DNA from: Pomacea canaliculata
Lineage: Eukaryota; Mollusca; Gastropoda; Architaenioglossa; Ampullariidae
Length of the DNA: 64,000 nucleotides
Reading direction: 5' to 3'
NCBI RefSeq assembly: GCF_003073045.1
Contig: NC_037593.1
Location: forward strand, 2,595,525 to 2,659,524
A model generated the notes under the pieces. That model worked only from the letters and a program-made list of their open reading frames with translations. It was not told where the DNA came from and made no database searches. Of the stretch, positions 1 to 64,000 are shown in pieces. Made by a program: the position numbers and the translations under genes. Positions within the stretch are counted from its first letter, which is position 1. Every line of letters begins with the position of its first letter.

Positions 1-111
1 CACATACAATAGATGATTCAGAGGAAAGATTTAAATCCTTGATGAATGAAATAACAGTAAATTTATTTTCCAATATCAAGTATCGACTACCATGGGAAAT
101 ACAAATGTGTG

Positions 112-176
112 CTGTCCCATCCCATCCCATCCCATGGGACGTTTCCCATGGGATTCCCATGGGATTCCCATTCCTA
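112..176. repeat. Short tandem/palindromic CCCATGGGATT repeat
   Basis: A run of CCATC pentamers passes into two direct copies of TTCCCATGGGA, each centred on the palindrome CCCATGGG. It is too short and simple to assign to a family. Confidence 0.6.
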
Positions 177-1379
177 TGGACAACACTGCATACTTTCACC
201 CTTTGTGGGTACAGACGCGACAAAGGTTGAGAATCTATGGACTAAGTTAAGTTCATTAATTGTGTTCCTCAGGTATCAAGCCAAGTATCCCTAAGCGTGA
301 GTTCGCCTTGTAATTAACGCGAGCATGGACGAGCGACTAGAGCAACCGGTAGAAGTGTGATGTCACGTGATCAGATTCGTGTTAACTCAAGATAATACGG
401 GTAGTGTTGTTTTACAAACCGCTTTCCCATCTATACCCGAACCCGCTGCTAAATGAAAGACGATAAGTGTACGTTGACCTTTGACTGTTGGACTTGAATA
501 ACATGAATGTAGGATTTTGACACATGTTGATACGAGGATTGCTGGCAACATAGAACGAGAAGCAGTTTAGTCTGTAAGGCTTTATCAGATAAAACCACGA
601 CAGTCTGCAGTTTCCCGTTCAGTTCCCATTACTTTTTTTTTTTTTTACCGAAAACGTTATCTTATCTCACCTGTCTTCGCCTTGACCTCGTTTTGTGTCA
701 CAAAGTCTCGATAGTTTTGTTCAGCTGGAGGCCTTTGCATGCGCCAACTAGGATTAAACGCAGCGGTCTGAACACCTGGAATGCTGTATATAGAGCACAC
801 CTGCACAGTGCTTCAACAGTCTGCTGACTCATCATCCCAAACAAGGTATAAATGCCAAACCTGCATAGCCTGTTTGACAGTTTGCTCACTGAACACACTG
901 CATGAATGTCAGACCAGTCAAATGAACATTTCAAACTGCAGGAATGTCAGACCACTGATACCCGTTTAACTGAACATCACAGGCGATGTATGAATGATAT
1001 AACTCTCCATCTCAAACAGTTTATAATATTAGCGTCCCAACAGTTTGTTGAAATGTTATGTAACTGTCAGATCTCAGTCACCTCTCCAGCAGTCTGACCC
1101 TCACCAAATTTTGCAGGGATTCTTATATTCACCTTAGACTATATGCTTGGATTTATGTTGTACTAATTAAATGAGCTTCTTTGTTTTCGTGTTTATTGTA
1201 TATGTATAAGATGTTACTGATGACTCAAATAATAAATTATTTTGCTTTACCGCAATAAATGCCGGCCTTCCCGTTGAATGTTGAGGCCAAAGCTGAATGC
1301 AGACTGACATGAAAGGTCAAATCCAAGTGCTGTTTTATTGCCCGTTTTCTTCTACAAAATAATAATAATTATTACAATC

Positions 1380-1380
1380 G

Positions 1381-1414
<34 letters not shown>
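1380..1414. repeat. (CAT)n microsatellite
   Basis: About eleven uninterrupted CAT triplets in non-coding DNA upstream of the FABP gene. Confidence 0.95.
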
Positions 1415-1417
<3 letters not shown>

Positions 1418-1725
1418 TCACTAAAAACACTCTTTGGTAGACATCAAATGGCAGGCACAGAAATCTGCGCTCCTGCAGCTTGTATATATGCTAATACCAG
1501 CAGAACTACAGAATCTTAACAGATAATAATTAAAAATAAAACGGTGAATTAGAAGCTTCCTGTGTTCTGGGTTCAAGGTTTGATCCACGTCGATATCAGG
1601 GTAATTAAAGTTCAGACCACCTATAAGAATAATCTCTCTGATCGCGCAAAGCCCATTATTTACCAGGCAATAAGGCCGACTTATTGGCAGATGATTTCGA
1701 CGGGAAAGCCGAAAAATCGTTTAAC

Positions 1726-1798
1726 GGCTGGTAAGTGAGTTATTCTCTGGTAAGTGAGTTATTCGCTGGTAAGTGAGTTGTTGGCTGGTAAGTGGGAT
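1726..1798 (+). repeat. 19-bp tandem repeat carrying splice-donor-like units
   Basis: Four units with an exact 19-bp spacing share the core CTGGTAAGTGAGTT; the last unit diverges at its end. Each unit contains a textbook U2-type 5' splice site on the + strand (G|GTAAGTG). No exon is recognised in front of the array. Confidence 0.85.
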
Positions 1799-3781
1799 AA
1801 AACATGAGATCCATCTCTGTGTGCATGGTAGCTCCAGACAGAAAGTCGGGTCGAGAACTGTTCTCGTGTGGGCGCGCAGCGAACGAGATTTGATTTCGGT
1901 GCTGGGTCAGTTTGACCTGAACCTTGCTTCCATTACAACTTTGTTTAGGCAACTGTTGGCACGCGATACAGGGGTAGCAGCGGTGAAACCGGTTATTTGT
2001 GTTTGTGAAGCTGAGAGCATCGCACCGGCCGGCTGCTGTGGACGTGTAGCTGTCTCTCTGAGACATACCTACACCCGTCTGCTTCCTGTTGCTTTTATTT
2101 GACCCCACTACTGTTCATAAACGTTCCGAAGATATAAAAAAAGAGAGAGAGAGGATTCATTCTGATACTTAACGAAACAAAGAAACATTAACAAAAAGGA
2201 CAGATAATTCCACTAGCATTGAAGTTATTGCTTTCTATTCTCTCACCAGCCTTACTCAGCCCCTTTATCGCCAACTTACTGTACTGCTACAACAAGACTG
2301 CCTTGTTCAGCAGGCATGAAAAAATAAATAAATAAAGAATTAAAAGGCAACTTGAACAGCTGAATGATAGATGTTTTGGAGTACCGCAATTCAACAAGGT
2401 ATGGAAAACATATGGTATGATTTATATTATGGTAAACAAGGAGTGCAGGGAAATACTGGATCCAGTTGTTGGACGTTGCAAAAACCTCATTCCTTCCGGA
2501 CTGATATACTGGTCACTCTGTTGCCATGATTCGGCGTCTCACTCACAGCAGCTGTCTCTCTTCATGAGAGGGATATGGGAGGAGGTCTATAAACAACCGC
2601 GTCCGGTCTTCCCGTCTGCACATTTTCCATTGCTCTTTGGCAGGACTTTGAGGTCCGTTTGTCTTAAACATTCTGCTCATTTATGGCATCCTGAAGGGTC
2701 GACTTGGAAACATTATTTCGAAAATACGGGTACGGGAAAAAAACCAAAACAAGTCAAATGATCCAGTGTTCGATACACAGTAAACAAATTCTTTTACATA
2801 GAAGTATTCCCGGACGAGAAAGTGATCTGGGGAGAATTATAGGACTCACATCGGTTGGCCCATTCTTTATGCAGAAGAGAGGTTGCTGGTTTGAGGTCAA
2901 AACGTTTCAAAAAGTGGGTTCAAGAGGCTCGCTATCTTTGCCAAGGATCAAAAGCTCTTCTGTGGGACAACGTCGATCCCTTGAAGACTGACTAGTTCTA
3001 GTCTTTATCTGACAGGGAACAGCCAAGTACAAGTCCCAGCTTGTCAAATCATACGTCAATACATGCCGAAAATATGATCCATATGCCCAGTTAATAAAAA
3101 AAGTCACATACGATCGAGTAATCTATTACATATATATTGTTTGGAGAGTCACTTTAATTGCTACAATGACAAAGTGCTCAACTATCAATCTTCATGTAAT
3201 CGAGCAAAGCAGAAACACACACATATGTGAAATATTTTTGTCAGTAATAATTATTATTATGCTCCACTGGGGGCAAATATAAACAACAACAATAATAATT
3301 ATTTATATGATATTCACTGTCATTGTAAGAGCAAGCATAATATATTATAACAATTAATTGTTATTAATTTGAATTTCAGTATTGAGTAATGAACTTATTG
3401 GTGTTTACATATGATATTCATTCATGTCTAACCTTCAGCGCATTACTTATGATCGAATGCTGTTGATTTTGTTTTTCAAGTGCATGCAAAAAAAGAAAAA
3501 AAAAAGCTTAGCCTTGGGGAAAATAATTGTCTCAAAATAGTCTTTATTTTGTCCGAGAGATAAAGCTAGCCAGGAGAGAGACAAAGCTAGCCTGAGCTGG
3601 CCATTCGTACCGCGAGCAGACGACGCGAGGCCAGCCGCAGCCAGCCTGTTTGAGGGAGCGGCATATCGACTGACCGGGCTTTCATTCTGTTTTCTCAGCG
3701 ATCTTGCATGTTTTATCAGTGCCAGTGCTGTGCGCGGTGCTAGAACTGTAGGAAACGTACTCCAGTCACTGAAAAATAACG

Positions 3782-6700
3782 ATGGCTGATTTCGCCGTAG
3801 GCACGTGGAATCTAATTCACACGGAAAACTTCGACGAGTATATGAAAGCAGTTGGTAAGTTTGAGCGTGCTTGAGAATTAGCGTGATGTGGTTTACATCG
3901 CATTCTTAATATTATTTGACGGCGGAATTTTTATGTTATGACTGGCGCGCAGGTTAAGTAGGTGCGGTGATGTGAATCACATGAATCGCGTGATCTTGAG
4001 TTCGTGCCCACCGGGCTGACGATAAATAGAGTAATGAAAAAAAAAAATCAGTGAAATTAATGTTTCATGTAAAATGAGTTCCTTTTTTAATGTTATCATA
4101 GTTCGAAGGTTAGCTATAGTTTCTATCACTAAATTTCGTAGGCGCGAAGATATTTTTAATTTTGAACCCGCTCCAAGTCAGTTTATCAGTAGGTGCGTGT
4201 ACCGGTTGAAGATGAGCAGTGTCAGTAATACTGACATTGACATGTTAACCTCCGCTAATAATAATTCTTGTTTATGATTTAAAATAATTGTAGCGGACAA
4301 AATGCCTTTTTATGCTGTACGTAAGTTTAGGTCCAAACAATGATTTGCTAGACTGGAAAATTAAAAAGCACATGTTGTAGGTACACATATTTTAATGAAT
4401 TTAACAGAAATCTAAATTAAAGACTGGAATTCAACATATTCAAAAAATTTTATTACTAACATTAGTAAGAGAAGACATGTATCTGGCATAACCTCAGAGA
4501 AGTAAGCAATGCTGGTTGAAGCTTAAAAAGGTAGTTGGAGAATAAAAACATTTGGTTTAGTTATGAACCTCATTTTTTTGGAGAAAGATGTGTGCATATG
4601 CATGTTTATTATAATTTTCCATGTGTTTTCTGTGTATGCACGTGCTATTGTATATAATAATAAATACATCCTTTCCATTGCCGTTATATAGCCTTAGTTG
4701 CTGCCTCATAGTAAAACACCAATTCACCTCATACCTTCTTTCCACATTTATTGAAAATGTCAAAAACTCGAGAGACTTTGTGGTAATCCTTATCACCAAA
4801 CAAATGACAAATTAACTATCCCAAATGTGGCTTCATTGTGATATGCCATGGAAGCAATATCCCAAAGCTAAAGCACAGATTTTATACCAGTGATAAGATT
4901 TGTTTGGATCCATGCCATAAATCCACATTCAGAGTAGCTTGGTTATGCCATAGCACTGTTCATTCAAGGCAGCCTCAACAAATTTACACTGGATGTGTAA
5001 ACCACAAATAATTGTTATGTCTGACATTGTCAGGTTCTCATGCCAGCCTTCCGCCAAAAAGAGGGCAATACTATCAGATCTTTTCACAGAGGAAAAAAAT
5101 TAGAAAGTACTGTTTCCTTATGAAAATACCATTTCCATGCAATTTTGGAGGCTTTATAAGCTTTCAGAAAGACTTTGTGATTGTTAAAATATGCTTTACT
5201 TAAGAGCAGAGAATTGATGGTGGAAAATTCTTCCCACCAAGCAGAGATGAAATTGTGATCTACCAGGGAAGTTCTTTTTAAAAAAAAAAAAAAGCAAAGG
5301 AGGGTTGGGGTCTTCCTTTCATATTCTATCTGTGGAAAACCACATACATATCATTACTTGCCTTTGGAGGCATTTAGTAAATAAATTGCTTCTCTATTAT
5401 GATTTTTAAATATTCTTTCTTCAATAATTTGCATGAATTTGTGAATAAATATAATTGCTGTGTTGTAGATCCCATTTTATGAAGGTTCTCACCTATAGAA
5501 ATATTTGGACTACAGTGTTTGGACTTGTTGTGTTCTACCTTTTTTATGTTGTTTTGCTTTGGTGGTTGTGGTCAGTAAAAAAAAAATAAGCACTAAAATG
5601 CATGTCAAGATAAAAGAAAGCAAACAAACAAAAACACATAAACAGTAACAACTTAAGGACTATGCTAAAATCTCAGATTTTAGTTAAGATCAAATGCCAA
5701 GTCTGTCATCATTATGGGTAGTTTGTAGGCTGCACAACATTGGCTTAAGCAGAAAGTACACTAAGACATGGACTCATTTGGAGGTCCTGTTTCTTGGACA
5801 GAATACTTGAGTGCATTATAGTTGCTTAGCTGATTAGTGTTTTCTACTTGAAAGATATCTTGAATATTGCCTCTGTCCTAGTCAGTGGACACATTTTTTT
5901 TTATAAGAGAAAACCACTTTTTCCATAGGTTTTCATAGAAAGAAGAGAAGCTGTAATTGCCTTCAGATATCTTTGCTACAAGGTTATTTTGTCGTAAAAC
6001 AGATGCATTTTTAGTTCTCTTATCTCGCGTTTAAATATCAATGAAAAGGATGTTTTATTCCCATGTCCTTTAACTTGTGATATGCTCCTATTCCCTAAAA
6101 AAAAAAAGTGTTGGTTTGTTATTGACAAGAAGTGGCTGTAAAGTTGATCTGAAGATAGATTGTCCTTGTTAAGATTTATACAGGTGAGTGGTGAGGTTAG
6201 AAAATGCAGGCTATTAAGAGCACAAGATGAAAGGGGCTGTATTTCTATCAGCTATGGAAACTGTTAAAACATAAGAGAAGACTTCGTTCATACCACGCTG
6301 TTGTCAAGATGCAGGGCTGTGCTTAGGGGCAGGTGGACGAGGCATCTGCCTAGGGCCCCGCGCTTCAAGGGGCCCCGCGCTTTTGATTGATATGTGACTT
6401 TAGATCCCAACTAAAACCGTGTGATCGTGGCATGAGGGCCCCGCACATGCCCTTTGCCTCGGGCCCCGCGGGGGCTAAGAACTGGCCTGTCAAGATGTGT
6501 AACATTATGTCAAATGTATTTGCATTTGTAATATTAAAAGCAATACATTTTACAACATGGGTTATAATACCTTTTTCCCCCATCCTTCCCTTTTCTCTCT
6601 GCCTTAACATATTCTTATTTCTAAATTTTATTTTGCACCATTTTCCCTTACCATTGCTATGTGACAGCTGAACAGTCCTTTTTGAGGTTTATAAAGGAAG

Positions 6701-8529
6701 GTATGTGGTTGTGTTCTGCTTCATTTTCCCCCATCCCATAGATGCTATAGAAGAAGTGTATATGGCATCAAGCCTGACGAGAGGGGGATGAGGTGTATTT
6801 TTTTTTTCCCTGGTGTAACATTGCTCACTCTAGGGATTTTTTCTATGAATCAAGATACTACCTTTAACATCATTTTTCCTCATTTACTAACCAATCACAT
6901 GTGAACAGCTCTATGTTCAAATAGCGATGTTGATTGTAGTGCACTTGTCCTAATGTTTGCAGTCTATATTACATTACTAACTGAATGTAGATATTGACAA
7001 TTGTAAACATCTAATTATATACTGGGAAAATAATTTACTATTTATTACAAGGGGCCCAGAGAGATCATCTGCCCCAGGGCCCATGCTGGCTCTCAGTGGC
7101 CCTATATGGTACTATTTTGTTTTTATTTTTGCATTATTCCCGTTCTAGAGTCTACATTCAATGTGTTTCGGAACTGTTGTTACTCAGTATCTTCTTTTAA
7201 AATTTTGTCATGCATTAGGTGTAGGAATGGTCATGCGAAAAATGGGAGGAGCATTGAAGCCAACGCAAGAGATCAAGGTCGAAGGAAATAAGTGGCACAT
7301 TAAAACTATTTCAACCTTCAAAACCACAGAGATCGAATTTACTCTGAATACACCTTTTGAAGAAACCACCATGGATGGTCGAAAAGTAAAGGTAACAGTT
7401 TGTTTGTTTTAAACGAGTTTTAAGTTTTCTTGAGCATCGTATTATATTATTGGGTCCTGTCAAACATCTGAAAAAGAAGTAGATTATATGGTGCATTGTC
7501 ACCAATGATTTAAACTCATTTTTTTTTCTACTCAAGAGTAAGGGAGCAAAGCAAGTTTCCCAGAAAATCATTTATGTTATACTATTACAGAATTGTAGGG
7601 TGGGGGTGTTATACTTTGTTACAAGTTTTACAACTGCAAGCATATGTTATTAAGTGCTGTGTAATAATAAGAACAAAAAGCTCTTGTATGACTTATGAAA
7701 TACTTTTCTATTTTCAGACAACGTGCACTTTAGAAGGCCAGAAACTAACGCAGGATCAGAAAGGGGACCCCGACTCCCTCATTACAAGGGACTTTGATGG
7801 AAATACGATGACTATGGTAGGTGTTTAGCAGCAACAAATAATGGAATCATGTTCTATGTACCACGAGCTTTGGTCATGTCAGTCCAAGATTTAACAGTTT
7901 CAAATGTGACTTCCATGTATTCCATGGCTTAGATGTTGTACTTGTGAGAGCTTGAAACATTATGTGACACAGCTTGAAACTTTGCTTAAGCGCTTGACAA
8001 AATTATTCAGCAGCGCTGAAACAAGTACTATATCAGTGAAGAACTCTCGAAATCGCTGTCGGTCTGAACAAGAACAAGCGCGTCATATAACATCATGAGG
8101 CACTTGAGTGCAACCACAAACTTATATAAATACACGTCCATGGTGCAACAGATTTTTATGATTGCTGAAGAGCAGTTGAAGTGTAATGAGGGAACTTAGA
8201 CGTTAAAGCTTTTTGTGACAATGCATTGGTTAGAATACGGTTAGGGTGTCAAGTGGATACTTTTAGATAGATTCATAACGAAGCCAGAACAGATCACAAA
8301 AAAATAGAGGACAGAATTTTGTTTACAAGAATTGAAGCTGTGTGGATACAGTGTTTTATGGCACTTTTCCAGAATGCCAAATATAGAGAATATTTTAGCT
8401 AGCAACTTCAAGGCCTGCTTGTAAATAAATAATAAAGCTAGTAAAAGAAAAAACACCATGTCCATGGGACAAATATATAGATAAATAAAGAAGAGGTGTT
8501 GGAATGAAAAACCAAGAAGAAAACAAAGA

Positions 8530-8562
<33 letters not shown>

Positions 8563-9383
8563 TCTATTTGTAATGCGCAGGTATCCATTCAGAAGAATGC
8601 TCATTGCGCAGCAAAAAACAAAAACAAAAAAAAAAAGAAAAAAGAAAGAAGAAAAAGATAAAGTGAACAAATATATAAAACACCAGAAAAGTAAAATAAA
8701 GACAGAAGTGTTGCTTGGTTGTTTAAGAAGCAAGAAAAACAAGCTAAACTATGATATACATTGGATTGCTTTACATCAGTGATGGCAATTCAGAAGCAAG
8801 CTATGAGATAAAACCGATTAGTCTAGTGGCTGTTCAGAGAAGAGTTGCTCCTTATGTGCTGTTATGAGTTATCTCCATGTCCACTGATATTTCAAGCATG
8901 ATCCCACATCCACTGAATATGGTGAGAGCATACTCTTGAGTTAGTTGGGTATGCATTTCTGCAAATGTATTCTTATTAAAATATTGTTTAAATATTTATG
9001 GAATAAATTAATCTCTATAAAAATATTTAACCATCTCTTTAAACATTTAACCATCTATCAAATGTAAGCAGGACTAGCACAGACTTTGCATTACTTTGCT
9101 GCCCTTCCCCCCTCCCTTCTTAAATTCTCGAGGACTTGCTGTCAGTAACTGCAGGGCATTAAGATCAGACAGGTCATTGATTTTCAATCTACAAACAAGC
9201 ACTTAATCAGAATTGGTGAGGGATATATTAAAAGTATAAATTATAATACCTTTGAGCATGATCATGCGGAGTTTCTAGTTTTACATTGCCCAATGTCATG
9301 CCTTAATTTCTGTTTATGTAAACTTTCAGAGACTGACAGCAAAAGGAGTAACATGCACTCGTACATATCAAAAGGCCGAGTAA
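3782..9383 (+). CDS. Cytosolic fatty-acid-binding protein (FABP/iLBP family)
   Basis: Four coding exons at 3782-3854, 7219-7391, 7718-7816 and 9330-9383 give 132 aa, the usual FABP length. Exon sizes (73, 173, 99 and 54 nt) and phases match the classic four-exon FABP gene. The protein begins MADFAVGTWNLIHTENFDEY, contains the helical-lid segment GVGMVMRKMGGALKP, and ends CTRTYQKAE, where the Arg-x-Tyr pair binds the fatty-acid carboxylate. It should be a ten-stranded beta-barrel that carries fatty acids or retinoids in the cytosol. All introns are GT-AG. Intron 1 (3.4 kb) holds a SINE-like tail and a hAT-like element; intron 3 (1.5 kb) and the 3' flank carry two copies of an 80-bp repeat. Family assignment is firm; which FABP subtype is not clear, so no symbol is given. 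Confidence 0.95.
4678..4726 (+). repeat. Tail of a mollusc-type SINE-like repeat, copy 1
   Basis: It matches the segment at 61278-61326 over nearly 50 bases (CCGTTATATAGCC, TTAGTTGCTG, TAAAACACCAATTC). The motif resembles tails that I associate with molluscan SINEs; the family name is not certain. It lies in FABP intron 1. Confidence 0.6.
6311..7108. mobile_element. Decayed non-autonomous DNA transposon, possibly hAT-like (GGGCCCC family), copy 1
   Basis: The left side begins CAGGGCTGTGCTTAGGGGCA and runs into GCATCTGCCTAGGGCCCCGC. The right side, read in reverse complement, begins CTGAGAGCCAGCATGGGCCC and runs into CAGATGATCTCTCTGGGCCC. Both ends are imperfect inverted repeats centred on GGGCCCC, and an internal GGGCCCC-rich arm lies near 6437-6480. 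No transposase frame is present. A second, more diverged arm lies at 11880-12010. The hAT assignment rests only on the CAGGG-type end, so it is tentative. It sits in FABP intron 1. Confidence 0.45.
7569..7652 (+). repeat. 80-bp direct repeat, copy 1
   Basis: About 80 bases beginning at TCATTTATGTTATACTATTA recur at 9523-9607 with a few substitutions and one small indel. It lies in FABP intron 2, just before exon 3. Confidence 0.9.
8530..8562. repeat. (GAT)n microsatellite
   Basis: About eleven uninterrupted GAT triplets in FABP intron 3. Confidence 0.95.
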
Positions 9384-9522
9384 GGAAATGATAGCCACCA
9401 GACTGCACTACATTCCTCTTGCTTGAATTGTCAGTCTGTCTGCATGGTCCAGTCATCGCCATAAGCCATACTTAAAGCACCGAAAAAAAAAGATTTACTT
9501 TAGAATGTTTGAATGTGCATTA

Positions 9523-9607
9523 TCATTATGTTATACTATTACAGAATTGTAGGGTGGGGGTGTTACAAGTTTTGTTACAAGTTTTACAGCTGCAAGCATG
9601 TGTTATT
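9523..9607 (+). repeat. 80-bp direct repeat, copy 2
   Basis: Second copy of the repeat at 7569-7652, same orientation, about 1.95 kb downstream and just after the FABP stop codon. Exons 3 and 4 therefore lie between the two copies. Confidence 0.9.
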
Positions 9608-9881
9608 GTGAAAGAAAATACAATTACAGAGAAATAAAAGATATACATGTATATATATTCTTTCAACACTTTTAATGTTTTGGTTCAAGAGTTTTAAGCT
9701 ATTATTTAATGCCAGTAAGGCCAGTGTCTTTTTGCAGGTAGTGTGATCAGTTATCATATATTTTCTACCCTGAAAAATGCTTTTGATTTGAATGGGCTTG
9801 AAATTATAAAAGATAAATATGGAAATTTGGATTTGTGGCTGCCTACTTATCATTGATACATATCTTCTTTTCCAATCCTTT

Positions 9882-9887
9882 AATAAA
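9882..9887 (+). terminator. Candidate FABP poly(A) signal AATAAA
   Basis: First canonical AATAAA in good context after the FABP stop, about 500 bases downstream, followed by a T/G-rich stretch. Cleavage site not determinable from sequence alone. Confidence 0.5.
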
Positions 9888-11879
9888 TTTGTGTTAACTG
9901 CTGCTGTTTACCCTACATTGAACTGCTTATACCATTCATGATATTTTATGCCATCATAATGTAAGGTACCAGAGTGTACTGATGTGTGATCACATTGTTT
10001 AGTAAGATTGGTGTTTAATGAAAAGTATGTATTGCTGAATTACTGAAAAAGAGAGGCAGCTGGCATTCATTTTCAGGCAGTTATACCATGAAGTAAATGC
10101 CACATTCTGACTTCATCTCAGCATTTCCATGGGGCTGGGTAGGAAGGGGAGCAGTTGAAATCCATTTTTTTTCTTTTTATCGCCATTTGTTTATTTTTTT
10201 CAAATACCCACATTTTCATTGCAGATGCACTTTTGATATTGCATTTGCTAATACTGTTAACTTCTTTAACTTGTTATCAAGAGGCTGCATTGTTTGTTCC
10301 TGATTTCCATTTAGCTGTATTTTTGCATTTGTCACCACACTTACTTGCCTGCTGACCACACACTCTTCTTCAGCATCTAGTCAACTCTCTCTTCAGCTCA
10401 TATGTATGTAGCACATTTATGTGAACATGTTTATTAAATTTTGTTTAGTTTAACCTATTTTCAGATATACACAATAGCAGAATGATAGCGGGAGTGTGGG
10501 TTTGTCTTAAGCTTTGTTAACAAGTGTTTTTGTTTCTTTTTTAATTGCTAGATTACCTACCTATCGTGCAGCGTTTTTTTTTTTTTATTTTTTGGTCTAC
10601 TTTTATCCTCCCCTTCCATATGTTATTACTTGTGGTGATTGCAGATTGGAATGTATTGGTGGGGAACAGTTTAATGATGAAAAATATCAAAAGCATCTTT
10701 ATCATAATAAATATTGTTTTATTTATCTGCTGATTTCTAGTGCTTGAGTGGCAAAAAAAAGAAAAATAAATAAATAAAGGGAATGATTTCTAGCATTATT
10801 ATGGTTGTGATCTTGTGTTGATGTTCGGCCTTGGAGAGTGAGCAAGAGCTAACTGCATACATATTTTTAAACTTATCAAAATCGCATATCCTTTGGTGTA
10901 TCAGTATGGAACTGCTTTTTTAAAAAACACATTTTGTTTACAACTTTGAATACATTAAAGGATTTAACATCCTATGTCAGCCGTTCACTCTCAACACTTT
11001 TTCACGATGAGCTAAGAAAGGAATTATGGGGAAGTTGGGGTGAAGAGACCAGTCTGTTATAAAGACCACTAACTCGGCTGATTTCCTTCATTTAACATTT
11101 AGTCTGACAAGTGACTATCTCCCTTATCTAAAGCATGGTCGAGATCGCACATTCACTATTATTGGCCTTCATAGCTATGAAAGAATTACATGTGCTATCG
11201 TGCAATTTTTGTTGTTCGGGTATGTACATTTGTTTGATGTAGATCGATAGTTTTTCTGCCCAAGTAATTATTTACCTAATGAAATGTAATGACCAGACAC
11301 TTAAAAATTCTAATTTTGTTCTGATTACAGACCTTTTATTTTTACCTTTGTTGTGAGTTCAGCATTTTTGGATTAGTCTTCTGCAGTATAATACCCAAAA
11401 AAGCAGACTAAGAGGTGAGGAAACAAAAGGACACAATTAGCTGAGGTATGGATGTATTAGACAAATAGCAAGGAAAAAGTGTCTAACAATGTGTCAGAAA
11501 TTATACAAATATATTACACATAAAAATCCCATACACATACAAAATGATCACGGGAAACTAGATGTGTGTCTCCATGGACTTAATAAGAGAATGATGCAGT
11601 TAAATATATCTGCACATAAATACAGATCACAAAAGGAGCAAAATAAATATATACTCGGTGAAGGGTTTCTGCAAATTTAGCAGCAGAAGTAAAAAAAAAT
11701 AGCGCAGATCTACTATTTTCTTCCTTACTCTTATCCTCTTCTTTGTGTGCCTTCTGCAGTTCGTGGTTCTACAATATCTGCATCTCATTTACAGCAATTC
11801 TTGTCTATTGGTTGACATATGACAACCACTGCCAACATAATAGCCGACAATCAACATGCATACCATCATGTCAGCCACT

Positions 11880-12010
11880 GCCATGCCCGCGCGAGTCCAG
11901 CGGCAGATGACCTTTCTGGGCCCCTTGCATTAATTAACTATAATAGCGAATAATTGTCCCAATAATTTTAAGTATGCTTACGGTTTACAATTTGACTGAT
12001 GATATCTGCA
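11880..12010. mobile_element. Arm of the GGGCCCC-family DNA transposon, copy 2
   Basis: The segment GGCAGATGACCTTTCTGGGC, followed by CCCTTG and an AT-rich stretch ending in TGTCCC, matches the reverse complement of 7050-7080. About 24 of 27 core bases agree and the flank is also similar. The other end of this copy was not found. Confidence 0.5.
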
Positions 12011-14448
12011 GTTTGCTTAGTATTGTAATATAGGCATCAAACAACTAACCTCTACACCACTGCACGAGATGTGGACAGGTCAGTGGTCAGTAAATAAGGC
12101 AACATGACATACAATGATTTTGCAGTTTGCAGCCATGTGACTGTATCTGTTTACCAAGCGAGAAAATATACCATTTAAGTGGTTTGTACTGTTGTTGTCA
12201 ATATTATTATTATCGCCGCAAGTTTTGAACGCGCCATGCACCTGCAAAGGCTTCACAGAGAGATAAGCAGATAATGATTTTAACGAAGCAAAACCCGTCG
12301 ACTCCCATCACCCTTTACTTTCAACAGCTATCACTGAAAAATACGTGGTTGGTCAGTCATAGAAGACAATGGGCAATTAGAAGAAATAATTAAGCCGATC
12401 GCTGTTACCTGCTGGTCGAGACATGGGTTATCACCCCTGACTGTTTCTACACGCATGGGTTGTCCCCCTTGGTATATGATGGGAATAAATGATGAACACG
12501 ACTTAGGGAAGAGCGCATGACTGAACACAATGTTCATTGGAACCCCTGTAGTTGTTGAGATCACAGTTTGGGGATTCCCGAACAAGTCGTCGAAGTGGAA
12601 AGACGATGTGAAGATTCTCTGAATTAAAGAAACTGGGAATGCGAGTGATTCCTTGCATGGACAAGGTATTGGATATGTATTTCTCTTTTATTATTATTGT
12701 TGTTGTCGTCTTTATAACGGTCGGTGAAAGAATGAGGTGGAATCTTAACATTTAGCGGAGATTTTGTTATTGAAAGAAAAAATTGCTGTTGTAGCAAAAT
12801 TAAGGAGTAGACGTGCGTTCGAATTGTGTATTCATCGAGCCGTAAGGATTATGCACGCTCAGGGTCAGCAAAGGGTCATTAAAAAAATCGTTCTAAAAAA
12901 ATTTGTCTTAAGACTAAACTGTGGTAAGAGAATCAGATCGAGTGACGAGGGCTGAGGGGTAATCTGTTTGCAAGTTCATGAGACTAGGTAGGAGAAAAAC
13001 CTCTGTCGATATGTCTTTGTTTTAGTTAGCTAGTGGGACTCGAAGAAGCCTGGTCTCAGAAGATGAGCGAAGAAGTCGTGCGGGTATATAGATGGGAGTG
13101 AGTTGAGAGAGGTATTTTATACCTCAGTGGACATTCTTCCAGGTGTTGAACGTGGGAATTAGGATATCATTTGGTGTGGCCTTGCCACGGAAACTGCATG
13201 CGAGACTCAAAATTCAATATATTTCAGAGCTATAGAGCATAGAGTACATGACAGGACAGACACGCATGTCTCTTGCTGGCTGCCCGGGGATTCATCTGCC
13301 TCTGTTATGGTGGTTCAGTCAAAAACAGTGCCAGGGATGCACACTGACTCTCGGAACTAAAAAGAAATCCTCATTTACAAATAAAGACATCAACTCTCTG
13401 CACATTTTATTTTGTTTATTTAAAAAACCTTTACATGGTAAAAAGTGTTCACAAAATCTCATGAATCGGTCTCTTAAAACAAGAGTGTTCAAGCAAACGT
13501 TCTCATAAAAACATTTCACATGTATGCTGAATGAATTAATACTTGAATTTATCAGTAAATCATGGCAACAACTCCACTTTTTTGTACACCCATCGAAAAT
13601 ATTCAAGGCACAATTTTAAAACATATCAAAATTTTACAACTCAAAAGAGTGCATAAAATTAACATAAGCATAAAACAATTTAAAATACAAGGATAAAGAT
13701 GCATTTAAACGTTTTCTTCACAACAGCCAGTATTTTTATTAAATGGCTTTAATTTAAACTTCCATCACATCTGTTGAGTCACAATGGTCATTAGCTAATT
13801 TATTTCTTGCCTTGTTTTCATTTTACCCTAATTTTTTTGTTTTTGATTTTTAAAAAACCCCAAATTTTTAAATTGATCTTTTCATCAAACAATAAACTTT
13901 GGAAAACAACTGCAACAATTGCCATCCTTTCTTCAGATGCCATTTCCAGTGATCAGTGATTCAGATGTAAAACAGGATGCTACTTATTGTAGCCATGAAT
14001 TATGTCCCACTACCACTGAAGCAATTGTCCTCAAATCTCATCTACAAAAATTATTGAAGTTGAGTTTCACAACAACGTTACAATGATATAAACACATCAA
14101 AAATTAGTTTATAACTTGACTTCAAAGAAAGCATGTTTTCGAATTTAAAAGATTTTTCAAACCCGTTTTAAATTCACGTGTGGGGCGTGCTTGTTCTGCT
14201 GGTGGTGGTTATTGAAGTATGTGTGACTAACATTATTACATTCTGAAGTTCTAACACCTCAGTCATTCTAACACATATCTGCGCCTGCGATAAAAATAAA
14301 GCTGACACGAGCAGAACTTATTTATGTTCCCTCTATAACTTGCACAGTCCCTTCATCCCTAAATCTCTTAAGAATGCTCTGATCCAATGCCACATGACCT
14401 GTCATTGCTTCTGCTGGTTTCAGGAGAGCACTGAAGGTCTTCAATAAA

Positions 14449-17400
14449 TTAATGGTGCCTGTTCCTCAAACCACCTTTTACTGCCAATTGAGCAAACTGT
14501 GATGGCAAGCTTGGTACTGGTGATAAATCAAACCCTGTCTTCTCTCCATCACTGACCACAGGTTTCACATCTTTCATGCCTGGATCTCTAAGGCCATCAG
14601 CCTCATTTATAGATGTCAAGCTTGCTCTACATGTCTGGCCAAACCAGTCAGGACCCAGAGGCTTTGGCTCACTTACTAAAACCCGGTGACGCAGTTTGTA
14701 GTACCTGTGACCAGACATAGGAAACCATAAGTATTTTGCCATGCAACATAAGATCTCAAAATATGTACCTATCTTAACAGAAAAGATTTTGTTCATAAAA
14801 CAGCTAACATTTTGTAATTTATAATTTTTCAAAGGTTTCCTTAAAAGATGTAAGTTGTAACATACTCATGTTTATGTATACATTCTATACAACATGCTGC
14901 AACATAGATACGCAACACAAACTCGCCTATTTCCCTTGAAGAAGAAAGTATAGCCATCATTTGTGTCAATAGCGGCGTCAGGACTACGAGGAGCACCTCG
15001 CCAGTACACATCACTTGAAAGTGGGTAGCCAGCCACAGTATGTTCTGTGACAGGGTCCCATTCCCAGAATGTAGTGTTCTGATAAAAACACACAGAGAAC
15101 AGTATGATTCAGCAGTTCCAAAAATGTTTCAATTAACATTTCATGTCTTCTCTAGCTTATCAAAACGGATGGTAAATTAACATTAAAAAAAGTTTTGTTT
15201 TGTGACAACTCCAAGAAGATTGGAAATGTGTTTGTATATGTGCATGTGGGCGGGTGGTTGGGTGACTGCTCATTTTCCTACCAATTTCTATTATGGAGTA
15301 CAAATCTGACATAAAATTAACTATCAATGCATATTACAGATTACAACTATCACATAAGATTAGCTATTAAGAACTCACCCCAAACATAAATATTCTGGTA
15401 TGTCCATATCCATATTGAAAAGTGAGAGCAGCACTGGGTTTGTGCTGAGGGGTGAAGTCCCGTGGGTAGCCTTTGTCTAGCAGGAAATTAGTGAAGCGCC
15501 AGTACTGAGCACCTGCTCATGAACAAGATCAACTGTTTGTATGGCAGTTGCATGAATAGTGTGCACTAATGGACTATAACAAGGAATACACAGGATGGAA
15601 TAACTCAAAGGAAGTGTGTTTCTGGGAATGAAAATCCAGGTGCACTTAATCGCTCAGCAATTTTACTGTCTTCAGACTTCAGTACATCTACCCATCCATG
15701 CATCTGTTTACTCTACCAACTACATCCCTTCAGTTCTTTTGTGAAAATCCCATAACTCACTTTTAAACAGGTAATGCTGGTTGGTCTCTGGGATGTAAAC
15801 AGCGGCAAGCAGGTGACCTTTGGGACCACCTTTAAACACCTGGTCAACAGCTCGGGGAAAATCAGATTCTAGACCCCAGCGACTGACGCGGTACACAGAG
15901 TTTTGTCGGAAAATGTACTTAAAGCCGTCAGGTCCTGTAAAAACAATAAGACTGTAATTGTAATGATTTGCATTACCAATACAGATATCCATTTAAAGTT
16001 ATTATTTAGAAAGCAAAGCATGGAAGATTTCATGCTCTTAGGGACAATAAATTGTAAATAGTTGAACGTGTTTAAGGCATGGCTTGTCGAGGGAAGAAGC
16101 CAATCCTCTATATCCACCATTTGTTTTTGTCACTGGAAAATTGAGTACCTATTCACAGTTTAGGGAACAGTAAGGTCTTTTGTCACAGGGTAACTTTTTT
16201 CAGATTTGTAGCCTTTCGCTTCAAAATCGAAGGCGCTGCTCCCTAAGATGAAAGCAGTCCCATTCACACTACTTTCTGTGGCCTACATCAGGTGCCAGTT
16301 CATTTTCACACCAACTACTATTTAAGTTTGATTATGTCAAACACTAGAAAATCCATATAGTAACTGATTTATTCTGGGTCTCGCGAGTATGTTTAGATAA
16401 ATCTTACCTCCAGCTATAGCATCTATGTGAAAATTTGGTCCACAGTATGGTTTGTCTGGAGAATATGGTGTAGTTGTTGTTGGTGATTTAGTAGTTTTTG
16501 TTGTTGTAGAAATGGTTGTTGTTGAAGTAGTAGATGATGTAGAAGGTAAAGATGTCCTTGATCCTGTTAAAAATTATGGGAAATATTTTACACTAACATG
16601 CCAAATACCATGATACTATACAAGCTAGTAACTATACCATATACATCTGCAAAGCCCACTCATTTCACATGCAGTTTTCTAAATAATTATCTTAAATTGC
16701 ATGTTACAGCAAGGCCTTCCTTTATGTATGTGCATGCATGTACATGTGTCTTTGTCTCTGTGCATGCGTACACATCCACATCAATTTGTGAGGTACTGAG
16801 AATCACAGACACGAAAAGAATAAAAGGCGAAATATTTCACGCACAAAGCTAAAAAGTGAACACAACATCTGGCATGCAGGACGCAAACTTTGGCATGCTG
16901 TTTGTAGCAATTCATTGTCCCCTTGATCCTCGGAAAGCCAACCACTCACCATACAAACTCTGGATGGCCCGGATGTCGTCGATGTGCAGTTGCAGGTTGG
17001 GGGAGTATTTGTAGTACGGCGCCATGAGAGCACCAGCGAGTTGTGAGTGTCCAAGACCCAGGGCATGACCTAGTTCATGGGCAGCAACTGTCTCCAGGTC
17101 GGTGCCAGAGCCTGTCCCAATGGACCAGTTCTCATCCTCGTCAAAGTGGACATCTCCTCCCATGTCTGGCGCTGGCTGATATGCATGTGCCAACACACGA
17201 CCTGCTCACCCAAAGACCCCCCAAAAATACCACAGATGTAGACAAACCACCACAGACGTAAACACGAGTTTACATTTTGATTCTATTTTCTGTCAACATG
17301 TTGCACAGCAGTTTTAATGTTGAGCAACGATGCTAAAAGTCAACACTAGGAAGAAATATATATAGAGAAGATTCCTGTTCACTGAAAGGTTAACACATGA

Positions 17401-19266
17401 CAAGACCGTGCTAAAAGTCATAGCCTTAAACATTGCACCCTAGAACTGACTTGCTAGGACATGCTATTAAAATTACTGGTGTCACATACTTGACTGCTAA
17501 GATCGGAATTTATAAAACACAGACACACACCTGGGCCGTCAAACTGATTTTTAACACCATCTCCATGATCCCCACGAACAAACAGAATATCGATGTCGGC
17601 TTCACCAGAAGTGTACTGGAAATTAAGTGGCGCCACCTTGCTCCAGTGCTTCATTCCACTCTCTATGGCCTTCCTGTGAAATAAACATCGCCAGGCTTTA
17701 AACTGTGGACTGTTGAGCGTTTATTCTGAGACTTACTTCACTTTCCTCCTATCTCATTCCGCCTATAGCAAGAGAAAGAATCTTGTCAGCAGTTTCTTAC
17801 CACTGTTCCGATTCTGGCAGTTTGCTGGAAAACTTGACTGGCTTCCAGGAAAGTGTGTTCTTGTGCCAGCGAGTACCTAGGATAAAAGAACACCCGCACT
17901 GCATTATCTTCCACCAATGTCTTGCCCTCCAGCAACATTTTTCAACAGACACATCGCCGAATGCTACTATGACAATTTTGGGGGGTCTTTTATGGGAAAT
18001 GCAGGGAATGGAGGAGCGAATTCAGAAAGTTTCTATGAAATCTTACCTAGAGTAGTGAAGGGTTGAGGAGCGCCATCTGAGGAAGTCACCGGGCCGGAAC
18101 TATCGGGGACGACGTCTGGGAAACCACACCGCGGCGAGAGCATCTTACGGATGGTCTGATCATCCGGGTCTCCAGTCACGGGAAGTCCGTTAAATTTCTG
18201 AAATCCCCTAAAAATCCGAACCCCAAAAAGTTAGCTTGTGGTTTTTTCTTCCTGTCTCTCTCTCTCTCTTTTTCATTTTTTTTTTTTTTTTGGCTTAGTG
18301 CGGCCACAGACAATTTTTATTAAAATACTTCAAAAGCCACATAGGCATACATTTTTATTCATGTCACATTCTCGATGAAGTATGTGTAGAATTAATAACA
18401 CAAGACAACAAATACAAATAAGAGCTAAATTTGGTTATTACCAGCTAGAATTTACTGAAACGTTAACTGACCATTGAAATAAACTTGAAACTAGTGTTAG
18501 CAAATGTCCCGTAATGATCAATTAATAAATATTTTCTTCGATTCTCAATGTGCAATAGAAAATTGTTTCAGGTTATTTTTAAACAAAGTTGCAGAGGCCG
18601 TTCCGGTCTTTTTTTAAAAAGTTACCTGATGGCATCGGTAAGGGTAGCTTCTGAAAAAAACATAGCTTCGCCATTTTCGGATTCTGTTGGAGGCATATAG
18701 CCATATTGTTGAAGAAAACCCTGTGACAAAACAAAACAAATGAATAACAGTGTGCTGCAAGAGTATGTTCATATTTGTCAGTTATTTTGAAGATCACAAC
18801 AATTGTGCACATATCGTAGCATCAAAAGGATTGTACGTGTGGTTATAAAGCATATACAGGAAGCTACTGCCTGCAGTCACCTGTGTGACATTTGCACTGT
18901 TCAGATTATTATTTGTTGTGTTTAAAATCTGATATTGCAACAAAGTGAAAATGATTCATTTAGTGATTATGTTGGAGAAGAATTCATGAGCTCTGACTGT
19001 TATGTTTGAGATTTGATTTTCTATGTGATTAAAAATTAAAAATGAACATCAAATCTTTCATGTTCAGATAAGAAATTGTTTCACAGCCTTACCACTAAAT
19101 CCACAGTCATTCGTTTTTCTCTGCTCAGCTCTTTGTCGTCGTCAGCTGCCGTCTGCTCACCGGTTTCTGGCGCAGTGCGCATGCGCAGACTCGCAGCACG
19201 TGCACATAGCAAGTGACACGCAGTGAGGGTAAAGGTCGCCGCTAGAATACGAAACGGAAGTCGCAT
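14449..19266 (-). CDS. Secreted matrix metalloproteinase with hemopexin domain (MMP, M10A)
   Basis: Eleven exons on the minus strand: 19093-19266, 18626-18720, 18047-18207, 17801-17876, 17531-17673, 16950-17201, 16408-16563, 15761-15934, 15379-15512, 14927-15078 and 14449-14704. Phases agree throughout and give 590 aa. A signal peptide ([16 protein letters not shown]) decided the start at 19266 over an upstream in-frame Met. Domain order: propeptide with cysteine switch PRCGFPD (Cys117), catalytic domain with zinc site [11 protein letters not shown] (258-268) and Met-turn ALM (Met276), Thr/Ser-rich hinge (about 301-340), hemopexin propeller bounded by Cys341 and Cys531, and a 59-residue tail without a membrane segment. 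No furin-type basic site follows the cysteine switch. It should be an extracellular zinc endopeptidase of matrix or signalling substrates. The intron before the last exon is GC-AG. Confidence 0.95.
14705..14926 (-). other. GC-AG intron of the metalloproteinase gene
   Basis: Exon 10 ends GGAAATAG and the intron begins gcgagt. The next exon starts after ggtcacag. Only this cut gives the hemopexin reading [10 protein letters not shown] in the right phase; the nearest GT would add residues or break the frame. Confidence 0.8.
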
Positions 19267-22200
19267 CTCTGTCACGAATGCCACCGGAGTGAAATGCTTC
19301 TGTCGATATTTATTTCTTTCAATATTCTTCTTCTCCAAACCTCTGCAACCAAGGTGACGATATTCTATGAAAACCGTTTCGACAAAAATGTTGTGGATGC
19401 CACAGAAGCCGTCGAGAAAACTGCAAGCAGATGTCTGGCTGGTTGTCTGTTGTATTAATTAATGAAAGCTGTCGTCGCTGTTCGCATCTTAGCTGCGGAT
19501 TTCTCCCTCTCCGGTTTTTATATCTTGCGACCTGCACTGTCCGTGTTTTGAGATATTTTTAACCCCTGTCGGAACTGACCTCATTAAGACTTTTGCTCCG
19601 GCGGAAAGTGAGTCCTGCTGGGAGTGAGCCGAGTGCATCATCAGCAGTGATGGTGTTGAACGAAGTCACCCGTACGGGTTAGAACCGCTTTGTAAGTTGG
19701 GGTGGGTGGGTGTTGAATGAAGGGAGGTGGGCGAAGATGGGGATTCGTGTCAAGTCACGCTCCAAAAAAAATTTATTTCTCGTGTATTCGTCACGCATAT
19801 TCATTCATGGAGCTTTCCTTTCATGGTGAGTTCGAAGGTCACTAAAGGAATTCGATGTTGTATATGTTTGCGATGGAGCACCTTTCCTGGCTGTGAGTTT
19901 CACTGGCTTGTGACTCGCACACACAAATACAAGCTCACGAAATCATGAATGTGTCGTGAGTGAAGTTCATGCATCATCTGATCCTTTCACAATGTCTTGG
20001 AGTTTTCATCAAGTGGCAGCAACTTAAGACCAACACTTATTTCTCCATCCTCATATTCACCTTTTCCCCCTTCTTTATTCATCTTTCTGAATATCGAAAA
20101 GAGTTTGCTGTTGGGGTTACATGCATTGAGGTAACAAGGGGTGGATGGGTGCAGAAAACCCCGGGGTTGGGGGAGGTTGAGGAGGGAACGGCGAAGAGAA
20201 TGGAAGGGTGCGTCGATCGGAGCGATGTACATTGACACGTTGTTGTCTTTCAACTGTGTCACGCACGCGCGGGCACGACACGGATGACATCATACAGGAT
20301 ACTTTTTTCCACTCACGTCCAGTCCACGAGCCGGGCACACGCGCACTTGAGAAAGTGCGGATGTCGACCGAGGATTGTACTTCACTACTGACACCACTTT
20401 GTCGACATGCCAACCGCCAGCAGTAGCTGTTAACTATACTGACTAACCTTTGGTCGCTATTTCTCGTAAACTTTGTCACTTGAAAGGATGATCCGTGTTT
20501 AGTTGCCGGTTATTTCCATTGCGTCAACTAGGATCTTGCGGGTCTACCTCCAGTCTGTTTTAGTTTGCTGTCACGACAGCCTGGTGTTGTCAAACCGCTT
20601 TGGACTTGTGTGTGAACCTGGGAGAAAGATATACTTTCCTCCAAACCATAAACGATAATTCACTAATCATTCAGATCATGAGCATTGTACACCCCATTGC
20701 CCATCGGATATTTATTGCATAATGCTGACCTCTATCGCGTTAACCAGCACCAAAGGTCACGTGACAACTTTAGTCGAGAGGGAAGCAGTGTGTCAAGCCG
20801 AAATTCTCATTTTTCTTGCTTTTTTTTTTTTTTTTTGTTAATAGATTTTTTAAAAGATCTGGTGCTGATTTCTCTGCTTGTATCAAAGACTATATCTCTG
20901 TAGCCTAGTTTGCATAACCGTTAGTATAATACTTATTGTTATTGCTGGGCAGAATCTGGTTTTCATCAATGATGCTCGCGAAACAACACAAGTCCAACTT
21001 TCACCAAGTAACATATTTCAAATTTGTTAGAACTGACATGATGTTGGTGTCATGGCAGGTGAAGTTGTCCTCATAAAAGACGGAAGGTTAGAACCTGAAG
21101 CTGACTCCACCCTTATGTCTGCGAGCTCATGGCATTGTTGAGTCAATGAGTTCGTTAAAAGAAAAAAAAAAACAAAGAAAGAGAAAACAGCAGACGTTCC
21201 AAGCACAATACTGATTGCACCCTAGCCCTTCATCAGTTTGGAGGACAAATAATTATGTAACACCTACCCGCGTTTGTGGTCGTTAAATACTGTCTTGTAT
21301 GTGAATAGGTGAGACGAATTTATTAGGGTCTAAGTCGTGGTTTGACAAAACAAAAACAAAAAAATAATAAAATAAAGGAGAAGGAACATAACTGTTGGGA
21401 TTAGAATATATTCTTCAAGTAATGGCAGCGGGAAGCGATATTGTTTGGATCCCCATTACAGTCCAAAGGGAGGAGAGAGAGAAAAGATATTGCTGAGATT
21501 TGGATTACATTGATTGAAAAAAACTGTTTGCAACAAGAACATTGCTAACATCTCGGTTAAACTTGACAAAACGAGATTTGTGAGAAGAGAAGGTATTTGG
21601 GTTACAATACTCCACAACTCAACATTTTTTCTAAGAAATAGTGCGGAGATTTGGAATATTTTCTTCGACAAGTCGAGAAAACTGCGTTTACGATAAGAGG
21701 CAGTGTACTACAGCAGACCCGGACTTGGCCAACTGATGTCTCCCCCCCCCCCCCATCTCTCACAGAAAATGAAAACTGTGCGGGTCGCCTCTGGACGCGT
21801 GTCTCCTACGATGACGGGACCGGATGGAGGAGCGGTCTGACAGCCAACCGCGAAGTCTGGTGAAGCCGCTGGTCAGGGTGGAGGACATTACACTATACCT
21901 GATTGTGGTCTGGGATTTTCCGTCAACGTGTAGAAAATAAACGCAATTTAAAAAGCCCCTTCCCGCCAGTGCATATGGGTGATTGATTGCAAGTACCACA
22001 CTTGAAAACAGAGATTTACAAGTGTGCAGTCTCAGTTTGTTATTTTATTTATGTTGTTGCGAGTAGCAAGGGGGATAAAGGATCCCCGGTGGGATAACAC
22101 TGGAGGGAAATCTGCCACATGGAGACACTGACTCGAGTCTAAACCTAACGCACTCAAAACCGACACCTGGAGGTTTATTTTCAACGTGCATTAACGCGAG

Positions 22201-23827
22201 TTGTTCCTGCTACGCGTGGGACGGACAAAGCCGCCATCAAATACACCAGTGCAGCAGCCTGCAGGGCAGAGGGTATGTTCTGTGTACCCGGAAGTCGTGA
22301 CGCACAGAACTAGTTGCCCTTTTCTTACATCCTCACGGCCAACGGTCACTTGTTCAACTTCGGGTTGTATCTGGCGCGTGCTGTGCGAGCTGGCTGGACT
22401 GGCTATGACCGGTCTGCGTGCTGCGCAAGTGATGCGGCCGGATGGTGCTAGCACGAACTTGTATTAATGGACTGCTGGCAACCGATTTCAAGTTAACCAC
22501 TAAAACGAGGCATGAGACTACAAAGCTTCCGGTTAAGTCACATTCTTTGTTCAGGCTCGCCGAGACTAACAGTGGAGAACTTCGCAAGAGGCTAAGCGTT
22601 GGTCTTGGCAGACAGACAGCAGTCCACCTTTACGCATCCATGGTGCTAGCCAACAAAATCCACCTTCCTGCCAACAGTCTGTCGGCTCAAGACGATGAAC
22701 TACGGCAGTCCCTCCTTCCTCCCGCTTTGCCGGTCAGAATCGCTGGACAAACACTCTTTGTCTTGATTGTGTTTGAACGGATTATGAGGACCGCAAGTTG
22801 CCAGGCCACTACTAGACCATCTTCCGGTTCTTCTGTCGACCCATTCATAATAATATTTTAGGGAACTTGCTGCATCATCCGTTGGTCACATCTGATCAAA
22901 GGATGTACACATTCACCCACGCTGACGTCACGAGGGCTGAAGGACACAAATGTTTCTCTAAACATGGTCGGCTATATTCTTTCAGGACGTGCATTGTTTT
23001 CACGCGGATAACCCACACTGCGTTTGAGTAGTTATGATCTCAGTAAACCCAACGCCTACTCGTGACTTGCAATTTATCAAAAGAACTACTTTACAGATAT
23101 GGATGCACTCATGCATGTACACAAGGGAGAGAGCGAGAAAGAGAATGCAAGCAAGAGAACGAGAGATCAGTGTAGTTAAACCACATAAAACGCTAGTTTG
23201 TCGACACGAAAACAACAAAAATCTCATCACAATCGAACTAGCAAACGAACACATACCGCCGATTTATTTCTAACAAAGCAAATCCAGTTATTAAAATGGA
23301 CGGTCACTGGTTAAGCTTACGACCAAATGAAACTTATTTCCGTAAACGAAGTGAAAAAGGAGAGAGCACAAGTCCATAAACACTTGTTGCGCCTGTGGCA
23401 AGATGTCATGGTGAGTCACTCTGCGTCACAGGCCTGAAGGTCATCAAGTTTTTACCGAAGGAATAATTTACTGCACTCCACTATGATTGCCGTATCCCAC
23501 TCACGCAAGCACTCACACACTCTCACAACAATACTCCCTCTCATAAACAAAAGCTCGCCTCTACGTGTGTAAGTACAGAAATATGATATGATTAACTGTT
23601 TCTAATGAAAGTCGGAGTGGCTGTATCAAGGTGCTCTCATCACAATCTAAGCACGATATCCAGCTGGCAATGCCGTGAATCACACACACTACAGCACTGG
23701 CAGAAACTTGTGTAAGCATACTGCCGTAGACACACACACTCTCTCCACACTGTGTTCAGACGCACAGCACGCTGTGCAGGTTGTATACAGGTGCGGCGAG
23801 CTGCTCACAAACTTGCAAGATGCGTCC
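19267..23827. other. Intergenic region between MMP and STK36, no gene recognised
   Basis: About 4.5 kb. The left end should carry the MMP promoter and 5' UTR. The right end should carry the STK36 3' UTR, with a minus-strand AATAAA near 23263. The middle contains several overlapping open frames (longest 139 codons, 22442-22861 +), none with a recognisable domain or paired splice sites. It also has a C-homopolymer near 21741 and T-rich runs. Parts of 21.7-22.8 kb look richer in GC than the surrounding introns. Confidence 0.5.
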
Positions 23828-26800
23828 TCAGCTGTGTGCCTGCAGGACCCGGATGAGGCGGTTGCAGTGGCTGACGATGCTGTTGCTGGTGGCGCTGGTG
23901 TAGAGGGAGTGGCTGCTGGCCGGGCGGGTGCCGGCACGAGTCTCGGGGCGCGGGGAAACGGCTTGAGAGTCTGTGCGGGGCGTCAAGACCACAGTCAGCG
24001 ACGACAGGCGCTCTGCTGCCTTTAGTGACACCAGCTCCTGTCACAGTACCACACACTTGTTTCAACACGGAACGTCACACAGACGAACAGGCAGAGAAAA
24101 AAAGACAAATAAGAAAGACAGAAAGAAAAAAGACAACGGGGAAAAAACCACAAATAAAAACACAAAGACAAAAAAATATAATAACAATAAAGAATAAAAA
24201 GACGACAAGATGAAGAAAATAAAGTGAGGAAAAAAGCTAGAGTGGTGACGCAAAGTCTAAATAAACATTCACCAAGACGATTATTATCAGACTAGGATTT
24301 ATGGGTAGGGTAGAGGTTTTAGACTTCGTGGAATCCAGAGACTGAGTAATGCTAGATTTCTTTTCCTATTTCACCATCACACAGTTAAAAACTTGAGCTG
24401 GAAGCAATTTCCTACCTTGCGCAGTTCCTCTTGCTGACACAGACTCCGCAAGGCCAGCAGAGCGCTGTCCTGCACTGCAGGCTGTGTGTCGTGACAAGCT
24501 GTCTCCAGCAAGCTGCACAGACAGCAAAAGTGAAAGAAGTGTTGTCAGTCACAATCAGTAATCATCAGACCGCTACTTCATCACAGTACAGGCAGCACTT
24601 ACTTTCTCGCAAAGCCATGTAGACTCACAAATATCTCGTACCAAGCAAAAATTAAGGCAATCAGTATCAGCTAAGTTATCATATTATCATTGTCATTATC
24701 ATAAATCTTATATGAATTATATTAAAGACTACTTACTGAGCCATCACCTTTGTCTTCATAAGGTCAGGACAAAGCAAGGAAGAATGCATGCCCAAGTTTC
24801 CAAGGGCACCTGCAATTACCAGTGTTTTGATGCAACAAAAGTACAGCAACCAATTAAGCCTTTTGACAGGGTAAATTATACATTTACAGAGATACAAATG
24901 CTTCTGTTTTATTGAGACTTGGTTGATCTAAAAAAATCTTTACTGAGCATAAGCTACAAAGTAGCACATGCCACTTTTAATAAATGCCAAATTTGTGATC
25001 CCAGATGGCTGACAACAGACCTTAACGATTTACTGTCCCTTCAATTAACATTAAGACTTGTAAACTCATGTGTGTCATGGGACACATCATATAGTGCTTC
25101 ACAGTCTGTGTAGAAAGGTCAAGAAACTCATGCTAGACCTTATCAGTTAATGAAAACAAGGCAGTAGCTTGCAGTTTTAAAAGCAGATGATACAGTAAAT
25201 CATCATTAATATGAATTCAATATAAAGATTTTAACATTATTAATGACTTCAGCAGATTGATATAAAAAAACATACTAGCAGCATTGACTTTGATCTTGCT
25301 GACTGGGTCACTGAGAAGCTGCACCAAAGCAGGTATGGCTACCTTCAGACGAGGGTAAAGCTGTGCACTGTGGTAGCTAGCATTACCCAACGCATATGCT
25401 GAACACTGTCACAAATTAAACTATTTTCTTTATTACTGAGTATAAAAATTGATAAATGTACTTTTCTGGAAAAGGGAAGCGTGACCACATACAATATTCA
25501 GTCATCACTCTGGAATAAATGTGACATTATTGAGTTTTCAATGACAAGGTAATCATTCTTCAACAGTATATATATTCTGTCCTTACCATTGTGGGATTAT
25601 TTTCTGCTAGTTTATCAACCACTGAATGATGTTTCAAGGAAAACAATATATATATATGTTGCAAAAAGGGCATCACAGATAAAATAGGCATATTTCTCAC
25701 CTTTCTCACATTGGAATCCTCATCCTGTAAACACGATATCAAAAATGCCAGGATCTTTTCTCTGCATAAATAAAAAAGTCAAATTTATAAGATAAGACTT
25801 TTTCAGCAATAGAAGTACTGTACAGACTTTTGTAAATCAAAAGAACAAAAGGAAATATTAAAACCTTAAGTGACATCAAATGGAAGGAAGGCAGGCATGA
25901 ATCTGCACAATGTATGCATTACATGCCATTCTATGAAACAACTCCACTACTTACTATAAAGAGAACAAATCTGTTATGTGATCAAACAGCAAACCAAAAA
26001 GAAAAAAAAAACAAGGAAAGAAAGGACAAATTTCTAATAGTGCAAATTGCTCATACATCTTTTGAAATTTACCTCTGCAGAAGCACAGGATATAGCTGTG
26101 CATCATGCTTCATGAGGTTGCCAAGAAGACTGCAGATGCGAGATCTGACCACCGAGGTGCTATGATTCATCAGTGTCGTGAGAATGGCAAAGTCACCTGG
26201 GACAGTCAATAGGCACTGCTCTTAACATTTACTTCAGAGCAAAGTTCACGAGTGACATGAAAGTAAAAGTTATTTTTCATTAAAGAATAACCAACTTACT
26301 AAACTTTAGCATCCTTAACTCATGCCTTATTTTACACTTGAGTTTTTCTGTTCTCATTCTGTCACTTTGTGATTGAGGTGTATCAGTGAATAAAATAATT
26401 TTGAATACTGGCACAACCAATGAGGTTTCTGAAACACATGAAATGTACATGGAAAAAGACATTACATCATTTAGAAAATTACCTTTTGTGCCTTGTAAGA
26501 TAAGCATGACAAGAATCAGGTGTTCAGGGGATGTCCGCACAAGGTGGGAAAGTATGGAGACAACATCACAAATCACTGACAGAGGGCTGTTCTCCGAAAG
26601 ACAGGAACACAGGAACCCAGTGCACTGCAAATAAGAACCACAGTAAAACTAAATGCAAAATGTTACACTCTCACAAATAACACAGTCCTGCTTCTGCTGT
26701 ACATCTTATTACTTAGGTTCATGGCTGTAGTAAAATCGGCATGATAGTAAAGATATTGTTGTACAAGTTTACAGCAAAAATGGAGTGATTCTCCATTTTA

Positions 26801-29800
26801 CCACATACTTTAGCATTCATGTGCAGGAAAATTAGTCTTCTGAAACAACTTACACTCACAGTTAGCTTTGTATACTAAGTCAAAGTCAAAGATCTGTTTA
26901 CTGTGTATTTACTGGATGTATGCAGAATTTGAATTTCTTTAGCATAGCTTGACAGCTGTTCCATTGTCAAAGTCTATGTTACCTTCTCCTTTGACCTCTG
27001 CATTATCATTTGATTGCACTTACATTTAGCTCCCTGACAGCAGCAGCAAACTGATGAACAAAGATGGCATTGCCCAACACCATCCTGGTCACCAGACCAA
27101 TGGGTGTTTCAAGCGCTTCTCCATTCAGACATCGTACACATGCTCCAAGCAGGCGTGGCAGCAGTTCAACTGTGTACAAGCAGCTGCACAAAATCATGCC
27201 AGTTCAAGCATTTACAAGCAGCCAGACAAAGTATTATCACAGATAGTGAGATAGTCATCCCTAATATATGACTAAGCATTGTGCTGGCATTCTTAATGTG
27301 ACAAGCCACAAAAGTTTGTGTGCTATTGACCTGTTTATTGTATCATAAGTGTAATAGCCTTTCTAAATACTCACTGCTGAATCTCTGCCAGCAGATCTTC
27401 ACTTGCATCTACAGCGAATGGGAAGCATCCCAGCTGAGTCACTGCCAAGATCAAATCTTCTTGGAGTTGCTTTCCTTCCTGCTTATACCTTCAAAATAAA
27501 TTTTAAGCAGATGATACCGCAAGAGGATGATCAGCTGAACTGTTCAAACTGCATTCAATCTGATAAATAAATGTTTATGGCAGGTGCTAATTGAACTCTA
27601 ATAAAATCCACACCTTTTGTCCAAGCCCTAATAAATTTGGCAGGAATATTTGTTTTGATCAAGGTTCAGTCACAGGATGTTTGGTAAATGTAGGTTGCCC
27701 AGGGGTACATTTATTTTTTATGTTATTTTCTTTGTTCTAAGATTTTATCAGTAGCTCTTGATAAAACTATTGTACAATATTGTGAACAACATTATAGCTT
27801 GAGATGATGATGATACTGGGACAGAGAGAAAGGGAAATACAGGAGGTGGGAGATTGGGGAGAAGGCAACACTGTCCCAGAGACAAACAGGAAAGGAAGAT
27901 GGTGAGCATGAGTGAGCAAGTAGCAGTCACACAGCAAAAGAGAAGGGGAAAGAGACAGGTGAGCTAGTGGAAAACAAATTATCTGCATAGAGAATGACGC
28001 CACAGCAATTTTTATTCCCTCTTTCACTCAAAACTTTATGCCTCCTTTGCTGAATATGAATTGTCAGCCTTTAAGCCTAGAGAAGGAACATAAGAAGTGT
28101 AAATGTTTCTCTACACTGGTTTTGTGCATGAATAAGTTTTAACTCAAATGAAGCAATAGATCAAAAACTGACTATAACATCCCAGCTGGAGAAGTCAGTG
28201 GCAGAAATCAATCTAAACAAAGCTAGGTAAATTGGCTGGTGTCAATATAACATGTACAACTGTATATTTCATGGGTTCTCCATAAACAACAAATGATCTT
28301 TTCAGTGCAATGCAATGCTAACTGTGCTTTATACCTGAAATGCTGGATTAGACAGTATAGCATAATAAGTGCACACACACACACACACACAATATTTAGC
28401 ACTGACCTGATAAGAATACTATCCAGAAACTGGACCTGTAGTAAGTGTACTAAAGTAAGCATAAGGACACCGTCAGGGGCAGACAAATTGGGTAGGCACT
28501 GGTATGTCTCCTGTGAAAAGTGAAACCACTTTTCATGTCATTTAAATTTGCAATTGAGACACTAAAAACAACAAAAATCCCACAAAAATTAATATATACA
28601 TGCACACACATACAGATAAAAATTAGCCCTCACCTTCGTAAAGACAGATATAGCAATTTGCAAAGCAGCCATCAACCCCTGAGGGGAAAGCAGATCCCAG
28701 CCTGGAGGTATAAACTCCCAGGTTTTCTTTTCATCTTGACCTTCAACTTCTATATCGTGGATAGGCAAATTACAGTTTAAGGCTGTGACCTGCATAGCCT
28801 GGGCCACACGATGCCACATGGCAGCCCAGATTCCTGTCTCAATGTACAGTTGTGCAACCGGCATGTCTGTCTGAGGAAGCAGTTCACAAAGTAGAAGCAG
28901 CAACCCATCCAAAATGCCAAATTCAAAAGGACACCGTACGCACACCTGAGCATGAAAATATATTTTGAAATTTAGTGCTTTAATAAATTCTGCTTTTGTT
29001 CTTTGTTGTCATTCATATAATTCTTTTCTTTTCCTGCATAATCTACATTTTGCAGCCTCCAAAACTGCATATATGTCAACACGCAAATTATATTTGATTT
29101 TTTAACTCTTTCTATAGTCTTCGCTGCTGCAAAAGCAAATGTCTTCACAGCCTGTGTGTTTCGCACACTTCATGGGAAGAAACTGTTGGCTTCTTCAGGG
29201 ATTGTTTTACGATGAATTATTTCCCATAAGGTACTAAATTAGTCAGCCAATCAGGTATTTTATGATATTTGAAACTAGGCAATAAGTCAGTGGTCAAGAG
29301 CCTTGTTTTAGATGGTTGCCATTTACTTGATTTGAGATGAATCTGTACTATAACAGCTGAAAAGGACAACAGTAACTAATATCTGGTTTAATATTTTAAT
29401 AAAATATTTTGTTTGGTACTTTATGTTTGTATATATTGCGTAAATAATTTTTTTAATTTCTGTTGTTGTGTAATCTACTTTCATGACAAGTGCTCTCTGT
29501 TTCATATAATTATTTTCTTTTGTTTGAATTTATTACAAGAAAGCAAAAACTGTATTTCTTGAAAACTGCATCACTTTAATATTTAGAAGTGTGTCAATCA
29601 TACTTCCTACCACCATGACCATTCTAAATGTTCAATTGCTTTTTGTCCATATCCAATGAGTTAATATACCTTTTCCTAAAGTGTTGTGTTAGCATTTTGT
29701 CACAGCATGGCAATGCAGCCCATGAGGGAACATAAAGTCCCCTATCCCTTTTGTCATTCGAAGTGATTAGAACACCAGCCATTTTGTGAGAGTGGTGTTC

Positions 29801-32800
29801 ATATCTTCAACTTTCCCAACCCTCTAAAGAGTCATGTACTCATTCCTGACAGCTGGGTCAACTGAAGGAAGTTCACTGCACTTCTTGATTCACATGCTAA
29901 TGCTCTAACTACTCACTCATCTGCTTCTCCAAGGTGCTGTACTGTAAGTGCCAGCTATGGGTGATAATAACAATAAGAAACCACAACAAATGGCACAGAT
30001 ACCATGTGACATATTTACCACAGTATGGTGTTTTGACAGTTCAAACAAAGTTGACACACAGTCTGACACATCCATTAGATATGTGTATTTTGATAGTACA
30101 ATGAAATATGACCCTTACTCTGATAAGAATTAAATACATGGAGTAAATTTGTTATAAAACTTATCTAGATATTATATACCTCTGCTAAGTCTGTGAAAAC
30201 TGCCAGACAAGCCTGCAACATCTCATCAGGTTGAACCTCACATGACATTCCACAGGCAACCATCTGTCCAAAGAGTAAGGCTGCAGCTGCCTGCAGACAA
30301 ACAAAACATTTCTTTTAATTGTTAGCTATTGACATGCAACTAGATACATAAACCTAAACATTCACTCCAAACATTAAATACTTACAGTGTGACTTGCTAA
30401 GGTAGAGTCCAAAAATATAGATACCAGCATGGCTGAAGCACCTGCAAGTCTGGAATATAGAAAGTGGGAAAAAATATTAATTATGAACTGTCTGAATGGT
30501 TACAATAACAGTCATAATAGTACTTTAACATCCTTTAGAACAATTAATGTTGCAATGAAAGTGTTCTTTTCACAGCAAAGCAGACAGTAAATGAAGATAT
30601 TAGGATACAAAATGATGCATGAGACTGACAATAATAGGAACATCAATGATCAGGAGCTATGCCTATCCAAATGTCCCACTCAATCTGCAAAGCATGTATA
30701 GAGATGCAGAGGAATTAAAAAATTTTCACCGATTACCTGTCTGGAAGATGCTGCACTTGAATCACCAAACAACAGAGGATATAGAGGACCATCTCCACTA
30801 CAGTGTTTATCTCCATGTCTGCTACCTCCACCTGTAACCGTCACAGCAAATGGGAGACATTTAACACTACCTAATGAAGAAACTGCACATGTAAGTGTAT
30901 GCAATAAATTACCATTATACATAAAAAACAACATTAACACCTCCATTAAATAGTACACTAGTATCATATTGTATAGTGCATACCTTTCCCATCAAGAGAG
31001 CCAGCAGTGACTCCAGGTGGGTTTCTGTTTCACAGATATAGGTACAAAATGACTCAGATGCCTGACAACAGGCATAAATCACCTGTAACAAACAATGTGA
31101 AAGCCGATTATTCAATATAGCTTTCTTCCTAATTCTAAAGGGTAAAGCAATCATCTTTAAGTTCTCATCTTTGAGAAGTGTAGCTAATTTTTCACAAAGA
31201 AGTGTATACCATAACTTAATACAGTAGAACCACCTTAATTCTGGCAAAAATAGGAATTGTAATAAGGAGACTGAACAGAACCCTTTCCATAATGATCACT
31301 TCAAACACCTACAAATTCCAATTCAATGTTTTATTTAAACATTGACAATATAGCTTTTAAAATCATTGTCAAAAACTGTGTGTACACTACCCAACATTTA
31401 CCCCCCTTTTCTTCTTTCTTTCAATACAGATTATAATACAGGGTATCTATATCAGTGTTCCCCCTTCCCAAAATGCAAGCGGCTTCAGATTTCCAGTCAA
31501 AATTATTTAGAATTTTATTAACCAGTCATAAAAAATTATAAACCAATGTAAATGCATTAATATTAATTGCAACATTAATCTCTGATGTCAAGAAACTGCT
31601 TTTATTTATTAACCCTGACACTTATATAGCAAAATATGTCTATCAAAGTGTTTCAGATCTTGCCAAAGAGGGAGTTGCAATCGGGAACATCTTAGTGTGG
31701 AGGTTCTACTGTAAAGGTTGAGTTCATCACACCATCTAAATTGAACAGACTGAATCTTTCTCGTGATGCATATCAGATGACTGATAGTCCTAACAAGCTG
31801 CAAACAAGAAGTGTAGCATCTGACCTTAAGAACTGTACTACAGTCTGCTGGACGATGAAGGAGAAGCAAGAATCCACTGGCCACCTCTTGCTCCTCTTTT
31901 TTTGTTAGTTTCTCACCAAGGTATTCTGCTACCTGCAAGAACAAGAAGCAAAGTACACTGCAACCTGCAAGAACAAGAAACAAGGTGCACCACTACCTAC
32001 AAGAACAACAGACAAGGTACACTGTTACTTTACAAAGTCCTTCAAAATTCGTTCTATCCTGACACTTGTAAGCTTTTGAAAATCAATGGAAATGAGAAGA
32101 AACCAACATATGAAGATGACGAACAGAGTTTGCTTTTGTTTTTGTGCCCTGTGAGACAAAACAAGCAGGAATGCATTTGTCTCTTTAGTGAAAACAGGTG
32201 AAAGCAATTAAGAATAATTTGTCAGTACTCTATACTGTTGCGACCCTATGCTCCTCAAAGGAGCAACAAGGAATAAACTACTCTATACTGTTAGTTTTGT
32301 TTTAATATAATTTGTCATCATTCTATACTGTTCTGAATTGACATAATTTCAGGAGAATTAACATAGGGAAAAGGGGGCCAATCCAGAGTAAGACTCCTTA
32401 AATACCTGCCATTCTGCAAAGTATATGAGCCAGAGTGTGGCACTATCCAGGAATTCAGGCACTGAACTTAAATTGATCTACATGCATGTTGGCAAGGTCT
32501 CATTGACAGTCTGTGATTGTGTATAACATTCATGCAAGGCAGAGATCTTATCTGAATGAATGTTTTTACTGGGGTTTTATTTTGTACATTTCCTTAATCA
32601 ATTATAAAATTTTATTGCTATAAAAGGAAAATAAGTGCTATTACCTTTTTGGCACTTCTTAAAAAGGTTTAGATGAGAAAATTGAAATTGCAAGATCTAG
32701 AACCACGTAAAATAATGGCAAATTATTTTTCCTTGCCATCAGTTACAAACTATCTTGCTATTATTAGCAGATCATAATACTTTTTTTTCTTGCCATCAGA

Positions 32801-35800
32801 TGCAAATTAGTGTCATCACTGCGAAATTGTCCAACCTTTTTCTTGCCATCAGTTGCAAATTTGCCTTGCAGAGGAATATTCACAAAGGTGGCTAAACATC
32901 CAGCTGCAATGCCCACCATTTGCTCTAGTCGCTCCAGTGCCATTTCCTGAGGGACTTCTGGCAAACCTAGCAACACATTTGTAACTGCTTGAATGCTGTT
33001 AGTTTCCAACACATATAAATGCACCAAACATCTCTAAATGTATAGCTAAGTTCAATGGAGTTTTGCAGGCTTTATTTCCAATGAAGAAACAAAATCATAA
33101 TCCTGAGAAAATGTTCACTTGAGCTTGATTCTTCAAAAGCAGCTGTTGTATGTATTATATGAATGGACTGTGCGTATATACACACACAAATGCACATGCA
33201 TGCAAACAAAATTTCAATAAGTACACCAATGTAAGGTGGCAAACATATCAATGTATATCTACAAACCACATAAATTCTTCAGAGTCTGAGGATCTGATCT
33301 GGAAAGTTGCAGGATGACATCAAGCACTGGAACATGTTCAGAGACTAGGCTTTGGTAATATGGCTCTCCCCGACTGACTGAGCTACGATCCATTGCTTCA
33401 CTCAGATAGATGATGCACTACAATAAGTGCACACGCACACATGAACCCACCCAAACACACACACACACAGACAAAAACAAATTGAAATATTTGCATAAAT
33501 CTATGCATTTTAGGCACATAATTTCATTTTAAAATTTGACTTGCAAATTCTTTCTTCAGTACTTACCAGACCTGACTATTAAGAGCCGAGAAGGTACAAC
33601 TGCTCTTTTACCAAATGAATTACTGCCCTGTGTTGGGGGGTTAGCAGTCCTAGCCATGTAGGGCTCCATTGTACCCAAATTATTTTCTGCATGTGACATC
33701 CAAACATGGCCACAAACTTCGATGACAAAGCCGTGGTAATGAGGATGGGAGAGAGTTGCATAAAATATGAAGACAGCACAGAAGGCTGGGAAAGGTAGAA
33801 GTTCACAGAAGCCAAAGCCAGACGCTTGAGTAGCACAAGCAAGCTCAGACACGACATGTTGAGGTGATGGAAAAGATGTAGTGAAAAGGGGAAACCTGGC
33901 TGTTCCCAGAGGGGAAAATTGAGTGGAAGAAATGGGGACCATGAAACAGCCCATGAACCAAATGAAAAGTTGGCTGAGTTCTTATTTCAGACTCACATAT
34001 AGCAGATGCACCTTGATACAGTGGAACCCCTATTGGCCAAAACTGCTAATCCCACTGACCAGGGGCAGCAATTTATTTGAAAGATATTACCAGCCAAACA
34101 TGGTACCCCAGCAAACTTAGGAACTAGAGATTTCTTTCTTTAAATGTTGCTTATTAATATTTGTGCAAGGATTATACTTAAGTTCATTTCTAAATAAAAT
34201 GCAAAATTTGAATGCTGTATCACAAGCCTATTTTTTGCATCTACCTCCACTGACTTTCTAGCATATTCATTCATTCATTCATCCCTTTTGGGAAGCACAA
34301 GAACAGCTGCACCAGTTAACAAGGCTTGGCATTTAAAGCCTGATTTGGGTGATAGCAAGGTTATTCACTATTAATGTTTAGCAGCATGGGTGATAGGGGG
34401 CACCCTTGACGTATGCCTACTGTTGTGTGAAAGTAAGCTCCTATTTGGTTATTCAGCAGTACCTGGCTCCTTGCGCTGTTATACAGTCCTTTGATGACTT
34501 TGATACGACCCTCTTTGGTGTTGAATTTTCCCATCACATGTTAAAGCCCCTCATGCTAGACTGTGTCAAAAGCTTTTCTAAAGTATATATTTTGTGACAA
34601 AGATCCTGCTGATGCTCAAGATGCTTCTCTTTAAAGAACATGGAGGGACTGGTTGTTCTGTGTATGACCTCACTATCAACCAAAACAGGCGTGAGTGCTG
34701 GGTCTTGTTAACCAGTGCATCTATGTTTCATCATGTATTCAGTGGATTTTAATGGTTACACACCATGTTGAAATGAATAAACATAACTTATGATAATGAA
34801 GAACAACTTTAGTGCAAGATATAAGCTCAAAAATGAAGAAAACCACTAGCTGTTTTCATATAAGCACTCATGCCAACATCATTTTTTTTAAAGTACACCT
34901 AGAAAAAATCAAATCTTCTTATCAAATCAAATTCTTTTCAAATGTAATTCACCTAGCAAAATGATAAGATTTCATCCCTTTTTGTTTACATAGTTTTGTT
35001 GTAAAAATTACTGACAATGATAGACATGGGTGGGTAGCCTGGTTTCTGAAAGAGCCAAGTATATTTGTCCTTCTTGGACTCAAAGAGCTAAAAACCTAAC
35101 AATCTGCAATTAAAACCGTCAAACCCATTGTTTTCAAAATCTGAGTAATTCTCTTTCATTCCTGAGATACAAGTTTACAAACATCACCATGCAAAGGAAG
35201 AGGTCAAAACTGAGACTTCATTAATGTCCATGTTTGCTTTATGAACATGACACAGCTTTCCCACTGCCTGTCACCTTGATGATGCAGCTGAATCTACGCT
35301 AAAACATAACACATTCATTACAGACTTCTTACCCTAATAAATAGGCAAAGACAAATTTAGTTAAATGAAAATCTTTAAAAAAAACAACAAACAAACAAAA
35401 ATGAAGGTAAAATAAGAATTTTTGAAAGGTTTGATACACACTAAAAGAGTCTGTTCTCTGAGTCTCAGATCTGCATCAATCTGCTGTGAAAGAAGCTCTG
35501 GCACCAGCTCCAGAAATTGCTTCACAGCACTGTCATATTCATCAATTCTGCAACAAATACATAATCACTCTTAGCCAAAATATATACTTAGCATACATAT
35601 TTGAGATCTATTTTTTCTCAAAAAAACACCACCACAGCAAGCTTCATTATTGAAATGGTGCCTTTGGTTTTACAAATTTTTAAATGCTTAGAATTATTAT
35701 TTATTTTCATTTTAAAATATAACCATTTAAGTGAACCATTAAAAAACAAAAGAAAAATAAATCCTAAAAAAAGACTGAGTTATTTTTATCTCCTATCACA

Positions 35801-38800
35801 AGAACTCGCAAAATGAGAATGAGATACACAAACAACTACAAAAACTTACACAAGCTTGTCCACATTATCACTCCAACTTATTTCACTTGCAAAATAGGCA
35901 TTTAGAGTGATCACAAGGTCGATCAAAATCTGCTGTGCCCATGGTTGCTGTAGACATTGACCAGATGAATCACCTCTAAGGAACTGCCTCTCACATAAAT
36001 ACCCTGACACTAAAGAATCCATTAAATATTTCTTGCTTTAAAGCCAAAAGGACTGAAACAATGTAATTTTATGTTTAGTCACATTAATGCAGCTGTGAAG
36101 CCAAAACATTGGCATACGCTTATTTTTCACCAAGAAAGCTAAAATGAGCAAATATTTGCATTTCTCAGCATTTTTTGTAAATTTTTTGTTTATGGGGCCA
36201 GCTGCTTTGCCATGATATAGCTCTAATTCTGGCTTGATTGAAAGCTCTCAAAGTCCCAAATTCCCAGTTGTTTTACAAAGCAGTCTTGCTACAGGATGAC
36301 AGCAAATTTCACCTCTTTCACAGAGGATATTGTGAGAATTTCTCCAAGGACCTGCAAGATTTTGCCTGGCATGGCCACTTTGTTTGTAAAGGCAATGATG
36401 TTTGATACATCACTGTAACAAAAAAAATGTGAAATTCATGAGACTAATAAATCAATTGCATCATTTTAATAAACATCAAATATCTGTTTTTTTATACACA
36501 AGGAGGAAAAGATTTTAAAAAAAAAGTAGAGGGTAAATACATTTGGATTATATTAAACATTATTTTTTAATGACTGTAGAGCAAAACTTTTTTTTTCTAT
36601 CAATAACAATGTAGAAACCAACCATTTTAACGTAACAAGGTTGGTGATGACTCGAAGGACTGATCTGAGACGGGCAGCTCCCTCTAGTGTTCCTTCTAGA
36701 ACATGGGTAGAACTGGTTTCAAGGCGAACTCTGAATCGCTCAATTAGTAATGGGTCTGTAAGCATGCGCAGGGCTACATCTGGATTTCCATCTTGATCCG
36801 TTGCCTCAATCAGGGATTGCCATTCATCTTCACTGTCCACTTCCTACATATATGTGCATTCTTTTTTTTTAAAGTCAAATATTACCAATATTAGGTTTGG
36901 TTTGTTAAAATTTGGTTTTCAATCAAGTGGCACTCTCCATTTTCATTTTGTTCATGTCAAGACAATAAGTGTGTATATGGGCATTCGTGGGTACATGTGA
37001 GTGGTACACATATATGTGTAAACAACTTCCTCACCATCATTAAGAAAGCAAACATCGCCTCAATCAAAAGAATCTCAAGAATATTATTATAAATCAATGC
37101 ATATTGTTTCATCCAAGCCAGCTTAACATTATTCGCCTAGATACAATGGTAATTAAATATTCTAGCATCACCAGTAAATTCTAGAAATTCTGAGACACAC
37201 AGTCGACCACTAAGTATATGCTAAATTACATATAGTTTGAAAAAAAAAAGCACGTAGAAAAGTAATTTTATTCAAATTAAAGAAAGGCAAAATATAAACC
37301 TCTCCATCCAGCTTTACATTCTCAATGTTTTTCTGATCATTCTTTTTTTTTAAAGTCCGACGGCCCTCAACCTCAATACTTGGGTATTCTTTTTTGTAGT
37401 CCTTACTAATACGGTCCAGTCTTGGTGTTGGTTCCATGTTCTGTGACATAAGCAAGTAAAAGAGAAGGTATCTTCAGTTAAAACAATTATAAAGCCATGG
37501 ACTCTTAACCTCTCACACATCGCTATTTCACTACACAGACGTGTATGGTGGTTTGATACCGAAGTAACGTCATCTAGCTTTTGGACAGAGTACTCCTATA
37601 CTCGTACGTTGGATCATACTGTGTGCAGCAAGTCTGAGGCAAATTGAGCTGTCAGCTCAAAGAATCCATTCAAAATAAAAAAAGAGGAAACCTCAGAAGT
37701 CAACATATAGTTTTAAATTTTGTTTAGAATTTTGAAAAGTAGTAAGAGTCTTAAGTTTGTAGCATTTGAAGATACTTGAGAATTTGTAGGCAAATTTTCA
37801 TTTCTGACCTCAAACTATGAAACTATTTTTAAACAAAATTTTAAAATGTGTGGCAAACAAAGACAACATCTATGAAAATGTTTTCAGAATAAAATAAACA
37901 CGACATCCCTTCGACATGTTCAAATCATCCACTGAAGCAAAAATATGCTAAATACATAGTTTCTGTCGCAGCCCTGTGCTCCTCGAAGAGTAACAAGGAA
38001 TAAACTAAGCTAAACATAGCTGTTGGACAAAGAGAGATAAAGATAGAGGTGGCATCTCTTGATGTACTATAAGAAAGCAAATAAAAATAAATGTAAACTT
38101 TTAAGGCTTCATCAACAATAACTACTACAAGAAAGCAGAATAGTTTTTTATATGCAAGTGCTTTTCCACACGTGATATTTCAATCCCCATTTTTGTAAAA
38201 CATTTCTTTGAAACAAATCTGGTTGCCAAATATGTAGTGTTAAAGATGCTATTTCCTCAGTCACAGATACAATCACAAAGACACATTTTCCATGCAAAGC
38301 TTAGCTGTGAAAAATATAAATCAAATACATGGATACAACATTCTTAATGTTCTCACCTGTCCCTTGATCTGCTCAAACAATGACCAGAAAAAAAATTTTT
38401 TTAAATAATTGATGTTACCACATCTGGTAATCAAATTGAAAAAGCCAAAAGACTAGCTTTCATACTTTATAAAATCAACTAAGAAGTAACCTACTAAAGA
38501 AATGGGCCTTCTGTAGTCAAAAATAAAATCTAAAACAAAATATCAGATACCTTCAAATGATTACTTGAATGGCCTTTTCATAGTATACTAGAAAAACAGT
38601 GTGATATCTCTGGCAACCGAAAAGGCAAAGAAACAAAGAAAAAAGATGAAAAGGATTCTAAGAGAAGGAAGCATTAAATGAAAATGTATGTTGTCTTTCT
38701 ACCTAAAACAATCAAACATGTAGGGGTTAATAACGTTCTAAGATAATGAAGTAATAAACTGGGAAAGATTTAGCATTTGGAATTTTTGACCATGATAAGT

Positions 38801-41800
38801 TTTTTAAAAAGGGTTTTAGAAAGGCATAATGTACTAGAAAGAATTACAAGTTACAAAATATATTAAATGGGTAAAAACTGTCGAGCTTGTCAGGAATGGG
38901 TGCATGACTTGATACTGGGTTGGAGAAGGCGAGACAATGCGAGAGATGGGCACCACCCTAAAAAAAGCTGACTTTGAGAAAAGTGAGGTCTCTTACACCT
39001 CACTCTCTAATGACTAAAAAAAAGTTAGGGGACGACCTTCATCTTTTAAAAAAAAATACTGTATCATAATTTACCTTTTCTGCTTCAAGTTTCTGTGACA
39101 AAACAATGTAGAAACTTCTACAGATTAAGGCTTTTCCTTGAATCACTAATTAGAATGCACATAAAGCATCTCATATTAAACTCTATACTATACTAAAAAC
39201 CAGCATAAGCCTATGATCTATAAGAAAAATCAATAAAAAAATAATAATCTAATAATAATTGTAAATACATGGGTACAAGCAGGAAACCTGCTAGTTTTCA
39301 TAAAGTGCCACAGTGAAATAAAAATGAAACTTGTAAAACTTACTTTGCTGATGCCTGTAGTTTCCCAAACATTCAGACCCTCCCCTTCTTTGCCCTCTCT
39401 GATTGCTGCATCTGTCTGGTCCTGCTCCCAGGCTTGCGGACGTGGTTCTACTGGTAGCCCAGCAAGCACTTTCTAGTACACAAATCAATTTTAAACAATA
39501 ACACATCCCTAACATAAATATTTCCCTGCTGATAGCAACATTTCTGAAATTTTGATTCACAAATAATACATGTGTCTTGTGCTTTCCCTAGCATGTAAGT
39601 TGTTGCATTACTGCTTTTTTTTTTTCTTTTCTTCATTCACCTTGCATTGGCTGCTTTATGTCGATCAGCCTGAGTATATCTTTATATTTCCACTACAGTG
39701 CCTTAGAGAGGTCAGTTATCAAGGGCTGTTACAGAGCTACGGTAAATTACTTGCCACCAACTTACTATCTTTTTTCCTTTTCTGAGACCTTTCATATGAA
39801 CACATGACAAGTAAAAGTTGCCCACAAAAGATTACTTTTACAAATGCTATTCTGGGAACAAAAATCTTTCCTTATCCCAACATGGAAAGTAAACTACAAC
39901 TCCTACATTAACATGATAATAATACAGATTATAATGGCTATTCTTCTGTTTAGGAAAAGAAAAAAAAAAAGGATATAACAGCTCTAACAAATTATTACCT
40001 TTTTGTCTTCTTCTTCCATTGCTTTGCGGCGAGCACGGGCTAGGATCTTGGATGTACCTGGTGGGTGGGCTTTCTCTCGAGACTGCTTCTCCTTCAGGAC
40101 CATCATAGATGCTGAGAGAGGCTGAGTGAAAGGACTTTCCAACAGACTGTCAGCTTCAGACACTGCGCATACAAAACATCTGATATTTAAAGGAGCATAA
40201 GTTGTTTCAAAATATCTGAAATTGATACTGTTCCTGCTCATGTTCCAAAATAATTTACCAGGCTAGTGTATATAAAAATTTACATCTGTGAGAGAGTGAG
40301 TAAAAGAAATAAGCGACAGTATGTGTACATTACGCAATTACAGTCCGCTATAATCTTATCAGGGATAATTGATTTGTAACAAAACTGCATTATCAGTTTA
40401 TTTCCCAAAATAATTTAGATTAATTCAAGTTTGTTAGAGACATAAACTAAATTCTGATCTCATCATGTGAATGACACTTTTTTCTGACAAACAGTTGAAG
40501 TGTAGAAAACATCCCATGCAACAATGAACAAATTAAGATCAGTGTCCAAGACAGTGTAAAAAGCACAGACCTGAAGGTTAAAACCAAAGTACAGAACTAA
40601 AATTATACACCAGCTACTTTATCAGTTTGTGATTAACCCCTCCTGACTCAAATGAACTTAAGCAAAAATGCCAACATCATCAGTATCTCACCTTTGACAT
40701 TGGCTGCTACAAATGGGTGATGCAGAAGGTCAGGCCAAGACAAACGGTGACGAGGATTCTTACTAAGGAGGCCCTGTAAAAAGTCTTTAAATGTGGAACT
40801 CATGTTTTTAGGCCATTTCACAGGGTCCTTGATGATCATTGTCACAAGCTGGAAAATGCTGTTTGTGTAGAATGGTGGCGTTCCAACAAAGAGTTCATAC
40901 AAGATGCAGCCCAACGCCCTATCAAATAAAATAAGAAGGTAAAAGGTCATCCTCTAACCCTCTTTAGGTCATTTAGGGAGTGAGGTGTTCAAGACCACAC
41001 CTTCCTCAGGCCAGCTCTTTAGTGAGGGTGGTATCCATCTACTTTCCCTCTCATTGCTTTACCTTCTCCAACTCACTATGGATTCGGGTACCCATTTCTG
41101 ACTGCTAGGGTTGATTGCAGGATGTTTCCAGTGCTACATGAGTACTGAACTGACACACCTGTGGATTCTGATGCCAGTGCTCTAAGCACTCGGACATTTG
41201 TTTCCCCAAATAAAATAAAAAAGTAAAATTATGATAGCAAAAATCTTCCCCACATCTATGCAATGATGTACAAGCTCGATCCACAAAAGAGCAGATGGAC
41301 AGGTCTACCACCTTCAGAAAAGCAAAGACCATTGTCAGGGCCAAACAGCGCAAGTGGCTGCAGAAGAACCTACAACTCAACAAGTGTGATCAATGCCACC
41401 TGCTTACAAGGGCTGAGCAGGTGATTATCTTCAGACTGAGGATAGGCCACAACCATTTAAACCATCACCTCTACCGCAAATTCCAGACTGGCGAGTGTCC
41501 ATGCCGGACAGCCAGCCAGATAACAGAACACCTGCTGCATGACTGTCCTTTGCATGAAGTTCTCAGGCACCGCATCTGAACAAGGGAGACACCAGTGGCG
41601 CAGAAGCTTCATGTCAGCCTGGAGGATCTACAGCGCATGGTGTCATTTGTAGGTGAGGCAGGCATGTCCATTTGAAGTGAACAACAGCAAATACAAATTG
41701 TCATAAAGTCTATCAAAAGGAAATAAAAAAAAACACCACCAAAACAAGGTGTTTAATTATTTACAACATTTTAAAATTTTCTACCTTTCAAATCTGAATC

Positions 41801-43924
41801 CAAAAATTTATTTTTTAAAAATAATATCATTTATGCTCAGCTTCTCTATTCAAATGTCCATCTGCAGAATAAACTTACCACAAGTCTGCTGTATGGTCAT
41901 AAGGCTTCTCTTCTACAAGTTCAGGCGACATGTAAAGTGGTGTTCCCTAAAAAATGCAATATCATATTGTGTACAGTAACATCAACACCCTCTACTTAAC
42001 AATTCCTCCCAACCTCACACATAGAAAAACCCTCCTAAAAGCAAAGTCTATAACTGGGGAGAATCAAGTGATATATCAGGTAACAACAGTGGTCATAATA
42101 ATTTTTAATATCATTCATAATATCACCAGGTGTCATCACATCAATACTCAAGTGAAAATAGTGGGCTTGTACATTTTTTTGTGTGAGTTGTTTATAACAT
42201 TATAACATCTCCTCTCTTTCCCCCCATGCTTCTGTTTTTATCTTCTCTTTCAACTTTTTTCTGTAGACATAAAGTCTAGACCCTGGATAAGCCTTGAACA
42301 GCGAAACATGCTAAAGAGTGATAACTCCAAATTCTGTATAAACTTTCCAAAATATTTATAAGCAAAAAAATTCAATGCACCTTTATGGAAGTAAGCACCA
42401 GGGTGTTGGTTGACATTCCCCGTGCAAAGCCGAAATCACACAACTTTACTGTGCCACCTCGTCCAAGCAAGATGTTTTGTGGCTTCATGTCACGATGTAA
42501 GATACGATGAGAATGCAGGTAAAACAAGGCTGATACAAGCTGGGTAGCTATGATCTGAACCTAGTTTGTCAAAGAATAAAGAAATGACAGTCCTGATATG
42601 GAGAATATGCATAAGATTAGAAACCTAGAATAATAGAAAAATGTTTCTAACAGATATTCTTAAAGCAAAATAATGAATCAATGTAATATACATTGATTAG
42701 AAAAATCAAATAACCTGTTCTTCTGGTAAGCTTCCATCATCTTCTAAAATTTGAAACAGTTCTCCCTCTGCATAATCTGTCACCACCACCACCTGAAAAA
42801 GACATACATAGTTTACAGTACAACTGTCCAACGCAATATTGCCAGACATGAAAATAATGTAAGTGTTAATCTGATACTGCAGTCACATTGGAAACAAGTA
42901 ACACAAATGAACTTCACTGCAGTTGTAAGAAAAATAAAATAAGAAAAACTTTTATTTTTCAAAAAGGAAGCTAACAAGTCATCTAGTCTCAACACCAAGA
43001 TAAAAGCTAAAAGCAAATCACTACACAACAAACCTAGTAATAATGGAATAGACAACAAATGACTACATAATGGCATTCACTTACCAAATTTATTGTATAA
43101 AATGAAGCAGTTTGAATTTGCTCACAATAAAACGTTAAGGCCAGCCTTTCCTTTGAAGGCAGCTGCCACCAATGTTTTTTAACAACTCCATGAGATTGTC
43201 ATCCATGTTATTTGTTATCTTTGTACTTTGTATGTGTTCAAATGTTATGGACTGCCAATTTCTAACACTGTTGTACTTTACAATTAAATTTCAAATTAAT
43301 CTAGGCTGAATAAAAAAAAATGAAAACAAGTGAACTTTGTATTTTGGCAGAGAGGTCAGTCTGCATTCAACCTGCAAGCCACACTTTGCCCACCTTTGGT
43401 TGTTTCCAACAGAAAGAACCTTCTAAGTCAACAAACTGTTAGAAACATAGAAATGACAATCGTACAGCACCACACCTCTTTGTCTGTATCAAAGCTGTCC
43501 AACATTTCAATGATGTTGTCATGATGAAGCCCACGCATGATCTCAATCTCCCGCCTAAGCCCCCGCAGCTCCTTATCAGACTTTCCCACTTTGGGAATAA
43601 ACTTCAGGGCAACAATCTAGAAAAAAATAAAGCATGACACGTTTTGAAAATTTGCTCCTTAAAATCTCTCTATGGTGAAATTTGTCAGTTAAATGAGAGA
43701 ATGCTGATTTATGTTAATGTATGATTATATAAACATCACTTTCTATGTAATCAAAACATGTTGTAAACAAAGTTACAAAGACAATAAATCAGCTAACTGT
43801 TTTTAGGAAACATTTGTATTCTAAGTAATGGAAGGCATACCTGTCCAGTGTACTTTCGACGACCTTTGTAAACTTTACCAAAGGAACCTTCACCAATGAT
43901 CTCCAAAACATGATAGTTGTCCAT
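23828..43924 (-). CDS. STK36: Serine/threonine-protein kinase 36 (Fused homologue)
   Basis: Exons on minus: 43841-43924, 43476-43616, 42715-42792, 42381-42560, 41879-41946, 40692-40918, 39999-40162, 39344-39472, candidate microexons 39075-39092 and 38357-38368, 37300-37440, 36623-36843, 36293(or 36313)-36412, 35850-36035, 35442-35547, 33267-33417, 32836-32966, 31825-31932, 30984-31082, 30737-30831, 30386-30449, 30180-30290, 28634-28945, 28407-28510, 27375-27488, 27024-27183, 26483-26624, 26073-26196, 25701-25761, 25276-25405, 24737-24809, 24416-24512, 23828-24037. Phases agree for about 1386 aa (human 1315). The kinase domain has GEGSFG, Lys33, HRDMKPQN (Asp125) and DFG (Asp143), and closely follows human STK36. 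The rest is ARM/HEAT-like, with [11 protein letters not shown] and SALGNLG repeats and a conserved CNRLIRVLQ end. STK36 acts in motile-cilium central-pair assembly and Hedgehog signalling. The junction at 36.3 kb and the microexons are least certain. Confidence 0.95.
27985..28235 (+). repeat. Undescribed dispersed repeat, copy 1
   Basis: Shares blocks with 59065-59310 in the same order, including TGACGCCACAGCAATTT, then CTCAAATGAAGCAATAGATC and GCAGAAATCA. No coding potential and no clear ends. It lies in an STK36 intron. Confidence 0.6.
28372..28391. repeat. (CA)n microsatellite
   Basis: Ten CA dinucleotides in an STK36 intron, about 15 bases from the 3' side of exon 28407-28510. Confidence 0.9.
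29725..29942 (-). mobile_element. tRNA-derived SINE, copy C
   Basis: Read on the minus strand, it starts with a tRNA-like head (GAGTGAGTAGTTAGAGCATT, with AGCATGTGAATC) and continues into the same body as the copies at 38888-39058 and 40932-41212. This is the most diverged of the three. It lies in an STK36 intron. Confidence 0.55.
31222..31711. mobile_element. Non-autonomous Tc1/mariner-type element (pogo-like MITE)
   Basis: The left end is CAGTAGAACCACC and the right end, reverse-complemented, is CAGTAGAACCTCC (12 of 13 identical). Both are flanked by TA, the target duplication of Tc1/mariner elements. The 490-bp interior is AT-rich and non-coding. The CAGT(G/A)GA..CC end type recalls pogo/Tigger elements. 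It lies in the STK36 intron between exons 31825-31932 and 30984-31082 and extends to about 110 bases before the first of these. Confidence 0.7.
32238..32280 (+). repeat. Short dispersed repeat (GCTCCTC...GGAATAAAC), copy 1
   Basis: About 43 bases match 37965-38007 with few changes. CTCCTC and GAGGAG-like halves can pair as a small hairpin, followed by CAACAAGGAATAAAC. It is probably the tail of a dispersed element whose body has decayed or is elsewhere. Confidence 0.6.
32731..32862 (-). repeat. Threefold local repeat spanning the 3' end of an STK36 exon
   Basis: The plus-strand motif CTTGCCATCAGTTGCAAAT occurs at about 32842, 32790 and 32732 with small changes (spacing 52 and 58). On the coding strand the first copy encodes FATDGKKK at the end of exon 32836-32966; the other two lie in the intron directly downstream. 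Confidence 0.75.
33612..33899 (-). other. In-frame 288-nt cassette in an STK36 intron (possible alternative exon)
   Basis: A pyrimidine-rich acceptor (tcccctctgggaacag) precedes a 288-nt open stretch ending at ttg|gtaaaa. Its length is a multiple of three and both flanking STK36 exons meet in phase 0. The encoded 96 residues are hydrophobic and Leu-rich, and base composition looks more GC-rich than the surrounding intron. However, the neighbouring exons join in exactly the way human STK36 aligns ([12 protein letters not shown] to SLMCFTVLCEAM), so it is not a constitutive exon. A second frame is also open here. Confidence 0.3.
34370..34680 (-). mobile_element. LINE fragment, reverse-transcriptase domain
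   Basis: Minus-strand pieces in shifting frames read [10 protein letters not shown], then SLYN-like [19 protein letters not shown] and [13 protein letters not shown], which are conserved blocks of non-LTR reverse transcriptase. Frameshifts and stops show that it is dead. It probably belongs to the same LINE family as the fragment at 50525-51070. It sits in an STK36 intron in the same orientation as the gene. Confidence 0.75.
37965..38007 (+). repeat. Short dispersed repeat (GCTCCTC...GGAATAAAC), copy 2
   Basis: Second copy of the repeat at 32238-32280: GCCCTGTGCTCCTCGAAGAG followed by TAACAAGGAATAAACTA. Confidence 0.6.
38357..38368 (-). other. STK36: Candidate 12-nt STK36 microexon (IKGQ)
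   Basis: ATC AAG GGA CAG lies between an acceptor gagcag and a donor gtgagaac. It is phase 0 and would join the exons on either side without disturbing the frame. Weak on its own because any short in-phase stretch could occur by chance. Confidence 0.35.
38888..39058 (+). mobile_element. SINE, 5'-truncated copy B
   Basis: Matches the bodies of copies at 40932-41212 and 29725-29942, including GTCAGGAATGGGTGCATGAC, a GGTTGGAGAAGG block, a CACCTCACTC block and the tail GGACGACCTTCATCTTTT followed by A-rich DNA. The tRNA-like head is missing. Confidence 0.65.
39075..39092 (-). other. STK36: Candidate 18-nt STK36 microexon (KLEAEK)
   Basis: AAA CTT GAA GCA GAA AAG lies between acceptor tgtcacag and donor gtaaat. 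It is phase 0, in the low-complexity linker region of STK36 where charged residues are expected. Confidence 0.45.
40932..41212 (-). mobile_element. tRNA-derived SINE, full-length copy A
   Basis: Read on the minus strand, the head GTCCGAGTGCTTAGAGCACT followed by GGCATCAGAATCC resembles a tRNA with A-box-like sequence, and GTTCAGTACTC resembles a B box. The body and tail GATGACCTTTTACCTTC match copy B. Its tail ends 13 bases before STK36 exon 40692-40918. Confidence 0.7.
41275..41675 (+). mobile_element. LINE fragment, C-terminal end of ORF2
   Basis: The + strand reads [12 protein letters not shown], then [20 protein letters not shown], a Cys/His cluster (CPC...[10 protein letters not shown]) and, after one in-frame TGA where a Trp is usual, [18 protein letters not shown] and the normal stop. 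This is the region after the reverse transcriptase/RNase H of many non-LTR elements. It lies in the STK36 intron between exons 41879-41946 and 40692-40918, antisense to the gene and next to SINE copy A. Confidence 0.8.
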
Positions 43925-46093
43925 TCTCAGGTTTTAATGTGGCATTGCACGTGAGTATCAAGTCTTGTTTCTGAAAGTTGCAACAGATTAAGGCAAAAAG
44001 TAGGTTCCGTCTTCATAATGTTGATTACTGTCATTTTACAGATCATGCTAACAATTATCATTCACAATTAAATCAATTTCCGTGATTCCTTTGGGTTTTA
44101 CTTTCATAAATGTTTCTTCATTTTTTTCTTTAGTTTGGAATACAACAAGACTACTTTTTCAATATACTTGCATTTGATCCGCAAGTTTTTGCAACACAAC
44201 CCAAAATAAAGTAACAGCGCCCCTTAAAGCCTCTAGTATACTATTAAGTGTAAATGGATGATAGGATCAATAATTCTAAAAAATGGTTTTTATACACTTA
44301 GCAATAATTTTGTTCGTTGTTATCTAACACAATTATGCACGTTTTGATATGATATGTTTGTGTCGTCTAGAATACAAACGATTTATTAGATTCGGTCACA
44401 CTTTCGTACTTTCTTACAGGTGTAACTAAGTAAGCTATGACTCCGAGCAGACGACTTCGGTGTATCAAAACATCCATATCACTGAAAATACTATTGCTAA
44501 AATAACCAACTAAAATCGTAGTCTGATATGCGATAGTTTTATTTTGAACAACGAAATGTGATTCAATAAAGCTTTTAGCTTTAAATCTAAGTACCTCCTC
44601 CAATTTTCATTAGTTTTCGCTGTTTCCAACCTTCGAAGGCACCGCCATGAGAAAGGAATGCGACGCATGCTCAGGAGCTGTAAAACTTACTTCCGGTTTC
44701 CTGCTAATGGCGCCCTAGCTACAGGGACGCAAAGCCCGGGCTGTGATGAAGTAAAGATCGACGACTGCGTGTAGACGTCGTGAAACTTGACAAGATCTCT
44801 GGCATCAAGAACTAATTTGCAATTATCACTTCAATACAACAAGCTGTGTTTATATACACGAATCCTATACTAGTGAGTTTTTTTTATAATTATTTTAATT
44901 TTTTAAAAGGAGGGGGGAAGGGAGATAATCGACCAGTCCCCTCACAAACTGCAAATTTTCGCATAAAATTGTGAAAACGTTTTAAATAAAATGCACATAG
45001 AAAAACAGCAACCTGTACGCAAGTATTTCCGACATTATTTCAAAATAGCAATTTATGACGGTCGGAATCAAAAGAAATGAGAGACCTTCGATGTAGAAAT
45101 AGAGTATAAACTGTAAAAATGTGTAATCTGTCACGATCTGAACGATCCAGACTAAGTGTATACACAATCACTTCGATGATTCTGGATGGAGTATTATGAC
45201 GATCGAGACTAAAAAATGGTGATTTCTAAAGATTGACATGGTAAGGCACAGCAAGCAAATAAAATGTAAAAAGATCTATAGCATTTTCCAATCTAAAGAA
45301 AATTCAAGTATATACAAGTACACAAATTGAGTATACACAATCATTTCCATGACTTCTGTGTCTCATCAGGTTCGTCAGAAAGAAGTCAGTGGTCTGATTT
45401 TAAAAACTGCACGCGCACGCACACGCACACACACTACCTTTTACAAGAGGTTTCGCACATTCCCCAGTTCATTCCCCCACATAATAATATATAATATATT
45501 CACTATGTATATGTATACATCATACTTAATATATACGTCATGTACAAAATATATTTGTATCAAAAATAAAATGTGAATAGTTTCTATTTTGATTGTTCTT
45601 ATTCGCATTTCTAGAATTGTAAAAAGTAACGAAGGTTTGAGGGCATAATATATTATATTCTTCCTCACATGTTCGGAGAGTAAAAATTATTATGTTCAAA
45701 TGCGAATATAACGCATAAAGTAAGCTGCTGGTCATGCAGAAATTCAGCAAGACCTTCAGGTGCTGGTATTCGCATTATACTGTAAAGTCCCTTTCTATAT
45801 GTTCTGACATTCGAAATCAGATTTCTTTAAAAGTTTTTCTTGGATCTGTAACACAGTTTAATTGGTTTTCTCATGACTGTTTGCCAGAATCATGCACAAG
45901 CACGTACGTCACTTTAAAGAACTGGAAAGTAGCTTGTGCACGTTTCGCATACATTTGGGGGAAAGTCGTCTGCTGATGTCCACCACCCACACTCAACTGA
46001 AGATGCCGATCATATAGTGCGATGTAGTGGACACGCACGAGCTGAGCTCCTTTGCAACGGACAAAATAAAAATGAATAATGTACGCATGATTC
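43925..46093. other. Intergenic region between STK36 and the GPCR
   Basis: This holds the STK36 5' UTR and promoter on the left, and the GPCR 3' UTR on the right with a CA-rich microsatellite near 45405-45435. No other coding sequence is recognised; short open frames of up to 80 codons have no domain. Confidence 0.6.
44636..44765 (-). promoter_or_regulatory. Probable STK36 promoter segment
   Basis: A locally GC- and CpG-rich stretch about 0.7-0.8 kb upstream of the STK36 start contains an ETS-like ACTTCCGG and ATGGCGCC. A 5' UTR intron would be needed to link it to the start codon. This is inference from composition and motifs. Confidence 0.35.
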
Positions 46094-49000
46094 TTAGCCC
46101 TTACAGCAGAGCCATTGTAAAAATCTTTTCCGGTACAACTGGACTCTGTACCAAAATCCTTCGTTGAAAAGATTGTAGATGATGGCGTTGAGCGCTGTCA
46201 GGACATAGGTGCTTCGTTGGAGAACTCCCACGGCCGACAGCTCCAAACGGTTGGTAGGAATAAACACCCTGTTGTAGCACATGGCCAGGAGGACTAAAAA
46301 TGGCGTGTAAGAGACGAAGAACAGGGCTGTAGTTATTCCCAAAGACAGCAGCGTTCTGTCCTTTATTTTGACCTTCACATTTTTTCTTAGAACTCTCTGG
46401 GACAGACGCAAAAGTAAATAAAAGCGAAGTCAGTAATGGTTTAACAATACCAAAGACCCTGAATATTTTTAAAGGGCTAATGCGTAGGGCTGCACTAAAG
46501 AGGATACACTTAATTCAACACGCAACCGATTTTTGAAGTTACACTACTCCGCACACAAAACTATACTTAGATCTAGGAATGTGGGCTTATTCATCACATG
46601 GAAGTAGCAATAGAGGGTTAATATTACAGTGGACCCTCGATTATCTGGTTTTAATTAACAATGCATTCGGTTTTCCAGAATCACCACACTCCCCCCACCT
46701 CCCGGACCCACTTTAAAAAAAAAAAGCCGCGCTACAGTGTTATATCGTCCAACTGAAAAAGAATATCTTAGCAAAAGGAAAACAATGTATGACACGTGAC
46801 AAAAGTTTGCCTCTCGCATAGTCGGATTTACGATTGCTTTACAGCTTTATTTTCGCCTTGTTAATCTGAAATTACAGCTATAGACATAAAAAGGCTTAAT
46901 AAGTTACTTATGATAATACTGATTTTCTGTGTGTTGTTTTTTGAGTGTAATATGTCTTTGAATGCATGAATGGGGTAGCCCCCCCCCCCCCAAAAAAAAA
47001 AGGCCGGTCGAGGGGGGGATCACTTTTGACATATACTCTATTCTCACTATGAAGTTTCGAACATCCGGGGTGCACTTAAACTTTTCACCTAACATATTTC
47101 CGCAATAAAATTAATGCGAAATGGACATAGCTAGGACAATTTGACTTAGGCTGTGGGGTGAATTGACCGGCCCTCCTTCGCCGTTATAAATTTTATTATG
47201 ATGCTGTTGTTTTTAATGGTTTAATTGTTCAAAACCTTTCAAAAGAATCTGAGACCATGTTGAATAAAAATTTCGGAGACGTATGCATACAAGCGCTCTC
47301 TCTCGTTTTCCGCCCGTCACGCGATCGCTGTACGTACAAAGGGACTGTTTCGACTCTCAGGGAGCTCGAGAACGGAGAGTTGGTTGGTGGAATGCTTCCT
47401 CTTCTCCCACATTTGCTGAAAGCTGTGCAGCGACCTGGCCGTTGAAGGAGCAGGCCGCACTACGATCTTGTTCTGGAATTCGACTGTTTTCCTGTTTTTG
47501 GAGTCGACTTTCGAGGTAGAGGGCGGGGTTTTGCTGATGGGGATAGTGGTCTCGCCCCTCGGCTTCTGCTCATACCTCCCAACTCCAGGAAACCTTGTAA
47601 ATATATACATATGCATATATATATTTTCTTAACCACCACTTTTGTACATATCCACCTTCCTTTATGTTTACTACAAATTATTCTATAATTCTTACTTATT
47701 TCATTAACGTATTTCATTTACTTCGCTGTAAAGGGCGAGGGCTAAATAGAAAAAAGCCTTTTCTTGCTTATTTTACCTATCGTAAATAAAGAATTGTCAA
47801 TGTCATTTTCAGTTCCTTCCTTTCCTTTCCTCAGACCCTAGTTTCCACTTCTTCTTCTCTTTACATTTTCTTTCTCGTCTTTTTTCTTGCCTGCAGGCTT
47901 CTCGCGCCTCTCACTAGGGAGCTCCAAAAAGTGGAGACTGGGCATTTTGAGCCTTTGGCGGGATTTTTTTCTTCGACTTTTCACGGATTCTTGGGCCCTT
48001 AACGAAAATGATTTTATTTGCAGATTGGGCTGCCGCGGCAAACTCAGGGGTAATGTTAGAGAACGAACAGGTGGGGGAGTGTGACGATTGTAGGTTCTTA
48101 GAATTCTTGCAATCACGATGAAAACTGCCGACCAACCTCTTCCTGGAGCGAACTCTGTAGGCATCCTTGTTCTTTTTCTTCTTATTTCTCAAGCTGCAAA
48201 AAAGGTAATGAAAAATAACGTAGATGTCAAGTAAAATTGGACTAAAATTAAAGATACAGCATTCTAAATAGTTTTCTCTCAGAATTTAAAGTTTCAAATG
48301 GATTGCTTACTTACAACCGTTGCTAAAATACAACTGTCGTGCCTGATCTCGGACGCCATCATTGTGTAACTCTTTAGTAAGGAAAACAAATCAACTCTAA
48401 ATCGTGACGTAGGAGAGCTCTTTTGTCAATGAAGGCGTTCTTGTCCACTTCGCTCACCTCTACATCTTTGTACTTGAGGTTCAAAATTGTTCGGCACGAC
48501 TCCCAGATCTATTATGTCTGCGACTGTTTTGCAATGTGAGATTTTGAGCCGAAACGAGTCAGACCGTCACAATCTATCAGTTCAGCCCAACATGCTGGTT
48601 TAATTCTCTTTTTCCTTTAAAAGCAGCTAGGCGTCTGTATCCTCGTGTGTCGCTGCAGGGACAGAATCTACGCATCGTTTAACACAGCACGGCATCTGAA
48701 GGCGGAACCCAACCCACTCCCGATAAGTGAAACTCTCTTCTCCTCAATGGTCGAGCTCCGTCAATCTATTTACCCTCTCTTGCAAAGACTTGTCATTCTG
48801 ATGTCCAGTTGGCGAATTAGCTGTCAAAAAAAGGGTCCGGTCGTTGAATGCTGCTTTAACAAGCACGGGTTCTCGTGTTTGTCACTGACCGCCAAAATAG
48901 TCAAAGGAGAGAGAGGCTACATGGCGATAGATTGGACGTCACTACAAAGAATCGTTCTTTTTTTTATTCTCTCGTAGAATTCTCCAGTAAAAGGAAGCTG

Positions 49001-52000
49001 TATTTTTTAAATAAAAGATGCAACACTTCTTCTGCTGCTGCCGTTGCTGTTATTGCTGCTACTACTGCTCGTAACCAATATAAGTTAAATCTTCTTCTTT
49101 CAATCGATATACCATTAAATCTTCTTTCAACCAATATACCATTAACTCCTAAAGAAGGAGCAAAAGTGACGTGCTGCTTTCGCCCTTTTTGCTTACTATG
49201 CACCCCGGCGCACTGAGCCGAAGATGTAGGTGTGCGAGATTCCGGAGACGGCTCGGCGTCTGGACATCACAGTCACAAGACCGCCGTTCTGCGTTAATTT
49301 GCTGATGTACCAAGCCAGCTGGATGTCCTGTTGCAGCAGGTAGGTCATCACGATCAGATACAGCACTAAGTGCGTAGTAAAGTACATACTGTCCACCACG
49401 GCAGGACTCTGCAAACACGAACAACCCTACTTTTATTGACACTTGCAAAACTCTGGCAGGTTATATGCCGATAAAAGTTTGTTTCCTCTCTTCCTCACTC
49501 TCCCTCTCTTTGCCTCCCTTTTGCCTCTCCCATTCGTAAGCGCGAATTTTATTTCGAAACAGTTTTCAGGATGAAATGGAAAAAAGCATCTTTACCTCAC
49601 AGAGGATAATGTAGTCATCTTTTAAGTTGATCATGATTACACCGTACATGAATGTGAATGGCGCGTTTACCACGCATGACATCATCAAAGTTGCAACCAG
49701 AGTGGTGATTACGGCTTTACGCCCAATGGTCATCGAGGGGTACATCACCGAGAAATAACGAATGGTGTTGAGGGCAACCTGCATGACCGGTTGTAACTGC
49801 GAGTTGTAACAAAAATATCGGCTTCCTCCCACATCATCATCATTATCATCAATCATCATCAACATCATTATCATTATCATCATCATAAAAGGCTGTGAGG
49901 AAATATGTGTGACGAGCAAGGATCATTTACTAGATTTCGACATGCGTCTCTGCAGCTGTGAGGAAAGGATGCAACTGCTAGGAGCGCGTGGCTTATAAGG
50001 CTACACGGAAACACTTTCTGAGACACTCGACTTACCAGCATAAGGACGTCAAGCGTGATGCAGACAGAGATGATGACAGAGCTGAAGACCCATAGTCTAA
50101 GGTGACTTGGCGCCCAGGGTGTCAGGAGGAGAAACATGTCGATTGGGAAGCCGAAGAGACAGCAGATGAGGTCCGCTGACGACATGGTCACGATAAATGG
50201 CTGGAAGCAACATCGTTTGGTGTTAAGATAGAAACCCTTGTTCATTAGTTTCATTCGTTCGTCCGACACCTCCTTCATCTATTTCTTTTAACATCTCTAA
50301 GTACACTTTTCTTATCCATAATACTGGTATCCAGTCTGTAGGAGGTAAAATTCACTGAATCGATCTTAGTTCGATGTGCACCAGATACGATGTAGCTGAT
50401 CACATGCCCATTTCATATTTTTAACGATAAATCAAAAATAATTGTAAATACCATATCTTAAAAAGTATGAGCAAATAAACTAATCGGAAGGCGCTAAATA
50501 AAGTTTCTTAATATATATAATATCATGAAAAACCCTTCACCACCATTACACCTCTGTTTCCATCGGTGTGGGTTGGGGGGTGGTGCTATGCAGCATGCAC
50601 TCTGCAGACGACATGGACCTGTAGCTGGCCCCATAAATGAACTGCAGAACAGATGTTTTAAAAAAGGTCAGATCTGTTCAACTGTAGTCCTGCCTGGTCT
50701 GAAGCCAGCCTAATCTTCTGCCAGCGGTTCCTCAGGGATTATGCTGGTGCGATTGTTGACTACTTTGAACGTGACTTTGCTTTGGTGGCTGAATAGGTTG
50801 ATGATTCTGTAGTTTTGACAGTTCTGTAGGTGATCCATTGTTGTTTCTTCTTTATTTGTCACCCTAGAATTTATAAGGCTATTGAAAACGGCACTTCTTT
50901 GATGTTTCCAGCGAGGGTGTTCACCGTCTTCAGGGCATCGAATTTACCCCCGAATTTGCCCTTGAAGATCATCGAAACGTTTGGGTTGTACAGATTCTCC
51001 AAGAAAAAGCAAAGTCGGGTGCTGGTTGAAGGACATCTTGCTTTCAGCTTCAACTTCAGGCTTGTTAAGACAAGGTTATAATCGCTATGTCGGCACTTGG
51101 ATATTTCATTATTTTAATATTATTTTATGTTGAATTTGAAACTTACAGGCAGTAAAAGGAAGTTTGTTTAGTTATGGACCTAACGATCTGGAGTGCCAAG
51201 CTGCTGTTCTGGATTCTTTTTGTGGTGAATAGTATTAGCTGTGGTGGGTCTATGGCTTTGTGCAAACTCTTAGCGCCCCTATCGATGGTTTCACCAACCC
51301 AGATTTACCTATTCTTCCTGCTTATTTCTGGTAGACGTCTGGGAGACAGAGCAAATGGAGGGATATTGCATGTAAGCGTAGACATTAAATAATGTTAACG
51401 TCTCTGATGTAGAGGAATGGAGGCTGCGTCTGCCTAGAAATGGTGCGGTATTCGTATTTTTGTGCATCTCAGATTTTTGAGTTTTTCAATGTCTTTTGTA
51501 TGTTGAATTTTTCATGTATTCTTTTAAAGACATAAATATTAGCAATTCGTTTTGTTTTAACTGCCAATAGGCGCCCCAGTGACTGTTGATACAGTGAAAG
51601 CAGTGTTGTGCCGGACTTTCGCTTTATTATTCTTGTTTGATCATCCATCCTGGAAAAAGAACTTTCTTTTTGAACTTTGTTAAAATTAGATAATAGTAAG
51701 GATTGACGGGTGTATGTTTACTGAGAATTTTATTTAACTTTTATCGTGTAATTTTTGTTAGTTAAATTTATTTAATATGATCGTTAAGAGAGGCAGAGTT
51801 GTTTTGAGAAGAAAAGAACGCGCAAATGTCACGTGAAGGCGAGTGTCTGTGACATTTGCTAACGAGTAGTCTAGTGTTTCGGGCAAAGCCTGGTCACCTT
51901 CGCTCAAAACAGGCCTAAGTACCGAGCCAGCTGTTCCTCCCAGCGACCAGAACCGCCAGACCAGTATAAGCGCTCGTGAACTGGTGCCAGTAAAGAAATG

Positions 52001-52351
52001 AATGAATCCTGACTTTGACCGATCCGGTTTAAAGTTTTTTTCTGCGTCAATTCTCCATAGTCCTTTTTTATCGGAGTGTATACTCGTACAAACACACATG
52101 GAAAGAAGGATGAGTGTATAGACATACACACTGACAGACCCTACCTGAAAAGGACGAGTGATCACGGAACCAGTCATAAGTCGTAGGTAGACATAACACA
52201 CGACACCGTTGGTCATTAAACCCAGCAAGACCAGCACGCCGATGTAGGAAGCTGTGATGACATCAGGGTGGTGGGTCAACTTGCTGTCGTCGCTGGACTC
52301 ATAGGTTGTGTCAGATTCATTTGAGTCATACACGTAGAAGTCATCGGTCAT
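46094..52351 (-). CDS. Divergent class A (rhodopsin-like) orphan GPCR
   Basis: Seven exons on minus: 52145-52351, 50036-50200, 49596-49778, 49197-49408, 47915-48193, 47338-47533 and 46094-46396; phases agree and give about 514 aa. TM1 lies in exon 1 after an acidic N-terminus with an N-glycosylation site (NES). TM2 (SSADL, Asp2.50) and part of TM3 are in exon 2, the end of TM3 and TM4 in exon 3, TM5 in exon 4 and TM6-TM7 in exon 7. Exons 5 and 6 form a long basic third intracellular loop (about 165 aa). Family motifs are altered: IRY replaces DRY, SYTP replaces CWxP, NAIIY replaces NPxxY, TM4 lacks the usual Trp and TM5 its Pro. The fold is clear; the ligand is unknown. The acceptor of exon 6 (ccccatcag) is chosen by phase and is less certain than the others. 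Confidence 0.85.
46626..46690 (+). mobile_element. Solo pogo/Tigger-like terminal sequence
   Basis: TA followed by CAGTGGACCCTCGATTATCT resembles the terminal repeat of pogo/Tigger elements. No opposite end was found nearby, so it is a decayed remnant. It lies in the last GPCR intron. A similar CAGTGGAACCCC end at about 34020 also lacks a partner. Confidence 0.5.
49832..49888. repeat. Imperfect (ATC)n microsatellite
   Basis: Interrupted CAT/ATC triplets in the GPCR intron between exons 2 and 3. Confidence 0.85.
50525..51070 (-). mobile_element. LINE fragment, linker and start of reverse transcriptase
   Basis: Read on minus: LENLYNPN and GKFGGKFDALKTVNTLAG, the linker before the reverse transcriptase, then NCQNYRIINLFSHQSKV and, after an internal stop, AGFRPGRTTVEQI, which are reverse-transcriptase motifs. 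The linker and RT pieces are joined by a deletion. The family resembles the jockey/CR1-like LINE seen at 34370-34680. It lies in GPCR intron 1, same strand as the gene. Confidence 0.7.
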
Positions 52352-54186
52352 CGTGGAATACCAGGTATTTCTCGGTGCTACGCTCTCCTCCCCCTACCTT
52401 CATCGTGCTTGAACTGAGGTCAAAGGTCCCACACGAACTGAAGATGCCAAGCTTTTCTCGGAGAAGGAGCCCAGATCAATGCCTGTTGTGAGAAGAAAGC
52501 TGTTCAAGACAGCTTTGCTGGCCAACACAAGATACAGGCGGCAAAGTTTTTCTCATTCAGACGGCAGATTGCGCGTGTTAGCAGTGCGTAGCTATCACAG
52601 ATGTGCATTAAACATTTCATGCTGACCAGCCACTGTTGTTTCACTTTACTTTCAGCTATGTCTGATCTGAAAGCTAACCCAGAACTGGCACTAAAAGGAG
52701 AGAAAATAGCAAGATATTATCACAGATATTTTCAGCCATAACGATGTCGTCATTCCCTCGCCTTCTTTGACGTCACTATGGACATTTACGAAATCATCTC
52801 TGATGTCATAAACGACGAACGTCGTCAAATCTGCTATTATTGCATCATAACAGTTAGTGTCTTCTATTTTCTTCACTTCTGCGTGAATGGCGGTCAGGAT
52901 CAACTTTATTTGACGGAATATACTTGTTTTTTACGAGCGCACCGTGAAGAGTGAAGGTATCTGCCTGAACGATCACAGGTAATACAAAAGTATGCGGATC
53001 ACGTGTTTATGCTAGTTGTTCACATTGTCAAACGAAAAATACAGATACTGAATTTAGTTTGATGAAAGACAACAATGATAAACAAATACATGACCTCGCT
53101 GGTGTTATCCTATTTCAGAGGCTGTAAGTTCTTCTATATGCTACCGCAGACAAAGAAACAGGAAGTTGCTTATTATAGCAAACAATCATTATGATTATAA
53201 TTATTTTCTTAACAAACTGACATATCCACAATTCGCTCTTTAAACAACCTGGAGGAGATGCCGTAGAGACAGCATTATACATACTTAAAACGCTTTTTAT
53301 CTTGCAGAAATACTAACAAGCCATAGAAAAGTGACTACAGCTATTGGCAGCATGCCATCTGCCATCATCTGCCGAGGGGTCAGCATTAAATAAATCATAT
53401 TAAAGGAAAAGTTTTCTCAAAATATTTCTCAAGAGTAGAAGGTAAAGCAGTGGATGAAGGTATGAAGGGATGTAGATTCTATAAACAGTGTCAGATGGAA
53501 GCGTTACATGATGGTTAGCATGGCAGAGAGTATTGCCAAGGAGTTAAGAATGGTAATTCAGGGAAAGTACTTTGTGAACAGATATGTTTTCAGAGAAGGT
53601 TTGAATGTAGCCTTGTAGTCCGAGTAGCGAATGTTTACTTTTATATTTCCCCTAAAACACAATGAGGGCGAGCTCATAAAAATCAAAATGCAAGTCTCAA
53701 AAGATGGAAATTCTGTCTGAAGTGACTTTCAAAATTTCCATCACCAGATAGAAACATTGCACCTATGCTTTTAAAAGTCTTCTTGTAGCACAGCTGTAAC
53801 TTCCAGCCAGATAGATGCTAACTGTATCAACATGAACACATAAAATGTGAATTCACAGATCTTTTCTAACAAACATTCAAACTGATGCTTCATGCATTGA
53901 AGTCTTTCTCTCTCATATAATCAACAGTTTAATCTTGAAATACATTTCATCTTTAATCCTGTAGAAAGGGCTTTTCATAAACTATTTGTCCATGCCTGTC
54001 ACATAATCATAAATGTGGGGAAAAAACAGCACAAATGAGCATACTGTCAGTCCAGATTCAATCTTTAATTTTCACACTATATTAAGTTCCGTGGAACAAC
54101 AGTAATAGATGATGATAATTAGTTCTGACAGCACTCTACTTGCATCGATCCTTCACATGCAAGGTTCTGGAATCACCCATGTAGAA
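52352..54186. other. Intergenic region between the GPCR and MRPL18
   Basis: The left part should contain the GPCR promoter and 5' UTR; the right end is the MRPL18 3' UTR. A 70-codon minus-strand open frame (52691-52903) has no recognisable domain. Nothing else was seen. Confidence 0.6.
54064..54069 (-). terminator. Candidate MRPL18 poly(A) signal ATTAAA
   Basis: ATTAAA on the minus strand, about 120 bases after the MRPL18 stop; the nearest variant of the poly(A) hexamer. Confidence 0.4.
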
Positions 54187-57100
54187 CTACAGTGGTTGAT
54201 AATCATCCTTCCATTTCTTGCCCTCACCAATGCGTGTAGCACGAGAAAAATCGATGCCAGGAACAAATTCCACCTCCAGGAACTCTTTTTCCTCAAGGTC
54301 CAGTCCTAGTTCCTTCAGTCCGCCAAGAAATGCTTGCATCTAGAAACAGATGGACATATAATGAAGTAACTTTAAACTACTACTTTATGCAATTTTAAAA
54401 AAAAAACATGCAATAAAACATGAAAATAAATGTATTGTGCAGCACAAACATAACATTTTCAGTCTAAACTAATAGGCTACATTGTGATTTGTACTTCTGT
54501 GAAGTTCTTCCTCTCTGATTAGGTTTAAAAATTGCTCATCTTTTTTTGAATGACTACTTGTGGTGTTCAACAATCATTGTAACTGGCCATGAAAAAATCA
54601 GCTGAAAGTTTTTAAAGACTTAGGATGAAACATAGTATTTGCTATATATCATAGCGTTATCAAACTAGCCTGTGTACCGCTATTACATATCACCAATGTA
54701 AATGTAACAGGGATATCATGCATCCTGTTGCTGACAGGTTCATAGATGTTGCTGCACAGAAGTTGTACTTTATTACATTAAAATCCTCATAAAAGGATTT
54801 TAGAAGTGTTACTATTTTTTGTTCTTAGTGAACTCCATTTTCCCATTCTTGTCACAGAAAGGTGATCCCCTCATCGGGGAAAACCTGTATCTGCAACTTC
54901 TGGATAACTGCTTTGACATTTAGTAAATTTTCTAAAAGACAGAAATGGCATGGACAAAATTCCAGTCAACGCTCGTCACGTCTAAAATAAAAAAAGATTA
55001 CTAACAGTTGGGCTGAGGAAAGTGAATGTTTTTGGTTTGAAGTCACAAACTTATACAAAGAAAAAAAATCTCTGTTGCTATTGTGCTTATTTTAATGGAA
55101 AACAAGTTTGCTTTTGGTGGAGGTTTTCATTTTGGCAGATATGACTGAATGTTGGAAGGTTAATTTCATGGTTTTGGTGGGAAAACAACCCACTAGTGGA
55201 CACTCCTGATGTTTGTGTTAATTACCTTTTCTGAATTCTTATGCTCTTCAAGTTCCTCATAGAAGACTTCTGTGATACCAGACTCCAGGCTGCGTTGAGC
55301 TAAGACACGACCCACATTTTCTGCAGCACTAACATCAACACAGCTGCACACCCCAAATACATTACTTGAAGCAGATGTCAACATTGCCTTCAGTTTCAAC
55401 AGCAACATAGCTGCACTTACAATTACCACAGTTTTTAAAAATACTTAAAATAAATATTGAATATTGTTGCTCACTGCCATAACTTTAAAAAAAAGCTTAG
55501 AAATATATATAAATATATATCGAAACTTGCTCTTCCAAGCTCTTTGGTTTCCCCATCAAATTTAATATTTGTGGTATACAAACATGGTCAAAGAAAACTG
55601 TAATAACAATTAACATAATGCATGATGATGATTTCCTGCTACAAAGATTTAAGATTAAGAAAAAAACTTAACAGATCAAAAAGCTTGTGCTGCTATAAAA
55701 TTAAGAATGGTCAGGGAATTTCATAACATTAATGAAAGTAGCTCATCTGCTAATCCACACACCTTATAAAGCTGTGTATAAAGCAGTTGCAATAACATTA
55801 TCGACCTCAAGGAAAGATATATAGAACAGTTATTTAAGCATAAAATCATCTGCATAAAAGGCTAGTACAATCTACCGTCTACATTACACATAGGACCAAT
55901 ATTATTTGTTTCTTTTTCCTCATTCCATGGTCAAAAGTGTGTGCATACCTGTACAAGCCATCTCTAATGGCCCACTCATTAGTGGAGGCTGATATGACTG
56001 TTCGTCCAGAAAAATGTTCAATGCGTCCTATTGTATGGCGATTGGTCTGTTCAAACACGACCCTGTATCAGCAGAGCACAATACATTTTTAAGCCCACAA
56101 ACACATTTACAATGTTACCAACCTGCACGTTTTTGGTGTAGTTTTTCAGAAAACAAGACAAACACATTATGTACCTTAATCATTCTATTTTCCTCTCTCT
56201 TGCCTTCCCTCCCTCCTTCTCTCTTGTTTGACAACACCCAATAAAGCCAGAACAAGAGAAACTAAAGAAAAGGCTGTATACCGGTATTGTCTCAAAGTAT
56301 TTTGAGGAAATAAACATGAACATGTAGCATAAGACAAATGAACTATTACCTAGCTATGTCATGACATATTTCTTTACTTCTATTTATTCACCTTTTATAA
56401 AATTTTCGGATAAAAACCTATGTTTCTAGCAGTAATTACAAGCATCAGTTACCAATAAAATGAGTCTGCTAGAAAAGCAGTGGTCAAAGGTCATCTGATG
56501 GTCAGCTCTGCTCTGCACCCAGCATCAGCACTCACCTGTGATAGAAATCTTTTCTGGGAGCTTGCAGCACCCACCCTTGTCTCTTCCTAGCTAACCCCAT
56601 GAACTCCAGATTTCTGAAACATTACATGATGAGTACATTCAGTCAGCTGCACTATAGTAAAACTTTCTTCACATACAGGTAAATCCTAAAATGATGTGCA
56701 ATTCACACACACTTACACATTATCTATTACTTTATGCTACATGATTATTATGATTTAATATCCATAGCTTATTTAATAGTTGTTGTTTTTTTAATTTTCT
56801 TTGAACATGCTCATCGATTAGTACTGAAAACAGTGTACTACGTCACATTGTTAAACTATAGTGATTTTAAAATGTGAACAGGTAACACTGTAATAACGCG
56901 AACAATTAACACTTTAACATACAGCTCATTGAAAAATTAATCGGAGTTGAAAAAATCCACATAGAAACCGTATCACTGTTTAAGCAACGGTTTAAAGCTG
57001 TGGAAAAAAGTTGCAGCTTATAATCCAAAATTTATGGTAACTTTACTACAGATGTAAAAATGAAATATCAAACACAAGTTTTACTATGAAATATTACGTG

Positions 57101-58579
57101 GTCTAAAGATGCCAAAAGAATACTGGAATAATAGTGATAAGCGTTACCAATCTGTTCTTGCAATCAGTACAAACTGTCCTTGTTATGTTTTAATTTTTTA
57201 TTTTGCTGGCTCCTGCACTATTTGAACTTCCCTTACTTTCCAGCTAGACAATTCCGCTCCTCGTCTGACAGCTGTCTCCTAACTATTCATGTCACCAAAA
57301 CAACAAATGGTCACAGCATTTTTAGTTACTGTGCTGCGAAACAATGGAACTCTCTTCCTTTCCATGTCTGCCACCTGCCTTTAATCCTTTAAATGTGCAT
57401 TGAAAATGCACTTCTTCCTTAAACATTACTCCTAACAACTGTCCACACCAAGCTCGTCCTTTGTCACACCCTTCCCCACTTTCCTGCTCATTGTTACTTA
57501 CCTGCTCGTCTTCCTTTAGCAAAATCATGATACTCTCAGTCCTTGTTACTTGGATCCTCTTTATGTTTTTTATATTTGTCTTTTATTCATCATCAGTACT
57601 GTTGTTTATCCTTCTGTCCTTCATATGTTGTTTGCTTGTTCTTCTGACCTTCTTATATTGCCCATATCTTGTTTTTGTGCTTAAGCACTAATAGCATGCA
57701 CCTTAGGAGTGTGAGTATACACTATATAAATTTTACATTTATTATTATTATTCTTAAGAGTTTATGATCATAAGACTTCATTTTTAAGGAAATTTGTAAG
57801 GGTTTCACTTTCAGATAATTGCATAAACCCAAAACCATTTAGATGAAGTTTTTAATTGTTTAAGTCTATATGTATATATTTATATATAATATGACAAAAT
57901 ATAGCAATCAATTCAATTACTCAAAAGTTAAAGGTAATGCAAATACACAGTGTATGCAAATCACAATAACACCAAATCTATACATGTTATGAAGGTAACT
58001 TCTAACATCTCACCTAGGGTTTCTGTTTTCAAATAAAGGATTTACTTTGAAGTCCTTGTTGGAGCTTGCTTTGCTGCATCCGGGATTAGATGTTGAATAA
58101 GCTACAGCAGAAAAATAATTTGTAAGCTTAACAAAACAATTACCTTCGCTTACTTTTCGTCTGACAGTTATTTATTCACAGATCTTGTTGTTGTTGTTTT
58201 TAATTTCATCTCTTTCATCATTTTTCTCTCTTCTGTCTTTACCCAAATCCAAATTGTTTTATAACTTCATCTAAAATCTCAATACAAGTTTGGCATTAAA
58301 ACTAAAGGGAGAATAATTTCATTCGTTCCCACTCTGTCTGCTACTTTAATGTCTGACGCTGTATTATTGATTCTAATAAAAAAACATGCAAAAGTAAAAT
58401 ACTATCTGGTTGTCGATACAGTCTCTGGTGACATTGAGGCCACGATAAATGTTGAAATATTAAATCATATACGTATGTGCAAAATCAAATAAATTCTTAC
58501 ATTTTCCAAGTGAAGTTCTTATTGCTGGAAAAATCGAGATGCATGAGTATACGCGAGTGTCTAGAAAAGCTGGAGACAT
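54187..58579 (-). CDS. MRPL18: Mitochondrial large-subunit ribosomal protein uL18m (MRPL18)
   Basis: Six exons on minus: 58501-58579, 58014-58101, 56536-56613, 55949-56062, 55226-55343 and 54187-54339. All introns are GT-AG with consistent phase, giving 209 aa. The first about 27 residues (MSPAFLDTRVYSCISIFPAI) look like a mitochondrial targeting peptide. Conserved L18 blocks follow: NPRNLEFMGLARKRQGW, VVFEQTNRHTIGRIEHFSGR, VISASTNEWAIRDGLYS and NVGRVLAQRSLESGIT, matching human MRPL18 (NPRNLE..ARK, VVSASTREWAIKKHLYS, IGRVLAQRCLEAGI). The protein should bind 5S-type or imported 5S rRNA sites in the large mitoribosomal subunit. The C-terminus (MQAFLGGLKELG to KKWKDDYQPL) extends beyond the core. 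A LINE remnant sits in intron 2. The gene is divergent from STN1. Confidence 0.95.
57190..57755 (+). mobile_element. LINE 3' end (CR1/L2-like), decayed
   Basis: The + strand reads RQFRSSSDSCLLTIHVTKTT and AAKQWNSLPFHVCHLP, typical of the extreme C-terminus of CR1/L2-type ORF2. A frame change and FKCALK-like residues follow, then a 3' UTR ending in ACACTATATAAATTTTACAT and an ATT microsatellite, the usual tail of such elements. It lies in MRPL18 intron 2, antisense to the gene. Confidence 0.8.
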
Positions 58580-59566
58580 AAGACGAAGGCTTCCAAATAC
58601 AGATTGGCAGGACATTCTTGATTTAGCTGTCCAACAGTTTACCGGAAAGCTTGGATCATCTCCCCTGATAAACAGTTCTCCAGAGTTATAGCCCTTATGG
58701 CGGCAGGTTTGCTTTCTTCAGACTTCAGTGTAAACAAGTATATTTATATTTCTCCTCATCACGAGAAGGTACTCGCTGATCAGAGTTCACTTGTGATATC
58801 TCGCAAGTGTTTGAGTGATGAAACAACCCAATCTTCTTCTGTACTAGTACTACAAGGATGGACGTTTATTCGGAGGCTACAAACGACCTACCTTGGACTT
58901 AGTTTACCATTAGTTATTGATCGAGCTTAGGCTTGATCATTATCACTCTTGTAAATTTTCTTTAAACTATTTCTTTACACAGTAGGTAAAAGGAAATTGG
59001 AGGAGGGATAAGCAAGCAATAGAAAGATAGGGACAGAAAAGACAAATAGAGTTGCGAGACGGATGACACCACAGCAATTTCTACCCCCCTCCCCCCAACT
59101 CCTTTGAAGCATCATGAGCCTGCTGCCAAACATGACCAGTCAACACGCCAGTCTAGGGAAGGGATATCAAGAGCAGAAGTATTTCACTATTTTGCTATGC
59201 TGATGTTGCACACGTGTAAGCATGATTCAAATGAAGTGATAGATCAAAAGTTGATCTAAAATCATAACTGGAAAGTTTAGCAGAAATCAGCCTTGGTGAA
59301 ACTTGGCACTGCTAGTTTTATGATAAAATTGATCATTCCAAAAACCCACAATTACTTATGTCTTTGTTGGAGTCGAGTGGTATGCATTGCATGAGTAATT
59401 GCTCCAAAATGTTTTGTGACATCTGTATACAATCCAGAAATGCCTCTGTTTCAGAAAGAACAAACTTCCAATGAATATTTCTTGGTATAACAAAGGACTT
59501 TCTAAACCAAAAAAATTCACATTCATAAAAGACAACTAGGCATGCAAAGACATTCAAACATATCAA
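58580..59566. promoter_or_regulatory. Divergent MRPL18/STN1 intergenic region
   Basis: About 1 kb separates the MRPL18 start (minus) and the STN1 start (plus). A YY1-like CTTATGGCGGC at 58694-58704 lies 115 bases upstream of MRPL18 and is also an ATGGCGGCAG|GTTTGC sequence that could be a 5' exon end of STN1. The right part (59065-59310) is a dispersed repeat, so STN1's own promoter probably lies to its left or its first exon is spliced. Promoter assignment is inference. Confidence 0.4.
59065..59310 (+). repeat. Undescribed dispersed repeat, copy 2
   Basis: Shares ordered blocks with 27985-28235: TGACACCACAGCAATTTCTA, TTCAAATGAAGTGATAGATC and GCAGAAATCA. Non-coding. Confidence 0.6.
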
Positions 59567-62500
59567 ATGTCAAGTGCAGAAGAGACATCCGATAGGACAT
59601 TTTACCCACCTAAATTGTGGGGTCTGAGTTCTCTGTTCAATGTATTCAACAAGCTGTACATCAGAGACATCATTAGGCTGAAGCCTTACCCAGGATTTCC
59701 AGGTGAGACTAAAACATTATTGTGAAAGACATGTTTCCATATTTAGAGTATGTGTTTGTGCCTGTGTACACACACACAAGAGAGTATAGAATAGCTAGGG
59801 TAACCCACTTGATGCACTCTAAGTAACACAGTCCCAATAGCTTAGCTGCCACCAAACTTGTTTCAGCAAGAAGATAGGGTGGCAATTTGAATATAGAGGA
59901 TAAAAAAGTGTCTGTGTGGATACACAGTCATTGGGGTTTTGAGTAATTATGTAATGACATGAAAAAAAAAAGGCGACCAAACCAGGAAAACTTGTAGAAT
60001 CATGTGATGAAAGTTACAGTTGCAATATTATCAGAATGAATATAACTGAAGATCTTATGTTATTTGATCACTTTAGATTTAAAAAAATAGTAATGTTAAC
60101 TCAAGGCCTAAGCTGTAAAAGACTAGTTTTAGTAGTGTTTTCTGAATAAACAGTGAACACTATATGGTCTGTATGGTGGATTCATAATCATGAAAGTTGT
60201 GTAGCTCTTCAATATTGTTTTATGATTATGTAATTAAATATTATGTCAGTTACAGCTTACAAATATTGATATTTTTCACAGGTGCATTTGCTTATGGAAA
60301 TCATCCGGTCTTCAAGGTGGATGTTGTAGGTATTGTGGTCAAGGCAGAGGAAAAAGATAAAATATTTATTTATGCTGGTGAGTTCAACTAAATGAAACAT
60401 TTGTTACAAATGCTAATCATTTATCTAGTTTCATTTTTATTTATGTGAAGCACTAAAAATGTGTTCTGGATAGACAAAGGCACAGGCAAAATATTACATT
60501 CAAATGAATGTTTTTAAAAAAGATTTTTTTATTATTATATAAATACTAGTATTATACATTCTTATTATAAACAGTTGATGATGGAACGGGTGTTGTCAGT
60601 GCCCTTTGCTGGAAGAGACCATTCTCTTGGAGTGGTGAGTTCCTTCCCCATCCACCATCTTACTTTCCTCCCATATTTGTGTTGATGTGTGTGTTTTACA
60701 CATGACCATACATTCATGAATATGTTTGCACATTCCATGTAAAACTGATGCACTTAAACAGTTTCTACAAATCACGTAGAAAAATCACAGCCTTTAAAGA
60801 TGCTCTAAGAATGACCATTTGAAAGAAAGATGTCTAAGCAAAGCCATTTCTTATGTTAATTTTGTGAAACAACTCTAGAGTTATGTTCCCTTTAATTTTA
60901 GGCCATGTTGCCACACCTGGTCTGCCTACCGAACTCCAGTCACGGCTCACCAGGTGGCAGCAAGAAATAGAGGTTGCCTCTGGTTACCAGCTTGGACACC
61001 TGATTCACGTCCGGGGCAAGCTAAAAGTCTATCGCGGCATGATGGAGATTGTTGCTTCTTACCATCTTATCCTTCAGTACTTGTGGAAAGACTCTAGCAC
61101 TGTTTCTGAAACATTTTGCATTTTAGTTTTGATTTATTTGAGGAGAAAGTAAGGCTAGAAGATATGTGTATGCCACGATTCTGTCCTATCTTTAATACAA
61201 TGAAAAGAAACTAATCATGATGTCCACAGCTTAAGTGCATGAATTTGCATGCACATTGTACAGTTCATGCTATTTCCTTGCCGTAATATAGCCTCAGTTG
61301 CTGGCACGGCGTAAAACACCAATTCCCCCCCACCTCACAAAGTACACAAGCGATTTATAGCTAAAGAAAGATAAAACATCATCATTCTGATGTGTTAGAT
61401 TGCACTTCCATTTATCTCGTTAAAACAGATTGTAGTGATTTAGAGTATGTCTAATCCCAGACAACCAACTACTAAAGATACCATTTAATCATGATTTCAC
61501 TTTCTGCAGATTTTTTAAAAATTTGTGTTATTGGTGCTCTTTTATGTGTGTTAACGGGTTAATTAAGAGATGACAAAAGTTAAAGGCTGCTCATAGTTTT
61601 GGTCAGAGACTAAAAACTTATTACAAAAGTTATAAAGTATTTTATAAATGGTAGACGCAATTTTTTTTTTTTATCCCTTTATAGTTTATACCATGGATCA
61701 TTATTCTCTTATTCTACAGTGAGAAACAATTCAGTCTGCTATTTCTTGAGCTTTTCCTTAACTAAAATTAGGAAAAATAGAGAATCCATCTGAGCAAGTG
61801 GCTCGGATGATGGAATTGCCAACCCTGTACCGCCAGTGTTACAACAAGCCCTTTATCTTGCCCTGCAAACTAGCTCAAGAACTGCAAAACAGCAAGACCA
61901 CCAAAGAAAGTGGGCAGGGCAATCAGGTGCATCATGTTAAATTTGAGTCTATATGTATATTTTAGCTTGTTTTTATTTCTGTACAGTGCACTGAGCCTAC
62001 TTTAAAGTGAGGGAAATGTGCTTCAAAAATACTATAATTATTGTTTTTATTATATTTATTCTTTTTTCTTATCTCTTATTTCAAAGAATTCAAATCTCAA
62101 GTGTCTTTTCCAAACACACATACCTTAATGAATATCCATGCAATCTATACATCAACCAAAACATAAGTTTATAGAGACCAGACAACACAGCATCAAAAGG
62201 ACCAAGATCTTGCATGACTTGGTATGCAGTGATTGCTTTTTTACTGCAAAAAAGTTCATTTGTCTGAAAAATTAAATGCTTAACTCTTGTGCAGGCTATC
62301 AACATGGTTGAACTGACTGGCAAAATTAAGCTGCTGCTTAAACATGGTTTTCTGTCAGAATTTTCCTTTGGAGATTTGCTTGAGCAGCTGGAGAACTCTG
62401 ACTCTGAGGCAAAAGTGGTAAGTTTCATTGTCTCTTCTCACTTTCGTGTGAATTTTTTAAAGGTAGCTTGGGTAAATAAAGTTAAAATAAATATTAATTG

Positions 62501-62627
62501 TTAAGAACTTGTGTGCCTTTGAACATCCACACACAGGCAGGAATATGCTTGTTTTATGGACAGCCAAGCTGCTGGTTTTATTCATGTTCATAAAGCAGAA
62601 CTTGTTGAAATGATTGCTCCAGCATGA
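59567..62627 (+). CDS. STN1: CST complex subunit STN1 (OB-fold telomere-end protein)
   Basis: Exons at 59567-59702, 60282-60377, 60575-60634, 60902-61066, 61772-61926, 62295-62417 and probably 62541-62627 give about 273 aa (human 368). The start MSSAEETSDRTFYPPKLWGL leads into KLYIRDI, as in human STN1 (LLWGLDPV..KLYIRDI). The OB fold follows: NHPVFKVDVVGIVVKAEEKD, VDDGTGVVSALCWKRP, LIHVRGKLKVYRGMMEIVAS and VARMMELPTLY, each with a clear human counterpart. STN1 with CTC1 and TEN1 binds single-stranded telomeric DNA and recruits polymerase alpha-primase. Most of the C-terminal winged-helix half seen in vertebrates is absent here. The last exon is chosen because it is in phase, open and ends in TGA; retention past 62417 would instead stop at about 62504. 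The intron after exon 4 looks U12-type. Confidence 0.9.
61067..61771 (+). other. STN1: Probable U12-type (minor spliceosome) intron with TT-AG ends in STN1
   Basis: Exon 4 must end in phase 1 because exon 5 starts with two bases before the AAA codon of KIENP. No GT gives that phase near the homology boundary. Cutting before TTATCCTT does; this matches the U12 donor (A/G)TATCCTT at seven of eight positions, with T at +1. Directly before the acceptor lies TTTTCCTTAAC, a perfect U12 branch-site match, about 10 bases from AG. The joined codon is CGA (YHR-KIENP). Confidence 0.7.
61278..61326 (+). repeat. Tail of a mollusc-type SINE-like repeat, copy 2
   Basis: TTGCTGGCACGGCGTAAAAC followed by ACCAATTC; matches 4678-4726. 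It lies within the U12-type STN1 intron. Confidence 0.6.
62577..62582 (-). terminator. Candidate poly(A) signal of the HSD3B-like gene
   Basis: AATAAA on the minus strand, 64 bases after the stop at 62646. It lies opposite the proposed last STN1 exon. Confidence 0.55.
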
Positions 62628-62645
62628 AATTGATGGCAAAGTACA

Positions 62646-64000
62646 TTACAGCTCTACTGTTCTGTAATAAGCTATTGATCTTTGTTGAGCTTCTTGCACA
62701 GAAAATACTGGGTGGAAATCAAACATTCTTATTGCTTTATCACCCTTAAAATAAAGATCCATGTTGATATACTTAAGACTGCAGGATTCTGTTCCTAAGT
62801 TTATCTTTATCAGGGGAGATAAAGCATACAACAGACGTTCCAGCAGATAGACTGTTCCATAAACAAGTGAAAAGGGCAGATAATACGGTGACAGACTGTA
62901 GCCACGGCACTTGAGATAGGGTTGCATGAAACTGAAGCTGTTCTGGAGTGGAGTTTGATCAGGAATGTAAAACACTTCTCCTCCAATGTCCGCATTGTTG
63001 TACAAAGCTGTATCAGCTTGTACGAAAGCTGTAGCCACATTTCCAACATAGCATTGCTGGAACAGTGACTGGCCTCTGCCAACTCGCACTAACTTTCCTC
63101 CTCGAGACTTTGCACTGCGAAGGCCAGTTGTCACATAGTATGGATCAAGTTCTCCATACATGACATTTGCTCTTAGTGAAACTGTGTTCAGATATCTACC
63201 TGCAGAGAGAAAATCAAAATATTTATGCTTGTTTAGGCAGGATATTACAGACAACAAGTATCCACTATAGTTCAGTCTTGTTACACCATCTTGATTCTGC
63301 TGGCCAAAACAAAGATACATATCTAAACAAGGGGCCGTTGGCAGGATACTAACAGGAGTTTCTTCTCATAAAGTGATTCATCTTTTGTGCTACAAATATT
63401 TTCCATGATTAGACGACTGAATAATATTTATATTCTTAGATTTATATTTCAGATATTTGTGCACAAACAATTATCCAACAGTGTAGCTCATCTTATATTT
63501 TCTTTGATCGGATTTACATTAATTCTCTAACTTTTTAAAACACACACATAAGCACTTAAACATTTTAATGTGTATGTTTCCATTGCTGCTGTCTCTATTT
63601 TTAAATTTGGGGGCCAGTGAATGCCTGCCTACATTATTAAATATTCTAATAATCATCAGCAAAAATCAATTTAGCTGTCAAACAGGTATATATTATTATC
63701 TCTAAATATTCTATGTATGTCATCATGAACTGATTTCTTTAAAAGATTTATGTAATATTATTGTGAGCTATGTTATACATTTAGATGAGTTCATTATACA
63801 CAAAAAGTATTTATTATACTGCCAGGGTCACAGACTCATAGAAAGGTGATGAAACTAAAGGAAACAAAAACATTTTACAAACCATTTAAGGTTTTTTTCC
63901 CATTCGATGTAACAACCAATTGCTCAGCCTGAAGCTTTGTGAGTGGGTAACTAGGAAATAAGAACTTGTCTGGAATAAAGGTGTTTTCTTCTGTACCACC
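62646..64000 (-). CDS. 3-beta-hydroxysteroid dehydrogenase-like SDR enzyme, 3' part (partial)
   Basis: Two exons are visible on the minus strand: 63883 to beyond the window end, and 62646-63199. The upstream exon ends in phase 1 and joins the next as TLN-G-RYLNTVSLRANVMYGE. The first visible exon carries the SDR active site YxxxK (SYPLTKLQAEQ). The second has LRANVMYG and QQCYVGNVATAFVQAD, matching the LRP..IYG and YVGNVAWAH blocks of 3-beta-HSD, a hydrophobic C-terminal segment (YYLPFSLVYGTVYLLERLL) and the end YYRTVEL. Enzymes of this family oxidise and isomerise 3-beta-hydroxysterols or related substrates using NAD in the ER or mitochondrial membrane. The N-terminal Rossmann part lies outside the window. 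Which paralogue it is cannot be decided. Confidence 0.9.
62750..62755 (+). terminator. Candidate STN1 poly(A) signal AATAAA
   Basis: First AATAAA after the proposed STN1 stop at 62627; it lies antisense inside the last exon of the HSD3B-like gene. Two other AATAAA hexamers near 62475-62490 would serve the read-through form that retains the last intron. Confidence 0.35.

Follow-up and report, generated by a model that had tools for sequence, protein, structure and literature searches.

The first and last bases of an intron are among the strictest rules of splicing, and all NU-AN combinations of ends were reportedly tested by Dietrich in 2005. Nineteen introns without a GT, GC or AT donor were found in U12DB, six of them being annotation errors and six of the other 13 unambiguous (PMC2831892). 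The unambiguous odd U12 introns are represented by CT-AC introns in mouse and rat Trappc9, GG-AG introns in SLC12A4 and SLC25A30 and a GA-AG intron in zebrafish actr10, and a CU-AC construct was spliced correctly with lower efficiency (PMC2831892). In the part of PMC4176328 available to us, A or G alone are named as functional at the first position of U12 introns, from database and mutational work, a summary that speaks against T at +1, and the TT-AG junction of human ETV1 is presented there as constitutive and annotated. Minor introns with AT-AN ends depend on CENATAC, according to the accessible text of PMC8280824, and non-canonical ends have been found in around 3.8% of orthologous animal minor introns, among which TT-AG may be included as far as the excerpt goes (PMC10639083). 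No description of a U12-type TT-AG intron was found in those sections of the splice-site literature that we could consult, and TT-AG is absent from the main text of PMC7072748; such ends, according to one paper, are frequently treated as possible artefacts. Neither did we find a literature link presenting OBFC1 as U12-type or STN1 as minor intron-containing. The intron analyzed here is very probably of U12 type and, with TT-AG ends, would be a variant of a class in which rare odd donors such as CT-AC have already been reported.

STN1 belongs to the telomere-associated CST complex, as one of its subunits, and participates in telomere maintenance. The gene is located on the + strand of the window (the whole stretch of DNA that was analyzed, 64 kb in length), from position 59567, and its identity, already proposed by a sequence-only reading, was supported by an E value of 4.6e-46 against human STN1 (PDB) and by a Pfam Stn1 match of 23.6 bits versus a cut-off of 21.5. 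Coding exon 1 (59567..59702), with the ATG start and followed by a GTGAGA donor, could be aligned to the human protein; exons 2 (60282..60377) and 3 (60575..60634) have GT-AG flanks; exon 4 (60902..61066) ends in phase 1 (...VASYH + C); exon 5 (61772..61926, beginning KIENPSEQVARMMELPTLYRQCYNKPF...) was again aligned to human STN1, and exon 6 (62295..62417) is followed by further exons past the window, in the adjoining 10 kb (L018), all of the six in-window exons being on the + strand. When joined, these six exons give one open frame of 245 codons. The later exons in the adjoining 10 kb correspond to part of the C-terminal half, with a weak second match to human STN1, and our model covers the six in-window exons, the exon 8/9 joint beyond the window not being settled. 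A protein search of the genome revealed no second copy of STN1, since the eight matches obtained (14 of 14 candidates scored) were all within the gene. Beyond exon 6, a large intron of STN1 contains, on the minus strand, a 3-beta hydroxysteroid dehydrogenase stretch (62646-63365; PF01073, E 6.6e-16) that perhaps runs on into L018 (~100-1450, minus strand). An open frame with a zinc-protease motif, which we take to resemble a matrix metalloproteinase, is also present in L018 (~7428-8012, minus strand).

The proposed U12-type intron, of 705 nt and with TT-AG ends, lies between exons 4 and 5 (61067..61771, + strand). The exon before it ends in ...GCTTCTTACCATC, and the sequence from 61067 is TTATCCTTC. 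Exon 5 requires one base ahead of GA AAA ATA, which only a phase-1 donor can provide. This joint results in EIVASYHRKIENP, as compared with EIHATTYYKVDDP in human STN1, gapless at the junction and with a two-residue gap after it, and both the coordinates and the phase argument of the earlier reading were upheld. The expected spliced junction for TT-AG is ...TCTTACCATC/GAAAAATAGAG and, with the His codon kept, ...TACCATC/GAAAAATA. A stop at 61150 closes the frame of exon 4, and the phase-1 sites with GT, GC or AT between 60930 and this stop are one GT (60983), five GC (61016, 61034, 61037, 61097 and 61118) and three AT (61031, 61064 and 61136). All 1772 donor/acceptor pairs that were in frame without a stop (donors 61010-61259, acceptors to 61799) were scored against the human STN1 segment. 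The TT-AG pair 61067/61771 scored 131, while the best values were 120 for the eight GT-AG pairs, 123 for the 15 GC-AG pairs, 116 for the three AT-AC pairs and 127 for the 17 AT-AG pairs (61064/61771, with one residue lost). Thus, no GT or GC donor in phase, as expected for a U2-type intron, kept the homology, residues being replaced in the pairs scoring 120 and 123. Six other odd-ended pairs equalled or exceeded TT-AG (136, 132 in three cases and 131 in two), so that TT-AG was chosen on account of the U12 motifs and the terminal AG. Regarding the central claim of the earlier reading, a U12-type intron with TT-AG ends, the class was strongly favoured by these motifs, whereas homology alone failed to single out the ends.

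The U12-type donor TTATCCTT (61067..61074, + strand) agrees with the consensus TATCCTT at seven of seven positions from +2 to +8, and at most four of seven were matched anywhere else between 60930 and the stop. At +1 (61067) T was read, at odds with the G-or-A rule of the GT-AG and AT-AC minor subtypes, and +9 is C, where the consensus has T. Both the intact +2 to +8 stretch and the departing first base had been pointed out from the sequence, as had a perfect U12 branch site near the AG, which was located at 61754..61762 on the + strand (TTCCTTAAC, 9/9). The pattern TTCCTTRAC occurs only once in the window on both strands, and this same site is unique in 268,000 bases when both strands of the window and of seven 10 kb loci are considered. 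The AG comes nine bases after the branch motif, and the branch A is 10-11 nt away from the end of the intron, a distance that reaches or falls slightly short of the optimum of 11-13 nt between branch and 3' splice site in U12 introns (PMC3584512). This 3' splice site (61770..61771, + strand) has no polypyrimidine tract and gave a U2 acceptor score of -4.11, compared with 4.78, 4.25, 3.51 and -2.81 for four further acceptors of STN1, using human base frequencies. In our model, the chance per position was 7.2e-5 for TATCCTT and 1.1e-5 for TTCCTTRAC, and the joint chance of both motifs in place was 1.1e-7 with the 10 donor positions near the edge of the homology, 8.3e-7 with all 74 phase-1 positions and 4.9e-4 if one mismatch was permitted per motif, values that are uncorrected for the free choice of target in the sequence-only reading.

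Elements of the minor spliceosome were also identified in this genome, with at least one match over the cut-off for U11 snRNA (5' start AAAAAGGGC), U4atac and U6atac (carrying AAAGGAGAGAAGG), and at least two for U12 snRNA, both with the branch-pairing segment GAGTAAGGAAAATAA; the best candidates alone were scored and these counts are lower bounds. The two U12 snRNA matches (C6:27474998-27475147 and C6:27472237-27472387, with 117.1 and 66.3 bits) are around 2.6 kb apart. Predicted duplex energies with the U11 and U6atac of this genome were identical for A, G and T at +1, and the C at +9 loses a predicted pair with each of them (-4.0 versus -4.5 kcal/mol for U11, -5.1 versus -5.7 kcal/mol for U6atac). 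A duplex between the U12 snRNA of this genome and TTCCTTAAC, with a bulged A, was also predicted. Exons of the CENATAC family were found in the genome, and no convincing SNRNP48 (U11-48K) was identified in a relaxed search, after examining three of its 15 weak matches. Two strong matches to PF05253 (zf-U11-48K) correspond to CHHC zinc fingers that lie next to each other (C4:23821637-23822268); this pair was set aside as SNRNP48 because it looks, by resemblance, like what we presume to be a GTSF1-type gene. A scan of 59500-64000 with Rfam at the gathering threshold gave no match. Given the donor and branch motifs, the phase and the snRNA genes present in the genome, 61067-61771 is very likely to be a U12-type intron that, +1 apart, is intact.

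Two presumed U12 introns of the same genome, with ATATCCTT donors, were used as yardsticks. Their donors are ATATCCTTTTAT in PROX, where the acceptor region is TTTCTTTAAC...AC, and ATATCCTTTCAG in KCMF1. The KCMF1 site was picked by eye for its KCMF1-like flank, its acceptor was not located, and this resemblance, together with the exact positions of both introns, is an assumption on our part. Since these donors were found by means of any base followed by TATCCTT, a pattern with one site in the PROX region (30 kb) and three in the KCMF1 region (20 kb; +1 being C, A and G), they provide circular evidence at +2 to +8 and are useful solely with respect to +1, which is A in both, a sample of two that says nothing about the rarity of T. 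In the part of PMC2831892 that we could consult, KCMF1 is entered as AT-AC and U12, and PROX1 as Twintron and U12. A genome-wide search for TTATCCTT plus AAAA within 30 bases was uninformative, with 2173 forward and 4007 reverse sites versus 3759 and 2066 in the reversed control.

The intron harbors an interspersed repeat fragment (61276..61344, + strand) of a ~60-bp element with core GTTGCTGGCACGGCGTAAAACACC, which looks like the end of a SINE; among the matches listed, at least 40 are elsewhere in the genome, 39 of them with 91-100% identity and one with 80%. There is also a fair U2 donor, AAA/GTAAGG, at 61149 (score 3.16), as well as three U2-like acceptors, with their ends at 61509, 61684 and 61719 (the last one being TTATTCTACAG), and the 61149 and 61719 pair has the layout of a U2-in-U12 twintron. 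This nested intron was rejected, a comparable U2 pair being present in 6.2% of 2000 random 705-nt stretches of the window and its product reaching a stop. The same sites could be taken to indicate that the exon 4/5 junction is of U2 type elsewhere, or involves an unseen microexon, and that the U12 motifs are there by chance. We regard this as highly improbable: the four joins from 61149, to 61509, 61684, 61719 and 61771, all lead to an early stop, the best in-frame GT-AG pair (61102/61794) swaps RKIENPSE for unrelated residues and uses a donor, ACT/GTTTCT, that is poor by inspection, nested U2 pairs are found in random stretches at the frequency given above, and the chance of the U12 motifs is ~1e-7 to 8e-7. 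Hardly better is the prospect that the minor spliceosome binds the donor and cleaves three bases upstream (61064..61066, + strand), removing an AT-AG intron (61064-61771) with the loss of one His (CAT codon), an option that we added to those considered in the earlier reading. This cleavage point is in frame, A is permitted at +1 in minor introns, and its homology score is close (127 versus 131); however, pairing with U11 and U6atac would begin three bases too deep in the intron, a gap versus human STN1 would be opened, and AT-AG has been described as disfavoured (PMC3584512).

A different set of alternatives, an error or an allele at one base as already envisaged in the earlier reading next to a genuine TT-AG intron, keeps the intron where it is and concerns the T itself. 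An assembly or base-calling error at 61067, the true base being A or G, would explain that the one strictly conserved donor base is the one departing while all other U12 features agree. Nevertheless, it seems unlikely, if less so than the alternatives above: the six in-window exons give a single open frame, and the PacBio contigs were Pilon-corrected with deep Illumina reads, as stated in the available part of the assembly report (PMC6129957), which makes a plain base error less likely. The main rival is a U12-type intron that has a normal donor (GT-AG or AT-AG) in the majority of the animals, the T being a minority allele present in the assembled haplotype and impairing splicing. Essential splice bases are normally depleted of variation, which argues against this possibility, and we consider it doubtful, yet clearly more plausible than a sequencing error, because of a heterozygosity of 1-2% in the animal sequenced and the loss of alternative contigs: the 440.1 Mb P. 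canaliculata assembly was obtained from a single field-collected adult, discarding alternative heterozygous contigs, according to the same portion of PMC6129957. High diversity in resequenced P. canaliculata has also been described, at least in the accessible sections of PMC11417965, and neither a retrocopy nor a second haplotype of the intron locus was detected here, the 41 matches being the locus itself and 40 repeat matches (the best 40 of 1678 candidates).

Minor introns are recognized by the U11/U12 di-snRNP, and U6atac is then exchanged at the donor. Our preferred explanation, to which we would assign a probability of around 0.5, is that 61067-61771 is a U12-type intron of STN1 that would be removed by the minor spliceosome at C/TT...AG/GA, the T at +1 being genuine and having replaced an ancestral G or A. 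The di-snRNP would bind both intron ends together, U11 pairing with the donor from +4 onward and U12 with the branch site, its A bulged, and U6atac would later take the donor over, none of these pairings being expected to involve +1. The first three intron bases are unpaired with U11 and read by U11-48K, in the text of PMC3584512 available to us, and according to this source the U12 class is defined by the donor and branch sequences and not by the terminal dinucleotides; from these two facts we infer recognition by U11, U12 and U6atac. The cost of the T would fall at the U11-48K contact (+1 to +3) and at the meeting of the intron ends (+1/-1) in catalysis, and splicing would for this reason be expected to be slower, with more retention; a retained intron would reach the stop at 61150. 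A slow, retention-prone step of this kind may possibly limit STN1 output. More tentatively, the T might be present in most animals as a fixed, functional U at +1, the minor spliceosome tolerating a pyrimidine at this position with a terminal G, given good pairing with U11, U6atac and U12. Should this be true, a fixed natural UU-AG minor intron would represent an unusually relaxed splice site, and its presence in a single-copy telomere gene would offer a clean in vivo test of the extent to which pairing elsewhere offsets a wrong +1. Pipelines accepting canonical ends alone would miss or mis-model such an intron.

With respect to known systems, the STN1 intron shares with the GT-AG and AT-AC U12 subtypes the TATCCTT stretch, TTCCTTAAC, a short distance between branch and AG, the lack of a polypyrimidine tract and, as a terminal feature, the AG end, but its first base is T, while theirs is G or A. 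CENATAC-dependent AT-AN introns, as far as they are described in the text available, have ends other than GT-AG, like the STN1 intron, and a lower splicing efficiency, as predicted for it; in this case the difference is that they begin with A. The TT-AG junction of human ETV1 has the same termini as the STN1 intron, its U2-like or U12-like class not being given in the portion of the source consulted. The CT-AC, GG-AG and GA-AG introns are classed as U12 despite one departing base among the first two, as would be the case here; unlike the STN1 intron, all six have a base other than T at +1, and each of them has orthologous canonical introns.
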